A stretch of DNA of 64,000 nucleotides from Desulfarculaceae bacterium (GTDB taxonomy: Bacteria; Desulfobacterota; Desulfarculia; Desulfarculales; Desulfarculaceae): contig JAHLKT010000002.1 of assembly GCA_020444545.1 (NCBI GenBank), positions 712,870 to 776,869 on the forward strand. Reading direction: 5' to 3'. Positions 1-64,000 of the stretch are shown piece after piece (within the stretch, counting starts at the first letter, position 1; the number at the start of each line of letters is the position of its first letter). The translations under genes were made by a program, and so were the position numbers. Under the pieces are notes generated by a model. It did not search any database and was not told where the DNA came from. It worked only from the letters and a program-made list of their open reading frames with translations.

Positions 1-467
1 TATTGCTCAGGGCCACGCCGGTGCAGGCCCCCCAGCCCGGAGCCCTGGAGCTGGCCCAGGCCACCTTGGGGCGCATGGAAAAGGCCAGCGACCCGGCGGA
101 GCTGGGCTCGGCCCTGGTCATATTCCTGGCCCGCCTCCTGGAGCTGTTAGGCTATGGCCTGAACCTGGACTCCTGCCTGCTCTGCGGACGCCCCCACACC
201 GGAGCTGGCGGTGGCCGCCTCAGCCTGGGCGGAGGCCTCACCTGCCCGGCCTGCCCGCCTGGGCAGCGCGACCACCCCGCCCCGGCGGGGCTGATCAAAT
301 CCCTGCGCGCCGCCGTGAGCCTGGAGCCCGCCGCCTTGGGACGCCTGCGCCTGCCCATGGATCAGGTTTCCGGGGCGTTGGCCTTTTTAGGCGAGTTCTG
401 GCAGGAGATCGTGGGCAACGACCTGCCCAGCCTGGGGCTGGCCGCGCGCAGCCTGGCGAAAAGATGA
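1..467 (+). CDS. recO: DNA repair protein RecO, C-terminal part (5' truncated by window edge)
   Basis: The reading frame is open from the first base, so the start and the N-terminal OB fold lie outside the window. What is visible is the helical C-terminal half of RecO. A segment 'LLGYGLNLDSCLLCG' is followed about 25 residues later by a second CxxC ('CPAC'), which is the zinc-binding pattern of the RecO C-terminal domain. RecO anneals single strands and loads RecA onto SSB-coated gaps together with RecR. The protein ends in a basic tail just before a low-GC gene. Confidence 0.75.
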   Translation, partial: LLRATPVQAPQPGALELAQATLGRMEKASDPAELGSALVIFLARLLELLGYGLNLDSCLLCGRPHTGAGGGRLSLGGGLTCPACPPGQRDHPAPAGLIKSLRAAVSLEPAALGRLRLPMDQVSGALAFLGEFWQEIVGNDLPSLGLAARSLAKR

Positions 468-477
468 AGGCAAGAAG

Positions 478-1221
478 ATGGTTGATGAACATCAAGATAC
501 GGGCATTGACCCATTTTGGGAAAAATATTTGGAAGGTGAAATACGACCGCAAATAACAACAATATTAAAAATTGTTAAGGAAAAAATTATCCCCATTTTT
601 AAACAAGCCGAAGTTGAGGCTGACGAAGTGTCAGACCGAGCATGGTATGCTGAGGGGTATTCTGAGAATGCAGACCCTGGCAGCATGGCGGATTATGCAA
701 TGGAAATGGGTCTCGATCATTATTCTCTGTTAACCAATTTAACATATGGAATATTAAATTTATTTTCCGTGCATCTGTATCACCTATATGAACAGCACCT
801 CGTTTATCTATGTATGCATGAACTCATTCACCCTGCGACGTTCCCTGACCCGCATTCGCTAAATGCAACAATCGTGAATCAAATGCTGACAGACAAAGGA
901 ATCGAAACATTTTCATTCAAAACATACCCAAAAATTAAAGAATTAAAATATGTATGTAATTGTGTAAAACACGGTGACGGTCGGTCATGCGAGGAAGTAA
1001 AAAAGTTACGCCCGGTACTGTTTGAGCACCCTAGTTTCAGGGGGCAAGATATCCCTTCCCTGCCTCCGGGCCCCATAATCACGCCTCTTGCTGGCGATAG
1101 CCTATGGATATCTGAACAGGACTTCGAAGAATACGCCCAAGCGGTCCTATCTTTTTTTGAAGAGCTCTTCCAAACCAACCGCAAATTACGCGAAGAGGCA
1201 GGCTACCCCATCTACAATTAG
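478..1221 (+). CDS. Hypothetical protein, AT-rich orphan
   Basis: This 247-residue protein starts 10 nt after recO, behind an 'aaggcaag' ribosome site. It belongs to no family I can name. It looks mostly helical and soluble, with no signal peptide or membrane segment. The part around residues 155-185 holds an N-x2-K-H segment ('CNCVKHGDG') followed by an 'RPVLF' motif. Asn/Arg-xn-His segments occur in HEPN-type nuclease-like proteins of defence loci, but I cannot show that fold here. Base composition is clearly lower in G+C than on both sides, with runs such as 'aataacaacaatattaaaa', which suggests recent acquisition. A hairpin terminator closes the gene. Confidence 0.7.
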   Translation: MVDEHQDTGIDPFWEKYLEGEIRPQITTILKIVKEKIIPIFKQAEVEADEVSDRAWYAEGYSENADPGSMADYAMEMGLDHYSLLTNLTYGILNLFSVHLYHLYEQHLVYLCMHELIHPATFPDPHSLNATIVNQMLTDKGIETFSFKTYPKIKELKYVCNCVKHGDGRSCEEVKKLRPVLFEHPSFRGQDIPSLPPGPIITPLAGDSLWISEQDFEEYAQAVLSFFEELFQTNRKLREEAGYPIYN

Positions 1222-1225
1222 ACTG

Positions 1226-1267
1226 AACCACCATTCATATTGACACCCGGGGTCTTGGGTGGTTTTA
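1226..1267 (+). terminator. Probable terminator after the low-GC orphan gene
   Basis: A 7-bp inverted repeat (aaccacc at 1226-1232, ggtggtt at 1258-1264) is followed by TTTATT. The loop is 25 nt and contains a smaller accc/gggt dyad. It lies 4 nt after the stop codon. Confidence 0.4.
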
Positions 1268-1357
1268 TTGAGCATTGCCGCGGGCGCGGCAAGCTGCCCA
1301 TAAATACGGCTCCACGCGCCAGCACCGCACGCAGCTCACCCGCTAAGCGAGGTCCTG

Positions 1358-3436
1358 ATGAAGCAGTTCTTCTATCCTGACTCGGTGGCCATCCTGGGCG
1401 TTTCTCCCCGTCCGGGCAACATGGGCCGCAACATCTTCAAGAACCTGCAAAACCAGGGCTTCGCCGGCGAGATCTATCTGGTCAACCCCAAGGGCGGCGA
1501 GCTGGAAGGCCGCACCCTATACCCCTCGGCGGCCGATCTGCCCGAAGCGCCCGACATGGCGGTGATCCTCACCCCGGCGGCCACGGTGCCCGGCCTCATG
1601 GAGGACCTGGGGCAGCGGGGCTGCAAGCGGGTGGTCATCGAGAGCGGCGGCTTCAGCGAGCTGGATTCGGGGCGCGGCGATCTGGAAGAGCAGATCAAGG
1701 CCACGGCCGCCAAGTACGGCATGCGCTTCATCGGGCCCAACTGCATCGGAGTCATCTGCACCGACTCCGGGGTCTCGGTACCTTTCCCCCTGCTGGACCG
1801 CCCCGCCATGCGCGGCGGGCTGTCCATCATGGCCCAGAGCGGCGGCATCGGCCTTACCTATCTGCACGCGGCCTCGGTCTCCAAGGTGGGGGTGGCCAAG
1901 TTCTGCTCCATGGGCAACAAGCTCAACGTGAACGAGCGCGACCTGCTCTCCTATCTCATCGAGGACCCCCAGACCAAGTCCATCCTGCTCTACCTGGAGT
2001 CCATCGTGGACGGCCGGGCGCTCTACGAGCTGATCCGCTCCACGGATAAGCCGGTGGTGGTGCACAAGTCCAACGTGGGCGAGCTGAGCCACGGCATCGC
2101 CAGCAGCCATACCTCGGCCCTGGCCAACGATGACGCCATCGTGGACGCGGCCCTGAAGCAGGCCGGGGCCATCCGGGTGCACACGGTGCACGAGTGCCTC
2201 CAGGTGATCAAGGGCCTGAGCCTGCCCAAACCCAAGGGACGCCGCCTGGCCATCATCTCCCGCTCCGGAGGCCACGCGGTGGTGGCTGCGGACGCGGCCT
2301 ATCGCCACAACATGGAGCTGCCCACCCTGCCGCCCGAATATCTGAAGCCCATCCAGGAGGCCACCCGCGCCTCGGTCATCAACCTGCAAAACCCGCTGGA
2401 CCTGGGCGACCTGTTCAAGTTCGAGATCTACGTGGACATCCTCAAGGGCGCCCTGTCCCTGCCCGACATAGACGGCGTGGTGATGGTGCACGGCTATCGC
2501 GGCCCCGAGGTGGAGGGCTCGCGCAAGTTCGTGGCCAAGGTGGGCGAGCTGTGCCGCGAAACGGACAAGCCGGTGGCCCTGGCCCTGCTGGTGGATGCGG
2601 AGGAGGCCATCGTGGCCGCCGAGTTGGCCACCATCCCGGTGTTCCCCTTTGCCGAGGAGGCGGTCGCGGCCCTGGCCGCATCCGAAGAGGCGGGCAAGGT
2701 AGGGCCCGAGAGCGAGGCCTCCTGCTCCGGCGGTTTCGACCGCAGGCTGGTGCAGCAGCTGACCGCCTCGGCCGGGCCGGACGGCTGGCTGGAGCTGCCC
2801 GAATCGCTGCACGTCCTGAACGGCGCGGGCATCCCGGTGGCTCCTTTCGTGGCCGCCCTGGACCCCGAGGACGCGGTGCACGCGGCCGCTTCCCTGGGCT
2901 ACCCGGTGGTGCTCAAGGCGGTGGGTGGCGGCGAGCTGTTGCACAAGACCGAGTCCGGCGGCGTGGTCTTGAATCTGCAAACCCCGGAGGAGCTGCGCGC
3001 CGCGGCCGAGAAAATGATGGCCGAGCTGAAGCCCAGCCGCTTGCTGGTGATGAACCACATCACCGGCGGCCAGGAGCTGATCCTGGGCATCAAGCGCGAT
3101 CCCAGCTTCGGGCCGGTGGTGCTCTTGGGCCTGGGTGGCACGGCGGCCGAGGCCCTGGGCGACGTGAGCCTGCGCCTGGCTCCGGTGGACGACAAGGAAG
3201 CGGGCCAGATGATGGACCAGCTCAAGGGAGCCCGCCTGCTCAAGGGCTTCCGGGGCGCCCTCCCGGTCAAGCGCCCCGCTGTTCTGGAGGCGGTGATGCG
3301 CCTTTCCATCCTGGCCGCCCAGGTGCCGGGAATCGTGGAGCTGGATGTGAACCCCCTCTTGGCCGGTCCCGGCGGGGTCATGGCCGTGGACGCCCGGGTG
3401 CGCATCAGCCCCGAGGGCTCCGCGCCCCTCTGCTAG
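1358..3436 (+). CDS. Acyl-CoA synthetase (ADP-forming), fused alpha-beta
   Basis: This 692-residue enzyme interconverts an acyl-CoA, ADP and Pi with the acid, CoA and ATP. In anaerobes it is a route for substrate-level phosphorylation. The order is an N-terminal CoA-binding Rossmann domain (from 'VAILGVSPRPGNMGRNI', about 1-130), a succinyl-CoA-ligase-like flavodoxin domain containing 'SSHTSALANDDAIVDAA' with the His that carries phosphate in this family, and a C-terminal ATP-grasp domain (about 480-690) with 'GGGELLHKTESGGV'. Length fits the single-chain fused form. The substrate cannot be read from sequence. It is followed after 9 nt by an HgdB-like gene, so the two are probably cotranscribed. 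It could recover ATP from acyl-CoA products of the catabolic locus downstream, but that is inference. Confidence 0.85.
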   Translation: MKQFFYPDSVAILGVSPRPGNMGRNIFKNLQNQGFAGEIYLVNPKGGELEGRTLYPSAADLPEAPDMAVILTPAATVPGLMEDLGQRGCKRVVIESGGFSELDSGRGDLEEQIKATAAKYGMRFIGPNCIGVICTDSGVSVPFPLLDRPAMRGGLSIMAQSGGIGLTYLHAASVSKVGVAKFCSMGNKLNVNERDLLSYLIEDPQTKSILLYLESIVDGRALYELIRSTDKPVVVHKSNVGELSHGIASSHTSALANDDAIVDAALKQAGAIRVHTVHECLQVIKGLSLPKPKGRRLAIISRSGGHAVVAADAAYRHNMELPTLPPEYLKPIQEATRASVINLQNPLDLGDLFKFEIYVDILKGALSLPDIDGVVMVHGYRGPEVEGSRKFVAKVGELCRETDKPVALALLVDAEEAIVAAELATIPVFPFAEEAVAALAASEEAGKVGPESEASCSGGFDRRLVQQLTASAGPDGWLELPESLHVLNGAGIPVAPFVAALDPEDAVHAAASLGYPVVLKAVGGGELLHKTESGGVVLNLQTPEELRAAAEKMMAELKPSRLLVMNHITGGQELILGIKRDPSFGPVVLLGLGGTAAEALGDVSLRLAPVDDKEAGQMMDQLKGARLLKGFRGALPVKRPAVLEAVMRLSILAAQVPGIVELDVNPLLAGPGGVMAVDARVRISPEGSAPLC

Positions 3437-3445
3437 GAAAGGCCC

Positions 3446-4444
3446 TTGTCCTCCCCCCGCCTGCTGGGCCTCACCTCCACCATACCCGTGGAAGTGGCCC
3501 TGGCCGGGGGCTGGACCCCGGTGGACCTTAACAACCGCTTCATCACCCATCCCGACCCGGCCTCGCTGGTGCAGCGGGCCGAGGACCTGGGTTTGCCCCG
3601 CACCCTCTGCGCCTGGATCAAGGGCATGTACGCCTGGTGCCTGGCTCACCCCGAGGTGGGCGCCATCGTGGGCATCACCCGGGGCGACTGCTCCAACACC
3701 CACGGCCTCATGGAGCTACTCTCCCGCGAGGGGCGCTCCATAATGCCCTTTGACTATCCCGACGCGGGCGACCGGGCCGGTTTGGAGCGCTCCCTGGCCC
3801 GCTTGGCCACGGCCCTGGGCGCGGACTTGGACCGGGCCGAAGAGATGCGCGCCGGGCTCGAGCCCCTGCGCGACGACCTGGAGTGCCTGGACCACCTGAC
3901 CTGGCAAGAGGGCAAGGTCACTGGGGCGGAGAACCATCTTTGGCTGGTGAGCGCCAGCGACTTTGATGGCGACTCCGATGATTTCGCCGCGCGCCTGCGA
4001 GTCTTTCTGGCCGAGGCCGAGGCCCGCCCCCTGCGCGAGCCCCGGGTGCGCCTGGGCCTGTTGGGCGTGCCGCCCATCATGAACGGCCTGCACCAGGCCC
4101 TGGAGGAAATGGGCGCGGCGGTGGTGTTCAACGAGGTCCCCCGCCAGTTCGCCATGCTGCCCGGCGAGGGGGGCCACCCGAAAAGCCTGACCGAGCAATA
4201 CCGGCGCTACACCTACCCCTACGAGGTAGGCGGGCGCATCGCGGACATTAAGCGCGAGGCCGCCCGCCGGGGCCTGCACGGCCTTATCCACTACACCCAG
4301 ACCTTCTGCTGGCGGCAGATGCAGGACGCGCCCCTGCGCCAAGAGCTGGACCTGCCCCTGCTCACCCTGGAAGGCGACCGGGTGGGGCCTATTGACGGGC
4401 GCACCCGCCTCAGGCTGGAGGCCTTTGTGGAGGTGCTGGGCTGA
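3446..4444 (+). CDS. 2-hydroxyacyl-CoA dehydratase D-component-like protein (HgdB/FldC type)
   Basis: This 332-residue protein has the pattern of the 2-hydroxyacyl-CoA dehydratase/benzoyl-CoA reductase small subunit. It has an early Cys in 'RTLCAWIKG', 'GDCSNTHGLMELL' near residue 75, and a late Cys in 'LIHYTQTFCWRQM'; these three Cys positions commonly ligate a [4Fe-4S] cluster. The chosen start is TTG, preceded by 'aggaaagg' and lying 9 nt after the acyl-CoA synthetase stop. No partner subunit or BadF/HgdC-type activator ATPase is nearby, so it may be one of the stand-alone family members of unknown role rather than an active dehydratase. Confidence 0.7.
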   Translation: MSSPRLLGLTSTIPVEVALAGGWTPVDLNNRFITHPDPASLVQRAEDLGLPRTLCAWIKGMYAWCLAHPEVGAIVGITRGDCSNTHGLMELLSREGRSIMPFDYPDAGDRAGLERSLARLATALGADLDRAEEMRAGLEPLRDDLECLDHLTWQEGKVTGAENHLWLVSASDFDGDSDDFAARLRVFLAEAEARPLREPRVRLGLLGVPPIMNGLHQALEEMGAAVVFNEVPRQFAMLPGEGGHPKSLTEQYRRYTYPYEVGGRIADIKREAARRGLHGLIHYTQTFCWRQMQDAPLRQELDLPLLTLEGDRVGPIDGRTRLRLEAFVEVLG

Positions 4445-4501
4445 GCCGCCCCGGGCTGGTATTCTAAGAAAGAAATTTCACGCTAACTCTGAGAGCAGTC
4501 C

Positions 4502-5551
4502 ATGAGCCAGAACAAAGAGGAATTCCCCATCGATCTGGAGCTGGAAGCGCCCCTGAAGAAGGTGAGCTACCCCGGCTTTGACACCGATATTATCTCCATG
4601 CAGCTGGTCACCGAGGCCCACATGGTCGAGGGCAAGGCGGTGATCAAGCTCCGTCCCCTCTCCGCCCCGCCCGAGGTGGGCGAGGAGCTGGAGAACCGCA
4701 TCGCCGCTGCGGTGCGCGAGGCCACCGGCGCCGAGGAGATCGAGGTGCACCTGCCCGCCCCTCCCCCGCCGAAGGAAAAACAGGGCCCCCAGCCCATCGA
4801 GGGCGTCAAGTGGGTGGTGCCCGTGGCCTCGGGCAAGGGAGGCGTGGGCAAGTCCACCGTAGCGGTGCACCTGGCCCTGGCCCTGGCCTCCCAGGGGCTC
4901 AAGGTGGGCCTGCTGGACCTGGACCTCTACGGCCCTTCGGTGCCCATCATGCTGGGCTTGGTCAACGCCAAGCCCGAAGCCGCCGGCGAGAAGATCGCTC
5001 CCATCGAGGCGCACGGCATCAAGGTAATGTCCGTGGGCTTCCTGGTGGGCGCGGACAAGGCCCTGATCTGGCGAGGCCCGCTGGTGATGAAAGCGGTGCG
5101 CCAGCTTTTGCACGAGGTGGCCTGGGCCCCGCTGGATGTATTGATCCTGGACCTTCCTCCGGGCACCGGCGACGTGCAGATCACCATGGCCCAAGAAGTT
5201 CCGGTGGACGGCGCGGTGGTGGTGACCACCCCGCAGGACGTGGCCCTGGGCGATGCCATCAAGGGGGTGGACATGTTCCGCCAGGTGGGCGCGCCGGTGC
5301 TGGGCATCGTGGAGAACATGAGCTACTTCATGTGCCCCGACTGCTCCAGCCGCCACGAGATTTTCGGCCACGGCTCGGTGGAGCCCCTGGCCGCCAAGCT
5401 GGGCGTGCCTTTCCTGGGCGAGCTGCCTTTGGTGCCTTCGGTGCGCGCCCTGGCCGACCAGGGCAAGCCCGGCGAGGTGTTGCGCGGTGAAAACGGCGGG
5501 CCTTTCCTGGCGGTGGCCAAGCAGGTTCTGGAGCGTCTCGAGGAGAAATAA
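4502..5551 (+). CDS. mrp: Mrp/NBP35-family Fe-S cluster carrier ATPase
   Basis: This 349-residue P-loop ATPase of the Mrp/ApbC/NBP35 type transfers Fe-S clusters to apoproteins. Residues 1-85 look like the MIP18/DUF59-type domain found in many Mrp proteins. They are followed by a proline-rich linker and the deviant Walker A 'GKGGVGKST' (111-119). Family motifs 'LDLDLYGPSVP' and 'LDLPPGTGDVQIT' are present. The cluster-binding CxxC is C278/C281 in 'YFMCPDCSS'. A NifU-like gene begins 4 nt after the stop, so the pair forms an Fe-S assembly unit, useful next to the many Fe-S enzymes in this region. Confidence 0.9.
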   Translation: MSQNKEEFPIDLELEAPLKKVSYPGFDTDIISMQLVTEAHMVEGKAVIKLRPLSAPPEVGEELENRIAAAVREATGAEEIEVHLPAPPPPKEKQGPQPIEGVKWVVPVASGKGGVGKSTVAVHLALALASQGLKVGLLDLDLYGPSVPIMLGLVNAKPEAAGEKIAPIEAHGIKVMSVGFLVGADKALIWRGPLVMKAVRQLLHEVAWAPLDVLILDLPPGTGDVQITMAQEVPVDGAVVVTTPQDVALGDAIKGVDMFRQVGAPVLGIVENMSYFMCPDCSSRHEIFGHGSVEPLAAKLGVPFLGELPLVPSVRALADQGKPGEVLRGENGGPFLAVAKQVLERLEEK

Positions 5552-5555
5552 GGCC

Positions 5556-5792
5556 ATGGGACAATTGAGCAAGGACCAGGTTGAGGCCGCCCTGGGCATC
5601 GCCCGCGCGGAGTTGGCCAAGCACGGCGGCAACGTGGAGCTTTTGGGGGTCAACGACCAGAACGTGGTGCTGGTCAGGCTCATGGGGGCCTGCTCCGGCT
5701 GCGCCTCGGCCAAGGTGACCCTCAAGGAGATCATCGAGAAGAGCCTCAAGGAGCAACTTCCCGCCGTGGCGCGGGTGGAAGCCCTGATGTAA
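5556..5792 (+). CDS. NifU C-terminal-domain Fe-S scaffold protein
   Basis: This 78-residue stand-alone NifU C-terminal domain (Nfu type) carries the cluster ligand motif 'GACSGCASAK' (C46, C49). It holds or transfers [4Fe-4S] clusters. An in-frame reading runs further upstream inside mrp, but the ATG at 5556 starts the conserved domain and lies 4 nt after the mrp stop codon. It probably works with the preceding Mrp protein. Confidence 0.88.
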   Translation: MGQLSKDQVEAALGIARAELAKHGGNVELLGVNDQNVVLVRLMGACSGCASAKVTLKEIIEKSLKEQLPAVARVEALM

Positions 5793-5810
5793 AGGGCCCT
5801 GGAGGATAGC

Positions 5811-6275
5811 ATGATCCAGTTCAATAAGATTCTGTTCCCCGTGGACCTGTCCGAGGTCTCGCCCAAGCTGGTGGAGTTCGCCCTGACCATGGCCCAGCGC
5901 TTCGAGGCCGAGCTGCACGTGGTCAATGTGGTGCGCCCCCTGCTGGCCCAGTCCCAAGGCCTGGATTTCACCGGCGAGGAGATCGAGCAGCTCCGGGAGC
6001 GCTACTACGAAAAGCTGGGCGTGCAGCTCGACGAGTTCGTCAAGAAGCACCTATACTGCTACGGGAAAGTGGTCACGGCCCATCTGCTGGGCGATCCGTC
6101 CGACGGCATCCTGGACTACATCAAGGACAACGGCATCGAGCTGGTGATCATGGGCACCCACGGCCGCAAGGGCCTGGACAAGATCCTCTTTGGCAGCGTG
6201 GCCCAGCGCATCGTGCAGATGTCGCCGGTGCCGGTGATGACCATCAACCCGCATCGCGGCAACCAGGCCAAGTAG
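5811..6275 (+). CDS. Universal stress protein (UspA family), ATP-binding type
   Basis: This 154-residue single Usp domain starts '[13 protein letters not shown]'. It carries the ATP-binding signature G-2x-G-9x-G(S/T) as '[15 protein letters not shown]' near the C-terminus. It is cytoplasmic and has no membrane segment. It follows the NifU-like gene by 18 nt behind 'ggagg', so it belongs to the same transcription unit. A second, divergent Usp closes the window. Confidence 0.9.
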
Positions 6276-6289
6276 GCGGCGGGGAATCG

Positions 6290-6991
6290 TTGGCTCAAGC
6301 GCAGGACAAGCCCCGCGCGGTGGTGCTTTTGTCGGGCGGGCTGGATTCAAGCACCTGCCTGGCCATGGCCAGGGAGCAGGGCTTCATCTGCCACGCCCTC
6401 ACCGTGATCTACGGCCAGCGCCACCAGGTGGAGCTGGAGGCGGCGCGGCGGGTGGCCCAGGCCCTGGACGCGGCGGAGCACAAGGAGATCACCGTGGACC
6501 TGGGGGCCTTCGGCGGCTCGGCCCTGACCGCTGACATCGAGGTGCCCAAGGGGCGCAGCGACGCGGACATCTCCCAGGGCATCCCGGTCACCTACGTGCC
6601 CGCGCGCAACACGGTATTCCTCTCCCTGGCCCTGGCCTGGGCCGAGGCCCTGGACGCCACCGACCTGTTCATCGGGGTCAACGCCCTGGACTACTCCGGC
6701 TACCCCGATTGCCGCCCCGAGTTCATCCTGGCCTTTGAGAACCTGGCCAACCTGGCCACCGCCCTGGCCACCGAGCAGGGTCGCCGCATCAAGGTTCACG
6801 CGCCCCTGATCCGCATGAGCAAGGCCCAGATCATCCAGGCGGGCCTCAAGCTGGGCCTGGACTACGGCCTGACCCACTCCTGCTATGACCCCGCGCCAAA
6901 CGGTCGGCCCTGCGGGCAGTGCGACTCCTGCCTGCTGCGCGCCAAGGGTTTCGCCGAGGCCGGAATCGACGACCCGCTCTGGGGGCCCTGA
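6290..6991 (+). CDS. queC: 7-cyano-7-deazaguanine synthase QueC
   Basis: QueC converts 7-carboxy-7-deazaguanine, ammonia and ATP to preQ0 in queuosine synthesis. The 233-residue protein has the PP-loop '[13 protein letters not shown]' near residue 14, '[13 protein letters not shown]', '[17 protein letters not shown]' and the C-terminal zinc cysteines '[17 protein letters not shown]'. The start used is TTG at 6290 behind 'ggcgggga', 14 nt after the Usp stop. No other queuosine gene is in the window. Confidence 0.93.
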
Positions 6992-7009
6992 CCCACACTG
7001 GGGGGAAAC

Positions 7010-8347
7010 ATGGTCGCGGGAATAATTCTGGCTTCCGGCCTCTCCACCCGTTTCGGCTCCGACAAGTTGACCGCGCCCCTGGCGGGCAGGCCCCTGGCCC
7101 ATTGGGCCATCGAGGCGGCGCTGTCCTCCAGCCTGGGTCAGATAGTCGTAGTCACCCGCCCCGAGCTGGCCGAGGGCCTGGCTAGTGCTTTCCCCGCCGC
7201 GCGCGTGGTGGTCAACCAGAACGCGGTGCGCGGCCAGGCGGGCTCCCTACGCCTGGGCCTAGCGGCTGTCGAGCCCGAGGCCTCCCACGCCCTTTTCTTG
7301 CTGGCCGACCAACCCTTGATCACTCCCGCCTTGATCGACAGTTTCGTGGCCGCCGCCACCACCGGTCAGGAGCTGGCCGCCCTGGCCGGGGATGAACGAC
7401 TAATGCCCCCCACCCTATTCAGCCGCGAGCACTTCGCCGCTCTGATGCAGGCTCATGGCGACCAGGGAGGCCGCCAGGTGCTGGCCGCGCACCAGGAAGA
7501 GGTGTTGGCCCTGCCGCCCAACTTCCCCCTGGCAGGCATGGATGTGGACCTGCCCCGCGATCTGGGCCGAGCCGAGCTGTCCTTGCAGAGCGGCCTGCAC
7601 CGCGCCCTGGGCCTGGGCCCCCGTGAGCTGGTGAGCGTGTGCGGCGCTGGCGGCAAGACCAGCCTGGTCCACGCCCTGGCCAGCGAGGCGACCTTGGATG
7701 GGCGAGCGGTGCTGGTGGCCACCACCACCAAAGTCTTCGTGCCCGCCGGACGCCTACTGGTGGAGCAGGATGCCGGGGCCATGCTTTCCACGGCGCTAGA
7801 CCGCTGCCTGCCTGGCTGGGTGCTCAATTTGGCGGCCGATCGCCGGGTGGTGCACGGCGCGTCCAAGCTCATCGGCCTGGAGCCAGAGCTGGTAGACCGG
7901 CTGTGGCAGGCGGAAGCGGCGCCCCTGATCTTGGTGGAGGCGGATGGCGCGCGCAAGCTGTCCCTCAAGGCGCCGCGCGCCCACGAGCCGGTGGTGCCGG
8001 CGGCCAGCAGCGTGGTGGTGGGAGTCATGGGCCTGAGCGCCTTGGGCAAGCCGGCGGACGAGGAACACGTCTACGGCTTGGCCGAGTTCTTGGGCATCAC
8101 CCAGGCTCGCGGCGGCGAGGCCATCGCGCCGGAGCACCTGGCCGCCCTGGCCCTGCATGAAAACGGCCTTTTCAAGAACGCCCCGTCCGGAGCCCGCAAG
8201 ATCGTCTTTTTGAATCAGTGCGACGCGCCGGGCTGCGGCCATGCCGGACGCAAAACGGCTGAGCTGATCAAGCAAAAGGATTCTTCGCTAAGGATCGTTC
8301 TGGCCTCCCTGGAGTCAGGAATGGCCGAGGTTCTGCACCAGGGCTAG
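7010..8347 (+). CDS. MocA-YqeC fusion: molybdopterin cytidylyltransferase-like plus selenium-hydroxylase accessory protein
   Basis: This 445-residue fusion has two parts. Residues 1-190 are a MobA/MocA-like nucleotidyltransferase (N-terminal 'IILASGLSTRFGSDKL', 'LLADQPLITPAL'), which would make the cytosine dinucleotide form of the molybdenum cofactor. Residues 200-445 match YqeC, the putative accessory protein of selenium-dependent molybdenum hydroxylases ('CGAGGKTSLVHALASE', 'VATTTKVF', 'LVEADGARKLSLKAPRAHEP'). Both activities serve xanthine-dehydrogenase-family enzymes, and a three-subunit enzyme of that family is encoded convergently at 10720-14302. The stop overlaps that of the neighbouring opposite gene in a CTAG. 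The likely role is maturation of the molybdenum hydroxylase, possibly with inorganic selenium. Confidence 0.85.
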   Translation: MVAGIILASGLSTRFGSDKLTAPLAGRPLAHWAIEAALSSSLGQIVVVTRPELAEGLASAFPAARVVVNQNAVRGQAGSLRLGLAAVEPEASHALFLLADQPLITPALIDSFVAAATTGQELAALAGDERLMPPTLFSREHFAALMQAHGDQGGRQVLAAHQEEVLALPPNFPLAGMDVDLPRDLGRAELSLQSGLHRALGLGPRELVSVCGAGGKTSLVHALASEATLDGRAVLVATTTKVFVPAGRLLVEQDAGAMLSTALDRCLPGWVLNLAADRRVVHGASKLIGLEPELVDRLWQAEAAPLILVEADGARKLSLKAPRAHEPVVPAASSVVVGVMGLSALGKPADEEHVYGLAEFLGITQARGGEAIAPEHLAALALHENGLFKNAPSGARKIVFLNQCDAPGCGHAGRKTAELIKQKDSSLRIVLASLESGMAEVLHQG

Positions 8348-9228
8348 GCGGCCAGCAAACGTCCGGGGGGTGGGGATGCCTGCCAGTCCAGGCGGCGGGT
8401 GCGGTCCAAGAGCAGGGCGTCCCCCTGCACCATCACCACGCAACCGGCGATAAGCTCGCGGCCGTGTAAGGCCTGGGCGCGCACCCGCGCCCCTTGTAGG
8501 GCTTGGGACCGTTGCGCCTCGCTTAGCCGCTCCACCCCAGTGGTTATGGCCTGCTCTCCCAAGCCGCACTCAGGATCGAGAGTAGAAGCGGGCGAGGTCC
8601 GAGCCGCGTCCTGGGCCAGGGCCGCGTTGCCCAGGGCGGTGGCAGCCGCATCGGCCAGGGCCGCGCTGGAGGCCCAGGCGGTGGCCAGGTCGGCAACGCC
8701 CGATGACAGGCTGCGCCCCTGCCACCCGCTGGTGGCCACGCCGCCCACGCCGTCCGAGGCGCTCAGGCGCAAACGGCCCAGCAATGATACGGGCTCCCCG
8801 TCATCAGCCGAAGTAGGCCGCAGGCCCACGCTGAGGCTCTGGCCCGGCCCCAGGCGCAGGGCCACGTCGCCGCCGTTGTTGACCACCACCTTGTCCGCGC
8901 CCAGGGCCAAGGCCGCATCGGCCACTTGGTCGGCCACCGCGCCGGCCACGGCGGCCAGAGGGGTCAGGTTCTGGTCCACCGCGCGGCAAGCATCCACCGC
9001 GCGGGCCACCACCTCGGGCAGGGGCCGTCCCTCGGGCAGGTCGCGCACCCGGCGGCGCATGTAGTCTTGAAAATCGGAAAGCACGGCCAGACAGCGCAGG
9101 GCCACCCGGGCCGCCTGGGCGGCCATCACCGGGCGGGGCTCGCCGCTGGCCCACGCGGATATGCTCAGGGTCATGGGGCCCCAGTCCACCAGGACCAGGT
9201 CGGGCCGGATTATTTGGACCGGTTCCAA
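8344..9228 (-). CDS. UPF0280 family protein (ApbE-related)
   Basis: About 294 residues. The core 'GPMTLSISAWASG', 'AAVAGAVADQVADAAL' and 'VVNNGGDVALRL' match the UPF0280 family, which is related to the FAD:protein FMN transferase ApbE. The open frame extends further upstream inside the reductase gene. I chose the TTG at 9228, behind 'aagga' and overlapping the reductase stop by 19 nt, because the upstream part does not look like protein; an internal start is possible. It is the last gene of the operon, directly after hnr. Because the E. barkeri Hnr carries covalent flavin, this protein is a candidate flavin-attachment factor; that is inference. Its stop overlaps the MocA-YqeC stop. Confidence 0.75.
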   Translation of the reverse strand: MEPVQIIRPDLVLVDWGPMTLSISAWASGEPRPVMAAQAARVALRCLAVLSDFQDYMRRRVRDLPEGRPLPEVVARAVDACRAVDQNLTPLAAVAGAVADQVADAALALGADKVVVNNGGDVALRLGPGQSLSVGLRPTSADDGEPVSLLGRLRLSASDGVGGVATSGWQGRSLSSGVADLATAWASSAALADAAATALGNAALAQDAARTSPASTLDPECGLGEQAITTGVERLSEAQRSQALQGARVRAQALHGRELIAGCVVMVQGDALLLDRTRRLDWQASPPPGRLLAA

Positions 9229-10733
9229 GGCACGGGTTCCTTGGCGTCGAATGGCTTGACCGCCTGCATGTGGCCGCCCATGGCCTCGTAGTCGCTCAGG
9301 CGCATGGTGTACTCCACCGGGGCCACCGTGGCCGGGGTGGGCACCCAAGTGAAGGCCCCGGGCATGACCCGTTCCACGTCCACGTAGAAGGTTATGCCCC
9401 CGCCGGGCAAGACGAACACCGGCGCGCCGCCGCAGGTGAGCACCGCCTGGGACGCGTGCACCGCCCGGGTCAGGCGCAATGGGTAGCGGGTGACGCCCGC
9501 GCGGGCCGAGCCGCCCGCCCCGCCCACGTACACCGCCGAAACGCGGCTCTCCTGGCAGGTCTCGGCGATTGCCGCCACCGCCGCGCTCGCCGCCTCGCTA
9601 AGCTCCATGGGCTGATACACCCCGTCGTCGCCCAGCACGAACATGGCCGCGTTCTGGCCGGTGGTCTCGGTGATGAGCAGGGTGGAGCCTGGCGCGGTTT
9701 TGCTGGTGTCCACCTTGGCCACTATGTCCAGGGGGTCTTCCAGGTCCGTGCCGCCCCAGCCCTTGCCGTGGGTGCCGAAGTAGCGCCCCGGAGTGGAGCG
9801 CGGGAAGCAGAGGTCCACCCCGCCGGGGGTGAGCCCCAGGCAGCGCCCGGCCGCGTGGTGGGTGAAAAGGCTGGTGATGTGGGCGTCCAGCACGATGACC
9901 TCGTCGGCCGCGTCCTTGAAGAAGGGCGCGAAGAGCCCGGCGCTGGCCGATCCGCAGCCAACCCGCATCTTCTCCACCCGCGCGCCGTCGATCACCGGCG
10001 GCGAGCCCACCTGCACCTCCAGCTTGGCCCCGCCCTTCACCTTGAGCTTTAGCGCCTCGCGGTTGGCTAAGGCCACCACCGCGCGGGCGGCCGCAAAGCC
10101 GTTCTTGCCGGTGAGCCGGTTGACCCCGCCGATGGCCAGCATCTTGGAGCCGTATTCCTCTGTCTCCACCATGCCCACGGTGCGGCCCTCGAACTTCACC
10201 TCCGCGCCCTCGGGCCCCACCTCAAGGTCGGTGTCGATCTTCAGCTTGAGTCCCGAGTAGGACAAGGGCACCTCGGTGACCACGGTCACCACCTCCACGC
10301 CCTCGCGCTGGTGGCTCATGATGTAGGGCGCGGGCACGTAGTCGGGATAGGTGCCCCCCGCGCCTATGGCGGTGATGGTGGGGCGCTCCAGGATGGCCTC
10401 CGGCTCCGGGCCGATGAGGTCGATGACCTCGGCCAGGGTGACCAGGGGGCGGGTGCGTTTCAGCTCGCCGTCCGCATAGGCGTAGCGGCCGCAGGCCCCG
10501 GTGAGGCCGGGAGCGATGGTGCAGCCCACGGGGCAGTGGTCGCAGACCAGCGCGCCGGGCGCGGCGGTCACCTCGTCGATCACCGCGCCCTGGGGGCAGA
10601 CCTTGAGGCAGGTGCGGCACTCCACGCAGGCGTCGTTGATGGCGGCTTTCTTGTCCACCAGGGCCACGGCGGCCACGGGGCAGTCGCGCACGCAGGTGCC
10701 GCAGCCGTTGCAGATTTCCCTATCGATCTTCAT
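9210..10733 (-). CDS. hnr: 6-hydroxynicotinate reductase-like Fe-S flavoprotein
   Basis: This 507-residue protein begins with two ferredoxin-type [4Fe-4S] motifs (C8/11/14/18 and C36/39/42/46). A third Cys group (C64, C67, C71, C81) could hold a [2Fe-2S] cluster. This is exactly the cluster inventory reported for E. barkeri 6-hydroxynicotinate reductase (two [4Fe-4S], one [2Fe-2S], covalent flavin). That enzyme reduces 6-hydroxynicotinate to 1,4,5,6-tetrahydro-6-oxonicotinate with ferredoxin. No classical SGAT flavinylation motif is visible; 'GAGGT' (124-128) is the nearest. The gene overlaps the molybdenum subunit by 14 nt and is followed by the UPF0280 gene. The family call comes from memory of the architecture and from context with enamidase, not from an alignment. 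Confidence 0.75.
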   Translation of the reverse strand: MKIDREICNGCGTCVRDCPVAAVALVDKKAAINDACVECRTCLKVCPQGAVIDEVTAAPGALVCDHCPVGCTIAPGLTGACGRYAYADGELKRTRPLVTLAEVIDLIGPEPEAILERPTITAIGAGGTYPDYVPAPYIMSHQREGVEVVTVVTEVPLSYSGLKLKIDTDLEVGPEGAEVKFEGRTVGMVETEEYGSKMLAIGGVNRLTGKNGFAAARAVVALANREALKLKVKGGAKLEVQVGSPPVIDGARVEKMRVGCGSASAGLFAPFFKDAADEVIVLDAHITSLFTHHAAGRCLGLTPGGVDLCFPRSTPGRYFGTHGKGWGGTDLEDPLDIVAKVDTSKTAPGSTLLITETTGQNAAMFVLGDDGVYQPMELSEAASAAVAAIAETCQESRVSAVYVGGAGGSARAGVTRYPLRLTRAVHASQAVLTCGGAPVFVLPGGGITFYVDVERVMPGAFTWVPTPATVAPVEYTMRLSDYEAMGGHMQAVKPFDAKEPVPWNRSK

Positions 10734-12966
10734 GATGCTTACCTCGGCTGCTCAGGGCCTCCATGACCCGCTCCAGGGACAGGGGCAGATGGTGCAGTGG
10801 GGTGCCCACCGCCTGGCTAACCGCCGAGGCCACCGCCGGGGCGGTGGGTATCAAGGCGGGCTCGCCCACCCCCTTGGCCCCGAAAGGCCCGGTAGGCTCG
10901 GGCTCCTCCACGATCAGCGGAGTGATGGCCGGGGCGTCTGCCGCGGTGGGGATGTGGTACTGCTGCAAGTTGCCTTCGCGGCCGGGGTGGTGCTCCTCCA
11001 TGAGGGCCATGCCCACGCCCATGACCACGCCGCCGCAGATCTGGCCCAGCACCGCGCGGGGGTTGATGGCCCGCCCCACGTCATGGGCCGCGGCCACTTC
11101 CTTGACCCGCACCATGCCGCTGGCTGGGTCCACCGCCACCTTGGCGCATTGGGCCGCGTAGGCGTAGGCCGCATAGGGGCGGCCCTGGCCGGTCTCCGGG
11201 TCCAGGGGGGTGAAGTTGGGGTCAAAGGCGCCCTCCCCCCGCGCCGCGCGGCCCAAATGGCGGGCCACCTCGGCGGGCTCCACGCTGCGTCCGTCGGCGG
11301 CCTGGAGCAGGCCGTCCTTTAGCTCAATCTCTAAATGGCGCTCGCCCAGCATCTCGCGGGCGCCCTCCACCAGGCTCATGACCAGGTTGTCGGCCGCGGC
11401 CAGGGCCGCGTTTCCCGAGATGTAGGTCTGGCGGCTGGCCGAGGTGGCTCCCGCGTTGGTGGTGCGCTTGGTGTCGCCCCGGCAGACCTTGACCCGGGCC
11501 GCGTCCAGGCCCAGGCGGCCGGCCGCGATCTGCTTGAGCGCCGTGTCGCTGCCTTGGCCGATGTCCGCCGCGCCGGTGAAGAGGGTAACGGTGTTGTCCG
11601 CGCCCCATTCCATCTGGGCGGTGGAAGGATTGGACACGCCGGTGTTGCCGATGCCGTAGAACATGGCTCCCAGGCCCACGCCGCCCAGGCCGTCACTATC
11701 GGCCAGCTCCTCGCGCCAGGCCTTGTAGATGGGCTCGATGCGCTCCAGGCAGGCCACCAGCCCCACCCCGGCATTGAGCTTCTGGCCGGTGCAGGTGCGC
11801 ATCCCCGCGCGCAGAGCGTTGATCTTGCGCATCTCCAACGGGTCAATCCCCAACTTGGCGGCCAGGGCGTCCATCTGGCCCTCGTGGGCCAGAGCCACCT
11901 GGGGGCAGCCGAAGCCGCGCATGGCGCCGTAGAAGCCGTTGTTGGTGTAGGCCATGCGGCAGGCCACGTCCACGTTGGGCACGTTGTAGGGACCGGTGGC
12001 GTGCACCGCCGCGCGCATGCACACGGCCAGGCCGTAAGAGGCAAAGGCTCCGGTGTCGCCCAGGATGCGCGCCTTGAGCGCGGTGAGGCGGCCCTGCTCG
12101 TCGGCTCCGGTGATGTAGTGCATTTGCAAGGGGTGGCGCTTGGCCGTGGCCAGGAAGGACTCCTCGCGGGTGAAGCGCATGCACACCGAGCGCACCAGAT
12201 GCCAGGCGGCCAGGGCCAAGAAAGGCTGCACCGAGAGGTCCAGCTTGCCGCCGAAGCCGCCGCCAGTCTCGGCCTGGATCACCCGTATCTTTTCCTCGGG
12301 CACGCCCAAAAAGCGGGCCAGGTCGGCCTGGTCGTAATGCGGGTTCTGGGTGCAGGCCTCGACCACCAGCTGGCCGTCCTGCCACCAGGCGCGGCCGCCC
12401 TCCACCTCCAGGGCGGCGTGCTCCAGTGGGCTGGTGGAATACACCGCCTCCACGGTAACCGCGCTGGCGGCCAGAGCCGCGTCCACGTCGCCCCGCTTGA
12501 TCAAGTTTTCCCGGAGCAGGTTGCCGCCGGGATGATCAGGATGCACCAGGGGCGCGCCGGGGGCCAGGGCCTCTTCGGGGTCAAAGACGCCGGGCAGCTT
12601 GGCCAGCTCCACCCGCACCGCGCGGGCCCCGGCCAGGGCCTGGGCGCGGGTGCTGGCCGCCACCAGGGCCACGGCCTGGCCCTTCTGGCGCACCGTGTCC
12701 ACGGCCAGAAACTCCTGGTCCCGGCTTACCGCGATGATGCCCAGGTCGTGCTGGCCGGGCACGTCGGCCGCGGTGAACACCCGCACCACCCCGGGCATGG
12801 CCAGGGCGGCGGCGGGGTCGATGTTCACGATGCGAGCCGGAGCCGCCTCCGCCCGCACGCAGGCCAGGTGCAGATCCTCGGATCGGCCCTGGTCCCAACC
12901 GAAACGGGTCTCCCCGCGCACCCGGGCGTAGACCCCGCTATGAGCCATGCTCTGCCCCACGCTCAT
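10720..12966 (-). CDS. Molybdenum hydroxylase, large molybdopterin-binding subunit (nicotinate dehydrogenase-like)
   Basis: This 748-residue catalytic subunit belongs to the xanthine dehydrogenase family. Visible motifs are 'TGGGFGGKLDLSVQPFLA', 'NNGFYGAMRGFGCPQVALA', 'FTGAADIGQGSDTALKQIA' and the C-terminal 'GAKGVGEPALIPTAPAVASA', whose Glu (about 702) is the family's catalytic base. Such enzymes hydroxylate N-heterocycles with water as oxygen donor. The start is the ATG at 12966, which overlaps the FAD-subunit stop as ATGA; upstream in-frame sequence is not protein-like. In E. barkeri nicotinate dehydrogenase this subunit is split into NdhL and NdhM; here it is one chain. Neighbouring hnr, enamidase and YqeC point to nicotinate or a similar N-heterocycle and to possible selenium dependence. 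Confidence 0.88.
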   Translation of the reverse strand: MSVGQSMAHSGVYARVRGETRFGWDQGRSEDLHLACVRAEAAPARIVNIDPAAALAMPGVVRVFTAADVPGQHDLGIIAVSRDQEFLAVDTVRQKGQAVALVAASTRAQALAGARAVRVELAKLPGVFDPEEALAPGAPLVHPDHPGGNLLRENLIKRGDVDAALAASAVTVEAVYSTSPLEHAALEVEGGRAWWQDGQLVVEACTQNPHYDQADLARFLGVPEEKIRVIQAETGGGFGGKLDLSVQPFLALAAWHLVRSVCMRFTREESFLATAKRHPLQMHYITGADEQGRLTALKARILGDTGAFASYGLAVCMRAAVHATGPYNVPNVDVACRMAYTNNGFYGAMRGFGCPQVALAHEGQMDALAAKLGIDPLEMRKINALRAGMRTCTGQKLNAGVGLVACLERIEPIYKAWREELADSDGLGGVGLGAMFYGIGNTGVSNPSTAQMEWGADNTVTLFTGAADIGQGSDTALKQIAAGRLGLDAARVKVCRGDTKRTTNAGATSASRQTYISGNAALAAADNLVMSLVEGAREMLGERHLEIELKDGLLQAADGRSVEPAEVARHLGRAARGEGAFDPNFTPLDPETGQGRPYAAYAYAAQCAKVAVDPASGMVRVKEVAAAHDVGRAINPRAVLGQICGGVVMGVGMALMEEHHPGREGNLQQYHIPTAADAPAITPLIVEEPEPTGPFGAKGVGEPALIPTAPAVASAVSQAVGTPLHHLPLSLERVMEALSSRGKHHEDR

Positions 12967-13823
12967 GACGCGGCCTCCAGACCGGACCAGGCCATGGACA
13001 GCGCCTGGGCGGTGCAGCGGGTGATGGCCGGGACCTTGTAGTCGGCCGAAGAACGCCAACCGCACACGTCGGTGAAGTGGCTGGCCGCGATCTCGCCGGC
13101 GTGTTGCCACAAATCCGGTCCCGGCTGGCCGGCGTGCAAAAGATTCTCCACGTCGATCATGCGGTGGGGGCTGGGGAAGCAGGAGCCCAGCACCACACGG
13201 GGGTCTTCCAGGCTGCGGTCCAGGGCCACGGCCAGGTTGAGCCGGGCCACGGCCACCTCGTGACGGCGCCCCACCTTTAGGAAGGCCTGGCCGTCCGGGT
13301 CGGGCGGCAGGGCCAGGCGGAAGCCCAGGATGATCTCGTCCTCGGCCAGGGTGGTCTGGTTGGGCGCGGTGATCAGCTCGTGCAAGGGGCAGAAGCGCTG
13401 TCCCCGGGGAGAGGCGATCTCCGCGCTGGCCTCCAGGGCGGTCAGGGCAGTTAGCCCGTCGGCCGCGGGCGAGGCGTTGGCCACGTTGCCGCCGATGGTG
13501 GCCGTACTGCGCACCTGCACCGAGCCCACCGAGGCGGCGGCCCTGGCCAGCAGGGGCAGGCGCCGGGCCACGGCCGGGTTGCTCTCCAAAAAGCGAAAGG
13601 TGAGGCCCGCGCCAAGATAGGGCTCGTCGCCGTCCAGGCGGATGCGTTGCAGCTCGGGCAAACGGGTGAGGTCCACCAGAGTGGCGGGCAGGTCTCCGCC
13701 TTGCAGGCGGGCCTTGCGCAGGGCCACCATCAGGTCGGTGCCCCCGGCCAGAGACTTGGCGTCACCCCGGCTCAGCGCTTCCAGGGCCTCGTCCAGCGAG
13801 GCGGGCTGGACAAAGCGGCTCAT
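12963..13823 (-). CDS. Molybdenum hydroxylase, FAD-binding subunit
   Basis: This 286-residue medium subunit belongs to the xanthine dehydrogenase/CO dehydrogenase family. The FAD-binding motifs 'SLAGGTDLMVALR' (about 31-43) and 'RSTATIGGNVANASPAADG' (about 110-128) are intact, and a CO-dehydrogenase flavoprotein C-terminal domain follows. Its ATG at 13823 overlaps the stop of the 2Fe-2S subunit (ATGA), and its own stop overlaps the start of the large subunit in the same way. This shows tight translational coupling of the three subunits. It passes electrons from the Fe-S subunit to an acceptor, NAD(P)+ or ferredoxin. Confidence 0.92.
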   Translation of the reverse strand: MSRFVQPASLDEALEALSRGDAKSLAGGTDLMVALRKARLQGGDLPATLVDLTRLPELQRIRLDGDEPYLGAGLTFRFLESNPAVARRLPLLARAAASVGSVQVRSTATIGGNVANASPAADGLTALTALEASAEIASPRGQRFCPLHELITAPNQTTLAEDEIILGFRLALPPDPDGQAFLKVGRRHEVAVARLNLAVALDRSLEDPRVVLGSCFPSPHRMIDVENLLHAGQPGPDLWQHAGEIAASHFTDVCGWRSSADYKVPAITRCTAQALSMAWSGLEAAS

Positions 13824-14302
13824 GATTCGCCGCCCTCCCCCCGCATGTGCTTGGCCCCCCGGCGCACCGCGCGCACGATGTCGTGGTACCCGGTGCAGCG
13901 GCACAGGTTGCCCGACAGGGCGCGGCGAATCTCGGGGTCGGCGGGGTCGGGGTTGTGGCTTACCAAATCAAGGGAAGAGAGGATCATGCCGGGGGTGCAA
14001 AAGCCGCACTGCACCGCGCCGGTCTCCACGAAGGCCTCCTGCATGGGGTGCAGCTCGCCGCCCCGGGCCAGGCCCTCCACCGTGGTGATCTCGCGTCCGG
14101 CGGCCTGCCGGGCGGCGGTTAGGCAGGAGTTGACCGCCTCGCCGTCGATGAGCACGGTGCAGGCTCCGCACTCGCCCACCCCGCAGCCCTCCTTGACGCC
14201 CAGCATCTCCAGGCGCTCGCGCAGGACCTCCAAAAGGGTGGCTTCGCCGGGGACATCCTCCAGGCTTACCGGGGAACCGTTGAGAGTGAACTCGAGGGGC
14301 AT
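13820..14302 (-). CDS. Molybdenum hydroxylase, 2x[2Fe-2S] subunit
   Basis: This 160-residue small subunit carries both cluster motifs of the family: plant-ferredoxin-like C40-x4-C45-x2-C48-x11-C60 ('GCGVGECGACTV') and the helical C99-x2-C102 ... C134-x1-C136 ('CGFCTPGM', 'GNLCRCTGYH'). Length and spacing are typical. It is the first enzyme gene after the TRAP genes in the operon and carries electrons from the molybdenum site to the FAD subunit. Confidence 0.95.
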   Translation of the reverse strand: MPLEFTLNGSPVSLEDVPGEATLLEVLRERLEMLGVKEGCGVGECGACTVLIDGEAVNSCLTAARQAAGREITTVEGLARGGELHPMQEAFVETGAVQCGFCTPGMILSSLDLVSHNPDPADPEIRRALSGNLCRCTGYHDIVRAVRRGAKHMRGEGGES

Positions 14303-14315
14303 AGCCAGATTCCCG

Positions 14316-15626
14316 TCACCGGTTCATCATGCCCGGCAAAAGAGTGGCAATGCCGGGGATGACCGTGATCAAGAAGGCCACGAAGAAAATGGCCAACAGG
14401 AAGGGCGCGACACCCTTGAAAATCGTTTCCAGCTTGGTGCTGGGGTCCACGCCCGCCACGGTGAAGATGTTCAACCCCATGGGCGGCGTTATGAGCCCCG
14501 CCTCCATCATCAGCACCGCGATGACCCCGAACCAGATGGGGTCGAAATGCAGGGCGGTGATGATGGGGTAGATCACCGGCAGGGTGAGCACCATCATGGA
14601 GATGGCGTCCAGGAAGCAGCCCAGGAAAAGGTAGATCAGGATGATCACCGTGTGGATCAGGTAGGGCGAGACCTCCAGGCCGGTGGCCCAGGTGGCCACC
14701 TGGGTGGGGATGGTGGACAGGGCCAGGAAATAGGAGAACACGTTGGCGCCCGCCACCAAAAACAGCACCATCACCGAGATGCGCACCGACTCGAACAGGG
14801 CGCTGATCAGCACCTGCCAGCTAAGGCGTCTTTTCACCAGGGCCACCAGGAACAGCACCGTGGCGCCCACCGCGCCGGCCTCGGTGGGGGTGAAAAAGCC
14901 CGCGTAGATGCCGCCCATGACGATGAAGAACAGGGCCAGCGGCTCCCACACGCCCCTGAGGGAAGCGAACTTGTCGGCCCAGCTAACCCGCTCCGGGCTG
15001 GCCGGGGCGGCCGCGGGGATCAACTTCACCCAGGCGACCACTATGCCCACGTAGGCGAAGGCGAGCAAAAACCCCGGCATGATGCCCGCCACCAGGAGCT
15101 TGCCGATGGACTGCTCGGTGAGCATTCCATAGACCACGAAACCGATGCTGGGCGGAATGAGAAAGCCCAGGGTGCCGCCCGCGGCCACCGCGCCGGTGGC
15201 CAGGCTGGCGCGGTAGTTGAAGCGCTTCATTTCCGGCAGGGCCACGGTGCCCATGGTGGCCGCGGTGGCCACCGAGGAGCCCGACACCGCCGCGAAACCG
15301 CCGCAGGCGCCGATGGTGGCGATGGCCAGGCCGCCGGGCAAGCGGCGCATCCATTTGTCGAAGGTGCCGTAAAGCTCGCTGGTGATGCCCGAGCTGGAGG
15401 CGAAGCCGCCCATGACGATGAACAAGGGGATCACCGTGTAGGGATAGAAGGAGGCCACCTCCCACACCGTGCTGGCCAGCTTGGGCAGCGCGGCGTCCAT
15501 GGAAGCCAGGTAGCTGATGCCGGAGAAGCCTACCAGCATCAGGGCGAAGGCGATGGGCATACCTAGGAACAGGAGGACGAATACGGCGATGGTGCCGAGA
15601 ACTCCTACGGTGATGGGATCCAACAT
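14316..15626 (-). CDS. dctM: TRAP transporter large permease subunit DctM
   Basis: This 436-residue integral membrane protein has about 12 hydrophobic segments. Typical DctM motifs are 'FLGMPIAFALMLVGF' at the N-terminus, 'ATGAVAAGGTLGFLIPPSI', 'FFTPTEAGAVGA' and 'MEAGLITPPMGLNIF'. It catalyses ion-coupled uptake of an organic anion. Its ATG overlaps the dctQ stop by one base (TAATG). The molybdenum hydroxylase genes start 14 nt downstream, so substrate import and first oxidation are probably on one transcript. Nicotinate would fit, but the substrate is inferred from context alone. Confidence 0.93.
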   Translation of the reverse strand: MLDPITVGVLGTIAVFVLLFLGMPIAFALMLVGFSGISYLASMDAALPKLASTVWEVASFYPYTVIPLFIVMGGFASSSGITSELYGTFDKWMRRLPGGLAIATIGACGGFAAVSGSSVATAATMGTVALPEMKRFNYRASLATGAVAAGGTLGFLIPPSIGFVVYGMLTEQSIGKLLVAGIMPGFLLAFAYVGIVVAWVKLIPAAAPASPERVSWADKFASLRGVWEPLALFFIVMGGIYAGFFTPTEAGAVGATVLFLVALVKRRLSWQVLISALFESVRISVMVLFLVAGANVFSYFLALSTIPTQVATWATGLEVSPYLIHTVIILIYLFLGCFLDAISMMVLTLPVIYPIITALHFDPIWFGVIAVLMMEAGLITPPMGLNIFTVAGVDPSTKLETIFKGVAPFLLAIFFVAFLITVIPGIATLLPGMMNR

Positions 15627-16114
15627 TAGTTACCTGCCAACTCGCGCACGGTGTCCACCAGATCGAAGATCAGCTCCAGGCAGAGGAAGAGCGCTCCCAC
15701 GGCCACCAGCATCCGGAAGGGAGCCTGGGGCACGCGCAGCATGTCCGAGACGGACACCTCTTCCATGGCCACCGCGTAGCCTTGCCAACAGAGCATGGCG
15801 ATGATGAAGATGCTCAGGAGATTGGTTAATAGGTCGAGGCTCAGGGAGACCTTTTTGGGCAGGCGGTCGGTGAACATGGTCACCCGCACGTGGCCCTTTG
15901 CCTGTTGGGTGTAGGCCAGACCCAACAGGATGAACACCGAGAGCATGTAGGAGGACATTTCCAGGGTGCCGGGGATGGGCCGGGACCAAACGCCCCGGCC
16001 CACCACCTCGGCAGCCGTCCATAACATCATGGGGATGAGCAGGAACATGCCCACATAGGTCAACCCGCGAGTTACCTTTTGAATGAAGGCCTTGGTTTTT
16101 TCGTACGCTTCCAT
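15626..16114 (-). CDS. dctQ: TRAP transporter small permease subunit DctQ
   Basis: This 162-residue protein has four transmembrane helices and the family segments 'VGRGVWSRPIPGTLEMSSYML' (broken here as VGRGVW and PIPGTLEMSSYM) and 'KGHVRVTMFTDRLP'. It forms the membrane complex with DctM. It lies between dctP and dctM in the usual order, with a 38-nt gap to dctP and a one-base overlap with dctM. Confidence 0.92.
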   Translation of the reverse strand: MEAYEKTKAFIQKVTRGLTYVGMFLLIPMMLWTAAEVVGRGVWSRPIPGTLEMSSYMLSVFILLGLAYTQQAKGHVRVTMFTDRLPKKVSLSLDLLTNLLSIFIIAMLCWQGYAVAMEEVSVSDMLRVPQAPFRMLVAVGALFLCLELIFDLVDTVRELAGN

Positions 16115-16152
16115 GGGTGCTCCCGGGTTCGGGGCCTGCGCCTGCTAGATGT

Positions 16153-17226
16153 TTACTTCTTCTTCTCGGTATTCCACTCGGGCGGGAAGGCCACGCAAGT
16201 GGAACCGGCCTGCTGGACCGCCTGGTTGTACATCATCACCGCTTCCTTGGCGGGCTTGCCTTGCTTCTCCAGCTCGGCCACCCACTGGCGGGTAACCTCC
16301 TGGAAGCGGGCGAACCAACGCTGCTCCTCCTTGGGAGGCAGGTCGTAGACCTTCACGCCCTTGGCCTTGATCTCCTTCATCATCTTGGCATAGGTCTTTT
16401 TGTCCAGACCGTGGGTGTGGGCGAAGGGGTTGCCCACCACCTCCATGATGATGGCCTGCAGGTCCTTGGGAGTGCGCTTCCAGGACTTCTCGTTCATGAT
16501 CACGCCCTCGGACACGCAGCCGAAGGTCGCCTTGACGCCGTACTTGGCCACTTCATAGAGCTTGAAGGCCAGCACCAGCGGAGGACAGGTGACCAGACCG
16601 TCGATGGTGCCGGTCTCCATGGCCAGGTACACGTCGCCCAGGGGCATGAACACGGGCTGGGCGCCCAGGGACTTGATGTAGTTGGTCTGCATGCCGCCGG
16701 GGGTGCGGATCTTGAGGCCCTTCAGGTCCTCCAGGGTGTGCACCGGCTTGGTGGTCCACAGGAAGGCCTGGATGCAGCCGTTGAGTTCCAGCACCTTGAC
16801 GCCCTTGAACTCCTTCTCCAGGGCCTTCTTGTAAACCTGGTTGCCGATGTCGGTGGCCAGGTCCTTGCCGTCGACCCAGGCGGCCATGGAGAGCACGTCG
16901 GTCATGGGGAAGCGGCCGGGGGTCCAGGTGGCGGTGAAGTAGCCCATGTCCGACAGGCCGTTTTTCACGATGTCGAAGTGCTCGGGGCCCTTGCCCAGGG
17001 CGCCGCCGGCATAGAGGGTGTAGGTGATGCGGCCGTCGCTGCGCTTCTTGAGCTCCTCCAGCATGGGAATCCACACCGTCTTGACCTCGCGGCTCATGGG
17101 CGGATGCCAGGTGGAGAATTTCAGGTGAATGCTTTTCTTCTCATCGGCCGCCTTGGCGTTGGTTACGCCGGCGAAGCAAATAAGCAACGCCGCCATAAAG
17201 CTGAGCAGCCACGCAAATTTTTTCAT
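16153..17226 (-). CDS. dctP: TRAP transporter periplasmic solute-binding protein DctP
   Basis: This 357-residue exported protein has a Sec signal (MKKFAWLL...CFAGVTNAKA, cleavage near residue 27). The mature part shows the DctP fold motifs 'LKGLKIRTPGGMQTNYIKSL', with the conserved Arg that binds the ligand carboxylate, and 'GDVYLAMETGTIDGLVTC'. Carboxylate recognition by that Arg suits nicotinate, but the ligand is not decided by sequence. An excellent ribosome site (ggaggg) precedes the ATG. The gene is first in the catabolic operon and its promoter carries a palindromic operator. Confidence 0.93.
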   Translation of the reverse strand: MKKFAWLLSFMAALLICFAGVTNAKAADEKKSIHLKFSTWHPPMSREVKTVWIPMLEELKKRSDGRITYTLYAGGALGKGPEHFDIVKNGLSDMGYFTATWTPGRFPMTDVLSMAAWVDGKDLATDIGNQVYKKALEKEFKGVKVLELNGCIQAFLWTTKPVHTLEDLKGLKIRTPGGMQTNYIKSLGAQPVFMPLGDVYLAMETGTIDGLVTCPPLVLAFKLYEVAKYGVKATFGCVSEGVIMNEKSWKRTPKDLQAIIMEVVGNPFAHTHGLDKKTYAKMMKEIKAKGVKVYDLPPKEEQRWFARFQEVTRQWVAELEKQGKPAKEAVMMYNQAVQQAGSTCVAFPPEWNTEKKK

Positions 17227-17427
17227 GAATCGAGCCCTCCTTCAGTGAGTTTCATTGGTGACGCGCCTAATCCCGCGCCCCGTGAGGCGCGCGCCGGGAG
17301 GCGCGAAAAAATAGCCAACCGGAAGCTATTCAGTTTATTCTCCACCCCTCGATACATCCTGGCGTCTACTCCCTAGTGTATTCGCCAAAGGCTTGCGCCC
17401 AGGTGTAAATTAATATTTACTTTATTG

Positions 17428-17444
17428 TTTAAATATAATTTAAA
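17428..17444. promoter_or_regulatory. 17-bp palindromic operator over the dctP promoter
   Basis: A perfect palindrome, minus-strand TTTAAAT-TAT-ATTTAAA, covers the -10 box of the dctP promoter. A copy with one change (A to G at position 5) sits at 18944-18960 in front of the XRE-cupin regulator. Shared sites at both transcription units make this the likely binding site of that regulator; the position over -10 suggests repression. Confidence 0.65.
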
Positions 17445-17459
17445 TTGGTTTCCCGTCAA
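17432..17459 (-). promoter_or_regulatory. Sigma70-type promoter of the TRAP/hydroxylase operon
   Basis: On the minus strand, TTGACG (17459-17454) and TATATT (17437-17432) are 16 nt apart in an AT-rich stretch about 200 nt upstream of dctP. The rest of 17227-17519 holds no gene. The long AT-poor leader from here to dctP has no riboswitch that I can recognise. Confidence 0.6.
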
Positions 17460-17519
17460 GTTTTTTGAATTCATTCCTAATATTGACCTATATAAACCAG
17501 GCATTAAGGCGTCCCTACC

Positions 17520-18746
17520 CTAACGGTCCTTCCAGGCCGGCATGGGGTACAAGGGCTTCTTTTCAGCCCAATCCTCTGGATAGACGTTGACGATCCGCCC
17601 CTTTTGCACCTGCATGGCAACCGGCGGTCGTTTTTGGATGGCTCCGTCGGCATCAAAGCGCACCGGACCGTAGAAGGTAGTCAGCTCCATGCGGTGCAGC
17701 TTTTCGGCCAGCCTGATGCGGGCGGCGGGCCCAAAACCGGGCCTCAGCCCCAGGGCTTCCACCGCCTTTTGCTGGGCCACCGCCGCGGCCACGCTAGCCG
17801 CCTCCACGGAGCCGGGCGCTCGACCCAGGCGCTTTTGGAAGGTGTCGTTGAACTCCCGGGCGCTGCCGAACACCGATCCCACAAAAGGCAGGTTGGGCGC
17901 CCATTCGCCGGCCGTGAACACATAGTCGGCCTTGGCCCTGAGCCCCTGCCTAAAGGCGGGCGACAGGGGGCCGTCGCTGAAAGCCACCGCCTTGGGGTTG
18001 AAGTCGATGGCCTGCATGGCCTCGACCATCCTGACGGCCACTTCCAGGCGGGAGCCCACCAACAAAAGATCGGGCCGCTTGGCCTTGGCCTTTAGCAGGA
18101 TGGTGTCGTAGTCCTTGAGCTGCACCGGGAACAGCTCATAGTGGATGATCTTGAAACCGCTCTTTTCGGCGTATTTCTTAAAGCCCTGGCAGGCCAGTTT
18201 AGCAAAAGGCAGGTTGGAGCCCAGAATGGCCACGGTCTTGGGCTTGGGGCTAACGGTGGTGAATACCTCCACCGCGCCGCGCACCGCCTCGGTGGCCTTG
18301 CCCAGGGTGCCGAAGAAATATTTGTAATGCCGCTGATAGAGCCGATCGGCCGAGGCGCCGCCCGAGAGATAAGGGACCTTGTGGCGCTCGGCCACGGCGG
18401 CGGCGGCCATGACCTGGGCCGAGCCGTAGGAGCCCAGCAGCAGGTCCACCTTGTCCTGGGTGATCAGCCGCTCCACCAGCATGGCGCTGACCTTGGGGCT
18501 GGACTGGTCGTCGCGGAAAACCAGCCTGACGGGATTTTGTCCGGCGATGCCGCCGTTGTCGTTGACTTTCTCGGCCCAGAGGCCGTAGGACTCTTTAAGG
18601 AGCTGGCCGACCTTGCCGAACTGGCCGGTCAGGGGAACGGTGCAGCCGATGACGAACGCCCTGGCTGCCAGGCAGGTGGTTTGAGCACCCAGGCCGAGCA
18701 CCAGGGACAAAGCAATCAAGACGATTCCGGCCCGTCTCAGAATCAT
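17520..18746 (-). CDS. ABC-type branched-chain amino-acid-like substrate-binding protein, orphan
   Basis: This 408-residue protein has a Sec signal (cleavage near residue 28) and the type 1 periplasmic-binding fold of LivK/amide-binding proteins. It starts 'IGCTVPLTGQFGKVGQLLKE', followed by 'VRLVFRDDQSSPKVS' and 'LLLGSYGSAQVMAAAAVAE'. No ABC permease or ATPase gene is nearby. It lies divergent to the XRE-cupin regulator and between the two catabolic units, so it may be a spare binding protein or sensor for the pathway substrate, or may use a permease encoded elsewhere. Confidence 0.85.
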   Translation of the reverse strand: MILRRAGIVLIALSLVLGLGAQTTCLAARAFVIGCTVPLTGQFGKVGQLLKESYGLWAEKVNDNGGIAGQNPVRLVFRDDQSSPKVSAMLVERLITQDKVDLLLGSYGSAQVMAAAAVAERHKVPYLSGGASADRLYQRHYKYFFGTLGKATEAVRGAVEVFTTVSPKPKTVAILGSNLPFAKLACQGFKKYAEKSGFKIIHYELFPVQLKDYDTILLKAKAKRPDLLLVGSRLEVAVRMVEAMQAIDFNPKAVAFSDGPLSPAFRQGLRAKADYVFTAGEWAPNLPFVGSVFGSAREFNDTFQKRLGRAPGSVEAASVAAAVAQQKAVEALGLRPGFGPAARIRLAEKLHRMELTTFYGPVRFDADGAIQKRPPVAMQVQKGRIVNVYPEDWAEKKPLYPMPAWKDR

Positions 18747-18910
18747 GAGTTCACACCTTGGCTGCGGTTGATGAAGAGCGGTGCGGGCCCCGGCGCTTTC
18801 GCTTGGTGCGCGCGCCGCGCCTTATCAGTATATTTTAGCCAGGCCGAGGCCCATCTTGGGCTCATTTCTTGCCGGCCGGCCATTCCGCTAATTCCTCACT
18901 CTCTTTACTC

Positions 18911-18939
18911 TTGACCTGCCCACATTTAAGCGATATTTT
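18911..18939 (+). promoter_or_regulatory. Sigma70-type promoter of the regulator-enamidase operon
   Basis: TTGACC (18911-18916), 17-nt spacer, TATTTT (18934-18939). The start site expected about 7 nt downstream falls in the palindromic operator at 18944-18960. It would drive the regulator, enamidase, PF06684 and aldehyde dehydrogenase genes. Confidence 0.6.
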
Positions 18940-18943
18940 ATTT

Positions 18944-18960
18944 TTTAGATTATATTTAAA
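18944..18960. promoter_or_regulatory. Second copy of the 17-bp palindromic operator
   Basis: TTTAGATTATATTTAAA, 16 of 17 bases identical to the dctP operator at 17428-17444. An overlapping dyad AGATT...AATCT (18947-18963) extends it. It sits at the predicted start site of the regulator's own operon, as expected for autoregulation. Confidence 0.65.
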
Positions 18961-19009
18961 TCTCGGCACGCGTCAAGCTGTTTCGCCGGATTTGGGAGAA
19001 GAGGGGCTC

Positions 19010-19555
19010 TTGGAAAGTTTGGGGAGTAAAATAAAGCAGATGCGTCTAGCCCAAAAGCTGACGCTGAAGCAGGTGGCCGACAAGGCCGACTGCACTGCTT
19101 CGTATTTATCTCAGGTGGAGCACGACAAGGCTTCGCCCTCCATCGCCTCGCTGAAACGCATCGCCGGGGTGCTGGGGGCGCGCATCGTGGATTTTTTCGC
19201 CGACGAATCCGAGCACGACCCGGTGGTGATGGACCCTTCCCAATGGGTGCGGGTTAGCCTGCCCCGCTGGAAGGCGGACATCAAGCAGATGGTGGCCATG
19301 GTCAAACATCGCCACATGCAGCCCTTCTTCACCGTCATTCAACCCGGGGGCGGCACCCGGGAGGATTATCACCACGTGGGCGAGGAATTCGGCCTGGTGC
19401 TGGAGGGTGAGCTCACCCTGCGCCTGGGCGAGGAGATACACCTGGTGCCCGCTGGTTCGTCTTTTTATTACTCATCCAGCCAGCCCCACGCCTGGACCAA
19501 CGAGGGCGACGAGCCCTGCCGGGTGGTTTGGGTGGTGACCCCGCCCAGCTGGTAG
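19010..19555 (+). CDS. XRE-family transcriptional regulator with C-terminal cupin sensor
   Basis: A 181-residue regulator. Residues 4-60 are a Cro/CI-type helix-turn-helix ('LTLKQVADKADCTASYLSQ', 'SPSIASLKRIAGVLG'). Residues 105-180 are a cupin ('HHVGEEFGLVLEGELTLRLG', 'VPAGSSFYYSSSQPHAWTN') that should bind the effector. I chose the TTG at 19010 behind 'ggagaagagggg', because the domain starts there and the operator and promoter lie upstream; the open frame reaches 18869 but would run through them. It heads the enamidase operon and likely binds the palindromes at 18944 and 17428. Confidence 0.88.
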   Translation: MESLGSKIKQMRLAQKLTLKQVADKADCTASYLSQVEHDKASPSIASLKRIAGVLGARIVDFFADESEHDPVVMDPSQWVRVSLPRWKADIKQMVAMVKHRHMQPFFTVIQPGGGTREDYHHVGEEFGLVLEGELTLRLGEEIHLVPAGSSFYYSSSQPHAWTNEGDEPCRVVWVVTPPSW

Positions 19556-19586
19556 GCGGCGAAGCACTCGCGGAGGGATTGAACCC

Positions 19587-20744
19587 ATGAGCAGCGTATT
19601 GATCAAAAACGTGGGCCTGATGCTCAGTGGCCTGGTGGACGAACCCATCCTGGCGGCGGACAGCGTTCTCATCGCCGACGGCCTCATCCAGAAAATCGGC
19701 TCCGGCCTGGAAGCCCCCGAGGGCGCCACGGTCATCGACGCGGGCGGCTCGGCCCTAACACCGGGCCTCATCGATAGTCACTGCCACGTGGTCCTGGGCG
19801 ACTGGACCCCGCGCCAGCAGATGCAAAACTTCCTGGACTCCTCGCTGCACGGCGGGGTGACCACCTCCATCAGCGCGGGCGAGGTGCACCTGCCCGGCCG
19901 CCCCAAGGACCCCCTGGGAACCAAGTGCCTGGCCATCCTGGCCGCCAAGAGCTGGGGCACGGTGCGCCCCGGCGGCATGAAGGTACTGGGCGGCTCGCTA
20001 ATCCTGGAAAAGGGCCTCACCGAGGCTGATATCGAAGAATGCTACCAGGCGGGCGTGCGGGTCGTCGGCGAGGTCGGCTTGGGCTCGGTCAAGGAGCCGC
20101 CCGAGGCACCGGAGATGGTTCAGTGGGCCAAGAAGCGCGGCATGACCGTGATGATGCACACCGGCGGCACCTCCATCCCCGGCTCGTCCGTGGTGGGCGC
20201 CGAGCAGATCATCGCGGTAAAGCCCTCGGTGGCCAGCCACATCAACGGCGGCCCCACCGCGGTCAGCCTGGAAGGGGCCAAGGCCATCATCGATGAGAGC
20301 GACGCGGCTATCGAGATCGTGCAGTGCGGCAACATGCGCCGCGCCGCCGAGGTGGCCCAGTACATCGACGATACCAAGCAGTGGGGCCGGGTGATCTTCG
20401 GCAACGACGCCCCCTCCGGCACCGGCGTGGTCACCCTGGGCATCCTTCGCAACATGGCCCTGGTGGCCAGCCTGGGCGGCGTGGCCCCCGAGCTGACCGT
20501 GGCCATGGCCTCGGGCAACACCGCCGCGCTCTACGGCCTCAACCGGGGCGTCATCGCCGAGGGCCGCGAAGCGGACCTGGTGCTCATGGACACCCCCATA
20601 GGCTCGCCGGGCAAGGACGTCCTGGAGGCCCTGGCCGAGGGCGACACCCCCGGCGTTTCCCTCATCCTGATCGACGGCAAGGTTGTGGTCACCAAGAGCC
20701 GCAACACCCCGCCGCCGGTGCGCGCCGCCAAGGTGGCCGCTTAG
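19587..20744 (+). CDS. ena: Enamidase-like amidohydrolase (ring-opening)
   Basis: This 385-residue amidohydrolase-superfamily enzyme closely follows the E. barkeri enamidase that I recall: 'LTPGLIDSHCHVVLGDW' (metal ligands H65, H67), 'LHGGVTTSISAGEVHLPGRP', 'GEVGLGSVKEPPEAPEM', 'HTGGTSIPGSSVV', 'SHINGGPTAVS', 'FGNDAPSGTG' and the C-terminal 'VVTKSRNTPPPVRAAK'. The known enzyme hydrolyses 1,4,5,6-tetrahydro-6-oxonicotinate to ammonia and (S)-2-formylglutarate with an Fe-Zn centre. The start ATG has ggaggg upstream and lies 31 nt after the regulator. Together with hnr and the molybdenum hydroxylase it gives the first three steps of anaerobic nicotinate breakdown. Confidence 0.88.
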   Translation: MSSVLIKNVGLMLSGLVDEPILAADSVLIADGLIQKIGSGLEAPEGATVIDAGGSALTPGLIDSHCHVVLGDWTPRQQMQNFLDSSLHGGVTTSISAGEVHLPGRPKDPLGTKCLAILAAKSWGTVRPGGMKVLGGSLILEKGLTEADIEECYQAGVRVVGEVGLGSVKEPPEAPEMVQWAKKRGMTVMMHTGGTSIPGSSVVGAEQIIAVKPSVASHINGGPTAVSLEGAKAIIDESDAAIEIVQCGNMRRAAEVAQYIDDTKQWGRVIFGNDAPSGTGVVTLGILRNMALVASLGGVAPELTVAMASGNTAALYGLNRGVIAEGREADLVLMDTPIGSPGKDVLEALAEGDTPGVSLILIDGKVVVTKSRNTPPPVRAAKVAA

Positions 20745-20773
20745 CATCAATTTGTCCTTTGGAGGATTTAGCC

Positions 20774-21352
20774 ATGCAGATTCGTAAGCTGGTCACCATC
20801 GTGGAAGAGACCCTGAACGAGGCGGGCAAGGCCATCGAGCCCCCCACCCGCAAAGCCGCGGCCATCGCGGTCATCGCCAATCCCTTTGCCGGCGGCTACA
20901 CCGAGGACCTGAGCGAGCTGATGGACATCGGCGAGGAGCTGGGTGGGATGCTGGGCGACAAGGCCCGCGACGCTCTGGGCATCGCCCCCGAGGAGTGCGA
21001 GAGCTACGGCAAGGCGGCCATCGTGGGCCTGAACGGCGAGCTGGAGCACGGCGGCGCCATCCTGCACCCCAAGCTGGGCGCCCCCTTCCGCAAGGCCCTG
21101 GGCCGGGGCCTGGCCCTGATCCCCTCGGTGAAAAAACGCGGCCCGGCCGGCTGCACCATCGACGTTCCCCTGAACCACAAGGACGCGGCCTTCATCCGCT
21201 CCCACTTCGACGGCATGACCATCAGCCTGGAAGATGCGCCCATGGCCGACGAGATCCTGGTGGCCCTGGTGGTCACCGATTCCGGACGTCCCCTGCCCCG
21301 CATCGGCGGCCTGACCAAGGAAGACGCCAAGTACGAGGACGGCCTTCGTTAA
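20774..21352 (+). CDS. PF06684 ('amino acid synthesis', DUF1185) family protein
   Basis: A 192-residue cytoplasmic protein ('MQIRKLVTIVEETLNEAGK', 'IAVIANPFAGGYTEDLSELMDIGEEL' split here as IAVIANPFAG and YTEDLSELMDIGEE, 'CTIDVPLNHKDAAFIRSH'). It matches a family whose name says nothing reliable about function. The ATG at 20774 has a ggagg site 8 nt upstream; the longer open frame is an artefact of enamidase coding sequence. It sits between enamidase and the aldehyde dehydrogenase, so it likely acts on the ring-opened product, its tautomer or the released amide/ammonia. I cannot assign a reaction. No counterpart is known to me in the E. barkeri nicotinate cluster. Confidence 0.75.
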   Translation: MQIRKLVTIVEETLNEAGKAIEPPTRKAAAIAVIANPFAGGYTEDLSELMDIGEELGGMLGDKARDALGIAPEECESYGKAAIVGLNGELEHGGAILHPKLGAPFRKALGRGLALIPSVKKRGPAGCTIDVPLNHKDAAFIRSHFDGMTISLEDAPMADEILVALVVTDSGRPLPRIGGLTKEDAKYEDGLR

Positions 21353-21406
21353 TAACCAGCGGCCGCCCCGGCGGCCCTGCCCCAAACCTTTTCGGAGTCA
21401 TTAGTC

Positions 21407-22897
21407 ATGGCCATGTTGCCTGAAGTCAAGAAGCACTACGGACGCCTGAAGCTGCTTATCGGCGGCGAGTGGGTGGAGTCCAAGTCCGATATCATCAACG
21501 AGACCACCAACCCGGCCACCGGCGAGGTGATCGCCGAGTTCCCCACCGCCACCCAGGAAGAAGCCCGCGCGGCGGTGCAGGCCGCGGCCGACGCCTTCGA
21601 TACCCTGAAGAACATCCCCCTGCGCGAGCGCGCCCGGATGCTCTTTGACATGCGCCAGATCTACGACCGCGAGGCCGACACCCTGAGCCGCGTGCTGAGC
21701 CAGGACCACGGCCGCACCTACAAGGAGGCCGCCGGTTCGGTGCGCCGTTGCATCGAGAACATCGAGTCCGCCTGCGCGGCGGCCTACGGCCTGGTCTCGC
21801 GCAACGAGCACCTGGACAACCTGGCCAACGGCATCGACATGTGGCTGACCTGGGAGCCGTTGGGGCCCTTCCTCATCGTGACTCCGGGCAACATCCCCAT
21901 GCACGCCTGGAGCTCCTTTGTGCCCTACGCCCTGGCCTCCGGCTGCCCGGTGGTGGTGAGCCCCTCGCGCCAGGACCCGGTGGCCGCGGAATACATGAGC
22001 AAGGTGGCCCTGGAGGCCGGTTTCCCGGCAGGCGCCATCAACCTGATCCACGGCGGCCGCGACGTTAACTCCTTCATCCTGGAGCAGCCGGAGATCGAGG
22101 GCATCGGCTTTATCGGCTCCACCAGCGCCGGTCTGGACCTGTTTGCCCAATGCGGCAAGCTGGGCAAGACTTCGAGCCTCAACGGCAACGGCAAGAACAC
22201 CGTGTTGATCATGCCCGACGCCGACCTGGACGCCTGCCCCGGCTACGTGCGCCAGGGCTGCTTCGGCATGACCGGCCAGCGCTGCCTGGGCTCGGACAAC
22301 GTGGTGATCATCGGCGACCAGAAGCGCTACGACGAGGTGAAGCAGGCCCTGGTGGCCAACGCCTCGGCCATGAAGCTGGGCTACGGCCTGGACGAGAGCG
22401 TGACCATGGGCCCCTACGCCACCCCCGGCGGCCGCGACAAGGTCATCGCCTGGGTCGAGAAGGGCCTGGGCGAGGGCGCCAAGATGGTCCTGGACGGCCG
22501 CACCATGCTGCCCGCCGACTATCCCGACGGCTATTTCATGGGCCCCACCCTCTTGGAAGACGCCGACATTGACATGGAAATCTGCAAGGAAGAAGCCTTC
22601 GGCGCGGTGGCGGCCCTCATCCGGGCTGAGAGCCTGGAGCAGGTCATCGGCTGGATCAACTCCAAGACCGACCTGGGCCACAGCGCCTGCATCATGACCG
22701 CCAGCGGAGTGAACGCGCGCAAGTTCGCCCGTGAGGTCAACGTGGGCAACGTGGGCATCAACGTGGGCGTGCCCCAGCCCTACGCCTTCTTCCCCCTGGG
22801 CTCCAAGCGCAAGTCCTTCCTGGGCGCCGCCAAGAGCCGCATGGCCTCCATGCGTCTGTTCCTGGATGAGCGCACCGTGACCGCGCGCTGGGTTTAA
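21407..22897 (+). CDS. CoA-acylating aldehyde dehydrogenase, methylmalonate-semialdehyde dehydrogenase type
   Basis: A 496-residue aldehyde dehydrogenase closest in pattern to MmsA: catalytic C293 in 'FGMTGQRCLGSDN', C-terminal 'NVGINVGVPQPYAFFPLGS'. The 'ELGGK' segment of hydrolytic family members reads 'SLNGNGKN', so the usual general-base Glu is missing, as in CoA-acylating members. MmsA-type enzymes turn a 2-formyl acid into an acyl-CoA with loss of CO2. Applied to 2-formylglutarate this would give glutaryl-CoA, CO2 and NADH. It is the last gene of the enamidase operon and a strong terminator follows. Confidence 0.82.
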   Translation: MAMLPEVKKHYGRLKLLIGGEWVESKSDIINETTNPATGEVIAEFPTATQEEARAAVQAAADAFDTLKNIPLRERARMLFDMRQIYDREADTLSRVLSQDHGRTYKEAAGSVRRCIENIESACAAAYGLVSRNEHLDNLANGIDMWLTWEPLGPFLIVTPGNIPMHAWSSFVPYALASGCPVVVSPSRQDPVAAEYMSKVALEAGFPAGAINLIHGGRDVNSFILEQPEIEGIGFIGSTSAGLDLFAQCGKLGKTSSLNGNGKNTVLIMPDADLDACPGYVRQGCFGMTGQRCLGSDNVVIIGDQKRYDEVKQALVANASAMKLGYGLDESVTMGPYATPGGRDKVIAWVEKGLGEGAKMVLDGRTMLPADYPDGYFMGPTLLEDADIDMEICKEEAFGAVAALIRAESLEQVIGWINSKTDLGHSACIMTASGVNARKFAREVNVGNVGINVGVPQPYAFFPLGSKRKSFLGAAKSRMASMRLFLDERTVTARWV

Positions 22898-22949
22898 GCC
22901 CCGCACGACAATCGCCTTGGCGACAAGGCGAATTCCCCTCCCAACCCCT

Positions 22950-22986
22950 GGGGCCTTTCCGTTCGCGGAAGGGCCCCATTTATTTT
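22950..22986 (+). terminator. Rho-independent terminator of the enamidase operon
   Basis: 12-bp stem GGGGCCTTTCCG / CGGAAGGGCCCC with one G-T pair and a TTCG loop, followed by ATTTATTTT. It starts 53 nt after the aldehyde dehydrogenase stop. Confidence 0.85.
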
Positions 22987-23072
22987 CGGGGCCACGCGAT
23001 TTGCATCGCACAGTGGTTTGGTGGCTCAATAAGGTTAGAGAATCATCATCGCAAGCAAGGAGACTTTAAGCC

Positions 23073-23639
23073 ATGGCTCAGATACTGATCGTTTACGCCA
23101 GCGACCACGACGGCACCGGCAGGATGGCCCGGGCCCTGGCCCAGGGAGTCGAATCCGTGGAGGGCTGCAAGGCCAAGCTGATAAAGGCCGAGGAGGCCAC
23201 GGCCGACGACGTGATAGCCGCCGACGCCCTGGTCCTGGGCACCCCGGTGCACATGGGCAGCATGGACTGGCGCATGAAAAAATTCATCGACACCCAATGC
23301 GCCCCTTTGTGGATGGGAGACAAGGTGGTGGGCAAGGTGGGCGCGGCCTTTGCCTGTGGTTCTGGTTATGGCAACGCGGGCGAAGGCTGCGAGCTGACCA
23401 TGCTCTCCATGCTCAACAACCTGGCCGAGCTGGGCATGGTGCTGGCGACTCTGCCCAAGAATACGGCGGGCTATGCCAAGGGTGGCCTGCAATGGGGCCC
23501 CTATGGCCGGGCGCACAACGAGGATATTTCGGTGATCGAGGGCGGACTGCCCGAGGAGCGGACCGAGGCGGCCCTGCACCACGGCAAAAACATCGCCCGC
23601 TTGGCCGCGGCCCTGAGCGGCAAGAAGATCTTCGGCTGA
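23073..23639 (+). CDS. Flavodoxin-fold NAD(P)H oxidoreductase, WrbA-like
   Basis: A 188-residue flavodoxin-type FMN protein: 'ILIVYASDHDGTGRMARALA' gives the phosphate loop, 'ALVLGTPVHMGSMDWRMKKFID' and 'GAAFACGSGYGNAGEGCELTM' match the WrbA/flavodoxin family. WrbA proteins transfer two electrons to quinones; the substrate here is unknown. The gene is monocistronic, with an 'aaggaga' site before its ATG, and ends 22 nt from the convergent LpoA-like gene. No terminator is seen between the two. Confidence 0.8.
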   Translation: MAQILIVYASDHDGTGRMARALAQGVESVEGCKAKLIKAEEATADDVIAADALVLGTPVHMGSMDWRMKKFIDTQCAPLWMGDKVVGKVGAAFACGSGYGNAGEGCELTMLSMLNNLAELGMVLATLPKNTAGYAKGGLQWGPYGRAHNEDISVIEGGLPEERTEAALHHGKNIARLAAALSGKKIFG

Positions 23640-23660
23640 TATCTGTCTAGAAAATACGGC

Positions 23661-25760
23661 CTATTGCGCGGCCGGCTTCTCCCCGGCCGGGGGGGAGCCG
23701 GCCGTTGGCAATGCGGCCCCCTGATCGGCCGCCGGAGCGGTTCCCGGTGCCGCCTCCGCCCCGGACAAGGGCGCCGGCGGCTCGGGCTTGATCCGGTCCT
23801 GGTCGTTCACCGGCCTGAAACCCCGTCGGTCCACCGTGAAAATGGTCACCTTTTCGCTCAAGCTGCGCTGGGGGGTGACGCTCATCGCCCCGCACACGCC
23901 GGGCAGGTCCTTGACCTCCTGGATGGCCTGGCGCATGGCTCCCCGGGTGCGCGGCGGCTGGGGCTTGTTGATCAGCGAGCGCAACAGCAGCGCCGCGTCG
24001 TAGCCCTGGGCCTCCAGCAGGGTGGGCGTGCGGCCCATGGCCTGGCTGAAATCGGCCACGAATTTCTTGACCACCGGATCGTTGGACCCGGCGTCGAACA
24101 GGCCCGGGAAGATGGCACCCTGCACGTCGCGGCCGGCCAGGTCCAGCAGGCGGGGATCGTGCCACAGGTCCGTGCCCATGAGCAGCACGCTGGTCACGTC
24201 GAAGTACCTGAGCTGGCTTGCGGCCATGGCCACGGCCTGGGGTCCGTCGGGGATGAACAGGGCCTCGAAGTCGATCACCGGGGTGGGCGCGTCTTTCTCG
24301 CCGGGGCGGAACTTCTTCTCGGGAAGCTGCACCAGCCGCTTGACCCACACGGTGTAGTCCCTGGCCTGGGGGTCGAAGAACACCACCCGCACCAGCTCGC
24401 CGCCGCGCTCGGCGACCCCGGCGCGCAGCAGGGAGGTGAAGCCCCGGCCGTAAGAATTGTCCGGCGCCAAGACCGCGAAACGATTCAGGCCCCTAAGGCC
24501 CATGGCCTCGTCCAACAGGCCTTTCATCTGGCGGCCCGGGGTGAGCGAGTTCTGGAAAACAAAGTCCCCGGTGCGGGCCACGCCGTCCACCCGGGCCAGG
24601 CTGATGATGGGCACCTGGCGCATCTGGGCCTGGCGGGCGGCGGCCAGGGAGGCCGAGGCGCCCATGGGCCCGATGATGGCCATGACCTTGTGCTTGTCCA
24701 CCAGGGTGTCCACCGCGCTCACCGACTCCAGGGCCTGGCCCTTGCTGTCGGCCATGTAGAGCACCGGGGCGTTGCCGGTGGTGGTCTCATAGAGCCCCAG
24801 GCCCAGTTCCAGGGCGGCCAGCACCTCGCGGCCGGGCTGGGCCCAGGCCCCGCTCAGGGGCAGGATGGCCCCCACGGCCACCGGGTTGACCAGGTGGGCC
24901 TGCATGATCTCCTTTTGCAGGGCCTTGGCCTTGAGCTTCATGGCCGGGTCCTGGCTGAGGCTCTCCACCTGAGCGGTGGTGGCTTTGGCCTCTTCCAGGC
25001 GGCCTTCGCGCAACTGGGCCCGGGCAAGGGAGAGCAGCAAAAGAGCGTTGAGCGCGGGCGGCCGGGGTTTGCCCAGCTGGGCCTCCAGCTCGGCGGAGGA
25101 GGCCCGCGCCGATACGTCGGCCAGCTTGTTCTTCAGCATCACCGGCAGGGTGCCGCCGTCCAGGGCCGCGATCTCCAATAGGCTGCCCGTGGCCTGGCCG
25201 TACTGGCCCAGGTCGGCCTGGGTCTCGGCCAGGGTGGTCAGGGCCTGCTTGCGCTCGGTTTCGGTGAGGGGGCGGGCCGGTGTGGTCAGCACCCGGCGCA
25301 GGGTGGCCGCGGACTGGGACCACTGGCCCAGCTTGCGCTCCAGGTCGCCCAGGAGCAGGGCCCCGGCCACCAGGGCGTCGGGGTCGCCGCCGGTCAGAGG
25401 CATGTTGCGCAACTGGTCCACCGCCTCCACCCGCTGGCGGGCTCCCTCGAAGGCGCGGCCCAGGCCCAGGCGGATCTTGCTCTGCAAGGCCGAGTCCGGC
25501 TTTTGGGCCAGAGCGGCGCGGAAGGCGTCCACTGCCATGAGGTAGCGGCCCCGCTCCAGGCGCTCCTGGCCCACCTGGGCCAGGCGGCCGGCCTCGCCGC
25601 TGCCCGGCTTATAGGCGGTAGCCGCCGAAGGAGCGCCGCGGGGGATGGTGGGCGCGGGGCCGGAGCCCGGGGCGCAGCCGGCCAGGGCCAAGGCGGCCAA
25701 CAGCATCAGCCAGGCCCAGGACAGGTGCCGGGTCTTGGGCGCGCAAGGTCGAAACTTCAT
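23661..25760 (-). CDS. LpoA-like penicillin-binding-protein activator lipoprotein
   Basis: A 699-residue lipoprotein: signal with lipobox 'LALAGC' (C29). Residues 50-260 are TPR-like repeats ('GRYLMAVDAFRAALAQKPDS'). Residues 275-630 are a type 1 periplasmic-binding domain ('VGAILPLSGAWAQPGREVL', 'VMAIIGPMGASASLAAAR'). The C-terminal tail is Pro/Ala-rich and looks disordered. This TPR plus binding-fold order is that of LpoA, an outer-membrane activator of bifunctional PBPs. An alternative is an unattached branched-chain-type binding protein. It lies 28 nt downstream of grpE and may be on the hrcA-grpE transcript. Confidence 0.75.
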   Translation of the reverse strand: MKFRPCAPKTRHLSWAWLMLLAALALAGCAPGSGPAPTIPRGAPSAATAYKPGSGEAGRLAQVGQERLERGRYLMAVDAFRAALAQKPDSALQSKIRLGLGRAFEGARQRVEAVDQLRNMPLTGGDPDALVAGALLLGDLERKLGQWSQSAATLRRVLTTPARPLTETERKQALTTLAETQADLGQYGQATGSLLEIAALDGGTLPVMLKNKLADVSARASSAELEAQLGKPRPPALNALLLLSLARAQLREGRLEEAKATTAQVESLSQDPAMKLKAKALQKEIMQAHLVNPVAVGAILPLSGAWAQPGREVLAALELGLGLYETTTGNAPVLYMADSKGQALESVSAVDTLVDKHKVMAIIGPMGASASLAAARQAQMRQVPIISLARVDGVARTGDFVFQNSLTPGRQMKGLLDEAMGLRGLNRFAVLAPDNSYGRGFTSLLRAGVAERGGELVRVVFFDPQARDYTVWVKRLVQLPEKKFRPGEKDAPTPVIDFEALFIPDGPQAVAMAASQLRYFDVTSVLLMGTDLWHDPRLLDLAGRDVQGAIFPGLFDAGSNDPVVKKFVADFSQAMGRTPTLLEAQGYDAALLLRSLINKPQPPRTRGAMRQAIQEVKDLPGVCGAMSVTPQRSLSEKVTIFTVDRRGFRPVNDQDRIKPEPPAPLSGAEAAPGTAPAADQGAALPTAGSPPAGEKPAAQ

Positions 25761-25788
25761 GGGCTCTCCCGCTTAGGGCTTGGCCGGA

Positions 25789-26307
25789 TCAGGAAGATTT
25801 TTTGCTGACCACCACCATGGCCGGCCGGAGCAGACGCCCCTGAAACAGGTAGCCTTTCTGGGCCACGGCGATCACCGTGTTCTCGTCCAGCTCGGGATTT
25901 TCCTGCTGCATCATGGCCTCGTGGAGCTCGGGGTCAAAGGGCTGGCCCATGGCCTCCATGGGTTCCAGGCCGTGGCGCTCCAGGGTCTTCAAGAGCTCGC
26001 CGTGGATCATCTCCACCCCTTGGGCCAGGGTGGCCTCGCCGCCGCCCGTGGCCGCGCTTTCCAGGGCCCGCTCCAGGTTGTCTAAGACGGGCAACAGGTC
26101 CTTGACCAGGCCCTCGTTGGCTCGCTTGAAGAAATCGGCCTTTTCGCGCTCGGTGCGCTTCTTGTAGTTGTCCAGCTCCGCCGCCTGCCGGAGCATGCGC
26201 TCCTTGAGCTCGGCCAGCTCCCCGCCCTCTTCCGGGGCCTGGGAGGCCTGCTCCTCGGACTCGGCCTGGGGAGCCTTTTCGGCGTCCGGTTTTTCGATCT
26301 TTATCAC
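25789..26307 (-). CDS. grpE: Nucleotide exchange factor GrpE
   Basis: A 172-residue GrpE. It has an acidic N-terminal tail, a long coiled coil (about 25-85, 'LRQAAELDNYKKRTEREKAD') and the C-terminal beta domain ('GQPFDPELHEAMMQQEN', 'VIAVAQKGYLFQGRLLRPAMV'). It releases ADP from DnaK. It follows hrcA by 24 nt, the classic order, but dnaK does not follow. Confidence 0.96.
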   Translation of the reverse strand: MIKIEKPDAEKAPQAESEEQASQAPEEGGELAELKERMLRQAAELDNYKKRTEREKADFFKRANEGLVKDLLPVLDNLERALESAATGGGEATLAQGVEMIHGELLKTLERHGLEPMEAMGQPFDPELHEAMMQQENPELDENTVIAVAQKGYLFQGRLLRPAMVVVSKKSS

Positions 26308-26331
26308 GCTGACTGATCCCTTCTTTCCGCT

Positions 26332-27375
26332 CTACTTGGTGCGCTCGTCCAGGATGCGGCTGACCAGGCGGGCGGTGAAGTCCACCATGGGAATGACTTT
26401 GGAATAATCCATGCGAGTGGGGCCGATGATGCCCAGGGCCCCCAGGGGCTGGTCCTGATCGCCATAGGCCGAGGTGACCAGGGTGAGGCCCTCCAACTCG
26501 GCCTGCTCACTTTCCGAGCCGATGACCAGGCGCACGCCCTGAGCGGTGAGCGCCTTGTCCAGCAAGCGCAGCAGGGTGGATTTTTCCTCAAAGGTCTGAA
26601 AAATACCTCGCAGGCGCACCACGTCGCGGAACTCGGGCTGGTCCATCAGATTGCTCTGGCCGTCGATTAATAGATCGCCCTCCGAGCGGCTCTGCAAGGC
26701 CTGCTTGCCCAGGGTGAGGGCCCGCGAGAGCACCGCGTCAAAACGGTTGCGCTCCTGGGCCATCTCCTGGGCCACCCGCTGCTTTACCTGGCCCAGAGTC
26801 AGGTCTGCCAAAAGTTCGTTGAGGTAGCGGGAGTACTTGTCCAGCTCCTCTTGGGCGATGTCTTCCTCGGCCTCGATGATGCGGTTCTGCACCCCACCGG
26901 CCTTGGAGACCAGCACCACCAGGATGAGCCCGGCGGCCAGGCGCACGAACTCCATATGCCGGAACACCTCCTGTTCCGGGCTGGGCACCGCCACCAGGGA
27001 GGCCTGGCGGCTGATCTGACTCAGGGCCCGGCTGGTGGCCTTGAAAATGTCGTTGAGGTCGTAGAGCTGGTGGCCGTCGAGCTGGGCCCGGATGGCTGCC
27101 TTGACCGACTCGTCCAGCTCGTCCAGCTCCAGGATGGAGTCCACGTAAAAGCGCATGCCGTCCGGGGTGGGGATGCGGCCGGCCGAAATGTGGGGCTGGG
27201 CCAAAAAGCCCATTTCCTCCAAGTCGGCCATAACGTTGCGAATGGTGGCCGCGGAAAAGCTCACGTTCTTCTGCTTGGAAATGGTGCGGGAACCCACCGG
27301 CTCGGCCGTGGCGATATAGGTGGCCACCACCGAGGAGAGCACCAAGCGAGCGCGCGAGGAAAGTTCATCCGCCAC
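26332..27375 (-). CDS. hrcA: Heat-inducible transcription repressor HrcA
   Basis: A 347-residue HrcA: N-terminal winged helix ('RARLVLSSVVATYIATAEPVGSRT' written here as VVATYIATAEPVGS, 'SAATIRNVMADLEEMGFL'), GAF-like central domain, and C-terminal 'GPTRMDYSKVIPMVDFTA'. The start codon is GTG at 27375. HrcA represses chaperone genes through CIRCE; no CIRCE is present at its own promoter, so it may not be self-regulated here. Confidence 0.95.
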   Translation of the reverse strand: MADELSSRARLVLSSVVATYIATAEPVGSRTISKQKNVSFSAATIRNVMADLEEMGFLAQPHISAGRIPTPDGMRFYVDSILELDELDESVKAAIRAQLDGHQLYDLNDIFKATSRALSQISRQASLVAVPSPEQEVFRHMEFVRLAAGLILVVLVSKAGGVQNRIIEAEEDIAQEELDKYSRYLNELLADLTLGQVKQRVAQEMAQERNRFDAVLSRALTLGKQALQSRSEGDLLIDGQSNLMDQPEFRDVVRLRGIFQTFEEKSTLLRLLDKALTAQGVRLVIGSESEQAELEGLTLVTSAYGDQDQPLGALGIIGPTRMDYSKVIPMVDFTARLVSRILDERTK

Positions 27376-27418
27376 AGATACTTACCGCCTTTTTCACCCG
27401 AAATATATGACTGATAGG

Positions 27419-27447
27419 AATCTAGCAACCCCAGGGGGCCATGTCAA
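27419..27447 (-). promoter_or_regulatory. Sigma70-type promoter of hrcA-grpE
   Basis: On the minus strand, TTGACA (27447-27442), 17-nt spacer, TAGATT (27424-27419). The 5' leader is about 37 nt. No inverted repeat of the CIRCE type (TTAGCACTC-N9-GAGTGCTAA) overlaps it. Confidence 0.6.
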
Positions 27448-27467
27448 GGCAAGCCCCCGAATAAGCT

Positions 27468-28322
27468 TTAAGTTTCGAGACTTAGCCAGTCCCACAGGGC
27501 CAGAATGATCCGCTTGTCCCCGTCGCTCAGCCCCATTTCTTCCAAACGCACGCCTTTGAGACGCTCCAGAGCCTCGCGGCGCCCCTCGGCGCTGCGGTCC
27601 GTCCCGGTTCCGTTGATCTGGTCCAGGGCCAGTTGCAGGGCCTCCACCAAGGGCAGGCTGGCCCCTTCTTGGCAGAGCCTCAGGCCCAGGCCGCTGATCA
27701 GACAGGCCAGGTGGTGGTCCACCACCTGGATCACCGTGGCGGCCAGCTCCGGAGCCTGGTCCTTGCTGGCCTTGGCGATGGCCGCTTCGTCCTCTCCCTG
27801 AGGCTTGATCAGCACCCCCTGGGCCCCGGCGTGGGTCATGGCCGCCGCATCGGCCAGGGAACCCTTGCGGCTGTAACCCAGGGCCGCGGCCTCGGGATAG
27901 TGCTCGCGCACCGAGGCCAGGGCGCTCAGCCCGAACTTGGGCCCCTGCCCCAGCTGGGCGGCCACCTCAAGGAACGCGGCCTGGGCCGTGGCCGCGCGGG
28001 CGTAAACCCTGCGCAGGAATTGGTTGGCCCGTTCCCAGCCCTCGCCCTCCAGGCCCTCGTAGAGCGGCTCCACGGCCTCGCCCGGGCCCATGAGCTTGGC
28101 CAGATCCTCGGGCGCGGGCAGCTCGCCGGGCTCGCTGCCCGGTTTTGCGCCGTAGATGTCCAGCAAAAAGCAGAGGCAGAGCTTGCCCTCCAGCTTGCGC
28201 TGGGCCCGCTCAAAGTCGCGGGCATAGATCATCTCCACGTTCTTAAAGGCCGGAGCGATGTTTTGGCTGAAGTTGTCCAGCTCGAATTCTGTGTCGTCTA
28301 TGAAGCAGATAGTGGGCTGCAT
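27468..28322 (-). CDS. Uncharacterised protein with receiver-like N-terminus
   Basis: A 284-residue protein beginning 'MQPTICFIDDTEFELDNF', which resembles the acidic pocket of a response-regulator receiver. It is followed by 'LCFLLDIYG' with a candidate phospho-Asp and by 'YSRKGSLADAAAMTHAGAQGVLIKP', which would supply the conserved Ser/Thr and Lys positions. An insertion of about 80 residues separates these, and a helical C-terminal region has no known output domain. It could be a divergent stress-signalling receiver. No histidine kinase is adjacent. Confidence 0.6.
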   Translation of the reverse strand: MQPTICFIDDTEFELDNFSQNIAPAFKNVEMIYARDFERAQRKLEGKLCLCFLLDIYGAKPGSEPGELPAPEDLAKLMGPGEAVEPLYEGLEGEGWERANQFLRRVYARAATAQAAFLEVAAQLGQGPKFGLSALASVREHYPEAAALGYSRKGSLADAAAMTHAGAQGVLIKPQGEDEAAIAKASKDQAPELAATVIQVVDHHLACLISGLGLRLCQEGASLPLVEALQLALDQINGTGTDRSAEGRREALERLKGVRLEEMGLSDGDKRIILALWDWLSLET

Positions 28323-28462
28323 TTCAGGCTGGCTCTCCTTGGGACGCGGGGCGGGCCCCGACGGCGCCGGGACAAATTAGGCTTAACTATAAAGCATATA
28401 GAGTCCACATAGGCCGGGGCAAACAAAAAGAACCCCCGCCCTAGCCGCCAAGGCCGTCCCGC

Positions 28463-29572
28463 TCACTTGGCCGGGGTTATGTCCTTGTAGTCCTGTTCCT
28501 TTTTCCGGTCCATGGGCAGGTGGACTATCTTATTCCCCGAGAAATCCAACTTGTCCATCTTGAGGCGGCGCACCCGGCGGTCGTTCTGGGTGTGGAAGTA
28601 GAGCAGCTTGTTACGCGTATCCCAGCCGCTGGTCCAGATGGTGGAGCTGCGCATACCCTTGCTGGCCTTGGTGCTGCCGCCCTCGCCGCTGCCCAGGGGC
28701 ACGTTGAAATTATCCAGGATGCGGAAAAGCTCGTATATGGCTTCCGGGCCGTCGGGCAGAGGGCGGTGGGTCTGGGTCCAGGCCACGGCCCGGATGAAGC
28801 GCGAGGGCGGGGTGAAATCGCCCGGCAGGCCGATCATGCCGCTGCCGTGGCCCAAGGGGGTGAAGTCCTCGTCGGCCAGCTTCTTGCCGGGAATGCCCAC
28901 GGGCGACAGGTTGATGTAGTTACGCAGGTTGGTGGTGTGCCAGTCATAGGTGGGCGCGTTGGTGATCACCGCCAGGGGGCTGTCGAACACCTTCATGCGC
29001 CCCTCGTGGAACTCGATGACCACCGCCTTGCCCGAGGGCTCGGTGAACATCCAATGCGCCTCCACCGGCTTGCCGATGGCCGGCTCCATCACCGCCACCA
29101 CTCGGACCTTTTTCAAGGCAGCCACGGCCTGGTCCACGCCGGCGCACTGGGAGAGCACGAAAGCCACCACGTCGGCCGCGGTGATGGTGTCCTTTGACTT
29201 GGCCGGGTCGTATTTGGGGTAGACCGCGAAGCCGGGGTGATAGAACAGCCCGGCGGTGAGGCCCGCCTGGTTCATGCCGTCGGCAAACACGTCCCGGTGC
29301 ACCATGTCCAGGGCCACGAAGCCGTACTTGGCCACCCAGCGCTTGCCGTTGAGGCCCTGCGGCGTGGTGCCCACAAAGGCGTAGCCCTTGGGCACGATGG
29401 CCACGCGGGACTCCAGATCAAACGCGCCCCACTCCATGGAGCGGCCGTAGACCGTGGCCCCGTCCTTGGCCTTGAGCCGTATGCCGGTGCAGGCCTCGGC
29501 CGGGAGGGAAGCTAGGGCCGCCATGGCCAGGCAGGCGATCGAGAGCAGGATCGTGCTTATGTTCCGGCGCAT
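28463..29572 (-). CDS. Choloylglycine hydrolase-family linear amide hydrolase (Ntn fold), exported
   Basis: A 369-residue protein with a Sec signal whose cleavage site (SLPAEA/C) exposes C28, the expected N-terminal nucleophile ('CTGIRLKAKDGATVYGRSMEWG'). This is the conserved start of the bile-salt hydrolase/penicillin V acylase family. Other family elements are 'DGMNQAGLTAGLFYHPGF', 'VITNAPTYDWHTTNLRNYI' and 'WTSGWDTRNKLLYFHTQND'. The Gram-negative cluster of this family includes acylases for N-acyl homoserine lactones and penicillin V, so the natural substrate is open. The gene stands alone in a periplasmic context. Confidence 0.85.
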   Translation of the reverse strand: MRRNISTILLSIACLAMAALASLPAEACTGIRLKAKDGATVYGRSMEWGAFDLESRVAIVPKGYAFVGTTPQGLNGKRWVAKYGFVALDMVHRDVFADGMNQAGLTAGLFYHPGFAVYPKYDPAKSKDTITAADVVAFVLSQCAGVDQAVAALKKVRVVAVMEPAIGKPVEAHWMFTEPSGKAVVIEFHEGRMKVFDSPLAVITNAPTYDWHTTNLRNYINLSPVGIPGKKLADEDFTPLGHGSGMIGLPGDFTPPSRFIRAVAWTQTHRPLPDGPEAIYELFRILDNFNVPLGSGEGGSTKASKGMRSSTIWTSGWDTRNKLLYFHTQNDRRVRRLKMDKLDFSGNKIVHLPMDRKKEQDYKDITPAK

Positions 29573-29733
29573 AGCGCGTCTCCGTATGGGTATTATCTAT
29601 TTGGTAGCATCAACCGCCCCGGCCAAACAAGCTGGACGCAAGCCGCTTGACCGCCTTGGCCGGTGGTGCTAATTAATTCCCCATAACTTTCAGGGAATCA
29701 ACGGCCCGCCAGGGCCCCCAAGGAGGACCTTCA

Positions 29734-30078
29734 ATGAAAAAAGTGCTGATCATAGGCTGCGGCTCTTACATGGACAGCGGCTACGGCTGCCCCGGCGAGT
29801 GGCGCTGTCTCAAGGCCGCCGCCATGGGCGAAGGCAATTTCGACGAGCCGGTGCAGGTGCTGGGCTTCCACACCTGTCATTGCCCCGGCCGCAACACCAT
29901 CTCCAATCTGGGCATGAACATGAAGCTGGCCGAGGTCAAGCCCGACGCCATCTATTTGAGCTCCTGTATGGCCGGAGCCAAGCCCGAGTGCCCCTACACC
30001 AAGCCCGAAGACCTGGCCGAGATGATCACCGGCAAGACCGGCATCCCGGTGGTTCTGGGCACCCACGACTACCACTAG
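29734..30078 (+). CDS. CGGC-domain protein
   Basis: A 114-residue Cys-rich cytoplasmic protein of the CGGC-domain family (PF08821 type). It has 'IIGCGSYMDSGYGCPGEWRCLKA' (shown here as GCGSYM and GCPGEWRCLKA), 'FHTCHCPGRNTISN' and 'YLSSCMAGAKPECPYT'. Seven Cys suggest metal or Fe-S binding; the function is unknown and the family is common in anaerobes. A strong aaggagg site precedes the ATG, and a good terminator follows, so it is a single-gene unit. Confidence 0.8.
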   Translation: MKKVLIIGCGSYMDSGYGCPGEWRCLKAAAMGEGNFDEPVQVLGFHTCHCPGRNTISNLGMNMKLAEVKPDAIYLSSCMAGAKPECPYTKPEDLAEMITGKTGIPVVLGTHDYH

Positions 30079-30092
30079 TTTACGCGCCCGCC

Positions 30093-30124
30093 GCCCTCCC
30101 CGGCCTGTCCGGGGAGGGCCTTTG
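30093..30124 (+). terminator. Rho-independent terminator after the CGGC gene
   Basis: 11-bp perfect stem GCCCTCCCCGG / CCGGGGAGGGC with a 5-nt loop, followed by CTTTGCTT. Confidence 0.8.
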
Positions 30125-30186
30125 CTTGCACCCCGCCCCTTCCGCCCTTATAAATATAGGCGCACCCTGTTCCATTGGAGAGACAC

Positions 30187-31083
30187 ATGGACTGCGCCAG
30201 CGAACCCACCGGCTTTGACTACGTAGGCAACTGCATCCGCCCGCCCAGCGAGGCTTATTCCATACTGATCCAGGCCACCCTGGGCTGCTCGCACAACAAG
30301 TGCGGCTTCTGCGGCACCTACCGCGACAAACGCTTCGCCATCAAGGACCAGGCCATCCTGGAACGGGACATCGAGTTCGCCTCCAAGCACTGCTCGCGCC
30401 AGCGCCGGGTGTTCATCATGGACGGCGACGCCCTGATCATGCCCATGAAGCGCTGGGAGTGGCTGCTCACCCAGATCAAACAAAAGCTGCCCTGGGTGAC
30501 CAGGGTGGGGGCCTATGCCAACTCCAAGGCCGTGGCCATGAAGAGCGACGAGGAGCTGGCGCGGCTCAAGGAGCTGGGCCTGGGCATCCTCTACTTCGGA
30601 GTGGAGAGCGGCCATCCCGAGGTGCTCAAGCACATCGTCAAGGGCGCCAGCCCGGCCAAGCTAATCGAGCAGGGCCAACGGGTAAAAAAGGCGGGCATCA
30701 AGCTGAGCGTCACGGTGCTCCTGGGCATCGGCGGCACCAAGCTGAGCCTGGAGCACGCCAAGGCCACCGGCGAGCTCTTGAGCAAAATGCAGCCCGACTA
30801 TGTGGGCGCGCTGACCCTGATGCTGATTCCCGGCACCCCGCTGCACGACCTCTACGAGCGCGGCGAGTTCGAGGTTCCCGGGGTTGAGGGCATGCTCCGC
30901 GAGCTGCGCGAGATGATCGCCCACACCGACCTGGGCGGCGGGCTGTTCTATTCCAACCACGCCTCCAACTATCTGCCGGTCAAGGCGGTGCTGCCGCGCG
31001 ACCGCGAGCAGACCCTGGCCCTGATCGACCAGGCCCTGCAAGGCCGGGTGGGGCTCAAGCCGGAATGGATGCGGGCGTTGTAA
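30187..31083 (+). CDS. Radical SAM protein
   Basis: A 298-residue radical SAM enzyme. Its cluster motif is C34-x4-C39-x2-C42 ('GCSHNKCGFCGTYRDKRF'), one residue longer than the canonical CxxxCxxC but usual for this subgroup. 'LYFGVESGHPEVLKHIVKG' and 'VTVLLGIGG' match the Elp3/MiaB-type barrel. The reaction is not predictable. The ATG at 30187 with 'ggagag' 5 nt upstream is preferred over the in-frame TTG at 30175. It stands alone, with a hairpin terminator downstream. Confidence 0.85.
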   Translation: MDCASEPTGFDYVGNCIRPPSEAYSILIQATLGCSHNKCGFCGTYRDKRFAIKDQAILERDIEFASKHCSRQRRVFIMDGDALIMPMKRWEWLLTQIKQKLPWVTRVGAYANSKAVAMKSDEELARLKELGLGILYFGVESGHPEVLKHIVKGASPAKLIEQGQRVKKAGIKLSVTVLLGIGGTKLSLEHAKATGELLSKMQPDYVGALTLMLIPGTPLHDLYERGEFEVPGVEGMLRELREMIAHTDLGGGLFYSNHASNYLPVKAVLPRDREQTLALIDQALQGRVGLKPEWMRAL

Positions 31084-31108
31084 AGAGGCTGTCTGAAATT
31101 ATTGCATG

Positions 31109-31132
31109 GGGCGGGGTGCCTCCCCGCCCTTT
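31109..31132 (+). terminator. Terminator after the radical SAM gene
   Basis: 8-bp stem GGGCGGGG / CCCCGCCC with a TGCCT loop, followed by TTTGCTT, 26 nt after the stop codon. Confidence 0.6.
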
Positions 31133-31322
31133 GCTTACAAAAAGGCAAAGCAGCGGTTAAGGAAAAAAGAAAGCTGAGAAAGCTTAACTTGGAGGCGCAA
31201 TACGGATGCTGATGCCATCCAGCTGGCGCCTGCCGCGCTGCCGCCCACCGGACAGGCCGCCCAACCCAGGCCGGACTTATTCCTTCCCTACCCTCTTCTG
31301 ATCTTCATTCTTCCTGGCCATG

Positions 31323-31410
31323 GCAGAGATTGCTTCGCTTCGCTCGCAATGACAATAGCGTTATGTCATTGCGATGAGCGGCCAACAGGACGCGACGAAG
31401 CAATCTCTGC
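31323..31410. repeat. Long interrupted inverted repeat (REP/MITE-like)
   Basis: Outer arms gcagagattgcttcg (31323-31337) and cgaagcaatctctgc (31396-31410) are perfect complements. Inner arms cgcaatgaca (31345-31354) and tgtcattgcg (31364-31373) are also perfect. The whole folds into one long hairpin. One arm recurs at 45791-45828. This type of 'attgcgag...gaagcaatctc' repeat is dispersed in many deltaproteobacterial genomes. Confidence 0.75.
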
Positions 31411-31464
31411 AGGCACAGAGAAGTCACGCCTCTGGCGGGGCCGTCACGAAAGGAATAGTTGGTA

Positions 31465-32112
31465 CTATTGCGAGGCTGGTTGCCCCTGGGTCTGGTCCGT
31501 GGGCGGGCTGGCCGGCTGGGGAGCGGGCGCGGCCTGGGGCTGCTGCTTCTCGCTGCGCTCCTCGATCTGGATGCCGTAGCGGTCCTTGAGGAACTCCTTG
31601 CCCAGGGCCTTCAAGTCGCGCGAGTCGATGGACACCACCCGCCAGTGCTCGCCCTCTTTCTGGTGCATGCCCAGGCGCAGGCGGCGGCCCTGCCCCGGCT
31701 CTGAGAGCACCACCAGGGCGTAGTTGCGGTTGGTGGTCACGTTGGCCGCGAACACCAGGGTCCAGGAGCTGGGCAGGTTCTGGCGGTTGGGGTCCTTGAT
31801 GGCCTTGGAGACCTCGTAGCGGGCCTGATCCACCGCCGCGCCCATGAAGGCCCCGGCCAGTCCCCGGATGATGCTGCGCCGCTGCTCGTCCTCGCCCTTG
31901 GGGGCCACCATGTCCACGAAGAAATCTTTTTGTCCCCTGAGCACGCTGTCGATGTCCACATAAGCCAGGAACAGACGGGGCTCACGGTCGTGGATGGCCT
32001 TGCCGATCTGGTACAGGGCGTAGCGCGGCCCGCTGAGGAAGCCGTGGGTCAGCCAAAAGGCGCTGGAGGCCAGCGCGGCTAGAATCACCCACAACCACCA
32101 GCGCCGCATCAT
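31465..32112 (-). CDS. DUF2939-type membrane-anchored protein
   Basis: A 215-residue protein with one N-terminal membrane anchor (residues 5-22). It is followed by 'YALYQIGKAIHDREPRLFLAYVDIDSVLRGQ' (given in two parts: YALYQIGKAIHDREP, LFLAYVDIDSVLRGQ), the pattern of DUF2939 proteins. The C-terminal 35 residues are Pro/Gln/Ala-rich. The ATG directly follows the stop of the small upstream gene, so the two form an operon. Function is unknown. Confidence 0.7.
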   Translation of the reverse strand: MMRRWWLWVILAALASSAFWLTHGFLSGPRYALYQIGKAIHDREPRLFLAYVDIDSVLRGQKDFFVDMVAPKGEDEQRRSIIRGLAGAFMGAAVDQARYEVSKAIKDPNRQNLPSSWTLVFAANVTTNRNYALVVLSEPGQGRRLRLGMHQKEGEHWRVVSIDSRDLKALGKEFLKDRYGIQIEERSEKQQPQAAPAPQPASPPTDQTQGQPASQ

Positions 32113-32340
32113 CTACTTTTGCTCCAGGTCGGAGGAACCGGCGGCCGGGGCGGCCATGCCTTCCTTGGAGAAGAGCACCTCGCCCACCACCTTGTCGGCC
32201 GCGTCGGCGGTGTCCAGGAGAAGCTCGATCTTCTCGATCATCTCCAGACGCAGCTCTTCGCCCGCGTTGTTAAAGGCGTCGGCCCAGTTGCCGGACTCCA
32301 AGAATTCCTTGAACCAGGCTAGATCGTTGGTCTTAAGCAT
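32113..32340 (-). CDS. Small hypothetical protein
   Basis: 75 residues, helical and acidic ('WFKEFLESGNWADAFNNAGE', 'EMIEKIELLLDTADAADKVV'). It has no Cys, signal peptide or recognised motif. Its stop codon abuts the start of the DUF2939-type gene, which supports a real coupled pair. Confidence 0.6.
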   Translation of the reverse strand: MLKTNDLAWFKEFLESGNWADAFNNAGEELRLEMIEKIELLLDTADAADKVVGEVLFSKEGMAAPAAGSSDLEQK

Positions 32341-32388
32341 GGGGCGAGTATAGGCCGAGCGCCGGGGGGTGTCAACGCGCGGGACGTA

Positions 32389-33192
32389 CTAGGCCAGGGC
32401 CTCCACCCTGACCTCCAGGCCGCGCTCCTTGCCGGGCCTCAGGCCCAGGCGCTGCAAGAGGCTGCCCTGGCTCACGGCCAGCTCCAGGCGTCCCAAGGAG
32501 TTGAACAGGGCCACGCCCTGCCCCGCCTCGGCCGAGTCGTAGGATTTGGCGATGCCCTGGATGGCCGTGCCCGCCAGGCTGACCAGGGCCGGGCGGCCGG
32601 CCAGGAAACCCTCCACCTGCTCGCGGCCCAGGTTGGTCATCAGGTTGCCGAAGCGGTCGGCCATGAGCACCGCTCCCACTAGGGCGTGTCCCTCCTGCCG
32701 GGGCTGCGGCCAGTCCAGGCGCATTGGGTCGCTGATCGCCGGCCCCAGGCTGGAGGCGGCGCGGCCCTTGGCCAAGTGGGCCGCGGCGGGAGCGAATACG
32801 TCGCGACCGTGGAAGGTGGCGGACACCGGCTGGCGGAAGATGCTTTGGTCGCTGATCTGGTAGCAGCGCGCCTCAGGGTCCGCGTTCAGCACCGCGCTGA
32901 ACAGGCCGTTGTCCGGCCCCACCCACAGGCACCCGGCGGCCTCGATGGCCATTGCCCGCCGCTCGCCGCCTACACCCGGGTCCACCACGGCCAGATGCAC
33001 CGTGCCCGAGGGGAACACGCCGATGGCCTGCTCCAGGGCCAGGGCCCCGGCAGCCACGTCCTGGGGCGCGATATCGTGCTCCAGGTCCACCAGGCGCGCC
33101 TCCGGGCAGACGCCCAGGATCACGCCTTTCATAAGGCCCACGAATACGCCCGGGCCGAAGTCGCTGGTCATGGTGATGATCGGCGCGCTCAT
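32389..33192 (-). CDS. SAM hydroxide adenosyltransferase (DUF62 family)
   Basis: A 267-residue protein with the DUF62/fluorinase-like motifs 'TMTSDFGPGVFVGLMKGVI', 'VVDPGVGGERRAMAIEA', 'VGPDNGLFSAVL', 'FHGRDVFAPAAAHLAKG' and 'DRFGNLMTNL'. These enzymes hydrolyse S-adenosylmethionine to adenosine and methionine. The ATG at 33192 overlaps the sirtuin stop (ATGA), so the two are translationally coupled; upstream in-frame sequence is sirtuin coding DNA read in another frame. Confidence 0.9.
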   Translation of the reverse strand: MSAPIITMTSDFGPGVFVGLMKGVILGVCPEARLVDLEHDIAPQDVAAGALALEQAIGVFPSGTVHLAVVDPGVGGERRAMAIEAAGCLWVGPDNGLFSAVLNADPEARCYQISDQSIFRQPVSATFHGRDVFAPAAAHLAKGRAASSLGPAISDPMRLDWPQPRQEGHALVGAVLMADRFGNLMTNLGREQVEGFLAGRPALVSLAGTAIQGIAKSYDSAEAGQGVALFNSLGRLELAVSQGSLLQRLGLRPGKERGLEVRVEALA

Positions 33193-33929
33193 AGCTGCCT
33201 CACGATATCGGGCAATATCTCGCCCGCCTTGCCCATCAGCGACAGGTCCACCTCCGCGCTGTTGGGGGTGGGCTCCAGGTTTATCTCGATCACGAAAGCG
33301 CCCGCCTGCTTGGCCACCGAGGCCAGACCGGCCGCCGGCTGTACCACCGCGCTGGTGCCGATGACCAGCATGACCTCGCACCCGGCCGCCGCGCGCCAGG
33401 CGTTCTCCAATATGTCGGGGTCCAGATTTTCGCCGAACCAAACCACATGGGGCCTGAGCATGGCACCGCACTCGCGGCAGGCAGGCGGATCGGGGCCGGT
33501 CAGCGAACGATCCTCGTAAAGCGCGCCGCAAGCAGTGCAGCGCACCCACCACAGATTGCCGTGCAACTCCAGAATGCGCTGGCTGCCCGCCAGGCGATGC
33601 AGGCCGTCCACGTTCTGGGTGATGAGGGTGAAGTCGCTGCCGCGCTTTTCCAGGGCCACCAGGGCCTCATGGGCCGGGTTGGGCGCGCAATCGGCGATGA
33701 GCCCCCGCCGCCAGTGGTACCAGCGCCACACCAGCTCCGGGTCGCGGGCAAATGCCTGGGGCGTGGCCAGCTCCTCGGGGCGGTAGTTTTCCCACAGGCC
33801 GCCCGGCCCGCGAAAGGTGGGCACCCCGGATTCGGCCGAGATGCCCGCCCCGGTGAGCACGGCCACCCTCTGGGCCTGCCTCAAATGGCTGGCCGCCTGG
33901 TTGAGGCCTATATCGCTACGGCTCGGCAT
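33189..33929 (-). CDS. NAD-dependent protein deacylase (sirtuin, YxxR type)
   Basis: A 246-residue Sir2 enzyme: 'LTGAGISAESGVPTFRG' NAD motif, 'TQNVDGLH', catalytic H123, and zinc C131, C134, C151, C154. Y71 and R74 in 'YHWRR' form the YxxR pair that marks sirtuins able to remove succinyl or malonyl groups (as in CobB and SIRT5). ATG at 33929 was preferred to an in-frame TTG at 33938; neither has a clear ribosome site. It is coupled to the SAM hydroxide adenosyltransferase. Confidence 0.92.
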   Translation of the reverse strand: MPSRSDIGLNQAASHLRQAQRVAVLTGAGISAESGVPTFRGPGGLWENYRPEELATPQAFARDPELVWRWYHWRRGLIADCAPNPAHEALVALEKRGSDFTLITQNVDGLHRLAGSQRILELHGNLWWVRCTACGALYEDRSLTGPDPPACRECGAMLRPHVVWFGENLDPDILENAWRAAAGCEVMLVIGTSAVVQPAAGLASVAKQAGAFVIEINLEPTPNSAEVDLSLMGKAGEILPDIVRQL

Positions 33930-34032
33930 GATGGCCAAGATAGGCGCGAAAGCACGGACCTGTCAATCGCGGGACAAAACAAAGCGCCCCCCGGCTGGGA
34001 AGCGCTTGGAATCGTATAGGTGCGAAGCGGGG

Positions 34033-34335
34033 CTATTCGGCCTTGGCCTCCTTGGCCTTTTTCTCTTTCTTTTTGGTCTCGGTCTTGGGGGCGGTGTCCG
34101 CCGGGGCGCTGGAAGAGGTGTCGCCGTCGCCGGCCGGGGCCGCCACCGAGGAGTTCTTGCCCTTGTAGTCGGTCACGTACCAGCCGCCGCCCTTGAGCTG
34201 GAAGGAGTTCAGGCTCATGATCTTCTTTACCTTGCCGCCGCAGTGAGGGCATTTTTTCAGCGGGGGGTCGGAGATCTTTTGCAGGGCTTCGCAAACCTGG
34301 TTGCATTTACTGCATTCATATTCATAAACCGGCAT
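34033..34335 (-). CDS. FmdB-family zinc-ribbon protein
   Basis: A 100-residue protein. The first 45 residues are the FmdB regulatory zinc ribbon ('MPVYEYECSKCNQVCEALQK', 'KKCPHCGGKVKKIMS'). A 'FQLKGGGWYVTDY' segment and a charged Ala/Lys/Glu tail follow, as in other family members. Function is unknown, possibly small-RNA or transcription related. It lies 31 nt after the putative metallopeptidase gene. Confidence 0.88.
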   Translation of the reverse strand: MPVYEYECSKCNQVCEALQKISDPPLKKCPHCGGKVKKIMSLNSFQLKGGGWYVTDYKGKNSSVAAPAGDGDTSSSAPADTAPKTETKKKEKKAKEAKAE

Positions 34336-34366
34336 GACCTAACTCCTTACGGCTTGTCTGTATCGC

Positions 34367-34900
34367 CTAGCAGTGGCCCTGATGCAGGGCGGCCGCTGAG
34401 TCCTCGTAACAACGCAGCACCTGGTCCAGGCGGGGCAGAGGCACCTTTTTGAGCACCTCTCGGCTGAGGCGGTGAACCTCGGCCTCCTCGGCCTGGCGAC
34501 GCTGGTGATCCAGATCGAAAAGCTGCACATAAGTGCTGAAGCGGACCACGTGCACCAACTCGTGCACCATCACGTAGGTGAGCAAGGGCAGGAACATCTC
34601 CTTGGCCCCTTCGCGCCGCGCCACCTCCAGGAAGTTGTGGTCCTGGAAGCAGATGCGCCAGTAATCCTTGCCGCGCAGACGTTTCTCGTGCGACTTGCGC
34701 AACTTGAGAACCTGGGCCAGGGCCTCGCCGCTCACCTCCTCGGGCGAAAGCTCGGCCAGGGTGCGCACCTCAAAGGGGTGGCGGCACCAGAATCCCTCGG
34801 ACAGCCGAAAGTGGTCGCTCACGCTGTCCTCGGCCACGCTGAGGCCCTCGTGCAATAGCCTCAACTCTTCGCGGCCAAATATGGCTTGGGGGCGCGTCAT
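34367..34900 (-). CDS. Putative zinc metallopeptidase-like protein (HExxH)
   Basis: A 177-residue soluble protein with 'YVMVHELVHVVRF' at about 108-120, which holds a classic HExxH zinc site. A Glu in the following helix ('QAEEAEVHRL') could be the third ligand. No family name comes to mind. It has no signal peptide, so it acts in the cytoplasm. ATG at 34900 has ggaggag just upstream. The downstream FmdB gene is probably in the same operon. Confidence 0.65.
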   Translation of the reverse strand: MTRPQAIFGREELRLLHEGLSVAEDSVSDHFRLSEGFWCRHPFEVRTLAELSPEEVSGEALAQVLKLRKSHEKRLRGKDYWRICFQDHNFLEVARREGAKEMFLPLLTYVMVHELVHVVRFSTYVQLFDLDHQRRQAEEAEVHRLSREVLKKVPLPRLDQVLRCYEDSAAALHQGHC

Positions 34901-34991
34901 CGCTCCTCCGCTGGCTCACGACAGGAATATAGTCACGCCTCGGCAAGGGTGCAAGCCTTTTTGTTGATTTTTTCCGGCTCCTTGCCCGGCA

Positions 34992-35020
34992 TTGACAACC
35001 CCCGCCCCCGCGGGGACAAT
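34992..35020 (+). promoter_or_regulatory. Sigma70-type promoter of the large exported LamG protein gene
   Basis: TTGACA (34992-34997), 17-nt GC-rich spacer, GACAAT (35015-35020). The spacer holds a cccccgc/gcgggg dyad. The start codon lies about 38 nt after the predicted start site. Confidence 0.5.
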
Positions 35021-35064
35021 GATGAGCGACCCACTTGCTTCCCCTTTCCTGGCCGGGACGGATT

Positions 35065-37674
35065 ATGCGCCTCAAGCACCTGATTAGACTGACGTTATCC
35101 TTGTTGCTCCTCACCGGGTTCGCCGCAGGCGCCCCGGCCGCCGCGCCTCCCGCCCTGCTGGACGGCCTGTATCAGCCCGCCGACGCCTCGGCCACCGCCC
35201 TGGTGGCGGCCCAGCCCGACGGTTCGTTGATCATGCGCCTGTGGCAAGGCAGCGAGGCGGTGCACGACGGCGGCTTCGCCTTTTTGGGCCGTCTGGTGCC
35301 CGGCCCCCAGGGCAAACGCCTCACCGGCACCTGGCAAGCCCTGCCCGGCTCCTGCTGCCCCGGCCGGGGCCGCCAAGAGATCGAGGTGCTGGGGCCCGAA
35401 TCCTTCCGTTTCGCCTCTTTCGCGCCTTCCCTGGACCGCACGGCCTGGCCCGGGGACAGCGGCCGCATCTTCCGCCGGGTGGCCGGCCCGCCCAGCGACG
35501 AGCCCGCCCAGCGCCTGGGCGGCCAGTGGCGGGTGACCTACTGGTACAACGGCCTGCTGCCGGGCGGCGCCCCGGCAGACCTCACCCAGGGCTCCCTCAC
35601 CCTCACTCCCATGGGCGAGTCCTTGCAGGGCGCGTGGCAGGATCATCCCGGCGCGCTCACCGTAATGCCTTCACCGGGCGGGGCCACCCTCACCTACGCG
35701 GACCCCGAGGCCCGTTTCGAGCTCAACGCCCAACTGGCCGAGGAGGCCGGCGGCCTGAACCTGGTGGGGGTATTCTCCTCCACCCTGGGCAAGGGCCAGA
35801 TGGTGCTGACCCGCCAGGGACTGCCCGCCTCGCCCCCCGGCCCCCAGATCGCCCAGGAGGGCAACCTCAGCGGCCTGTGGGTGGACCAGCGCACGGGCAG
35901 CGACTTCTACAAGATCACCGGCTCGGACAACGGCTTCAGCTTCCTGGCCTACGGTGGCGACCGCAACCAGCCGCGCTATCTTTCCAAGGGCCGTGCCGCT
36001 CCGGCCGGGCCCGGCCAGTTGGAAGGCGAGGCCAAGGACCAGGCCGGTTATTGCTGCGGCAACCAAGGCCAGTTCAGCTTCAAGCTGATAAGCCCCGAAC
36101 AGATGGAGGTGACCGCCTATTGGTGGCCCCAGAACCAGCCACGGCCGCAGAACCTGCGGGGCGAGAGCTTCATGGTCCTGCGTGCCTCTGGCAGCCAGCC
36201 GGACATGGCCGCCACCCCGGCGGGATGGCCCCAGGTGCTTAGCTCGCGGGCCGACCTGCCCGCCGGCGAGAGCGGCTCCTTGCAGGTGCTGTTCAAGCCC
36301 AGCGAGGCCCCGGGCGCGCCCCAGACCCTGTTCTCCCAGGGCGGCTACAACCGCCGCCTGGAGCTGTACCTCACCCCCGAGGGCCGCTTGGCCGCGCTCA
36401 TCGACACCGCTCAGGGGCCGGTGGAGCTCAACTCCACCGCCGTGGCCGAGCCCGGCCGCGAGCACGCCGCCTGGCTGATCTGGCAGGCCGGCGGCGAGGC
36501 GCGGCTCTACCTGGACGCCACCCAGGTGGCCGCCGCCAACCTGCCCGCGCCCTGGACCGGATCGGAAGCGCCCTATTTGGTGGGCGGCAGCCGCTGGCCG
36601 GACCGGGTCTTCCACGGCGACATCGACGAAGTGCGCCTCTGGGCCAGCGCCCAGAACCCGGACGAGGCCACCCCGCCCAACCTGACCATCACCCCGGGCG
36701 CGGCCCAGCCGGCCAAGGAGCCCGCCGCCCGGGCCGAGGCCCCGGGCACCCGCACGGTGGTGCGCCTGTGGCACCCCAGCCTGCTCATCCACGCTTACGC
36801 GGCCACCCCCGAGGCGATCCAGACCTGGCAGAACCGGGGTTTCCGGGTTCAGGGCCCCGTCGCCCGCTTGTGGACCAAGCCGGTGACCGGCAGCCACCCC
36901 CTGTGGGCCTACCAACACCAGAGCGGCTACATGCTCATCAGCCCAAAGTCCAGCCCGCCCGAAGGCTGCACCTCCCTGGGCATCCTGGGCTACGCGCCCG
37001 AGGAGCCGGGGCCGGGCCGGGTGGAGCTGTATCAGCTCGACGCCTCCCTGGCCGACCCCCTGCGCGGCTCGGTGGTGCCCGACCGTCTCTTCGCCACGGA
37101 CAAGGCCACCTTGGAGCGTGCCCGCAAGGCGGGCTACGGCCAACCGGTCAAGGTGGCCCTGGTGCTGCCTCCGACCAAGCCGGCCGTCTTCGCCGCCCCC
37201 CTGCTCTACACCTGGGACGGCGCTTGGCGCGGCGAGGGCTGGGGCCGTTTCTTCCTGCAAAGGCGGGGCAACGAGCTGATCATGTTCTGGTACTACGCCA
37301 ACATGAAGGGGCCCAAGTTCTACGGCCGCTATCAGCTCTCCAGCGACGGCAAGACCGCCGAAGGCGTGGCCGTTGGCCAGCCCGGCCCCAAGGCTCGCTT
37401 CTACCGCCACCAGCTGGTGTTCGACACCACGGCCAAGGCCGGACCCCGGGTGCGGCTAACCTCCTGGCGCCTGGCCGCTCCCCTGGACGACGGCCGCTTG
37501 GTGATCTTCGCCAAGCCCCGCTCCAGCCAGACGCTGTTGATCAAGGCCAGCCAGGCCATGCCCGAACGGGAGCGCTCCATCGTGGAGGGTCTGTTCGGAT
37601 CGCCCAACCCGCGCGCCTTGTATGACGAGGCGGTGGCCAAGGCCAAGGCGGCCGGCCGCCTGCTGGAGCGCTAG
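35065..37674 (+). CDS. Large exported multi-module protein with LamG-like domain
   Basis: An 869-residue protein with a Sec signal (cleavage near residue 25, 'AAGAPAAA'). I recognise three parts. Residues 30-370 are three related beta-rich modules, each with 'L.G.W..' openings such as 'LGGQWRVTYWYNGLLPGG' and 'LSGLWVDQRTGSDFYKI', two of which carry a CC pair. Residues 385-540 are a concanavalin/LamG-type fold ('LYLDATQVAAANL', 'HGDIDEVRLWASAQ'). Residues 570-700 are a repeat recalling peptidoglycan- or sugar-associated 'HFYT' modules. The remainder returns to a beta module. ATG at 35065 is chosen because the signal peptide begins there. Likely periplasmic or surface; function unknown. Confidence 0.75.
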   Translation: MRLKHLIRLTLSLLLLTGFAAGAPAAAPPALLDGLYQPADASATALVAAQPDGSLIMRLWQGSEAVHDGGFAFLGRLVPGPQGKRLTGTWQALPGSCCPGRGRQEIEVLGPESFRFASFAPSLDRTAWPGDSGRIFRRVAGPPSDEPAQRLGGQWRVTYWYNGLLPGGAPADLTQGSLTLTPMGESLQGAWQDHPGALTVMPSPGGATLTYADPEARFELNAQLAEEAGGLNLVGVFSSTLGKGQMVLTRQGLPASPPGPQIAQEGNLSGLWVDQRTGSDFYKITGSDNGFSFLAYGGDRNQPRYLSKGRAAPAGPGQLEGEAKDQAGYCCGNQGQFSFKLISPEQMEVTAYWWPQNQPRPQNLRGESFMVLRASGSQPDMAATPAGWPQVLSSRADLPAGESGSLQVLFKPSEAPGAPQTLFSQGGYNRRLELYLTPEGRLAALIDTAQGPVELNSTAVAEPGREHAAWLIWQAGGEARLYLDATQVAAANLPAPWTGSEAPYLVGGSRWPDRVFHGDIDEVRLWASAQNPDEATPPNLTITPGAAQPAKEPAARAEAPGTRTVVRLWHPSLLIHAYAATPEAIQTWQNRGFRVQGPVARLWTKPVTGSHPLWAYQHQSGYMLISPKSSPPEGCTSLGILGYAPEEPGPGRVELYQLDASLADPLRGSVVPDRLFATDKATLERARKAGYGQPVKVALVLPPTKPAVFAAPLLYTWDGAWRGEGWGRFFLQRRGNELIMFWYYANMKGPKFYGRYQLSSDGKTAEGVAVGQPGPKARFYRHQLVFDTTAKAGPRVRLTSWRLAAPLDDGRLVIFAKPRSSQTLLIKASQAMPERERSIVEGLFGSPNPRALYDEAVAKAKAAGRLLER

Positions 37675-37676
37675 AT

Positions 37677-38381
37677 ATGGCGAGCAAGGATAATTTGCGC
37701 GCCGAACTGGGGGCGCGCTGGAACGAGCTTTGGCCCGACTCCGGCGAGGCGGGTCGCCTGCCCTTGTTCCCCCTGGCGGGTCGCGCGACCGAGCGCCTGC
37801 GCCGCTTGCAGGCCTACCGCCTGGCCCAGACCGTGGCGGTCTTGCCATCGCCCAGTCTGCTCCAGGCACGCATTAACGCGCTCAACGACAACAAGAGCCT
37901 CTTGGCCGCCACCCCGGGGCTCAAGCAGGGGTTGGTTCGCCTGACTCCCCAGGAAGTGCCCCTGCCCGCGCGCAGCAAGGTTCTGCGAGGCTGGTCCCTG
38001 GCCTCGGCGGGCAAGGTGCTGCGCCTGCCCGAAGCCCGGGCGGGCAAGGCTGGTTTGGTGGTGGGCGCGGCCCTGGCCGTGGACCCGGCGGGCCGCATCC
38101 TGGGCGACGGCCGGGGGCTCCTGGATCTGTTCTGGGCTCTATTAATGCGCCTTGGGGCCATCAAGGCCAAGACGCCGGTGGTGGTGGTGGCGGCGGACGA
38201 GCAAGTGGTGGATGAGCTGCCCGGCGATTCCTGGGACGTGGGGGCGGACATCATCCTGACCCCCACCCGCACCATTCAGGTGAGCGGCGCGGCCAGGCCC
38301 GAGCCCGATCTGGACAGCCTGCCCGAAGCCCTGGCCGGGCTGCCCGTGGTGCAGGCCGTGCGGGGCATGGCCCGGGGCTAG
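37677..38381 (+). CDS. 5-formyltetrahydrofolate cyclo-ligase-family protein
   Basis: A 234-residue protein of the MTHFS-like NagB/RpiA fold: 'RLAQTVAVLPSPSLLQARI', 'SLLAATPGLKQGLVRL', 'ALAVDPAGRILGDGRGLLDLF' (motif GdGrG..D) and 'SWDVGADIILTPTRTI'. 5-FCL converts 5-formyl-THF to methenyl-THF with ATP. This protein is a diverged paralogue type found in several anaerobes, so the exact reaction is uncertain. It starts 2 nt after the LamG gene stop, which implies cotranscription. Confidence 0.7.
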   Translation: MASKDNLRAELGARWNELWPDSGEAGRLPLFPLAGRATERLRRLQAYRLAQTVAVLPSPSLLQARINALNDNKSLLAATPGLKQGLVRLTPQEVPLPARSKVLRGWSLASAGKVLRLPEARAGKAGLVVGAALAVDPAGRILGDGRGLLDLFWALLMRLGAIKAKTPVVVVAADEQVVDELPGDSWDVGADIILTPTRTIQVSGAARPEPDLDSLPEALAGLPVVQAVRGMARG

Positions 38382-38779
38382 TTCTTGCGGTTGAGGCGGC
38401 GCCAGGCCAAGGGTGTGGCCCGGTCTTCCATGCACAGGCGCAGCCCCACCCGGAAGGGCGGCCCCTCGGCGGTCATCTCCCGGTTGATCCACCTGACCTC
38501 CCCCTGCACGGTGAGTTCCGCGCCCTCCTCGGGGCGCAGGCACAGCTCCAGAGGGTAGTCCTGGGGAGCCTCCAGGCAACGGTGCAGATGGAACCCGCCG
38601 CAATCCAGGCGTTCCAGGGCCAGGCAGCATCCGCTGGGCGAATGGTCCATGATTATGGCCGGGTATTGTTCAGTGAGCTGGTTGCCGGAGAACTGGTCTC
38701 GCACCAGGAAACAGGCTTTCAGGCTGGAGGGATGGCGCGGTTCGGAACGGCGCTCCATATGAAAAGGCCACAGCTTCAT
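38378..38779 (-). CDS. PilZ-domain protein (c-di-GMP receptor)
   Basis: 133 residues. It has the c-di-GMP-binding motifs RxxxR ('RRSEPRHPSSLKA') and DxSxxG ('MDHSPSGCCLALE') in correct spacing. I chose the ATG at 38779 with 'aagggg' upstream; the longer frame starts in intergenic DNA. Its stop overlaps that of the convergent cyclo-ligase gene. An active diguanylate cyclase is encoded at 46823. Confidence 0.85.
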   Translation of the reverse strand: MKLWPFHMERRSEPRHPSSLKACFLVRDQFSGNQLTEQYPAIIMDHSPSGCCLALERLDCGGFHLHRCLEAPQDYPLELCLRPEEGAELTVQGEVRWINREMTAEGPPFRVGLRLCMEDRATPLAWRRLNRKN

Positions 38780-38916
38780 GTGTCCCCTTACATCAAAAAA
38801 TGGACCCAGCCGTGGCCTACGCATGGTCATGATCACCTTTAATTGACAAAATGTCAATCCCCTTGGATAGTTGAAAGCGTAACTCGCACCCAAGGCCAAC
38901 CACGCAGGAGCTCGCT

Positions 38917-40392
<1,476 letters not shown>

Positions 40393-40401
40393 GCTGAAGG
40401 C

Positions 40402-40836
40402 TCAGTTCAGGGGCGCGCAATCCAAGACCACCTGCTTTACCTCGCCCGCGGTCACGGTCCAGTCGCCCAGGCTGAACTGGCCGGACAAGTAATAGCCGCC
40501 GTCGATCTTGAAAGTGCCCTTGGTGCCGTCCTTGGCCACATAGGCGAAGGTCACCAGCTGGCCGGAGCTCGCCTTGGTGGGCGGGTCCAGGCGGGTCATG
40601 CTCTTTAGGTCGCGCAGGTCGATGGTGGCTTGTCCCTCATCCATTTGCACCACCACCTCGGTGGCCAGGAAATCCGCCTGGAGCAAGCGGGCCCCGAAGT
40701 TCTTCACCCGCATGACCTCGCCGCCGAGCATGGTAACCTTGGCCGCGCAGCCGGTCTCGTCGGCCAGGGCAGCCGGAGACGTCAGCAACCCAACCAGCAG
40801 CAGCGCCGCCCCCCAAATTGCCAGCCGCTTGGTCAT
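40402..40836 (-). CDS. Hypothetical exported protein
   Basis: 144 residues with a Sec signal (cleavage near residue 25, 'PAALA/DE'). The mature part is beta-rich ('VVVQMDEGQATIDLRDLKSM', 'GGYYLSGQFSLGDWTV') with two Cys that could pair. Its ATG overlaps the larE stop (ATGA), so the two are coupled although their products act in different compartments. No family is recognised. Confidence 0.65.
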   Translation of the reverse strand: MTKRLAIWGAALLLVGLLTSPAALADETGCAAKVTMLGGEVMRVKNFGARLLQADFLATEVVVQMDEGQATIDLRDLKSMTRLDPPTKASSGQLVTFAYVAKDGTKGTFKIDGGYYLSGQFSLGDWTVTAGEVKQVVLDCAPLN

Positions 40837-41708
40837 GCCTTTGTTTCCTCCTTGGCTTCATCCTCCGCGCCGGAGGCGGGATTCTGCCCTCCCCCCATGC
40901 GGTAGCCTTCCAGGTCCATGGTCACGTACTGATAGCCCGCCGCCTTGACGGCCTCTATTATGCGGCCGCGCAGGGGCTCGGACAAGGCCCGGGCCAAATC
41001 CTCGGGCATCAGCTCCAAACGGGCCAGGGGATGGTGGTCGCGCACCCTGAGGTTGCCTGTGAGCATCCCGCGCAAGGCGGCCTCGGCCCGCTCGATGCGC
41101 CCCAGGGCCCCGGCGCTCAGCGGGGTCCCGTAAGGCACCCGCGAGGCCAGGCAGGCCGCGGCCGGCACCTCGGCGGTGGGCAGCCCCAGGGCCCGGCTCA
41201 GGGCGCGCACCTCGGCCTTGTTCAGCCCCGCCTCGGCCAGGGGGCTGGCCACGCCCAGCTCCTCCTTGGCCCGGTTGCCGGGCCGGAAGTCGGCCGCATC
41301 GTCGGTCTGGCTGCCTTCGGCCAGGGCGGCGATGCCCTTTTCGGCGGCCAGGCGCTTGAGCTCGCCGAAGCGCAGGCGCTTGCAGTGATAGCAACGCTGC
41401 TGGTCATTGGCCGCCAGCTCGGGATGGTCAAGCTCGTGGAGGTCGCTCTCGATGAGCTCCACCCCCAAGGCCTCGGCCAGCTCGAGGGCCCGCGCAGCCT
41501 CCCAGGAGGGCGTGAAGACGCCCATACACAGGGCGGCGCTCACCCTCCCGCCCAGGGCCTGGCGGGCGGCGGTGAGCAGTAGGGCCGAATCCACCCCGCC
41601 GGAAAAAGCCACCAGCAGGGACTCGTGCTCCCCCAAACGCTCCAGGAGCCGGCGCCACTTGGCGGCCAGCTCCGGGGAAAGCTCGCTATCGCGTAGAGAA
41701 TAGGCCAT
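40833..41708 (-). CDS. larE: LarE-family ATP-dependent sulfur transferase
   Basis: A 291-residue PP-loop protein: 'LLVAFSGGVDSALLLTAA' (about 31-48), 'NDQQRCYHCKRLRFGELKRL' and 'AAACLASRVPYGTPLS'. LarE installs sulfur in the nickel-pincer cofactor precursor. Three Cys (C106, C109, C186) correspond in spacing to those of the [4Fe-4S]-type LarE rather than the single-Cys sacrificial type. No larA, larB or larC is in the window, so the target may be encoded elsewhere or be a different sulfur acceptor. Confidence 0.85.
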   Translation of the reverse strand: MAYSLRDSELSPELAAKWRRLLERLGEHESLLVAFSGGVDSALLLTAARQALGGRVSAALCMGVFTPSWEAARALELAEALGVELIESDLHELDHPELAANDQQRCYHCKRLRFGELKRLAAEKGIAALAEGSQTDDAADFRPGNRAKEELGVASPLAEAGLNKAEVRALSRALGLPTAEVPAAACLASRVPYGTPLSAGALGRIERAEAALRGMLTGNLRVRDHHPLARLELMPEDLARALSEPLRGRIIEAVKAAGYQYVTMDLEGYRMGGGQNPASGAEDEAKEETKA

Positions 41709-41713
41709 GCGCC

Positions 41714-42307
41714 TCAGACCAGGGCGCCGTGCCCCGCCGCCTCCAGGGCAGCCACGATGGGCTCGGTGTCGATCTTCTTCAGGCGGAAGGTGTAGACCCG
41801 GCGGCCCACGTCGGAGTTGAGCTGGGCCACGCTGACCACCTCGCCGCCGTGCTTGCGGATGATGCCGTAGACCTCTTCCAGGGAGCCAGATCCGGTACGG
41901 AGCACTACGTCCAGGCGGCTGCTCTCGTCCAGCAGACCCAGCAGGGCCACAAAGACTTTGAGGATGTCGGCCAGGGTGATGATGCCCTTGAGCTCGCCGT
42001 CGTCCACCACGGGCAGACCGGTGAGGCGGTGGGCGTGAATCAGGCGGGCGGCCTGGTACACCGTTTCCTGGCTGCCGATGGTCAGGGGATCGTGGTGCAT
42101 CACGTCCTTGACCCTAAGCTCCTCCAGCAGGCTGGCCACGTAGGCGGTGCGCAGATCTATGTCCGTGACCAGGCCCAACAGCTTGCCCTCTTCCAGCACC
42201 GGCAGGTGGCGCACCCCATGCTCCTGCATCAAGTTGAGAGCCTCGGCCACCGAGGCCTGGGGCCCGATGGTCCAGGGGGCGGGACTCATGCGATTGGCGA
42301 CTATCAT
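41714..42307 (-). CDS. CBS-pair plus ACT-like regulatory protein (AcuB type)
   Basis: 197 residues. Two CBS motifs ('VRHLPVLEEGKLLGLVTDID', 'LTGLPVVDDGELKGIITLAD') form an adenosine-nucleotide-binding module. Residues 130-197 look like an ACT domain ('GSGSLEEVYGIIRKHGGEVV'). The architecture is that of AcuB-like proteins, which sense adenylates. ATG at 42307 with ggagg 5 nt upstream is used rather than the overlapping GTG. It lies 5 nt upstream of larE in the same direction. An inverted-repeat site lies just upstream. Confidence 0.85.
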   Translation of the reverse strand: MIVANRMSPAPWTIGPQASVAEALNLMQEHGVRHLPVLEEGKLLGLVTDIDLRTAYVASLLEELRVKDVMHHDPLTIGSQETVYQAARLIHAHRLTGLPVVDDGELKGIITLADILKVFVALLGLLDESSRLDVVLRTGSGSLEEVYGIIRKHGGEVVSVAQLNSDVGRRVYTFRLKKIDTEPIVAALEAAGHGALV

Positions 42308-42317
42308 GCACACCTCC

Positions 42318-42333
42318 GTAACCCAATGGTCAC
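42318..42333. promoter_or_regulatory. Inverted-repeat operator, copy 1
   Basis: GTAACC-CAAT-GGTCAC, immediately upstream of the CBS-ACT gene's ribosome site. A second copy is centred 67 nt away at 42385-42400. The pair lies between divergent genes, within 42308-42619, which otherwise contains no coding sequence. Confidence 0.45.
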
Positions 42334-42384
42334 CTTATTCTTCAGATAGCAGGATTGGGCTAAAAAATGATAGCCTAAATTTAA

Positions 42385-42400
42385 TTGACCCATTGGTCAC
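42385..42400. promoter_or_regulatory. Inverted-repeat operator, copy 2
   Basis: TTGACC-CATT-GGTCAC. The 12 bases CCCATTGGTCAC match copy 1 (CCCAATGGTCAC) with one change. A further half-site GTGACC lies at 42424-42429, just before TTTTT. Confidence 0.45.
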
Positions 42401-42499
42401 TAAAACCCAAGGCAGCGGGCTTAGTGACCTTTTTCCGGCCTCAGTGCACCGTGCACAATTTTGCCCCATGGTCTTGGCAAATTTTCACACTATGGTATC

Positions 42500-42528
42500 T
42501 TGACATTCTTCCAGAGATGCTCTTAATT
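42500..42528 (+). promoter_or_regulatory. Sigma70-type promoter of pyrG-kdsA-kdsC
   Basis: TTGACA (42500-42505), 17-nt spacer, TTAATT (42523-42528), leaving a leader of about 85 nt before pyrG. Confidence 0.55.
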
Positions 42529-42619
42529 TATAGCTCATGAACAATGTCGGTTCAGCAGGCAGCCAGCCGTTTCATGTGCACTCCGCAATGAACCCTTCGC
42601 AACGCAGGAGACCAGGCCA

Positions 42620-44260
42620 ATGACCCCCAAATTTATTTTCACCACTGGTGGTGTGCTTTCTTCCCTGGGCAAGGGTCTGGCCTCGGCCTCCATCGGGGCC
42701 CTCCTGGAAGCGCGCGGTCTGTCCGTGGTCCTGCAAAAACTCGACCCCTATGTGAACGTGGACCCGGGCACCATGAACCCCTTCCAGCACGGCGAGGTCT
42801 ACGTAACCGACGACGGGGCCGAGACCGACCTGGACATGGGGCATTACGAGCGCTTCACCCACGCCAAGATCAGCAAGAAGTGCAACCACACCACCGGCTC
42901 CATCTACAACAGCGTGATCACCAAGGAGCGGCGCGGCGACTACCTGGGCGGCACGGTGCAGATCATTCCCCACATCACCGACGAGATCAAGCAGGCCATC
43001 ACCAACGTGGTCAACGGCTCTGACCTGGCCATCGTGGAGATCGGCGGCACGGTGGGTGACATCGAGTCCCTGCCTTTTTTGGAGGCCATCCGCCAGTTCC
43101 GCAACGACGTGGGCAAGGAAAACTGCCTTTATGTGCATTTGACCCTGGTGCCCTACATCAAGACCGCCGGTGAGCTGAAAACCAAGCCCACCCAGCACTC
43201 GGTCAGCGAGCTAAGGCGCGTGGGCATCCAGCCGGACATCCTGCTCTGCCGCACCGAAATGCCCCTGGACCGCAGCCTCAAGGAAAAGATAGCCCTGTTC
43301 TGCAACGTGGAGCCCGAGGCGGTGATCACCGCCGTGGACGTGGACACTATTTACGAGGTGCCGCTCAAGTTCCACGAGCAGAACCTGGACGAGCAGATCT
43401 GCCGCAAGCTGAACATCTGGACCCGCACCCCCAAGCTGGACAATTGGGAGGAGCTGGTCTACAAGCTCAAGCATCCGGCCCACGAGGTGACCATCGCCAT
43501 GGTGGGCAAGTACGTGGACCTGAGGGAAAGCTACAAGAGCCTCAACGAGGCCCTGTGTCACGGCGGGGTGGCCAACAACAGCAAGGTCAACATCGAGTTC
43601 GTGGACTCCGAGCAGGTGGAGCGCGACGGGGTCGGCATCATCGGCGAGGTGGACGGCATCCTGGTGCCCGGCGGCTTCGGCTCGCGCGGGGTGGAGGGCA
43701 AGATCAAGGCGGTGCAAAAGGCCCGCGAGGAATCCATCCCCTATTTCGGCATCTGCTTCGGCATGCACATGGCGGTGATCGAGTTCGCGCGCAACGTCCT
43801 GGGCTGGAAAGAGGCCCACTCCTCTGAGATCGACCCCAACACGCCCTACCCGGTGATCTACCTCATGCGCGAGTGGTTCGACTTCCGCACCCAGCAGGTC
43901 GAGCGCCGCGACGAGCTGACCGACAAGGGCGGCACCATGCGCCTGGGCGCCTACCCCTGCAAGCTGGTGCCCGGCACCCTGGCCCACAAGGCCTACAAGG
44001 TGGACGAGATCAGCGAGCGCCACCGCCACCGCTATGAGTACAACAACCAGTTCAAGGAAGAGATGGCCGAGAAGGGCATGATCCTCTCGGGCACCAGCCC
44101 GGACGGCGAGCTGGGCGAGATCGCCGAGCTCACCGACCATCCCTGGTTCCTGGGCTGCCAGTTCCACCCCGAGTTCAAATCGCGCCCCATGGACCCCCAT
44201 CCCCTGTTCCGGGAGTTCATCCGCGCGGCTGTCCGCCACAAGAACGCCAAGGGCAGCTAG
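42620..44260 (+). CDS. pyrG: CTP synthase
   Basis: 546 residues. Amidoligase domain 1-265 ('[22 protein letters not shown]', shown as [17 protein letters not shown], and '[18 protein letters not shown]'), then a class I glutaminase domain with nucleophile Cys in '[15 protein letters not shown]' and '[12 protein letters not shown]'. The usual GMQ after the nucleophile reads GMH. It makes CTP from UTP and glutamine. It heads a pyrG-kdsA-kdsC operon, which couples CTP supply to CMP-KDO formation. Confidence 0.97.
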
Positions 44261-44263
44261 GCC

Positions 44264-45097
44264 GTGGACCAGGAAGTCGCCAGCGTCACCTTGGCCGGGC
44301 GGCCCTTTGGCCGGCAAGAGTTTTTCGTCATCGCCGGGCCCTGCGTCATTGAGGACGAGTCGGTCACCCTCACTGTGGCCCGGCATCTGGCCCAGCTTTC
44401 GGCCGAGCTTGACCTGCCGCTGATCTTCAAGGCCAGCTTTGACAAGGCCAACCGCACCAGCGTGACCAGCTTCCGGGGGCCGGGCATGGCCACCGGCCTG
44501 GAGGTGCTGGCTAAGGTAAAGGACCAGACCGGCCTGCCGGTGATCAGCGACATCCACCACGCGGCCCAGGCCGCCCCGGCCGCCCAGGTGCTGGACGTAT
44601 TGCAGATCCCCGCCTTTCTCTGCCGCCAGACCGACCTGTTGGTGGCCGCCGGCGAGACCATGAAGCCGGTGAACGTGAAAAAGGGCCAGTTCATGGCCCC
44701 GCACGACGTGGGGCCCATCCTGGACAAGGTGAGGAGCACCGGCAACCAGACCGTCTGGCTCACCGAGCGGGGGGCCAGCTTCGGCTACAACAACCTGGTG
44801 GTGGACATGCGCTCCATCGCCATCATGCGGGCCCGGGGGGTGCCGGTGGTGTTCGACGCCACCCACAGCGTGCAGCTTCCCGGCGGGCTGGGCACGGCCA
44901 GCGGCGGCGACCGCGAGCACGCCCCGGTGTTGGCCCGGGCGGCGGTGGCCGCCGGGGCGGACGCGGTGTTTTTGGAAGTTCATCCCGACCCGGACCAGGC
45001 CCGCTGCGACGGCCCCAACAGCCTGCCCCTGTATGAAGTGGGCGCGCTCCTGAAACAGCTCAAGGCCATCCACGCCTTGGTGCGGAGAGAAGCCTGA
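44264..45097 (+). CDS. kdsA: 3-deoxy-8-phosphooctulonate synthase, metal-dependent type
   Basis: 277 residues. It condenses arabinose-5-phosphate and phosphoenolpyruvate to KDO-8-phosphate. Motifs are 'FFVIAGPCVIEDESVTL', 'FKASFDKANRTS', 'ISDIHHAAQ', 'TERGASFGYNNLVVDMR' and 'FDATHSVQLPGG'. The Cys in 'AGPC' marks the metal-dependent class (Asn in the E. coli type). Start is GTG, 3 nt after pyrG. Confidence 0.96.
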   Translation: MDQEVASVTLAGRPFGRQEFFVIAGPCVIEDESVTLTVARHLAQLSAELDLPLIFKASFDKANRTSVTSFRGPGMATGLEVLAKVKDQTGLPVISDIHHAAQAAPAAQVLDVLQIPAFLCRQTDLLVAAGETMKPVNVKKGQFMAPHDVGPILDKVRSTGNQTVWLTERGASFGYNNLVVDMRSIAIMRARGVPVVFDATHSVQLPGGLGTASGGDREHAPVLARAAVAAGADAVFLEVHPDPDQARCDGPNSLPLYEVGALLKQLKAIHALVRREA

Positions 45098-45624
45098 TGA
45101 GCCCCAGCCTGCAAGAACGCGCCGCCAAGATAAAGCTCCTGGTGTTGGACATCGACGGGGTGCTCACCGACGGCCGGGTCGTATACGACCAGAACGGCAG
45201 CGAGTCGAAGTTCTTTGACATCAAGGACGGCCACGGCATCAAACTTTTGCAGCGGACCGGCATGGGCATAGTGTGGCTCAGCGGCCGGGCATCCACGCCC
45301 AACCAGGTGCGAGCCCGCGAGCTGGGCATCGACGAGTTGGTGGAGGGTTGCAAGATCAAGCTGCCCGAGTTCCAGCGCCTGGTGAGTGAGCGCGGCCTGA
45401 CGCCTGACCAGGCCGCCTTCATGGGCGACGACCTCATCGACCTGCCGCCCATGCGCGCCTGCGGCCTGGCCCTGGCGCCCAGCGACGCCTGGCCCGAGGT
45501 AAAGGACGCGGCCCAATGGGTGGCCACCCTGCCCGGCGGCCGGGGCGCGGTACGCCAGGCCTGCGAGCTGCTCATGAAGGCCCAGGGCAAGTGGGAAGAG
45601 ATTACCAGCCGGTATTTCGATTAG
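45097..45624 (+). CDS. kdsC: 3-deoxy-8-phosphooctulonate phosphatase
   Basis: 175 residues, short HAD (C0) phosphatase: 'LLVLDIDGVLTDG' with nucleophile D18 and D20, 'LSGRASTPNQVRARELGI' and 'AAFMGDDLIDLPPM'. It forms KDO from KDO-8-phosphate. Its ATG overlaps the kdsA stop by one base. The lptC/lptA genes that often follow in related genomes are replaced by a palindrome-rich gap. Confidence 0.94.
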   Translation: MSPSLQERAAKIKLLVLDIDGVLTDGRVVYDQNGSESKFFDIKDGHGIKLLQRTGMGIVWLSGRASTPNQVRARELGIDELVEGCKIKLPEFQRLVSERGLTPDQAAFMGDDLIDLPPMRACGLALAPSDAWPEVKDAAQWVATLPGGRGAVRQACELLMKAQGKWEEITSRYFD

Positions 45625-45676
45625 ACCGCGCGCTGAAAGAAAGTAATGGGCCGTGGCCGAAGGGCTGCGGTCTTTT
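45624..45676 (+). terminator. Possible terminator after kdsC
   Basis: 6-bp arms GACCGC (45624-45629) and GCGGTC (45667-45672), followed by TTTT, with a long GC-rich loop. It directly overlaps the kdsC stop. Confidence 0.4.
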
Positions 45677-45790
45677 GGTTTAGTTTGGAATATAAAGAAG
45701 GCAATGCTCCTCGCGGGCGCGTTCTGTCGGCGCAATCCCTTCGGGCGTAGACAAACCCCGCCCCTGCATTTGCCTAGTGTTAAACGAAAG

Positions 45791-45828
45791 TGTCATTGCG
45801 AGGAGCGTAGCGACGAAGCAATCTCTGC
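45791..45828. repeat. Copy of the dispersed 'attgcgag...gaagcaatctctgc' repeat
   Basis: The ends tgtcattgcg and cgacgaagcaatctctgc match one half of the inverted repeat at 31364-31410. The middle differs (aggagcgtag here). Confidence 0.7.
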
Positions 45829-45916
45829 CTGAAAGAAGACACATCCAACGGCCGGTGCCGCCTGCCTGAAACGCCGCCGTCCGCCTGAACTCTTGTGGCT
45901 TTGCTACGCTTCGCCA

Positions 45917-45938
45917 CCCCGACAGCAAGCTGTCGGGG
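45917..45938. repeat. Perfect hairpin repeat A
   Basis: CCCCGACAGC-AA-GCTGTCGGGG, 10-bp perfect arms. It has the same design as hairpin B 46 nt further on (CCCCGA..AGC / GCT..TCGGGG), so both belong to one REP-like family. No T-run follows, so it is not a terminator. Confidence 0.65.
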
Positions 45939-45983
45939 CCACCCAAAAACGATTTTTTTACTTCCTGATTTTCCTTCTGTTGC

Positions 45984-46006
45984 CCCCGATAGCTATGCTA
46001 TCGGGG
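45984..46006. repeat. Perfect hairpin repeat B
   Basis: CCCCGATAGC-TAT-GCTATCGGGG, 10-bp perfect arms, a compensated variant of hairpin A: arm bases differ while pairing is kept. Confidence 0.65.
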
Positions 46007-46081
46007 CGGTATAGCCGCAAGAAGACCTAATTCCTTTGGCGTTTGTAACCGAGAAAAGCGGCAAGCCAGGAAGCGACCAAA

Positions 46082-46681
46082 ATGCCTCAACCCAACCTGG
46101 AAACCCTGCGCGCTCAGGCCCTGGAGCTGGGCGCGGACCGCGCGGCGATCATCAGTACCAGCGATATCGCGGTGTCCGAGGCGGTGGCCTTTAAGTGCCG
46201 GGTGCCCCGCTGCCCCAACTACGGTACATCCGCCAACTGCCCGCCGCACGCCCCCACCCCCGAGGAGTTCCGCAAGGTCCTGGCCGGCTTCTCCCAGGCC
46301 ATCTTGTTCAACAAGCGCTTTGCGCCCGAAGTGATGATCAGCCCGAAGAAAGACGCCGAACGGCGCGGGGCCTTCCGGGCCATCTTCCAGCTCTGCGCGG
46401 ACCTGGAGTCGGCCGCCTTTTACGCGGGCCACTACCTGGCCTTCGGCCTGGCCGCCGGCTCCTGCAAGAAGGTGCTGTGCCCCAAAAATACGGTGTGCAA
46501 GGTACTGGACGGCGAGGCCTGCCCCGCCCCAGCCCTGGCCCGGCCTTCCATGGAGGCGGTGGGCATCGACGTGTTCCAGCTGGCCGCCCTGGCCGGATGG
46601 CCGGTGCAGCCAGTGGGCCGCGAGGCCGCTCCCAAACAGGTTGCCGACTCCTCGCTCACCGGATTGCTGGTGGTCCACTAG
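46082..46681 (+). CDS. DUF2284 putative metal-binding protein
   Basis: 199 residues. The N-terminal half has 'FKCRVPRCPNYGTSANCPPHAP', best seen as C-x4-C and NCPPH, and the C-terminal half has 'GSCKKVLCPKNTVCKVLDGEAC'. These Cys groups are the DUF2284 signature and suggest an Fe-S or metal site. 'RPSMEAVGIDVFQLA' is also typical. The family is widespread in anaerobes and uncharacterised. Confidence 0.82.
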   Translation: MPQPNLETLRAQALELGADRAAIISTSDIAVSEAVAFKCRVPRCPNYGTSANCPPHAPTPEEFRKVLAGFSQAILFNKRFAPEVMISPKKDAERRGAFRAIFQLCADLESAAFYAGHYLAFGLAAGSCKKVLCPKNTVCKVLDGEACPAPALARPSMEAVGIDVFQLAALAGWPVQPVGREAAPKQVADSSLTGLLVVH

Positions 46682-46822
46682 TCCCGGCAAACCTTGCCCT
46701 TGCCTGCAAAGGGGTTACTTTATTAGCCCTAAATAGGCTAGGATATCCGCTGAGACATACACCGTGGCAGCACTGAAGCCTTGTGGGGGGCAATCTATTC
46801 GGTCCGCTGAACGGACGGCTTG

Positions 46823-47935
46823 ATGCGGCAAGACGGCTCTCTGCAAAAGCGCTCACCTTCCGATCACAACCAGGCCCTGCGCCTGCGCCTGACTTTCTAC
46901 GCCCTGCTGGGCGGCATGACCCACCTGTTCCTGGTGTGGATGTGCTTGTATTTCGGCTTTTTCCGGGGCGGCGTGAAAGTCTTCCTGATCCTAACCGCCG
47001 TGGACCTGACCGGCCGCCTCGCCTTCCTGGCCCTGGTGGCCACCGGCCTCAACCTGCGCTTCAAGGAAGCCGGCCTCACCCTGCCCCAGATACTGTGGGC
47101 CACCCTCTGTGTGCTGGCGGCGGTCTACTTCGTGGAACACGGCCGCCTGGTCCTGTTGATGTTCTATCTACAGGTAATGCTTTTCGCGGCCTTCATACTT
47201 CGCCGGGAAGGCTTCATTTTGGTCACCATCCTGGCCGTGCTGGGCTACGCGGGGGTCATAGTCGCCCTCACCGCCTATCATCCCCAGGCAGTGAACCAGC
47301 GTTTGGAATGGCTGCAATGGCTGGGCTTCTTGCTGATCATGTGCAGCCTGTCCCTGGTGGGGGCCCAGCTCAACAAGTTCCTGCGCCGTTACCATCTTCA
47401 GAACCGCCAGCTAAAGGATGCCATGGAGCGCATCGAGGAGCTGGCCATCACCGACGAGCTGACCAAGCTGTTCAACCGGCGCTACGTCATCGACATACTC
47501 AACGAACAGATGGCCTTGGCCGCGCGCGGGGTCAGTTCTTTTTCGGTGTGCTACATGGACCTGGATCACTTCAAGGTGATCAACGACACCCTGGGCCACG
47601 ACGCGGGCGACCGGGTGCTGCAAAAGACCTCCGAGTTGCTGACCGCTTCCCTCCGGGAGGTGGACCGGGTGGCCCGCTTCGGGGGCGAGGAATTCCTGGC
47701 CGTGCTGATCAACTCCACGGTGGAGCGCTCCCACGACGTGGCCGAGCGCCTGCGCCGTCGCATCGAACAAGAGGCTTTTCCCGAGTTGGACGGCGATCTC
47801 AGGGTGACCATCTCCATCGGCGTGGCCGAGTACCAGCCCAACGAAACGGTGGACGACGTGCTCAAGCGGGCCGACCAGGCCTTGTATGAGGCCAAGCGCA
47901 GCGGCCGCAACCGCACGGTGAGCATCCCGGCCTAG
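46823..47935 (+). CDS. Membrane diguanylate cyclase (GGDEF)
   Basis: 370 residues. About six transmembrane helices (28-185) form an unrecognised sensor. A short coiled linker leads to a GGDEF domain ('ITDELTKLFNRRYVID', active site 'ARFGGEEF'). The inhibitory I-site RxxD is present as 'REVD' five residues upstream, so product feedback is likely. It makes c-di-GMP, for which a PilZ receptor is encoded at 38378. ATG at 46823 is used; an in-frame TTG lies one codon upstream, and the ribosome site is weak. Confidence 0.92.
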   Translation: MRQDGSLQKRSPSDHNQALRLRLTFYALLGGMTHLFLVWMCLYFGFFRGGVKVFLILTAVDLTGRLAFLALVATGLNLRFKEAGLTLPQILWATLCVLAAVYFVEHGRLVLLMFYLQVMLFAAFILRREGFILVTILAVLGYAGVIVALTAYHPQAVNQRLEWLQWLGFLLIMCSLSLVGAQLNKFLRRYHLQNRQLKDAMERIEELAITDELTKLFNRRYVIDILNEQMALAARGVSSFSVCYMDLDHFKVINDTLGHDAGDRVLQKTSELLTASLREVDRVARFGGEEFLAVLINSTVERSHDVAERLRRRIEQEAFPELDGDLRVTISIGVAEYQPNETVDDVLKRADQALYEAKRSGRNRTVSIPA

Positions 47936-47947
47936 CGCCTTCCCCCC

Positions 47948-47977
47948 AAAAAAGAAAGGAGCCCCCGAAGAGGCTCC
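47948..47977 (-). terminator. Rho-independent terminator of iorAB
   Basis: On the minus strand, GGAGCC / GGCTCC stem with an 8-nt loop followed by TTTCTTTTTT, 23 nt past the iorB stop. It also lies just after the diguanylate cyclase stop on the other strand. Confidence 0.7.
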
Positions 47978-48000
47978 CTCCTACCGGCTATCTTGACGGG

Positions 48001-48594
48001 CTATCCGGCTTTGGCGGCCTTGAAGCCCAGGTCGAACGCTTTGACGTTGGAAGCGGCGAAGCGCTTCTTGGTCTGGGAACGGATGATCTTTTTCATGGTC
48101 TTTACGTCCACGGGCAGCTCCACCGCTCCGAAGAGCGCGCCCAGCATGACCATGTTCAGGCTCAGCGGGTTCTTGGCCTCCTCGGCCAAGGCCTGGCCGT
48201 CGAACGCCACCACCTTATTGACCTTCTTCTTCAGATAGGCCACCGATTCCTCGGCCGGCGGATAAGGCGCCGCGCCGATGGCCACCGTGAAGGGCGGCAG
48301 GGGCCGTACGTTGGTGATGATCAGGGTCTCCTTGTTGGCCTTGGGCAGCAGGCGCAGCGCCTCCACCGGCTCGAAGGCCACCAGGACGTCTGCCTCGGCA
48401 TTGGCCACGATGGGGCTGGTGCCTTCGCCCAGGATAACGGCCGACTCCACCACGCCGCCGCGCTGGGCCATGCCGTGGATCTCGCTGACCACCACCTTGA
48501 CGCCCGCCGCCAGGGCCGCCTGGCCCAGAAGGTTGCTGGCCAAGAGGTTGCCCTGGCCGCCCACGCCCACGAAAACTATGCGTTGGGTGCTCAT
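48001..48594 (-). CDS. iorB: Indolepyruvate ferredoxin oxidoreductase, beta subunit
   Basis: 197 residues of the pyruvate/ketoisovalerate oxidoreductase gamma-domain type: 'VFVGVGGQGNLLASNLLGQA', 'GMAQRGGVVESAVILG', 'ADVLVAFEPVEALR'. With IorA it oxidatively decarboxylates aryl 2-oxoacids (from aromatic amino acids) to aryl-acetyl-CoA and reduces ferredoxin, which Rnf could then use. It follows iorA by 10 nt. Confidence 0.93.
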   Translation of the reverse strand: MSTQRIVFVGVGGQGNLLASNLLGQAALAAGVKVVVSEIHGMAQRGGVVESAVILGEGTSPIVANAEADVLVAFEPVEALRLLPKANKETLIITNVRPLPPFTVAIGAAPYPPAEESVAYLKKKVNKVVAFDGQALAEEAKNPLSLNMVMLGALFGAVELPVDVKTMKKIIRSQTKKRFAASNVKAFDLGFKAAKAG

Positions 48595-48604
48595 GATCTC
48601 CTCC

Positions 48605-50509
48605 TTAAGCCTTGGCCTTCACGGGCAGGATGGCGTTCTCCGGGCAAATCTGGGCGCAAAGCGCGCAGCCGATGCACTGCAGCGGGTTGATCCTGGCCTG
48701 GCCGTCCTCAACGAACATGGCCGGGCAAGCCACCTTTTTGATGCAGTCCATGTGGCCCTTGCACTTGTCCGGGTTCACCTGGAAGGACTTTTTGCTGCTG
48801 GGGGCCACCCGGCGGGCGAACAGCGGACACAGCTCCTTGGAGATGATCACGCTTACGCCCTCGTGGGCCACCGCCTCTTCAATGGCCTTTTTGGAGGCGC
48901 GCACCTTGAAGGGCTTGATGGTGGTCACGTGCTGCACACCCAGGCCCCTGACCAGGGGCTCTATGTCCAGGTGGGTGGTTGCGTCGCCGATGGCTTCGGT
49001 GTCCACCCCCGGGTGGGGCTGGTGGCCGGTCATGGCCGTGGTGCCGTTGTCCAGGATCACCAGGGTGAAGTTGTGGTTGTTGTGCACCGCGTTCACCAGG
49101 CCGGTGATGCCGCTGTGGAAGAAGGTGCTGTCGCCGATAAAGGCCACCACCTTCTGGCCCGTGGCCCGGGCGATGCCACCCGCGCTGGAAACCGAGGAGC
49201 CCATGCAGATGAGGAAGTCCGCCGCCTTGATGGGGGGCAGCAGTCCCAGGGTGTAGCAGCCGATGTCCGTGGGGTAGATGGCCTCCTCGCCCATGACCTC
49301 CTTGACCGCGTGATAGGTGGCGCGGTGGGGGCAGCCGGGGCAGAGGTTTGGCGGACGCCCCGGAGGCGCGGGCATGTCGGCCAGCTTGAGCTCGGCGGTG
49401 TTCTTGTACTTGAGGCCGAAGGTCTTGGCGATGACGGTGCGCACCAGGCGGGGGTTGTACTCGAAGGCGCGGCTCAGGAAGTCCGGCGCCTCGATGTCCA
49501 CGCTCTTGGACGGCACCTTGCCCGGAACCTTGCCCACGATCTTGACCTTGATGCCCTTTTCCTGGGCAATGGCCCTGACCGCCTCTTCCATGATGGGCTC
49601 GAGTTCTTCGATGACCAGGACCGTGTCCAGGCCCTTCAAGAAGTTGGCCAGCTTCTTCTCGGGCAGAGGGTAGCTCATGCCCACCTTGAAGATCTTGACC
49701 TTGCTCTTGGCGCCCAGGTCGGCCACGGCGTCGGCCACGTAGTTGTAAGACACGCCGTTGGTGATGATGCCCAGCTTGCCCCGGCCCTCGATCTTGTTCC
49801 AGGGGCTTCTTTCGCTGATGGCCTGGGCCTGGTTGTAGATGTTAAGCAGGCGCAGGTGCAGGTTGCGGCTTACCGCGGGCACCGTGACGAAGCGCATGGG
49901 CTCCTTGACGAACTTGGCGGTCTGCTTCACCTTGCCCAGCTTGTTCAGCTTCACCGCCTCGCGGGCGTGGTTCACCCGGGTGGTGGTGCGGATGAACACC
50001 GGCACGCCCAGCTCCTCGCTGAGGTCGAAGGCGTGGGTGACCATGTCCCTGGCCTCGGCCGGTCCGGCGGGCTCCAGCATGGGCAGGCCCGAAAGACGGG
50101 CGTAGTAGCGGTTGTCCTGCTCGTTTTGGCTGGAGAACAGCGAGGGGTCGTCGGCGGTGAGGATCACCATGCCGGCCCGCACGCCCACGTAGGCCAGGGT
50201 CATCAGGGGGTCGGCCGCCACGTTGACGCCCACGTGCTTCATGGTGCACAGGGTGCGCACCCCCGAGGCGGCGGCGCCCGCGGCGCACTCCATGGCCACC
50301 TTCTCGTTGGTGGAGTACTCGAAGTAGTACTTCACCTTGCCCGGGAATTGCTTCCTGAGACGGTAGAGGGTGTCGGGCACCTCCGATGAAGGAGTGCCCG
50401 GATAACAGGTGGCAAAGGCCATGCCCGCCTCCAGGGCGCCGCGCACGATGGCCTCGTTGCCCAACAGCAGGTGTTCTTTACCGCCCGAGGGAGTCAGCAA
50501 AACGTCCAT
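48605..50509 (-). CDS. iorA: Indolepyruvate ferredoxin oxidoreductase, alpha subunit
   Basis: 634 residues. It has an N-terminal pyrimidine-binding domain ('GNEAIVRGALEAGMAFATCY'), a TPP-binding domain ('FIGDSTFFHSGITGLVNAVH', 'TGHQPHPGVD') and C-terminal Fe-S cysteines ('CKGHMDCIKKVACP', 'CIGCALCAQICPENAI'). ATG at 50509 is preceded by 'ggagag' at good distance; the open frame upstream is not conserved. It is coupled to iorB. Confidence 0.94.
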   Translation of the reverse strand: MDVLLTPSGGKEHLLLGNEAIVRGALEAGMAFATCYPGTPSSEVPDTLYRLRKQFPGKVKYYFEYSTNEKVAMECAAGAAASGVRTLCTMKHVGVNVAADPLMTLAYVGVRAGMVILTADDPSLFSSQNEQDNRYYARLSGLPMLEPAGPAEARDMVTHAFDLSEELGVPVFIRTTTRVNHAREAVKLNKLGKVKQTAKFVKEPMRFVTVPAVSRNLHLRLLNIYNQAQAISERSPWNKIEGRGKLGIITNGVSYNYVADAVADLGAKSKVKIFKVGMSYPLPEKKLANFLKGLDTVLVIEELEPIMEEAVRAIAQEKGIKVKIVGKVPGKVPSKSVDIEAPDFLSRAFEYNPRLVRTVIAKTFGLKYKNTAELKLADMPAPPGRPPNLCPGCPHRATYHAVKEVMGEEAIYPTDIGCYTLGLLPPIKAADFLICMGSSVSSAGGIARATGQKVVAFIGDSTFFHSGITGLVNAVHNNHNFTLVILDNGTTAMTGHQPHPGVDTEAIGDATTHLDIEPLVRGLGVQHVTTIKPFKVRASKKAIEEAVAHEGVSVIISKELCPLFARRVAPSSKKSFQVNPDKCKGHMDCIKKVACPAMFVEDGQARINPLQCIGCALCAQICPENAILPVKAKA

Positions 50510-50613
50510 GCGTCCACTCTCCGGCCAAATGTGGGATTGATTCCAAGGGCTGCGCTGGGTGGCGCGGCACCATCGGGCGCCGGCCGACACCCCTCCTTTA
50601 GCGTCGCGCCCCA

Positions 50614-50643
50614 ATAGTTATTTAGTAGCTATAAAATAACTAT
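50614..50643. promoter_or_regulatory. Inverted repeat in the iorAB promoter region
   Basis: Perfect 10-bp arms ATAGTTATTT (50614-50623) and AAATAACTAT (50634-50643). It sits at the expected start site of the iorAB promoter and is an operator candidate. The remainder of 50510-50833 has no gene. Confidence 0.5.
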
Positions 50644-50647
50644 CGTG

Positions 50648-50677
50648 AATTTAGACGCGTCAAGTGTCCGCTGTCAA
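50648..50677 (-). promoter_or_regulatory. Sigma70-type promoter of iorAB
   Basis: On the minus strand, TTGACA (50677-50672), 18-nt spacer, TAAATT (50653-50648). A second possible -35 (TTGACG, 50663-50658) would use GTTATT/TTATTT inside the inverted repeat as -10. Confidence 0.45.
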
Positions 50678-50833
50678 GCCATAAAAACGCTTGTGCCCGC
50701 TCATTGGGCTTACATTGCGCCTTTCAGCGGTTCAAAATAATGAATGAGGCCCATTTGGATTGACTTGGCCCAAAGCGTGGTTTAAGGTCAAATCCGGTCC
50801 GTATACCACTCACTTACTCTGCCGGGTGCACGT

Positions 50834-51226
50834 ATGCCTAAAATCTTGATTATCGACGACGACGACGATTTCCGCACCGCCACCCAGGCCATTCTGGAGG
50901 CAGCGGGCCACCAGGTCCTCAGCGCTTCGGACGGCAAGGTGGGCCTTGAGATCGTCACGGCCGAAGACCCCGACCTGCTGGTGCTGGACATCATGATGGA
51001 CTCCATCTACGAGGGGTTCTCGGTGATCACCACTCTGCGGGCCACCCCCGAGTACATGGACTACCGCGACATCCCGGTGCTCATGTGCTCCGCCGTTAAG
51101 CAGATCACTGGCGAGCGTTTTGATATTCCGCCCGAGGCGCGCATCGCCCAGGGCGACGCCTTCTTGGACAAGCCCTTTACTTCCGAGGCGTTGTTGGAGA
51201 AAGTCAATACTTTACTTCAACGTTAG
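50834..51226 (+). CDS. Single-domain response regulator
   Basis: 130 residues, receiver only: 'ILIIDDDDDFRTATQAIL', phospho-acceptor D52 in 'LVLDIMMDS', switch Ser in 'LMCSAVKQ' and Lys in 'FLDKPFTSEA'. There is no output domain, so it works by protein contact or phosphorelay. The hybrid kinase gene begins 12 nt downstream. Confidence 0.9.
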   Translation: MPKILIIDDDDDFRTATQAILEAAGHQVLSASDGKVGLEIVTAEDPDLLVLDIMMDSIYEGFSVITTLRATPEYMDYRDIPVLMCSAVKQITGERFDIPPEARIAQGDAFLDKPFTSEALLEKVNTLLQR

Positions 51227-51238
51227 GTCGGCCCGTTC

Positions 51239-52336
51239 ATGTCTCCGAAACGCTCACCGGTGCACGTACTGTGCATTGACGACGACGAGGTAGCTCGCGA
51301 GTCGTCCGAGGTTCTGCTCACCCGCTGGGGTTACCGGGTAAGCCTTGCGGTAAGCGGCGAGGCGGGCCTGGAGGCCCTGGAGCAGGACCCGCCGGACCTT
51401 ATCCTGGTGGATTTGCAGATGCCGGGCATCGATGGCCTGGAGGTTCTGGAGCGGGTGCGCGAGACCCATCCGGACATCATCTGCATCATGATCACCGGCC
51501 ACGCCACCCTGCAAACCGCCGTGGAGGCCATGAAGCAGGGGGCCTACGATTTCCTGGCCAAGCCCTTCTCCCCGGACGAGTTGAAACTCACCGTGGAGCG
51601 GGGTCTGGAACGCCGCCGGCTCATGTTGGAGACCTCGGAGCTTCGGGCCGAAAAGGCCCTCATGCAGGCCAACTTCATGACCCTGGTCTCCCACCAGATG
51701 CGCTCTCCCCTGGCCGCGGTGAGACAGCTTTTGGAAGTTCCGGCCAGCCAGGCCCTGGGCCCGGTGCCCGAGGCCTACCAGGGATTCATCACCCGGGCGG
51801 TGTACCGCTTGGATCTCTTGGCCCGCACCCTGAACACCTGGCTGGTGATGAGCCGCCTGGACCAGGAGGGCATCGAGAGCCGCCGCCAGGCCGAGACCCT
51901 GGGCGATCTGCTCGAGCAACTAATTAAGAGGGCCGAGGCCGACGCGGCCGCCGCGGACCAGACCCTGGCCCTGGAGCTGAGCGAAGACGCTCCGGTGGAG
52001 GTGGACCGCGAGAGCCTTTTGGAGGCGCTCTACAACCTGGTGAGCAACGCGGTGAAGTACAACCGCCCCCAGGGCACGGTTTCCATCCGGGGCAGCAAGG
52101 GGCCGGGCGAGGTGATCATCGCCATCAGCGACCAGGGCCCCGGGGTGCCGCCCCAAGAGGTGGAATACATTTTCGACGAGTTCTACCGGTCGCGCCGCAA
52201 GGAAATAAAAGCCAAACCGGGCACCGGCCTGGGCCTGGCCATAGCCCGCAAGGTGGTGCGGGCCCACGGCGGAGATATCACGGTGGAGTCGGAGGCCGGC
52301 CAGGGAGCGGTTTTCCTGGTTCGCCTGCCCTGCTGA
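51239..52336 (+). CDS. Receiver-histidine kinase hybrid protein
   Basis: 365 residues. Receiver 8-125 (D58 in 'LILVDLQMPGIDG'), HisKA with H152 in 'LVSHQMRSPLAAV', and HATPase_c with N box 'LVSNAVKYN', 'DQGPGVP' and 'GTGLGLAIARKVV'. No membrane segment, so it is a cytoplasmic kinase whose activity should be set by its own N-terminal receiver. It lies directly before the rnf promoter in the same direction, so it may control rnf, which is inference. Confidence 0.9.
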   Translation: MSPKRSPVHVLCIDDDEVARESSEVLLTRWGYRVSLAVSGEAGLEALEQDPPDLILVDLQMPGIDGLEVLERVRETHPDIICIMITGHATLQTAVEAMKQGAYDFLAKPFSPDELKLTVERGLERRRLMLETSELRAEKALMQANFMTLVSHQMRSPLAAVRQLLEVPASQALGPVPEAYQGFITRAVYRLDLLARTLNTWLVMSRLDQEGIESRRQAETLGDLLEQLIKRAEADAAAADQTLALELSEDAPVEVDRESLLEALYNLVSNAVKYNRPQGTVSIRGSKGPGEVIIAISDQGPGVPPQEVEYIFDEFYRSRRKEIKAKPGTGLGLAIARKVVRAHGGDITVESEAGQGAVFLVRLPC

Positions 52337-52363
52337 AAAAGGATTGATCCCGCTTGGGATTGG

Positions 52364-52392
52364 TTGACAGGGCGGGCGGTAAAGAATAATAT
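52364..52392 (+). promoter_or_regulatory. Sigma70-type promoter of the rnf operon
   Basis: TTGACA (52364-52369), 17-nt spacer, TAATAT (52387-52392), the best promoter match in the window. It leaves a leader of about 200 nt before rnfC. I see no known riboswitch in the leader. Confidence 0.7.
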
Positions 52393-52601
52393 TTGGGCCC
52401 AAAACAGCCTCGGTCCGGCTTCTGAGAGATTGCTACTAATGACCCCTCTGCTACGAGAACACTCCGGCCTGGATATGGTTCATCCCTATCCTTCAGCCGG
52501 CATATTTTTAACCCTCACTTGTGGCTTTCTTCACGAGTGCGCGCCCCGCCGCAGCGCTCTGACTGCCGCGCGTCCCAGCGCCTGAACTGGAGTTCGATGG
52601 C

Positions 52602-53969
52602 ATGAAGCTTTCAAGTTGTTTAAAGGGCATAGGCTTGCCCCGCCCGCCGGCGGCCGCCCCGCCCCAGCCGCTGCCCGCCCCTGCCAAGGTGTATCTGCCC
52701 ATGCGGCAGCACCAGGGCGCGGTGGCCCAGCCCAAGGTGGAGCCCGGCGACAAGGTAACCATGGGCCAGGTGATCGGCGCCTCCGATGATTTCGAGGCCG
52801 CCAACGTGCAGGCTACGGTAAGCGGCACGGTGGAGGCCATCATCGAGATGCCCGACCCCTCGGGCGGCATGGTCCCCACCGTGGTCATCGCCAACGACGG
52901 GGCCGACGCCTGGAGCGAGGAGCTCGCCTCTCCCGAGAACGCCCTCGCCTCCCTGGAAGAGGTTGGCCTCACCCGCCCCTCCCGCCTGCTCAAGCGAGTG
53001 CGCGAGGCGGGCCTGGTGCGGTCCCAGGTGCAGGGACGCCCCCTGCACGTGGACCTGAGCCCTCCCATGGCGCCCCAATCCTACCTCTACATGACCGGCA
53101 TCCCGGTGGTGCGGCCCATCGACACCTTGATCGTCAAGGCGGTGGACCCCGATCCGCCGGTTTGTCCCAACGCCTCGCTCCTGGGCGAGGCCGGCGACAC
53201 CCTGGCCGTGGGCGTGGCCGCCCTGGCCCGCATCAGCGGCGCCAAACGGGTCATCCTGGCCCTGCCCTCCGGGGTAGACGCCTCGGCCCTGAGCGCCCTG
53301 GCCAAGCAGCGCGAATGGGAGACCGCTTCGGTCAGCCAGACCAAGTATCCCTTTGCCAACGACCACCTTATGGTGCTCTCGCTCACCGGCCGCGAGGTCC
53401 CCACTCCCTACGGCGAGCCCCGGGACGTGGGCGTGACCGTGCAGCCGCTCTCCACCGCCCTGGACGTGGGTTCGGTGCTCCTGAGCGGCCGTCCGGTGAT
53501 GGAGCGGGTGTTCAGTGTGGCCGGCGAGGTCAAGAACCCCGGCGTGTTCAAGGTGCGCCTGGGCACCCCCATCGGCGAGGTGCTCCAAGCCGCCGGCGGC
53601 GGCCCCAGCCAGGCCGGCAAGGTGGTGGTGGGCGGCCCCATGATGGGTCTGGCCATCTACGACCTGGGCACCCCGGTGACCCGCGAGACCCAGGGCGTGT
53701 TCGTGCAGAGCGGACCCAAGGTCCGGCACTACGCGGACCATCCCTGCATCCACTGCGGGCGCTGCGTGGCGGTTTGCCCGGTCAACCTGATCCCCTCGGA
53801 GCTGGGCAAGCTCTGCGAGTTCCGCATGTACGAGGAAGCGGCCGAGCAGAACTTGATGAACTGCATCGAGTGCGGCTGCTGCGCCTACGTATGTCCGGCC
53901 CAGCGGCCCATGGTCCACTTCCTCAGGCACGGTAAAACCGAGGTCATGGCCGGGAGGATGGAGCAATGA
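52602..53969 (+). CDS. rnfC: Rnf complex subunit RnfC, with altered NADH/FMN region
   Basis: 455 residues. The N-terminal biotinyl-like hammerhead is clear ('YLPMRQHQGAVAQPKVEPGD', 'ATVSGTVEAI'). So is the SLBB-like middle ('GREVPTPYGEPRDVGVTVQP', 'PGVFKVRLGTPIGEVLQAAG') and the two C-terminal [4Fe-4S] motifs ('CIHCGRCVAVCP', 'CIECGCCAYVCP'). But residues 134-190, where RnfC normally has GLGGATFPTxxK and ECEPY for FMN/NADH, read 'REAGLVRSQVQGRPLHV' and 'VKAVDPDPPVCPN', and YPxGGE reads 'YPFANDH'. NADH oxidation by this subunit is therefore doubtful. It is first in rnfCDGEAB. Confidence 0.92.
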   Translation: MKLSSCLKGIGLPRPPAAAPPQPLPAPAKVYLPMRQHQGAVAQPKVEPGDKVTMGQVIGASDDFEAANVQATVSGTVEAIIEMPDPSGGMVPTVVIANDGADAWSEELASPENALASLEEVGLTRPSRLLKRVREAGLVRSQVQGRPLHVDLSPPMAPQSYLYMTGIPVVRPIDTLIVKAVDPDPPVCPNASLLGEAGDTLAVGVAALARISGAKRVILALPSGVDASALSALAKQREWETASVSQTKYPFANDHLMVLSLTGREVPTPYGEPRDVGVTVQPLSTALDVGSVLLSGRPVMERVFSVAGEVKNPGVFKVRLGTPIGEVLQAAGGGPSQAGKVVVGGPMMGLAIYDLGTPVTRETQGVFVQSGPKVRHYADHPCIHCGRCVAVCPVNLIPSELGKLCEFRMYEEAAEQNLMNCIECGCCAYVCPAQRPMVHFLRHGKTEVMAGRMEQ

Positions 53970-54970
53970 ACCAAAACCTTCTGACCGTATCCACTTCTCC
54001 GCACATCCTGGGGTGCACCACCCTGCGCTCCATGTATCTGGAGATGATGATCGCCCTGGCCCCGGCCCTGATCACCGGTCTGTACTTCTTCGGGGCGCCG
54101 GGCCTTATCACGGTCTGTCTGGCCGTGGCCTCGGCCATGGTCACCGAGTACGTGATCAGCCTGATCCTTAAAAAACCCTCCACCCTGGGCAACCTGCACG
54201 TGGTGCTCATGGGCCTGCTGATGGGCCTGATCCTGCCTCCGGGCGCGCCCTGGTGGCTCCCGGTGGTGGGCGGCTTCCTCACCGTCGCCTTGGGCATGAG
54301 CATCTTCGGCGGCAACGGCGCCTATCCCTTCAACCCCGTGCTGGTGGCTTGGGCCGCCCTGGCCATCTCCTGGCCCGAAGCCATGGGGGCCTATCTGGAG
54401 CCCATGGCCCTGGGTTCTGGCGACGATTGGATGGAGGCCGAAACCTTCCTGATGCAGCTCAAGGGCGACATCGGCACCCTGGAGATGTTCGAGCTGGGCA
54501 ATGTCTGGCTGGGCAAGATGGCCGGCGGTGTGGGCACCACCGGGACCTGGGCCCTGCTGGCCGGCGGCATCTACCTGGTCATCCGGCGCCTCATCCCCTG
54601 GCAGCTTCCCCTGGGCGCCCTCATCGGCGCCCTCGGCATGGGCCTGGTGGCGGTCTACACCGACGAGCGCATCGCCGAGATGGGCTATGAGGAGTTCGGG
54701 GCCTACTTGAACGTGGTCTGGTTCCACCTGGGGGCCGGCGTGTTTATGATCGCCGCCTTCTTCCTGGGGCCGGAGCCGGTCTCCAGCCCGGTCACCCCCT
54801 GGGGCACTTTCCTGTTCGGCCTGGGGGTGGGCTTGATGACCATCATCGTGCGCTTCTGGGGCAGCCCCATCGACGGCGCCTTCTACGGCGTCCTGCTGAT
54901 GAACGCGGCCACTCCCCTGTTGGATCGCATCAGGCCCCGGGTCATCGGAAAGGTGGTGAGCGGTGCGTGA
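53966..54970 (+). CDS. rnfD: Rnf complex subunit RnfD
   Basis: A 334-residue integral membrane protein with about 9-10 helices: 'SPHILGCTTLRSMYLEMMIAL' (given as SPHILGCTTLRSMY), 'GNGAYPFNPVLVAWAAL', 'GSPIDGAFYGVLLMNAATPLLD'. RnfD usually carries covalent FMN on Thr of (S/D)GAT. The equivalent stretch here reads 'EAETFLMQLKG' around T160, so the consensus is degraded although a Thr remains. It overlaps rnfC (ATGA) and rnfG by 8 nt. Confidence 0.93.
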   Translation: MNQNLLTVSTSPHILGCTTLRSMYLEMMIALAPALITGLYFFGAPGLITVCLAVASAMVTEYVISLILKKPSTLGNLHVVLMGLLMGLILPPGAPWWLPVVGGFLTVALGMSIFGGNGAYPFNPVLVAWAALAISWPEAMGAYLEPMALGSGDDWMEAETFLMQLKGDIGTLEMFELGNVWLGKMAGGVGTTGTWALLAGGIYLVIRRLIPWQLPLGALIGALGMGLVAVYTDERIAEMGYEEFGAYLNVVWFHLGAGVFMIAAFFLGPEPVSSPVTPWGTFLFGLGVGLMTIIVRFWGSPIDGAFYGVLLMNAATPLLDRIRPRVIGKVVSGA

Positions 54971-55538
54971 TATTATCAAAATGCTGGTGGTGCTCACCCT
55001 GATCTGCGCGGTGAGCGGATTCATGCTGGCCCTGGTGCACGACGTGACCCGGGAGCCCATCGAATACAGCCGTCTCAAGTTCATCAAGGAACCCGCGGTC
55101 AAGTCGGTGCTCACCGGCTATCAGAACGACCCCATTAAGGACCGCGTGTCCATCGACTTGGGCAAGGACAAGAAGGGCAAGCCGGTCAAGCTGATCGTCT
55201 TCCCGGCCAAAAAGGACGGCAAGACCTATGCCGTGGCCTTCGAGAGTAGCGCCCAAGGCTACCATGGCCCCATCGGGGTGATGGTGGGCGTGGACCTGGC
55301 CAGCAAGAAGCTCACCGGCATCAGCATCGTGGAGCACACCGAGACCCCTGGCCTGGGCGCGCGCATCATAGAGCCCAATTTCACCGATTCGTTCAAGGGT
55401 AAGGCCCTGGACAAGGAGCTGGGAGTGGGCGACATCAACGCCCTGTCCGGCGCCACCTTGTCCACCAAGGGCGTGGTCGCCGCGGTCAATCAGGCCCGGG
55501 CCACCTTGGACAAATACCGCGACAAAATGGTGCAGTAG
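54963..55538 (+). CDS. rnfG: Rnf complex subunit RnfG (flavinylated)
   Basis: 191 residues with one N-terminal membrane anchor and a periplasmic FMN-binding domain. The flavinylation motif 'ALSGATLSTKGV' is intact (acceptor T165), a target of the ApbE encoded at the end of the operon. 'EHTETPGLGARI' is also typical. Start is GTG at 54963 inside the rnfD end. Confidence 0.95.
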   Translation: MRDIIKMLVVLTLICAVSGFMLALVHDVTREPIEYSRLKFIKEPAVKSVLTGYQNDPIKDRVSIDLGKDKKGKPVKLIVFPAKKDGKTYAVAFESSAQGYHGPIGVMVGVDLASKKLTGISIVEHTETPGLGARIIEPNFTDSFKGKALDKELGVGDINALSGATLSTKGVVAAVNQARATLDKYRDKMVQ

Positions 55539-55550
55539 GGAGCGGCGGTC

Positions 55551-56162
55551 ATGAGCATAGCCAAGGAATTCACCAAGGGGCTATGGGAGATCATCCCGCC
55601 CTTCCGCCTGGTGCTGGGCCTCTGCCCCACCCTGGCGGTCACCACCTCGGCCGAAAACGGCATGGGCATGGGACTGGCCACCACCTTCGTGTTGGTCTGC
55701 TCCAACCTGCTGGTCTCGCTGCTGAGAAAAATCATCCCCAGCAAGGTGCGCATCGCGGCCTACATCGTGATCATCGCCAGCTTCGTGGTCATCGTCGAGC
55801 TGACCATGCAGGCCTACGTGTTCCCGCTGTATCAAGCCCTGGGCATCTTCATCCCCCTGATCGTGGTCAACTGCATCATCCTGGGCCGCGCCGAGGCATT
55901 CGCCGGCAAGAACGGGCCGGTGGCCTCCATCGCCGACGGCCTGGGCGTTGGCATCGGCTTCACCATAAGCCTGACCGTGCTGGGCGCCTTCCGCGAGATC
56001 CTGGGTAACGGCACCATCTGGGGCGCCAACCTCATGTGGGACTCCTACGAGCCCTTCGTGTTCATGGTGCGGGCGCCGGGCGCCTTCGTGGCCCTGGGCC
56101 TTTTCCTTGCGGCCATCAACCTGATCAGCCACGTGCTTGACCAGCGGAAGCGGAGGGCCTAG
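55551..56162 (+). CDS. rnfE: Rnf complex subunit RnfE
   Basis: 203 residues, six transmembrane helices, with the pseudo-symmetrical Cys segments 'GLCPTLAVTTSAENGMGMG' and 'VVNCIILGRAEAFA' that hold the intramembrane iron cluster with RnfA. Length and motifs are normal. Confidence 0.96.
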   Translation: MSIAKEFTKGLWEIIPPFRLVLGLCPTLAVTTSAENGMGMGLATTFVLVCSNLLVSLLRKIIPSKVRIAAYIVIIASFVVIVELTMQAYVFPLYQALGIFIPLIVVNCIILGRAEAFAGKNGPVASIADGLGVGIGFTISLTVLGAFREILGNGTIWGANLMWDSYEPFVFMVRAPGAFVALGLFLAAINLISHVLDQRKRRA

Positions 56163-56164
56163 CC

Positions 56165-56752
56165 ATGAGTTTCGGCGACTACATGCTGTTCATCGTTGGC
56201 GCCATCCTGGTCAACAACATCCTGCTGGCCAAGTTCCTGGGCAACTGCCCCTTCCTGGGGGTCAGCCGCCGCATGGACACGGCAACCGGCATGTCCATGG
56301 CGGTCATCTTCGTCATGGTCATGGCGGGCATGATCACCTGGCTGGTGCAGTACTACATCCTGGTGCCCCTGAACATCGAGTACCTCCAGACCATCGCCTT
56401 CATCCTGGTGATCGCCGCCCTGGTGCAGCTGGTGGAGATCGTGATGGCCAAGACGCTCCCGGCCCTATACCGGGCCCTGGGCATCTTCCTGCCGCTGATC
56501 ACCACCAACTGCGCGGTCTTGGGCGTGGCCATCATCAACATCAACGAAGAGTACGACTTCGTCGACACCCTGGTCTTCTCCTTCGCGTCGGCGGTGGGTT
56601 ACAGCCTGGCCCTGGTGCTCTTCGCGGGCATCCGCGAGCGCTTCATGCTGGTCAAGATGCCCAAGGCCTTCGAGGGCACGGCCATCGGTCTGGTGGTGGC
56701 GGGCTTTTTGGCCCTGGCCTTCTCCGGCTTCGCCGGCCTGGTCAGCCACTAG
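56165..56752 (+). CDS. rnfA: Rnf complex subunit RnfA
   Basis: 195 residues, six transmembrane helices: 'NNILLAKFLGNCPFLGVSRR' and 'TTNCAVLGVAIININE' supply the Cys pair matching RnfE. It follows rnfE by 2 nt. Confidence 0.96.
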   Translation: MSFGDYMLFIVGAILVNNILLAKFLGNCPFLGVSRRMDTATGMSMAVIFVMVMAGMITWLVQYYILVPLNIEYLQTIAFILVIAALVQLVEIVMAKTLPALYRALGIFLPLITTNCAVLGVAIININEEYDFVDTLVFSFASAVGYSLALVLFAGIRERFMLVKMPKAFEGTAIGLVVAGFLALAFSGFAGLVSH

Positions 56753-56830
56753 GTTTGGAACTGATTGCGTGCTTTTTGCGAAACGAGCCATCACTGAGCC
56801 GGTCGGCGTACCGGCGAGGAGAACATAATA

Positions 56831-58921
56831 ATGTTGTTTGAAGCCCTGGCAATCGGAGGACTCGGCCTGGCTTCGGCCTTGGGCCTGGGCGTAGCCGCCA
56901 AGGTCTTCGCGGTCGAGGTGGACCCCCTGGTTGAAGCGGTGGAAGAGGCCCTGCCCGGCGCCAACTGCGGCGGCTGCGGCTATGCCGGCTGCTCCTCGGC
57001 GGCCCTGGCCATCGCCAGCGGAAAAGCCGCGGCCAACATCTGCGTGGGCGGCGGCCCCGAGGTGGCCGTGGCGGTGTCCGCGGTCATGGGCGTGGAGGTG
57101 ATTTACCGCGAGCCTGACGTAAGCCAGGTGGACTGCACCTACTCCACGGACATCGCCCAGCTCAAATACCAATACGACGGCGTTCAGGACTGCCGGGCGG
57201 CGGTGCTTCTGGCCGGCGGCCCCAAGGTCTGCGAGATCGGCTGCGTGGGGCTGGGCTCTTGCGTGAAGGTGTGCCCCTTCGGGGCCATCCAGATCGGCCC
57301 GGACAACCTGCCGGTGGTGGACCCCACCCTGTGCACCGGTTGCGGCAACTGCGAGAAGGTCTGCCCCAAGAACATCATCCACCTCAACTCGGTGACCCGC
57401 CGCATCCTGGGCTTCAACGCCGACTACAACTGCCTGGCCCCCTGCCAGGCCACCTGCCCCGCCCAGATCGACATCCCGGGCTACATCCGGGCCATCGGCG
57501 AGGGGCGCTACGACGACGCGGTCGGCATCATCAAGGAGCACAACCCCCTGCCCCTGGTTTGCGGCCGGGTGTGCCCCCATCCCTGCGAGGACCAGTGCCG
57601 CCGGGGCGAGACCGAAGAGCCGGTGAACATCAACCACCTCAAGCGCTTCGCGGCCGACTATGAGATGAACTCGGGCAAGCGCATCCAGCCCTTCTGCATG
57701 CCCAAGAACGATCGCAAGGTGGCCATCGTGGGCGGCGGCCCCGCCGGCCTCTCCTGCGCCTATTACCTGGCCCGCCTGGGCTACGCGCCCACCATCTTCG
57801 AGGCCCAACCCCATCTGGGCGGCATGCTGCGCTACGGCATCCCCGAGTACCGCCTGCCCAAGAAGACCCTGGATTGGGAGATCCAGGGCATCCTGGACCT
57901 GGGCTGCGAGGCCAAGACCGGCGTGGCCATGGGCAAGGACTTCACCCTGGAGAGCCTGAGGCAAGACGGCTTCGAGGCCATCTTCCTGGGCGTGGGCTGC
58001 TGGTCCAGCCGGGGCATGAGGGTCGAGGGCGAGGATCTGAACGGCGTGTTGCCCGGCACCAACATGCTCATCGACCGGGGCAACCTGAAGGATACCCCGG
58101 TCGGCGACCGCGTGGTGATCATCGGCGGCGGCAACACCGCCATGGACTGCGCCCGCACCTGCTGGCGCCTGGGCGCCAAGGAAGTCACGGTCCTCTACCG
58201 CCGCACCGAGAAGGAGATGCCGGCCAACGACATCGAGATCGAGGAGGCCAAGCACGAGGGCATCAAGTTCCACTTCCTGGCCGCGCCCACCAAGCTGGTC
58301 GGCGAGGGCGGCAAGCTCACCGGTCTTGAGTACATCAAGATGGAGCTGGGCGAGCCCGATGCCTCGGGCCGCCGCCGTCCGGTGCCCATCGAGGGCAGCG
58401 AGACCATCCTCGAGTGCGACAACGTGATCTCGGCCATCGGCCAGTTCCCGGACCTGGCCTTCCTGGAGGCCGATGCCGCAGCCAAGGACCTGGCCGTGAC
58501 CAAGTGGAACACCATCGACGCCAACGTCGACGCCGGCAGCACCAACATCCCCGGCGTCTTCTCCGGCGGCGACACGGTGACCGGCGCGGCCACCGCGGTG
58601 GAGGCCATCGGGGCCGGCCGCCGGGCGGCGCGGGCCATGCACAACTTCCTCAGCGGCGAAGAGGTGGAGGCTCCGGACAACTGGGTGCACAGCACCAAGG
58701 ACCTGCCCATGATCTCCGCCACGCCGGACGCGGTGCCCTCCGGGCCGCGGGCCAAGATGCCCGAGCTCAGCGTGGCCGAGAGGGCCAACAGCTTCGTGGA
58801 AGTGGAGCTGGGCCTCACCGAGGAGATGGCCAAGCAGGAGACCCAGCGCTGCCTGCAGTGCGGCCTCTATTGTTACCGCCGCCAGGGCCAAGATTACGAG
58901 GCCTGGAAATGGGAGAGGTAA
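56831..58921 (+). CDS. rnfB: RnfB fused to a GltD/NfnB-type NAD(P)H oxidoreductase
   Basis: 696 residues, against about 190-330 for ordinary RnfB. Residues 1-25 are the membrane anchor, 42-62 the 'LPGANCGGCGYAGCSSAALA' cluster domain, and 121-180 ferredoxin clusters ('CVGLGSCVKVCP', 'CTGCGNCEKVCP'). From about 195 a complete GltD-like module follows: Cys-rich N-terminal domain ('CLAPCQATCPAQIDIPGYI', 'CGRVCPHPCEDQCRRGE'), FAD Rossmann 'VAIVGGGPAGLSCAYYLAR' (about 297-315), NADPH Rossmann 'VVIIGGGNTAMDCART' (about 428-443) and 'GVFSGGDTVTGAATAVEAIG'. A last Cys pair lies in 'RCLQCGLYC'. This would let NAD(P)H exchange electrons directly with RnfB. It follows rnfA by 78 nt. Confidence 0.93.
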   Translation: MLFEALAIGGLGLASALGLGVAAKVFAVEVDPLVEAVEEALPGANCGGCGYAGCSSAALAIASGKAAANICVGGGPEVAVAVSAVMGVEVIYREPDVSQVDCTYSTDIAQLKYQYDGVQDCRAAVLLAGGPKVCEIGCVGLGSCVKVCPFGAIQIGPDNLPVVDPTLCTGCGNCEKVCPKNIIHLNSVTRRILGFNADYNCLAPCQATCPAQIDIPGYIRAIGEGRYDDAVGIIKEHNPLPLVCGRVCPHPCEDQCRRGETEEPVNINHLKRFAADYEMNSGKRIQPFCMPKNDRKVAIVGGGPAGLSCAYYLARLGYAPTIFEAQPHLGGMLRYGIPEYRLPKKTLDWEIQGILDLGCEAKTGVAMGKDFTLESLRQDGFEAIFLGVGCWSSRGMRVEGEDLNGVLPGTNMLIDRGNLKDTPVGDRVVIIGGGNTAMDCARTCWRLGAKEVTVLYRRTEKEMPANDIEIEEAKHEGIKFHFLAAPTKLVGEGGKLTGLEYIKMELGEPDASGRRRPVPIEGSETILECDNVISAIGQFPDLAFLEADAAAKDLAVTKWNTIDANVDAGSTNIPGVFSGGDTVTGAATAVEAIGAGRRAARAMHNFLSGEEVEAPDNWVHSTKDLPMISATPDAVPSGPRAKMPELSVAERANSFVEVELGLTEEMAKQETQRCLQCGLYCYRRQGQDYEAWKWER

Positions 58922-58923
58922 GA

Positions 58924-59931
58924 ATGACTAGGATGCTGCACCGCCGCTCCTTCTTGCAGCTGACCGGAGCCGCCCTGGGCGCGGCCGCCCTGCCCCTGGT
59001 GTCGCCGGCCATCGGACTGGCCAAGGTGACCCGCGAGCTCAGCGTGGCCCAACAGACCCGCATGATGATGGGCACCCTGGTTTCGGTCACCGTGCTGGAC
59101 GCTTCTCCGGTCAAGGCCCAGGAGGCCATGGAGAGCGCCTTCACGGCCATGCAACAACTGACCCCGGTCTTTGACCGTCACCGCCCCGTGGGCCAGGTGG
59201 CCGCCCTGAACAGCGAAGGCCGCCTGAACGACCTGGAGCCCCGCCTCAAACAGGTGCTGGACCTCTGCGCCCTTGTGCAGAAATCCACTGGCGGCGCTTT
59301 CGATCCCTCGGTGGCCCCGGTGGTGGACGCCATGGCCCACAGCTACGCCCAGGGCCGCAAGCCCACCCGTCAGGCGGTGGTCGAGGCCCTGAACGCGGTG
59401 GGCGGGGTGTCTTATGACGGCGCCAGCCTGCGCCTGACCAAAGAGGGCGCGGGCCTCACCCTGGACGGCGTGGCCAAGGGCTACATCGTGGACGAGGGCC
59501 TCAGGGCCGCGCACCGTTCCGGCGCGCGCCACGTGCTCATCAACGCCGGCGGCGACGTGGGCGTGTTGGGCGACCGGGGCGGCAAGCCCTGGCGGGTGGC
59601 CGTGTCCGACCCGGACGCGCCCACCAAGGCCAAGATGGTGGTGCCCATGACCAGCGGCGCCCTGGCCACCAGCGGCGACTACGAGGTCTACTTCGACCAG
59701 GAGCGGCTCTACCATCACATCGTGCGGCCCGACACCGGCCGCAGCCCGGGCTCGTCCCACAGCGTCAGCGTGCGCGCGCCCCAGGCGGCTCTGGCCGACG
59801 CCTTGGCCACCGCCTGCTTCGTGATGCCCCCGGCCCAGGCCACCCGCTTCCTGAACGCCCGGCCCCAGCTGGAGGGTCTCATCCTCACCCGCTTCGGCCA
59901 GCGCTACCAGACCAAGGGCTTCGCTGCCTAG
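58924..59931 (+). CDS. apbE: FAD:protein FMN transferase ApbE
   Basis: 335 residues. Twin-arginine signal ('RRSFLQLTGAALGAAAL') gives export to the periplasm. The ApbE core has 'TLVSVTVLDA', 'LDGVAKGYIVDEGL', 'HVLINAGGDVGVLG' and 'HHIVRPDTGRSP'. It attaches FMN to Thr of RnfG, and possibly RnfD. The ATG at 58924 lies 2 nt after rnfB; the upstream in-frame reading is rnfB DNA. It is the last gene of the operon. Confidence 0.95.
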   Translation: MTRMLHRRSFLQLTGAALGAAALPLVSPAIGLAKVTRELSVAQQTRMMMGTLVSVTVLDASPVKAQEAMESAFTAMQQLTPVFDRHRPVGQVAALNSEGRLNDLEPRLKQVLDLCALVQKSTGGAFDPSVAPVVDAMAHSYAQGRKPTRQAVVEALNAVGGVSYDGASLRLTKEGAGLTLDGVAKGYIVDEGLRAAHRSGARHVLINAGGDVGVLGDRGGKPWRVAVSDPDAPTKAKMVVPMTSGALATSGDYEVYFDQERLYHHIVRPDTGRSPGSSHSVSVRAPQAALADALATACFVMPPAQATRFLNARPQLEGLILTRFGQRYQTKGFAA

Positions 59932-59956
59932 CAGCCCACGGCCCAGAGCCAAGCAA

Positions 59957-59987
59957 AACCGGCGGCCGCGAGGCCGCCGGTTTTTTG
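59957..59987 (+). terminator. Rho-independent terminator of the rnf operon
   Basis: 11-bp perfect stem AACCGGCGGCC / GGCCGCCGGTT with a GCGA tetraloop, then TTTTTG. A-rich sequence on the other side may let it serve the convergent gene as well. Confidence 0.9.
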
Positions 59988-60005
59988 TTGGTATCGGGCC
60001 TTGGC

Positions 60006-61700
60006 TTAGAAGGGAATGCGGATGCCCGCCTGCACCTCGTTGGAGGTCATGTCCCCGCCCAACTCGCCGTCGTAGCGCAGATAGACCTGAGTGCCGTTGG
60101 TGCACACCAAAGTCAGGCCCACCCCCGGCACCACCGCGTCGCTGTCCTGGTCATACCCCTGGAAGGTCGCCCCGTGGTCCTGGTCGGCCAGCCGGGCGGT
60201 GATGTCCCCATCGCCCAGGGAGAATTGATGGGCCCAGCCCAGGCGGAACTGGGGCACCAGGCGCGTGCCGTTATCCAGGGTGAAGGAGCGGCTGAGGCGC
60301 AGGGCCAACTCGCCGCGCAGGGTGCTGGCCGTGAAGGAATCCACGCTCAGATCCAGGCTGTCCGCCCCGGTCTCGCTGAAGGCGTTGTTGTAAACGTAGT
60401 AGAAGTTGAGCCCGGCCAGGGGCTGCAAGGTCCAGCCGCCCACCAAGAAGTTCATACCAGCGTCCACTCCGGCCGAGAGGCCGTAGCCGTCCGGGTTGCT
60501 GTGGGGCGAGTAGTCCATGCCCGGGAAAGTGATGTCCCGGTTGGCCTCCTCCAGGTTGTAGCCCGCGGTCAACACGCCGTCCAGAAAGAAGCGCGGCGTG
60601 AAGTAGCTGGTGTACACCCCCATCTTGAGCCCCGATACCGCTCCCTTGCCGCTTACGTCCTTCCAGTCGAATTCGGTCTGGATGAAGCCCGCCCCGAAGC
60701 CTAGGATCAAGTTGGGGCCCAGCAGCCAGTCGGCCCCACCCAGGACCCCGCCGGAGTGGTAGTTGAAGCCGTAATCGTCGCCGTTGGTCTTGGCCTCGCC
60801 CAGGGCCCCGGCCAGGCGGCCCCAGATGTAGGTGTCGTTGATCTTCTGGTGGGTGGCCGCCGCCTCCCCGCCGGGGTTCAGCAGGCAGGTGCGCAGGTCG
60901 TTGCGCCGCTGGCTCAGAGCCTGGCTGAACAGGATGTCCTGGCGGGTGGCCAGACGCGACAAGGCGTCAAAACGCTGGGGCCCCAACTGGTTCAAGGCAT
61001 CGCGCCGCTGGGCGTCGTCGGGCAGATAGCTGAGCATAAGCTCGGTCACGTCCAGCAGGCTGTAATTGGGCACCGTGGCCCCGTCCAGGTACTGGCCCAT
61101 GATCCGGGCATTGCCCGAACCCACCCGCTCGGCCAGGGGCCCGGTATAGAGCAGGTCCGTGGTGGAGCGGTCGCCCTGATAGTTGCCCACGTCAATGAAG
61201 TTGTTCAGCAGGAATTGCTGCCCGCCGCCCGCGCCCCAGCCGGTAATGGGCCCGGCGTTGCCGGTGCGGCTCAGGGTGCCCGCCGGCATGCGCACCACGA
61301 TAACCCGGTCTGGATGCGCGGGCAGGGCGTAGAGGGAGCGCACCTGATAAGAATTCAGGCCCTTTACCGAAGAGGCGGCCATCATCCAGCGGCCCGCGCC
61401 GCCAAAGCGGTACCTGGCGCTGTTGGTGGGGTCGTATTTGTAGTACCGCACGAAATAGGCCACCCGGGTGGTGCGTATCTCGTATACCGTGGTGCCGTTG
61501 GCAAAGGGCAGAGTGCTGGGCGTGGCGCTTCCCGCGGCGATCAGTTCCTGGTTTTCCTGCGCGGCGCTCAGGGTCTGGGTTACCACGGCGCCATTGGGCA
61601 GGATAATGGGGTTCCAGGCCAGGGCGGGCGAGGCAAACCCGGCCAGGGCCAGGGCCACAATACAGACCCGGCCATACCAGGCTGAAAATCGGCGGACCAT
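60006..61700 (-). CDS. Autotransporter-type outer membrane beta-barrel protein
   Basis: 564 residues with a Sec signal (cleavage near residue 29, 'ASPALA/WN'). Residues 30-270 are a unique passenger-like region. From about 295 an autotransporter barrel follows: 'DTYIWGRLAGALGEAKTNG', 'GGVLGGADWLLGPNLILGFG', 'GLKMGVYTSYFTPRFFLDGV', 'LRLSRSFTLDNGTRLVPQFR', ending in 'NEVQAGIRIPF' with the terminal Phe recognised by Bam. ATG at 61700 has aggagg upstream. The passenger is short and lacks the repeats of classic adhesins. Function unknown. Confidence 0.8.
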   Translation of the reverse strand: MVRRFSAWYGRVCIVALALAGFASPALAWNPIILPNGAVVTQTLSAAQENQELIAAGSATPSTLPFANGTTVYEIRTTRVAYFVRYYKYDPTNSARYRFGGAGRWMMAASSVKGLNSYQVRSLYALPAHPDRVIVVRMPAGTLSRTGNAGPITGWGAGGGQQFLLNNFIDVGNYQGDRSTTDLLYTGPLAERVGSGNARIMGQYLDGATVPNYSLLDVTELMLSYLPDDAQRRDALNQLGPQRFDALSRLATRQDILFSQALSQRRNDLRTCLLNPGGEAAATHQKINDTYIWGRLAGALGEAKTNGDDYGFNYHSGGVLGGADWLLGPNLILGFGAGFIQTEFDWKDVSGKGAVSGLKMGVYTSYFTPRFFLDGVLTAGYNLEEANRDITFPGMDYSPHSNPDGYGLSAGVDAGMNFLVGGWTLQPLAGLNFYYVYNNAFSETGADSLDLSVDSFTASTLRGELALRLSRSFTLDNGTRLVPQFRLGWAHQFSLGDGDITARLADQDHGATFQGYDQDSDAVVPGVGLTLVCTNGTQVYLRYDGELGGDMTSNEVQAGIRIPF

Positions 61701-61793
61701 TCTAATTCCTCCTGAATTGCCAGCGGATGCGAGCAGGAAAAACTGCGTATTCAATTTTGGCTAATATCTGGCTTGTCAATGGTGAGAATGTTT

Positions 61794-61816
61794 TTAGATA
61801 CTAAATGCGCATCTAA
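61794..61816. promoter_or_regulatory. Palindromic motif in the AT-rich upstream region of the barrel gene
   Basis: TTAGAT ... ATCTAA (61794-61799, 61811-61816). A neighbouring dyad GTCTA...TAGAC lies at about 61820-61838. They stand in a sharply AT-rich stretch of about 100 bp upstream of the barrel gene. Operator role is a guess. Confidence 0.35.
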
Positions 61817-61879
61817 TTTGTCTATATTTTTTTAGACTGTTGGGCCAGCGGCGGGCTTGGGGTCATTAGCGGAGAATTT

Positions 61880-62353
61880 TCAGCGGCGCCTCATCTCCAG
61901 GGGGCCGCCCAGCCGGGTGGGGGTGAAATCCTTGACCTTGCCTTTGCCGAACAGCTGCTTGGTGGGGTCCTGGGAGGTGAAGAACACCTGGCCCTTGATC
62001 ATCCCGTCCTTGAACTCGCCGGCGAAGCGCACCTTCCACAAAAGCTCGTCCCCCGCGAACCAGAGATGGCTGCCCTCCACCTTGCCCTGATTGATCTCAA
62101 GAACAATCTGGTCTTTGGGGTCCGCGCCCACGGTAAGCATGCCCTTGAGGCGCTGGGCCTCCTGCTTGAGCTCGGCCTTGATCGCCGTGGCCTGGCCGGG
62201 CTGGGGCTTGCCGCCCTTCACCTTGCCCAGCTCGGCGGTGCCCTGGTAGCTCCCGGCCACATAGGCCAGCTCCCCGGCCAGCAGGGGAGAAGCCGCCAGC
62301 AGGGCCGTCAGCAGGATCGAGGCCATCATCAGCGGCCGGGACGCTCTGATCAT
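61880..62353 (-). CDS. Hypothetical exported protein
   Basis: 157 residues with a Sec signal (MIRASRPLMMASILL...PLLA/GE). The mature part looks like a small beta-barrel or lipocalin-like fold ('YVAGSYQGTAELGKVKGGK', 'GSHLWFAGDELLWKVRFAGE'). No family recognised. ATG at 62353 follows ggaggtg; the longer in-frame reading lacks a ribosome site. Confidence 0.65.
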   Translation of the reverse strand: MIRASRPLMMASILLTALLAASPLLAGELAYVAGSYQGTAELGKVKGGKPQPGQATAIKAELKQEAQRLKGMLTVGADPKDQIVLEINQGKVEGSHLWFAGDELLWKVRFAGEFKDGMIKGQVFFTSQDPTKQLFGKGKVKDFTPTRLGGPLEMRRR

Positions 62354-62484
62354 TTCACTCACCTCCACGGGGTTCCATTTCAATTTAGCACCATCTTCGC
62401 CGGCCCGCATGGCGGGGTTTGCCACCCGGCCCCGTAGTGTGCTTCAATAGCCCAGCGAAACGCTCATCAAACGGAGCTCAGCCC

Positions 62485-62964
62485 ATGCCGCGCACTCTGG
62501 CCGTTATCTGCTGCCTGCTCATGCTGCTGCTCACCTCTCTCCTGGCGGGCTGCGGCAACTCGGCCCTGGAACAGGGGCTGCGCGCCGAAAAGGCGGGCAA
62601 TGACCAGGACGCCCTGGCCTCCTACAACGCGGCCATCGCCTCCACCTTCATGGTGTCCCAGAAACGCTCCCTGGCCTATGCCTCCCGGGCGGGCATCCTG
62701 ATCACCCAGGGTAAGCTGGACCAGGCCATGGCCGATTTGGACAAGGCCCTGGAGCAGGACCGCCAGAGCGAGCCCGCCTATTACAACCGGGCGGTGCTCT
62801 TTCTGCTCAAGGGCAATGTAAAAAGGGCCGAGCTGGACGCCAAGCGCCTGGTGGAGCTGGCTCCCCAGAACAAGGCCGCCCTGCGCCTGTACGAGCTGGC
62901 CCAGAACCCACCCGCCAAGTTCAGCCTGCCCCTCACCTGGCTCAAGGCCAACCAGGGCTCCTGA
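62485..62964 (+). CDS. TPR-repeat lipoprotein
   Basis: 159 residues. Lipobox 'LLAGC' (C23) predicts lipidation. The mature part is made of TPR units ('GNDQDALASYNAAIAS', 'GKLDQAMADLDKALEQDRQS', 'PAYYNRAVLFLLKGNVKRAE'), a scaffold for protein contacts in the envelope. ATG at 62485 with 'acgga' upstream is used. Confidence 0.8.
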   Translation: MPRTLAVICCLLMLLLTSLLAGCGNSALEQGLRAEKAGNDQDALASYNAAIASTFMVSQKRSLAYASRAGILITQGKLDQAMADLDKALEQDRQSEPAYYNRAVLFLLKGNVKRAELDAKRLVELAPQNKAALRLYELAQNPPAKFSLPLTWLKANQGS

Positions 62965-63025
62965 GCTTGCCTTGCCAAGCCCTCCTTAGCCCGCTTATGC
63001 TGGTTATAGAACAAGGAGGGCCATC

Positions 63026-63544
63026 ATCGCCGAGAACCAAGCCAAGGGGCGCCTGAGCCTCAAGCAACTGCTGGAGCTGTTGAAAATGCCCACCCGGGGC
63101 GAAGTGCAGATGGAGGGCTTCAACCCGGACATCGACACCTATCGCAAGGTGGCCCACAAAGTGGCCCTGAGCTACTTCGCCAGCGCCGGCCTGACCTTGG
63201 CGCCCTTGGAGGACGAGCTGTTCCAGGTGGCGCCCATCCCGGGCAACGACTGGCCGGACGTGGCTTTTTATCTGGCCCACGAGGCCAACCTGGAGGCCGG
63301 GGCCGTGACCATCCACTCGGCCCAGGAGCTCCTCAAGCGCAACGCACCCCAGGGCCGGCCCTGGCCGGATTACGAGAGCGCGGTGCTGGCCAATCTGGAC
63401 ATCATCCGCGACGCGCCCGAGGCCCTGAGGATGGGCAGCGGCCGCGAGACCATGCTGAAGGCCTTTGAGCTGATCAAGAAGGGCCCGGCCGAGCTATTGG
63501 CCGAGGAGCTGGCCGAGGAGGCCAAGGGCCAAACCAAACACTGA
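63026..63544 (+). CDS. Hypothetical protein, apparently with a non-ATG (ATC) start
   Basis: About 172 residues if read from ATC at 63026. A strong aggaggg lies 5 nt before it and the following codons ('AENQAKGRLSLKQLLELLKM') look like real protein. The nearest standard in-frame start is TTG at 63080, inside that sequence and without a ribosome site. The upstream in-frame stop is at 62987, with no ATG, GTG or TTG in between. The protein is acidic and helical with no known domain. The start could reflect a rare AUC initiation, a mutated ATG, or a sequence error. Confidence 0.6.
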   Translation: MAENQAKGRLSLKQLLELLKMPTRGEVQMEGFNPDIDTYRKVAHKVALSYFASAGLTLAPLEDELFQVAPIPGNDWPDVAFYLAHEANLEAGAVTIHSAQELLKRNAPQGRPWPDYESAVLANLDIIRDAPEALRMGSGRETMLKAFELIKKGPAELLAEELAEEAKGQTKH

Positions 63545-63560
63545 GCCATTACACGACGAA

Positions 63561-63595
63561 GCCCCCGGCCGCGCGAAGCAGCCGGGGGCTTTTTT
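63561..63595 (+). terminator. Rho-independent terminator
   Basis: 9-bp stem GCCCCCGGC / GCCGGGGGC with an 11-nt loop, followed by TTTTTT. It separates the hypothetical gene from the convergent Usp gene. Confidence 0.88.
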
Positions 63596-63611
63596 CGTTT
63601 AACGGAGCGGG

Positions 63612-64000
63612 CTACTCGACCACGCAGATGGTCGCGCCCTGCAGATTGCCGATGACGCCGCTGGATACCGACCCGAAGAGCATCCCGGTCAGGTTGCTGA
63701 CGCCCTTGCGGCCCAAGACCACGGTGCCGTAGCCGCCCTTTTTCACCTCGTCGATGATGTCCTTGGCCACGCCCTTGGTCTTTTCCATGTACTTGACCTT
63801 GACCTGGTCCTCGGCAAAGCCCATGCGGACGAGGTGCTTCTTGGCCTCTTCCATGCTCTCGCGGCCCTTTTCGCGCTCGCGCTCCAAGACCGAAATGCGG
63901 GCCTTGACCTGATCGGTGAAGGGGGTTTGCACCATGTCGTACTCGGGCACCTTGTCGTAGACCCCCAACAGGGTCACCTTGACGTTGTCCACCCGGCCGA
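63612..64000 (-). CDS. Universal stress protein, C-terminal part (start outside window)
   Basis: At least 126 residues. The frame is open to the window edge, and the first visible residues ('VDNVKVTLLGVYD') are already in the second strand of a Usp domain, so the N-terminus is cut off. The ATP-binding G-2x-G-9x-G(S/T) is present as 'GRKGVSNLTGMLFGS'. A long charged helix in the middle differs from the Usp at 5811. Confidence 0.85.
   Translation of the reverse strand, partial: GRVDNVKVTLLGVYDKVPEYDMVQTPFTDQVKARISVLEREREKGRESMEEAKKHLVRMGFAEDQVKVKYMEKTKGVAKDIIDEVKKGGYGTVVLGRKGVSNLTGMLFGSVSSGVIGNLQGATICVVE

Follow-up and report, generated by a model that had tools for sequence, protein, structure and literature searches.

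XRE-cupin proteins of Pseudomonas aeruginosa, such as ErfA, PsdR, PauR, PA0535, PA1359, PA1884, and PA4987, are local repressors that act on core promoters beside their own genes (PMC7901475). The motifs for PsdR and PauR are palindromic, like that of ErfA, and PsdR controls the genes for a substrate-binding protein and a peptidase by way of a pair of sites around its gene (PMC7901475). A further point of reference is the nicotinate catabolism of Eubacterium barkeri (Alhapel et al., 2006, as outlined in PMC9304392). We analyzed a window of 64,000 nucleotides from a Desulfarculaceae bacterium (GCA_020444545.1, contig JAHLKT010000002.1, positions 712,870 to 776,869), in which the gene for a protein with the same domain architecture as the above Pseudomonas repressors adjoins a cluster that shares with the E. 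barkeri one an enamidase homologous to 2VUN, a molybdenum hydroxylase, and a candidate ferredoxin-domain reductase.

The regulator and its gene neighborhood

The genes concerned, with their positions in the window, are:

9210-16114, minus strand: rest of the dctP unit, namely dctQ, dctM, molybdenum hydroxylase subunits, and the ferredoxin-domain reductase candidate
16153-17226, minus strand: dctP, first gene of the predicted target unit dctPQM-xdhC-xdhB-xdhA-reductase (conserved order)
17520-18746, minus strand: periplasmic substrate-binding protein (Peripla_BP_6 domain match), probable third target
19010-19555, plus strand: XRE-cupin regulator (HTH_3 and Cupin_2; TTG start), proposed repressor
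19587-20744, plus strand: enamidase, regulator operon (match to 2VUN, E 2.7e-141, 473.9 bits)
20747-21352, plus strand: AA_synth family protein (PF06684; domain match, conserved order), regulator operon
21407-22897, plus strand: aldehyde dehydrogenase (PF00171), methylmalonate-semialdehyde-dehydrogenase-like (TIGR01722, 343.8 bits, below the cut-off of 448.5)

The regulator combines an HTH_3 domain (45.6 bits, cut-off 23) with a Cupin_2 domain (67.5 bits, cut-off 27.2), i.e., the XRE-cupin architecture, and, as is typical of that family, its gene adjoins transport and catabolic genes and the predicted operators lie in core promoters beside it. The small number of sites is likewise shared with the Pseudomonas repressors, and the resemblance extends to PsdR in the presence of two sites around the regulator gene and a substrate-binding-protein gene as a predicted target. 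The window differs from these systems in its TTAA-type half-site, three-box element, and face-to-face promoters, and in its nicotinate-type cluster and Desulfarculaceae-like lineage. Over the full length of the regulator the closest curated family model is the NCBIfam model for PuuR (NF007408); the score of 99.8 bits falls below the model cut-off of 211, and hence the protein is not PuuR. In Escherichia coli PuuR is the putrescine repressor, whereas the neighbors in the window are not putrescine genes.

A perfect palindrome, GTTCAATATATTGAAC (G000:C3:465686-465701; 1455-1470 in L044), stands before the gene of the nearest XRE-cupin paralogue that the genome of the window encodes (G000:C3:465732, 44% identity). 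Exact copies of this palindrome occur once each in three genomes (G000, G047, and G049), always just before the paralogue; G045 and G050 lack it, and no such paralogue was found in those two genomes either. Related regulators in these genomes thus have distinct sites of their own beside their own genes.

The assignment of the enamidase is firm, with the full-length match to 2VUN covering residues 1-383 of 385, and it thereby supports a nicotinate-type pathway. The family models for the molybdenum hydroxylase subunits and the ferredoxin-domain protein that are also present do not resolve substrates, and the pathway substrate would be of the nicotinate type. Unlike the E. barkeri cluster, that of the window has an AA_synth protein and an aldehyde dehydrogenase after the enamidase, and a TRAP transporter. 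The best family match of the aldehyde dehydrogenase is the CoA-acylating methylmalonate-semialdehyde type, albeit below the model cut-off, and by analogy the enzyme could convert 2-formylglutarate to glutaryl-CoA and CO2, an exit unlike that of E. barkeri. The gene for the binding protein is the divergent neighbor of the regulator also in L047, L052, L058, and L062. The binding protein of the window is 62% identical to its L047 counterpart, as against ~85-94% for most neighboring proteins, and its gene is without the following Liv-type permease genes that L052 has; it may have been replaced or orphaned. The dctP leader (17227-17425, minus strand; ~200 nucleotides) holds a small hairpin (AATAGC..GCTATT) followed by T6, as well as a GC-rich hairpin; these are partly conserved in L047-L051, with two-sided changes in 4 of 31 consensus pairs. 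A search against Rfam returned no RNA family at the locus, including the leader, which possibly functions in attenuation.

Two matching sites, their promoters, and a three-box element

The predicted regulatory features are:

17428-17444, minus strand: predicted operator site 1, TTTAAATTATATTTAAA, covering the dctP -10 (matrix score 31.0, rank 1 in the window)
18944-18960, plus strand: predicted operator site 2, TTTAGATTATATTTAAA, between and over two face-to-face promoters (matrix score 24.7, rank 2)
17410-17444, plus strand: full three-box element at site 1, with TTAA boxes at 17410, 17429, and 17440 (recovered by pattern at G000:C2:730279-730312)
18926-18959, plus strand: full three-box element at site 2, with TTAA at 18926, TTAG at 18945, and TTAA at 18956 (box columns conserved in the alignment)
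17432-17459, minus strand: predicted dctP promoter, TTGACG-16-TATATT, 10/12 (same -35 and operator at similar spacing in L047-L051)
18911-18939, plus strand: predicted promoter of the regulator operon, TTGACC-17-TATTTT, 9/12 (CTTGAC[C/T] conserved in 13 aligned loci)
18949-18976, minus strand: predicted opposing promoter, facing the substrate-binding-protein gene, TTGACG-16-TATAAT, 11/12

An earlier note on this DNA had reported a shared 17-bp unit at the two catabolic promoters, and the sites are indeed found at these positions and on these strands, agreeing in 16 of 17 bases and lying ~1.5 kb apart. When the 93 AT-rich 17-mers that the window holds in 6 stretches were compared all against all, the two sites formed the best pair, with one difference, the best unrelated pair having three. 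With up to 3 mismatches the common pattern TTTARATTATATTTAAA matches the window 3 times at two places, versus 0 in 100 shuffles. The genome-wide scan that the note had called for finds just two exact copies in the 4.38-Mb genome, sites 1 and 2 themselves, both beside the regulator. The next-best genomic match has 2 mismatches (G000:C1:263177) and all others have 3; the former was rejected as a further copy, for the conserved portion of its region, as judged from the 93% relative G049, does not include it. As the count at 3 mismatches (7+3) is no higher than that of the reversed-pattern control (8+6), weight rests on the close matches only. A loose form of the 17-bp pattern was discarded as a marker in the AT-rich genomes of the class, where it gives dozens of matches, equal to controls.

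As had been claimed, the dctP -10 lies within site 1. Site 2 does lie over the predicted start of the regulator operon, just past its -10 (TATTTT, ending at 18939), but the note had passed over the opposing minus-strand promoter (18976 to 18949), the -10 of which site 2 also covers and which is the stronger of the two (11/12 versus 9/12). Site 2 is thus enclosed by a face-to-face pair of promoters, and together with the dctP promoter this places three units under predicted control. The -35 of the opposing promoter (GTCAAG) is present in all 13 aligned loci, which were, however, selected for carrying it. Part of the similarity between the sites is simply shared sigma70 promoter sequence.

The 17-bp unit, though genuinely shared, is too short a description, being two thirds of a longer element of three TTAA-type boxes with spacings of 19 and 11 bp, identical at both sites. 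To align this element independently of the operator, 13 regulator-side loci were anchored on the plus-strand -35, with loci kept if GTCAAG also occurred downstream. The resulting consensus is CTTGACC....c...tTTAA..GaTAgTtTAtTTtTTAAa.TatatTTAAa.....g....cgtcAAG, in which the TTAA-type boxes are conserved outside the sigma70 hexamers, both within the spacers and in the stretch from one -10 to the other, whereas the adjoining spacer positions are not. The three-box pattern with variable gaps is non-specific by itself (16 matches in G000, 18 for the control).

The symmetry of the unit, which the note had termed a palindrome, is weakly supported, with composition-shuffle p-values of ~0.05 and ~0.09 for the two window sites. 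When the columns of 13 orthologue sites were permuted, 795 of 5000 permutations were as symmetrical as the sites themselves, and no axis stands above the shuffles in the -35-anchored alignment (294/500). Since TTAA is its own reverse complement, the palindromy is statistically insecure, and direct and inverted arrangements of the boxes are indistinguishable. A dimer on a dyad would fit the XRE-cupin family, and by analogy we infer dimeric binding.

Conservation and specificity in related genomes

Orthologues of the regulator with 70-93% identity are found in eleven other genomes of the genus, family, and class, the closest being from a Desulfarculaceae MAG (L014). The order regulator-enamidase-AA_synth-aldehyde dehydrogenase, with dctPQM and the molybdenum hydroxylase genes running divergently from it, is kept across genera, with variation in the transporter genes. 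Most relatives have no binding-protein gene in between, so that a single intergenic region parts the two units: in L054, L056, and L057 this region is 229-312 bp long with a single element, and in L048-L051 it is 424-539 bp long with two elements, one near each unit. In the window and L047 the two elements flank the binding-protein gene, and in L052, where Liv-type ABC transporter genes replace the TRAP genes, two elements occur 78 bp apart beside the regulator. Six genomes of the genus (G000, G045, and G047-G050) keep an element near each unit, on account of which both sites appear to be under selection. Upstream of the regulator -35, L048-L051 also have in common a further conserved stretch (TTTCAATTTTGTTATGACCTGCCAT, with some variation) that is absent from the window.

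A matrix trained on orthologous sites, with neither the window nor L047 (the 93% relative) among them, was scanned over the window, where it ranks site 1 and site 2 at the top; further high scores come from positions overlapping the two elements, and away from these no score exceeds 11.7. Genome-wide checks relied on patterns, for which a composite, CTTGACN{10,13}TTWAN{7,8}YTAA, was run on 16 genomes. It is present at the regulator locus in 12 of the 12 genomes with a regulator of at least 70% identity, and 22 of its 27 matches in these 12 genomes fall there; a third match in G000 lies at C2:525465. The comparison genomes G042, G054, G057, and G059 have 3 matches between them, none at the regulator locus, and the reversed composite yields 3 across all 16 genomes. 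Because the pattern was written after inspection of the regulator loci, its presence at them is partly by construction, and the independent part of the result is its scarcity elsewhere. With more distant regulators (61-63% identical; L058-L061) the sites have drifted and match poorly, as in G054, which carries a 61% regulator.

Thus, with the sites conserved beside the same regulator gene in a dozen genomes, they are very likely binding sites of the cluster's own repressor. The earlier note took the paired sites as direct evidence for one regulon, which is too strong, for the evidence is comparative; its suggestion of a single regulon under the neighboring XRE-cupin protein is nonetheless the best explanation, given that each close relative tested has the element next to its regulator orthologue, that the element is nearly confined to that locus genome-wide, and that the 44% paralogue has a different palindrome.

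Alternative readings and the proposed switch

The conserved block could in principle consist of strong sigma70 promoters with AT-rich melting regions that resemble each other through their -35 and -10 hexamers, with no regulator-specific operator. The overlap of the sites with -10 hexamers fits this, as does a symmetry that does not clearly exceed column or composition shuffles; yet conserved TTAA boxes lying outside the hexamers, the identical pair of spacings at both sites, and the near absence of the composite elsewhere in the tested genomes speak against it, and we consider this explanation unlikely. It is very improbable that another DNA-binding protein, encoded elsewhere, uses the sites while the XRE-cupin protein acts on something else. 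That the sites are tied to the XRE-cupin protein by sequence comparison, and that the genome encodes an XRE-cupin paralogue, leaves some room for such a protein, but the element accompanies the regulator locus from genome to genome and has drifted where the regulator is more divergent, the nearest paralogue has a palindrome of its own, and the family acts locally (PMC7901475).

The two sites may also descend from one duplicated promoter, in which case their agreement is not fully independent evidence. The elements share their box spacing and a CTTGACG -35 at nearly equal distance, and the compact relatives L054, L056, and L057 have a single element, all of which would fit a duplication after which just one site kept a regulatory function. 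This alternative is a partial one, in that the regulator could still bind the other site, and the retention of an element near each unit in six genomes of the genus makes it quite improbable.

We therefore favor the reading in which sites 1 and 2 are operators of the XRE-cupin protein (19010-19555), with three promoters repressed and a pathway metabolite bringing release, and regard it as highly probable. We infer that this protein would be the binder, that it would act as a repressor, and that it would have such an effector. Without inducer, the protein would sit on the AT-rich boxes, occluding the dctP promoter at site 1, while its occupancy of site 2 would shut down the regulator-enamidase operon together with the opposing substrate-binding-protein gene, the promoters of which face each other across the operator. 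Sensing of a nicotinate-pathway compound by the cupin domain would then release the regulator and turn on uptake and breakdown together. In the biotin operon of E. coli a single operator lies between two overlapping, opposed promoters and serves to repress the pair; the likeness is one of layout only, as the regulator (BirA) and operator there are unrelated. A rather unlikely variant is that the regulator acts on the face-to-face promoters via the three-box element while these promoters also compete, setting a ratio of catabolism to uptake in place of joint switching, such that the separate sites in the genus would mark an evolutionary uncoupling of this competition.

In the open-licence papers searched we found none on an XRE-cupin regulator of a nicotinate-type cluster, and the locus is very likely a hitherto undescribed instance of a switch of known type, namely local XRE-cupin repression. 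For an anaerobic nicotinate-type catabolic cluster it provides a concrete predicted operator and regulon that can be tested. Among the related loci, some have one operator for a pair of opposed promoters and others have separate copies, and this variety offers a natural series for the study of how such regulons reorganize.

Follow-up and report, generated by a model that had tools for sequence, protein, structure and literature searches.

The window, that is, the whole 64,000-nucleotide stretch of DNA analysed, comes from a sulfate-reducer-like bacterium and carries a gene cluster of two divergent halves. The transporter, molybdenum hydroxylase, 6-hydroxynicotinate reductase (Hnr) and UPF0280 genes of the upper pathway lie on the minus strand, and the enamidase operon lies on the plus strand. 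The features of the cluster are as follows:

7010-8347, plus strand: MocA-like/YqeC fusion for selenium-molybdenum cofactor maturation (TIGR03172, 174.6 bits, cut-off 73.05)
8344-9348, minus strand: UPF0280-family protein, a constant neighbour of Hnr (start uncertain)
9210-10733, minus strand: Hnr (51% identity over 499 columns to the Eubacterium aggregans Hnr of locus L202)
10720-13110, minus strand: Mo subunit of a nicotinate-dehydrogenase-like hydroxylase (profile matches; true start further in)
12963-13904, minus strand: FAD subunit of the same hydroxylase (profile matches; true start further in)
13820-14302, minus strand: 2Fe-2S subunit of the same hydroxylase (XdhC-type, 193.6 bits)
14316-15626, minus strand: TRAP transporter DctM (profile match)
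15626-16114, minus strand: TRAP transporter DctQ (profile match)
16153-17226, minus strand: DctP-like binding protein (named by position)
18869-19555, plus strand: HTH-cupin regulator (PF01381, PF07883)
18911-18939, plus strand: sigma-70-like promoter match for the operon (9/12, consensus match only)
19587-20744, plus strand: enamidase (E. barkeri enamidase 2vun matched full length, E 2.7e-141)
20774-21352, plus strand: AA_synth (PF06684) protein between enamidase and dehydrogenase (first ATG at 20774; 241.9 bits)
21407-22897, plus strand: MmsA-like dehydrogenase of clade I (open frame of 496 aa, ATG start)
22949-22978, plus strand: terminator-like hairpin 3′ of the dehydrogenase (13 pairs, 9 of them G-C, T-rich tail; pattern match only)

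The plus-strand genes follow the order HTH-cupin regulator, enamidase, AA_synth and dehydrogenase, and the dehydrogenase is the last gene before the hairpin. A second species of the same genus (L038) has a 93% identical dehydrogenase copy in an unchanged gene order. The earlier note's description of this gene as the last one of the enamidase operon is confirmed. From how far the homology extends in L038, the real start of the HTH-cupin regulator is probably at about 18995. The structures nearest to the AA_synth protein are the uncharacterised 2qtp and 3byq.

As Alhapel et al. reportedly described in 2006, E. barkeri ferments nicotinate through Ndh, Hnr and Ena and then through Hgd, Hmd and Mgm, on to propionate and pyruvate. 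The product of its enamidase is 2-formylglutarate. Since an Ndh-like molybdenum hydroxylase, Hnr and enamidase are found in one cluster of the window, its upper nicotinate pathway would be that of E. barkeri, down to 2-formylglutarate; the AA_synth and UPF0280 companions are common to both systems as well. A Sulfitobacter orthologue of the window's Hnr carries the annotation 6-hydroxynicotinate reductase. The YqeC part behind the MocA-like domain, adjoining the cluster, points to a selenium-dependent molybdenum hydroxylase. To compare gene neighbourhoods, 36 enamidase loci with flanks of up to 8 kb were taken from 35 genomes besides that of the window, one of which had two. It is most improbable that the cluster serves a related N-heterocycle instead of nicotinate, with an aldehyde acid other than 2-formylglutarate as intermediate. 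The hydroxylase substrate is a predicted one and TRAP or ABC transporters of unknown specificity occur in the clusters, which leaves room for such a reading, but both Hnr and enamidase are E. barkeri-type orthologues and 7 of the 36 fetched loci include a nicotinamidase-like gene (for instance L052:5801-6523; one of the seven was profile-scanned). The presence of these nicotinamidase-like genes inside the clusters suggests nicotinamide as the outside substrate.

Companion genes were followed in a scan with an Hnr alignment, in which the 80 named loci are the best 80 of 585. Within these 80, a UPF0280 protein lies beside Hnr in 75, and a member of this family matches 2o34. The Hnr of E. barkeri has a covalent flavin, so the UPF0280 protein may have a flavin-attaching role. 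AA_synth was present in 65 of the same best 80 loci, together with either lower pathway, and several Proteobacteria have it in two diverged forms. Its action probably precedes the branching into the lower pathways. Two archaeal MAGs, L196 (Hecatellales) and L201 (Archaeoglobi), carry Hnr and UPF0280, the former with a clade I dehydrogenase and the latter with enamidase, a gene content that makes archaeal nicotinate breakdown possible. On a Thermomicrobium roseum plasmid (L161), an enamidase-like gene, AA_synth, a Mo hydroxylase subunit, a ring-hydroxylating dioxygenase and two enoyl-CoA hydratase genes were observed, and no gene in this stretch was annotated as Hnr; the cluster perhaps belongs to a different ring pathway.

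The dehydrogenase matched Aldedh in Pfam (354 bits), and its top NCBIfam model was TIGR01722, the methylmalonate semialdehyde dehydrogenase (MMSDH) family of MmsA, IolA and ALDH6A1. The score of 343.8 bits falls under the cut-off of 448.5, so the protein was not filed as an MMSDH member and is, on sequence grounds, an outlying MmsA-like family. A paralogue in the same genome (L003) reached 522.3 bits, above the cut-off. The top PDB sequence matches, 5tjr and 1t90, are both MMSDH. When an AlphaFold model built from 32 sequences (mean pLDDT 90.7) was compared using Foldseek, ranks 1-20 of the PDB matches were all MMSDH with a query TM-score of 0.93-0.95, in agreement with a predicted MMSDH fold. 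The alignment to B. subtilis IolA (1t90) revealed that Cys293 is kept, preceded by Arg292 (GxRC), and that Arg114 of the GRGIEN region, the second substrate-carboxylate Arg of MMSDH, is retained. The equivalent of this Arg pair is reported to hold, in B. subtilis IolA, the substrate carboxylate that is later lost. Asn259 occupies the place of Glu268, a position that is Glu in two of the genome's ordinary ALDHs, L001 and L002. The enzyme is thus of the MmsA type with the general-base Glu missing, just as the earlier note had read it. In MMSDH, the absence of this Glu lets CoA take the place of water. The window protein shares with the MmsA family the predicted fold, the catalytic Cys, both carboxylate Arg residues, the missing Glu268 and the expected oxidation, decarboxylation and CoA transfer. 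It differs from that family in its 30-41% identity to the compared MmsA-like rows, its sub-cut-off score, the linkage of its gene to enamidase and a predicted substrate that is larger, with carboxyethyl in place of H or methyl.

The distribution of the gene was determined in 198 genomes drawn evenly from the phylum, 36 of which have a strong enamidase match (E of 1e-100 or lower). Relatives with at least 55% identity, which constitute clade I, were found in 23 of the 36 enamidase genomes and in 0 of the 162 others (Fisher 3e-21). Among the 36 fetched loci, many of which end at contig ends, 14 had a clade I gene nearby and 6 a distant MmsA-like gene (33-39% identity). The distant genes are clade II, present in 8 genomes; a clade II query gave matches of at least 59% in these same 8 genomes only, all with enamidase. 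Either clade was represented in 31 of the 36 enamidase genomes and in 0 of the 162 others (Fisher 2e-31), and never both in one genome. The 5 enamidase genomes without a match to either clade are G035, whose enamidase (47%) has no Hnr nearby, G113, G114 and G115, which are 76-80% complete, and G175, which consists of 950 contigs.

In a first tree, calculated without the fragments L102, L046 and L066, the 24 rows of clade I and the 8 of clade II each formed a fully supported group. The window's clade is 33-37% identical to clade II, whose scores against TIGR01722 are mixed (469.0 and 440.9 bits). Arg114 and Arg292 are conserved across both clades. Residues invariant in clade I but uncommon in other rows were then checked in clade II. 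His425 was present in 24/24 clade I and 8/8 clade II rows, with Asn in 23/23 other MmsA-like rows; Arg478 was equally invariant in the two clades (24/24 and 8/8) and occurred in 0/23 of the others. Position 426 is Ser or Thr in both clades (Ser426 in the window protein) and Gly, Ala or Met in the other MmsA-like rows. All rows added from named genomes, including the archaeal one, have His425, Ser/Thr426 and Arg478, some of these rows being incomplete or duplicates of a single gene. Alignment with other ALDHs would place positions 425, 426 and 478 close to the nicotinamide ring and at the entrance of the substrate tunnel, a location that would suit a second substrate carboxylate. In clade I a loop is also remodelled, PGNIP-H-AWSS replacing PFNFP-M-x-P-x-W, and clade II lacks this remodelling, so that the pocket chemistry may differ between the clades. 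That two MmsA lineages without close kinship had acquired His425 and Arg478 by convergence was considered and dropped once more rows put both clades together. In this second tree (60 rows, also without L196, L169, L186, L165, L178, L136, L080 and L141), clades I and II fell on one side of a branch with an SH-aLRT of 92, which is not decisive; common descent appears at least as likely as convergence.

These data bear on whether the dehydrogenase might be an ordinary methylmalonate/malonate semialdehyde dehydrogenase of valine, inositol or beta-alanine breakdown that stands in the operon by chance. Although MMSDH provides the nearest structures and the nearest profile, the gene is confined to enamidase genomes (0/162 others), the protein scores under the MMSDH cut-off that its paralogue L003 exceeds, and it belongs to a separate clade with its own invariant residues. 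We consider this explanation very unlikely.

The earlier note also held that the Hgd, Hmd and Mgm genes of E. barkeri were missing here, and proposed looking for an hgd-mgm cluster elsewhere in the genome. None of the three was found among the genes of the window's cluster. Searches of the window's genome found no Hgd (best match 27% identity), only a B12-binding domain for Mgm (55.6 bits) and no match for Hmd, the latter in a search with no positive control of its own, whose query picks up Hmd at 51-68% identity in other loci. With its own query, Mgm was detected at 65-74% identity in 9 other loci, and among the matches listed for the 198 genomes no Mgm beyond its B12-binding end was found. 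In contrast to E. barkeri, an MmsA-like gene takes the place of Hgd, Hmd and Mgm, none of which was found in the window's genome.

The two kinds of lower pathway also exclude each other among the best 80 of 585 Hnr loci: 10 carried clade I, 4 clade II and 15 Hgd, Hmd or Mgm, and 0 carried both kinds. The other 51 had neither, and they are mostly from Proteobacteria or short contigs; for L203-L241, mostly proteobacterial, neither an MmsA-like gene nor Hgd/Hmd/Mgm was seen within the fetched flanks, and the fetched alphaproteobacterial Hnr loci showed no gene of either clade. Carriers of Hgd among the Bacillota included Desulfosporosinus fructosivorans (L177), a Clostridia MAG (L184) and E. aggregans (L202), their Hgd being closest to 3cky. 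The full set in L184 comprises Hgd, Hmd, an aconitase-like pair, a 620-aa B12 mutase (Mgm) and a PrpF protein. The genomes behind 48 of the 80 named loci were searched for the dehydrogenase. A clade I gene of at least 56% identity was detected in 14 of them, including the cultured Dethiosulfatarculus sandiegensis SPR (63%), which also has Hnr and enamidase, and a Hecatellales archaeon has one at 52%. A clade I gene was absent from all 14 genomes behind Hgd loci, where the single match was 32% identical; one of these genomes, that of a deltaproteobacterium with Hgd, Hmd and Mgm (L172), gave no hit for the window protein at E 1e-70.

If glutaryl-CoA were the product, enzymes for its further use would be expected, and the earlier note had proposed searching the genome for glutaryl-CoA dehydrogenase. 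The window's genome encodes 17 acyl-CoA dehydrogenases. One of them, at C1:504798-505967, is a glutaryl-CoA dehydrogenase with 708.5 bits against the Desulfo-type NCBI model NF045552 (cut-off 470), and directly behind it lies the gene for glutaconyl-CoA decarboxylase A (GcdA; 3gf3, E 1.4e-227). The genome thus has both the non-decarboxylating dehydrogenase and the decarboxylase subunit A of the anaerobic glutaryl-CoA route. The dehydrogenase is an orthologue of the non-decarboxylating enzyme of Desulfococcus multivorans (3mpi, E 9.7e-180), with the difference that here it is predicted to take glutaryl-CoA from nicotinate. These genes are on another contig than the window and could alternatively serve in aromatic-acid breakdown. 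Across the genome sample, GcdA was found in 24/36 enamidase genomes and 30/162 others (4e-8); of the 23 clade I genomes, 17 have it. As a tight enamidase companion, glutaryl-CoA dehydrogenase did not hold up: the 3mpi type at 58% identity or more was present in 10/36 enamidase genomes and 21/162 others, a weak association (p = 0.03). A wider set (28/36 against 44/162) takes in relatives of 44-51% identity, in the majority of which the substrate Arg is missing, as judged from 20 fetched relatives with two closer ones among them. Given that the 3mpi type occurs in 10/36 and that GcdA was not found in 6/23 clade I genomes, the lower pathway is not uniform across carriers.

From this evidence, the dehydrogenase is likely an NAD-dependent, decarboxylating, CoA-acylating 2-formylglutarate dehydrogenase that makes glutaryl-CoA. 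In the proposed reaction, Cys293 would attack the aldehyde of 2-formylglutarate while Arg114 and Arg292 hold its alpha carboxylate, as in MmsA, and His425 and Arg478 would hold the extra distal carboxylate. After hydride transfer to NAD+, the beta-carboxy thioester would lose CO2. In the absence of the general-base Glu, the acyl group would go to CoA instead of being hydrolysed off the enzyme, giving glutaryl-CoA. The non-decarboxylating dehydrogenase would then form glutaconyl-CoA, and glutaconyl-CoA decarboxylase would convert it to crotonyl-CoA. The genomic predictions examined for the earlier note's reading turned out largely favourable to this scheme, as regards enamidase co-occurrence, exclusion from Hgd/Hmd/Mgm loci, MmsA residues and downstream genes.

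The main rival is that CO2 is lost first, spontaneously or through another protein, and that the dehydrogenase oxidises the resulting glutarate semialdehyde to glutaryl-CoA or glutarate. By general chemistry, 2-formyl acids are prone to CO2 loss. In Azorhizobium caulinodans, as Kitts et al. are said to have reported in 1992, nicotinate is converted to glutaryl-CoA and on to crotonyl-CoA by separate decarboxylation, oxidation and CoA transfer. The passage on glutarate in PMC3511419, which cites that work, has THON conversion running via glutarate. Against such an order, Arg114 and Arg292 are kept in both clades, and a semialdehyde devoid of that carboxylate would need neither of them. The AA_synth protein at 20774-21352, the one uncharacterised gene product encoded in between, was weighed as the missing decarboxylase and is an unlikely one, because it is also found in Hgd/Hmd/Mgm loci, where decarboxylation is unwanted. 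On balance, we regard prior loss of CO2 as unlikely, and a decarboxylating 2-formylglutarate dehydrogenase as the preferred reading.

The window and A. caulinodans would share the end point, glutaryl-CoA and crotonyl-CoA, but the three separate steps there correspond to one predicted enzyme here. In the portion of the open-licence literature covered, an MmsA-type enzyme in nicotinate breakdown was not found. The earlier note's statement that it knew of no described pathway with this enzyme at this point has to be narrowed: the single-enzyme step and the protein family of its own, with His425, Ser/Thr426, Arg478 and, in clade I, the PGNIP loop, appear to be new, whereas glutaryl-CoA as an end point of nicotinate breakdown was already published for A. 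caulinodans.

Altogether, it seems fairly probable that these proteins constitute an undescribed family, 2-formylglutarate dehydrogenase (decarboxylating, CoA-acylating), and that Thermodesulfobacteriota, together with at least one lineage of archaea, use it in a third branch of reductive nicotinate degradation, in which vitamin B3 carbon would pass to glutaryl-CoA and glutaconyl-CoA with one NADH made, the thioester conserved and the second carboxylate read by His425 and Arg478. If so, a CoA transferase or ligase would be saved along with the gain of one NADH, and the gap between enamidase and central metabolism would be filled in anaerobes without the B12-dependent 2-methyleneglutarate mutase route. 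A function would be assigned to a set of dehydrogenases whose present names come from distant similarity, and MmsA chemistry would extend to a larger dicarboxylic substrate through a two-residue specificity rule. The turnover of vitamin B3 in sediments would thereby join the lower pathway of benzoate.

What the first reader, a model, noticed from the sequence alone, without database searches (positions are those of the whole stretch)
56831..58921. RnfB-GltD/NfnB chimera
RnfB continues into a full FAD- and NADPH-type two-Rossmann oxidoreductase module. Ordinary Rnf takes NADH at RnfC and ferredoxin at RnfB. The fusion would put a second pyridine-nucleotide site at RnfB and could make the complex an NAD(P)H- and ferredoxin-coupled ion pump, in effect an Rnf-Nfn hybrid.
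Basis: partly seen in the sequence, partly recalled or inferred. Interest (0 to 1): 0.8.

Follow-up and report, generated by a model that had tools for sequence, protein, structure and literature searches.

The report
Rnf pump with NADPH-type RnfB
In a sulfate-reducing bacterium, an ion-pumping electron complex called Rnf carries an NADPH-oxidising module fused to its entry subunit (RnfB) and has lost the NADH site of its usual exit subunit (RnfC), so the cofactor site seems to have been moved rather than duplicated; such large-RnfB complexes have been reported before, but how they work has never been tested.

Summary
Observation confirmed. ORF 56831-58921 is one 696-aa protein: RnfB (1-195) joined to a GltD/NfnB-type FAD/NADP(H) module (about 200-685), last subunit of rnfCDGEAB-apbE. 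All FeS, FAD and NADPH motifs are intact, conserved in relatives and under purifying selection.

The interpretation needs correcting. This is not Rnf plus a second nucleotide site: RnfC has lost its FMN/NADH loop (GGAxFPT, ENNK), keeping only two 4Fe-4S clusters. Among 132 classified Rnf loci, all 77 with intact RnfC have ordinary RnfB; all 35 with fused RnfB have degenerate RnfC. A tree suggests RnfC decayed first and the GltD module was gained later. The module carries Lys (K271) where bifurcating NfnB has Glu and non-bifurcating StnC has Lys. It is StnC/NfnABC-like, and the genome has a separate classical NfnAB.

Best reading: NADPH enters at RnfB and drives the membrane electron loop; electrons leave to a non-NAD, one-electron acceptor (cytochrome c3, quinone or another FeS protein). 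This parallels Nqr. The acceptor is inferred, not shown.

Large NAD-site RnfB with degenerate RnfC was already reported in Desulfobacula toluolica and Desulfococcus multivorans (PMC5109826), so this is a new member of a known, untested kind.

The parts
56831..58921 (+). rnfB-gltD fusion, 696 aa
   Evidence: conserved in relatives
56831..57415 (+). RnfB half (residues 1-195): N-terminal TM helix, mobile FdI 4Fe-4S (C46 C49 C54 C71), two-cluster ferredoxin domain
   Evidence: TIGR01944, PF04060, Fer4; all Cys 66/66 in fusions
57431..57700 (+). GltD N-terminal FeS domain (residues 201-290), C201 C205 C209 C244 C248 C252 C256 and K271
   Evidence: PF14691; K271 66/66 and aligned with StnC K170 and NfnB Glu
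57701..58105 (+). FAD Rossmann domain, GGGPAGL and R341 (= NfnB R201)
   Evidence: PF07992
58106..58435 (+). NADP(H) Rossmann domain, GGGNTAMD, VLYRRTEKEMPA
58436..58918 (+). C-terminal FAD segment (VFSGGD) and tail with conserved C674 C677 C681
52602..53969 (+). rnfC, 455 aa: barrel-sandwich, NuoF-like and SLBB folds and two 4Fe-4S motifs kept; FMN/NADH loop lost
   Evidence: TIGR01945 297 bits
52998..53051 (+). place of the lost FMN loop in RnfC (REAGLVRSQVQGRPLHVD instead of xxAGIVGxGGAxFPTxVK)
53966..54970 (+). rnfD; covalent-FMN motif altered to EAETFL (Thr kept; SATPL in ordinary Rnf)
54963..55538 (+). rnfG, covalent-FMN motif SGAT kept
55551..56162 (+). rnfE, 2Fe-2S Cys kept
56165..56752 (+). 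rnfA, 2Fe-2S Cys kept
58924..59931 (+). apbE, FMN transferase that flavinylates RnfG/RnfD
   Evidence: PF02424
50834..52336 (+). response regulator (50834-51226) and hybrid sensor kinase (51239-52336) upstream of rnfC, conserved in much of the family; probably regulatory

Best explanation
This is a rearranged Rnf complex in which the pyridine-nucleotide site has moved from the exit subunit (RnfC) to the entry subunit (RnfB). NADPH reduces the FAD of the fused module. Electrons then pass one by one through the module's 4Fe-4S clusters, the RnfB ferredoxin clusters and the mobile RnfB FdI cluster to the RnfA/E 2Fe-2S, RnfG FMN and RnfD flavins, coupled to ion export as in ordinary Rnf. They leave not to NAD+ but to a one-electron acceptor of higher potential: periplasmic cytochrome c3 via RnfG, a quinone, or a FeS protein docking on the two RnfC clusters. 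Shown by sequence: the fusion, its intact FAD/NADPH/FeS motifs, loss of the RnfC FMN/NADH motifs, retention of the RnfA/E/G redox motifs, and the co-occurrence across genomes. Inferred: NADPH as physiological donor, direction of flow, ion coupling and the acceptor.
For: FAD and NADPH motifs intact, and conserved with short branches in the window's lineage; purifying selection. RnfC lacks GGAxFPT and ENNK, present in 77/77 ordinary RnfC; the FMN loop is also present in all three RnfC of solved NAD-type Rnf complexes. 35/35 complexes with fused RnfB (27 linked, 8 with RnfB encoded elsewhere) have such an RnfC, against 20 of 97 with ordinary RnfB. The tree puts RnfC decay before GltD gain (clade support 0.999). 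Other lineages show the same RnfC decay together with a multiheme cytochrome gene: Methanosarcinaceae L094 and several early-branching loci with ordinary RnfB. Seventeen of the 35 fused complexes also have a multiheme cytochrome gene beside rnfC. The genome is a sulfate reducer with cytochrome c3 genes and only this one Rnf. In D. alaskensis, whose relatives L123/L199/L200/L203/L207 have the same degenerate RnfC, ferredoxin:NAD-coupled ion transport could not be shown in vesicles (PMC4841214). Nqr is a precedent for an FAD/NADH input module replacing RnfB and an RnfC homologue without cofactors (PMC12174285, PMC11889175).
Against: No biochemistry exists. The 35 cases descend from about one fusion event, so they are not independent. 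The window operon has no cytochrome gene, so the acceptor is unknown. RnfC keeps both 4Fe-4S clusters, an overall RnfC fold (Z 45 to 9eri_C) and acidic residues (DPDP for ECEP), so FMN binding by a remodelled loop is not strictly excluded. A derived clade of the same fusion has lost the NADPH motif, so NADPH oxidation is not needed in every member.
Confidence: 0.55

Rival explanations
1. Side-branch model: ferredoxin still docks on RnfB, and the GltD module is a built-in ferredoxin:NADP+ reductase that equilibrates reduced ferredoxin and NADPH on the donor side. Both can feed the pump, whose acceptor is elsewhere.
For: RnfB keeps all its FeS clusters. A gene that looks like iorA (indolepyruvate:ferredoxin oxidoreductase, a source of reduced ferredoxin) lies divergently upstream in the window, with ORFs of like size at the same place in relatives. 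NfnB-type modules exchange electrons between NADPH and ferredoxin (PMC10482914).
Against: No ferredoxin-docking evidence; the genome already has NfnAB for this exchange. Compatible with, rather than opposed to, the loss of the RnfC NAD site.
Confidence: 0.22
2. One reading: ordinary NADH site at RnfC plus a second, NADPH site at RnfB; an NADH/NADPH/ferredoxin-coupled Rnf-Nfn hybrid pump.
For: The NADPH-type module is real; Pfam's NuoF domain still matches RnfC weakly (PF01512, 36.7 bits).
Against: The RnfC FMN loop and ENNK motif are gone here and the FMN loop in all 35 fused systems.
Confidence: 0.08
3. The GltD module is no longer an NADPH enzyme but a docking scaffold for another electron donor, as in the derived 'dead' clade.
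For: That clade has lost YRRxxxEMPA and GGD motifs but keeps nearly every FeS Cys; its unlinked members often sit beside NuoE/HydB-like genes and rseC.
Against: The window's protein has all motifs and lies in the conserved, short-branched 'live' group.
Confidence: 0.1
4. NfnB-like flavin-based electron bifurcation at the fused FAD, splitting NADPH electrons between ferredoxin and the Rnf chain.
For: Homology to NfnB; R341 (= NfnB R201) is conserved 66/66.
Against: K271, not Glu, at the proximal cluster, as in StnC, which lost bifurcation although it keeps the Arg (PMC10482914); no NfnA partner in the operon; separate NfnAB with Glu (NLERF) in the same genome.
Confidence: 0.05

Closest known systems
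Desulfobacula toluolica Tol2-type Rnf / Rnf2 of Desulfococcus multivorans (PMC5109826)
   Same: RnfB of about 700 aa with added nucleotide-binding sites; RnfC reported to lack the NADH-dehydrogenase and ligand-binding domains; a mode of action other than classical Rnf was suggested there
   Different: Window RnfC still scores for the NuoF-like and SLBB folds but lacks the FMN loop. Window family has no cytochrome gene and an intact NADPH motif; whether the Tol2 protein has the intact or the decayed motif was not tested here
StnABC of Sporomusa ovata and NfnABC of Caldicellulosiruptor/Thermococcus (PDB 8oh5, 9bov, 9n5u)
   Same: Best sequence and structure matches to the fused module; in StnC it is a non-bifurcating NADPH:FAD input domain wired through 4Fe-4S clusters; Lys at the proximal cluster
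   Different: In StnC the module is fused to a NuoG/FdhF-like part and feeds a soluble bifurcating StnAB/HydBC core; here it is fused to membrane-bound RnfB
NfnAB transhydrogenase
   Same: GltD-type fold with two 4Fe-4S clusters, FAD and NADP(H) site
   Different: NfnB has Glu at the proximal cluster and an NfnA partner; neither here. The genome has a separate NfnAB
Na+-NQR
   Same: Works-like parallel: NAD(P)H/FAD input module at the RnfB position, RnfC homologue without FMN
   Different: NqrF is unrelated to GltD, NqrA has no 4Fe-4S clusters, and Nqr reduces quinone; no evidence of a quinone here
Canonical Rnf (A. woodii, C. tetanomorphum, A. vinelandii)
   Same: Six subunits CDGEAB, core cofactor residues of A, E and G
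   Different: NAD site of RnfC lost, RnfD FMN motif altered, RnfB extended by an NADPH-type module

Membership tests
Rnf complex (structural membership) | rnfCDGEAB subunit set in one operon | tested here: met
   RnfC, G, E, A and B above the TIGRFAM cut-offs (RnfD 195 against 207 bits)
Rnf complex (structural membership) | Cys of the RnfA/E 2Fe-2S and covalent-FMN Thr of RnfG | tested here: met
Rnf complex (structural membership) | covalent-FMN motif SATPL of RnfD | tested here: inconclusive
   Thr kept in an altered context (EAETFL); lost in most fused relatives
Canonical ferredoxin:NAD+ Rnf | FMN/NADH site in RnfC (GGAxFPT, ECEP, ENNK) | tested here: not met
Tol2-type (large RnfB) Rnf | about 700-aa RnfB with added nucleotide-binding domain and an RnfC without NADH site | tested here: met
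   definition from PMC5109826
NfnB (bifurcating) | Glu ligand at the proximal 4Fe-4S | tested here: not met
   K271, 66/66 fusions
NfnB (bifurcating) | NfnA partner | tested here: not met
   none in the operon; an NfnA-like ORF lies next to a separate NfnB
StnC/NfnABC-type GltD input module | Lys at the proximal cluster, FAD and NADPH Rossmann motifs | tested here: met
StnC/NfnABC-type GltD input module | fusion to a NuoG/FdhF part with HydBC-like partners | tested here: not met
   fused to RnfB; no such genes in the window operon
Canonical ferredoxin:NAD+ Rnf | ion transport coupled to ferredoxin:NAD+ activity | not testable with these tools
   needs the purified complex

The most novel reading that the evidence does not exclude
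A second, independent invention of an Nqr-like machine: an Rnf core turned into an NADPH-oxidising, ion-pumping oxidoreductase that delivers electrons to periplasmic cytochrome c3 or quinone, by first discarding the RnfC NAD site and then acquiring a StnC-type NADPH module on RnfB.
Probability: 0.3. Interest if true: 0.75.

Novelty: new member of a known kind. Interest (0 to 1): 0.5.

Why it matters
Rnf of sulfate reducers is routinely drawn as ferredoxin:NAD+ oxidoreductase. If the relocation reading is right, that scheme is wrong for a large branch of Desulfobacterota, including relatives of the genetic model Desulfovibrio alaskensis, and their energy budgets need redrawing: the pump would run from NADPH (and/or ferredoxin) to cytochrome or quinone. 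It also gives a second example, beside Nqr, of the same membrane core being rewired by swapping its cytoplasmic entry and exit modules.

Tried and rejected
Sequencing or annotation artefact: rejected, since the fusion is conserved in sister genomes. Ferredoxin docking at RnfC with NADPH at RnfB as an energy-conserving ferredoxin:NADP+ pump: rejected on thermodynamic grounds, because flow from RnfB to RnfC is the ion-exporting direction, and ferredoxin to NADPH would run the other way (inference). AlphaFold model of the fusion: only pLDDT 66 / pTM 0.60, so it was used only for the fold match of the module (Z 31 to NfnABC; rmsd 13 A, probably from domain placement in a weak model) and not to judge residue geometry. 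Multiheme cytochrome in the window: none found. Counting the 35 cases as independent: rejected, they form one clade.

Full report
Observation. The ORF at 56831-58921 (+) is a single 696-aa frame. Its first 195 residues are RnfB and residues 200-685 are a GltD/NfnB-type flavoprotein. It closes the operon rnfC-D-G-E-A-B and is followed by apbE. Relatives in the same genus and family carry the same fusion in the same operon at 72-93% identity. A GTDB-wide scan returned 26 fused loci, among them Desulfocarbo indianensis, Desulfopila aestuarii, a Desulfobacula, Desulfotignum and Salidesulfovibrio brasiliensis (frame split there). In a phylum-wide sample about 38 of 394 genomes have a full-length fused protein (my count).

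The module looks like a working NADPH enzyme. FAD motif GGGPAGL, NADPH motifs GGGNTAMD and YRRTEKEMPA, and the second FAD motif VFSGGD are all present. The best solved relatives are the GltD parts of NfnABC and StnABC. In StnC this part takes electrons from NADPH and passes them one by one through 4Fe-4S clusters, without bifurcation (PMC10482914). That paper compares two residues: an Arg near FAD, present in both NfnB and StnC, and the ligand of the proximal cluster, Glu in NfnB and Lys (or Cys) in StnC. The window's protein has Lys (K271), invariant in 66 of 66 fusions, whereas the classical NfnB of the same genome, beside its NfnA, has NLERF, i.e. Glu. So the module is StnC-like, and the genome does not depend on it for Nfn function.

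The partner subunit changes the meaning. All three solved NAD-type RnfC proteins have the FMN loop GxGGAxFP; the window's RnfC has RSQVQGRPLH there. I classified 132 loci that have complete C, D, E and A genes and a known RnfB; four more with no RnfB found were left out of this count. In 77, RnfC keeps G-G-A-x-F, the acidic pair of ECEP and E-x-N-K in every one (77/77 at each position tested), and RnfB is ordinary. In 35, RnfB is the fusion (27 in the operon, 8 encoded elsewhere in the genome), and none has an intact RnfC. The remaining 20 have ordinary RnfB but degenerate RnfC. They include a Methanosarcinaceae archaeon with a five-heme cytochrome gene beside rnfC; in Methanosarcina acetivorans a membrane-bound cytochrome and Rnf have been linked to ferredoxin-dependent respiration without NAD (own knowledge; PMC6703419 and PMC4023990 were seen only as abstracts). 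They also include Desulfovibrio loci with a decaheme cytochrome. Fisher's test gives p = 4e-18, but the cases are related by descent and this number must not be read as independent evidence.

Order of events. In a FastTree of concatenated C, D, E and A, 51 degenerate-RnfC loci form one clade (support 0.999). The fused loci, with the Desulfovibrio loci nested among them, form a subclade (0.952). The first branches have ordinary RnfB, mostly with a multiheme cytochrome. The simplest history is: NAD site of RnfC lost in a cytochrome-coupled Rnf; then the GltD module gained on RnfB; later the cytochrome gene lost from the operon in the window's lineage, and the GltD part lost in Desulfovibrio. In the family of the early branches (f39) there is a separate 600-aa protein matching residues about 110-684 at 50-53% identity, i.e. 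ferredoxin domain plus GltD without the membrane anchor, a plausible source of the fused part.

Inside the membrane core, the RnfG FMN motif and the RnfA/E Cys are kept. The RnfD FMN motif SATPL, with Thr in 77/77 ordinary loci, has Thr in only 8 of 35 fused loci. The window keeps Thr in an altered context, EAETFL. RnfC keeps its fold (AlphaFold pLDDT 82; Z 45.2, rmsd 2.4 A over 432 residues to A. woodii RnfC), with low confidence just beside the former FMN loop, in the inserted stretch 151-170.

Mechanism. In Rnf, flow from RnfB through RnfA/E, G and D to RnfC is the ion-exporting direction (PMC9588780, PMC11889175). With NADP(H) on RnfB and no NAD site on RnfC, ion export can be driven only if the acceptor is more positive than NADPH. 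Candidates are the cytochrome c3 pool (four PF02085 loci, one a 142-aa tetraheme protein), menaquinone, or a cytoplasmic FeS protein docking on RnfC. The organism has dsrA, so sulfate reduction is likely, and it has only one Rnf. Shown: anatomy and motifs. Inferred: donor, direction, coupling, acceptor.

Not every fusion is alive. A derived, long-branched clade has lost the NADPH motifs while keeping nearly every FeS ligand. Many of its members are not in an rnf operon. Several sit next to rseC and to NuoE/HydB-like genes, as if another NAD(P)H dehydrogenase had taken over. The window's protein is not of that clade.

Novelty. Desulfobacula toluolica Tol2 and Desulfococcus multivorans were described as having a different Rnf with a roughly 700-aa RnfB carrying NAD-binding sites and, in Tol2, an RnfC without the NADH domain (PMC5109826). 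An rnfCDGEA cluster with a cytochrome gene and no rnfB was described in Desulfotignum phosphitoxidans (PMC4046663). Hence the window is a new member of a known but biochemically untested kind. What seems to be added here is the strict co-occurrence, the order of events, the StnC-like Lys, and the live/dead split; I did not find these in the papers searched, but most subscription journals were not searched.

Noticed in passing
L072:7040-12523 (also L068, L071, L075, L079, L080): Unlinked RnfB-GltD genes with decayed NADPH motifs lie directly beside NuoE- and HydB/NuoF-like genes (FMN loop GRGGAGFP intact) and rseC, resembling StnABC with RnfB in place of the NuoG part.
   Followed up: partly
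L123, L199, L200, L203, L207: RnfC of Desulfovibrio-type loci also lacks the FMN/NADH motifs and the RnfD FMN Thr, with a decaheme cytochrome gene upstream; the usual ferredoxin:NAD+ label for this Rnf is doubtful.
   Followed up: partly
L050-L056 (G001, G005, G006, G007, G008, G009, G010): The window's family carries a second, unlinked RnfB-GltD paralogue (about 49% identical) with decayed NADPH motifs; G005 has it although no RnfA was found in that 94% complete genome.
   Followed up: partly
G107:C16:66978-68693, G136:C6, G163:C7, G331:C5, G332:C92: 600-aa soluble-looking proteins matching residues about 110-684 of the fusion (ferredoxin domain + GltD, no membrane anchor), mostly in genomes of the sister lineage with ordinary RnfB.
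   Followed up: no
L205, L216, L218, L219, L230: Rnf loci with unusual gene order (G-E-A-B then C-D) and RnfC lacking the FMN loop but with RnfD SATPL intact; sister to the Methanosarcinaceae locus in the tree.
   Followed up: no
48605-50614 (-): Gene that reads as iorA (indolepyruvate:ferredoxin oxidoreductase alpha), divergent from the rnf operon; ORFs of like size and orientation occur at the same place in relatives.
   Followed up: no
60006-61754 (-): 582-aa ORF that reads like an autotransporter beta-barrel protein downstream of apbE.
   Followed up: no
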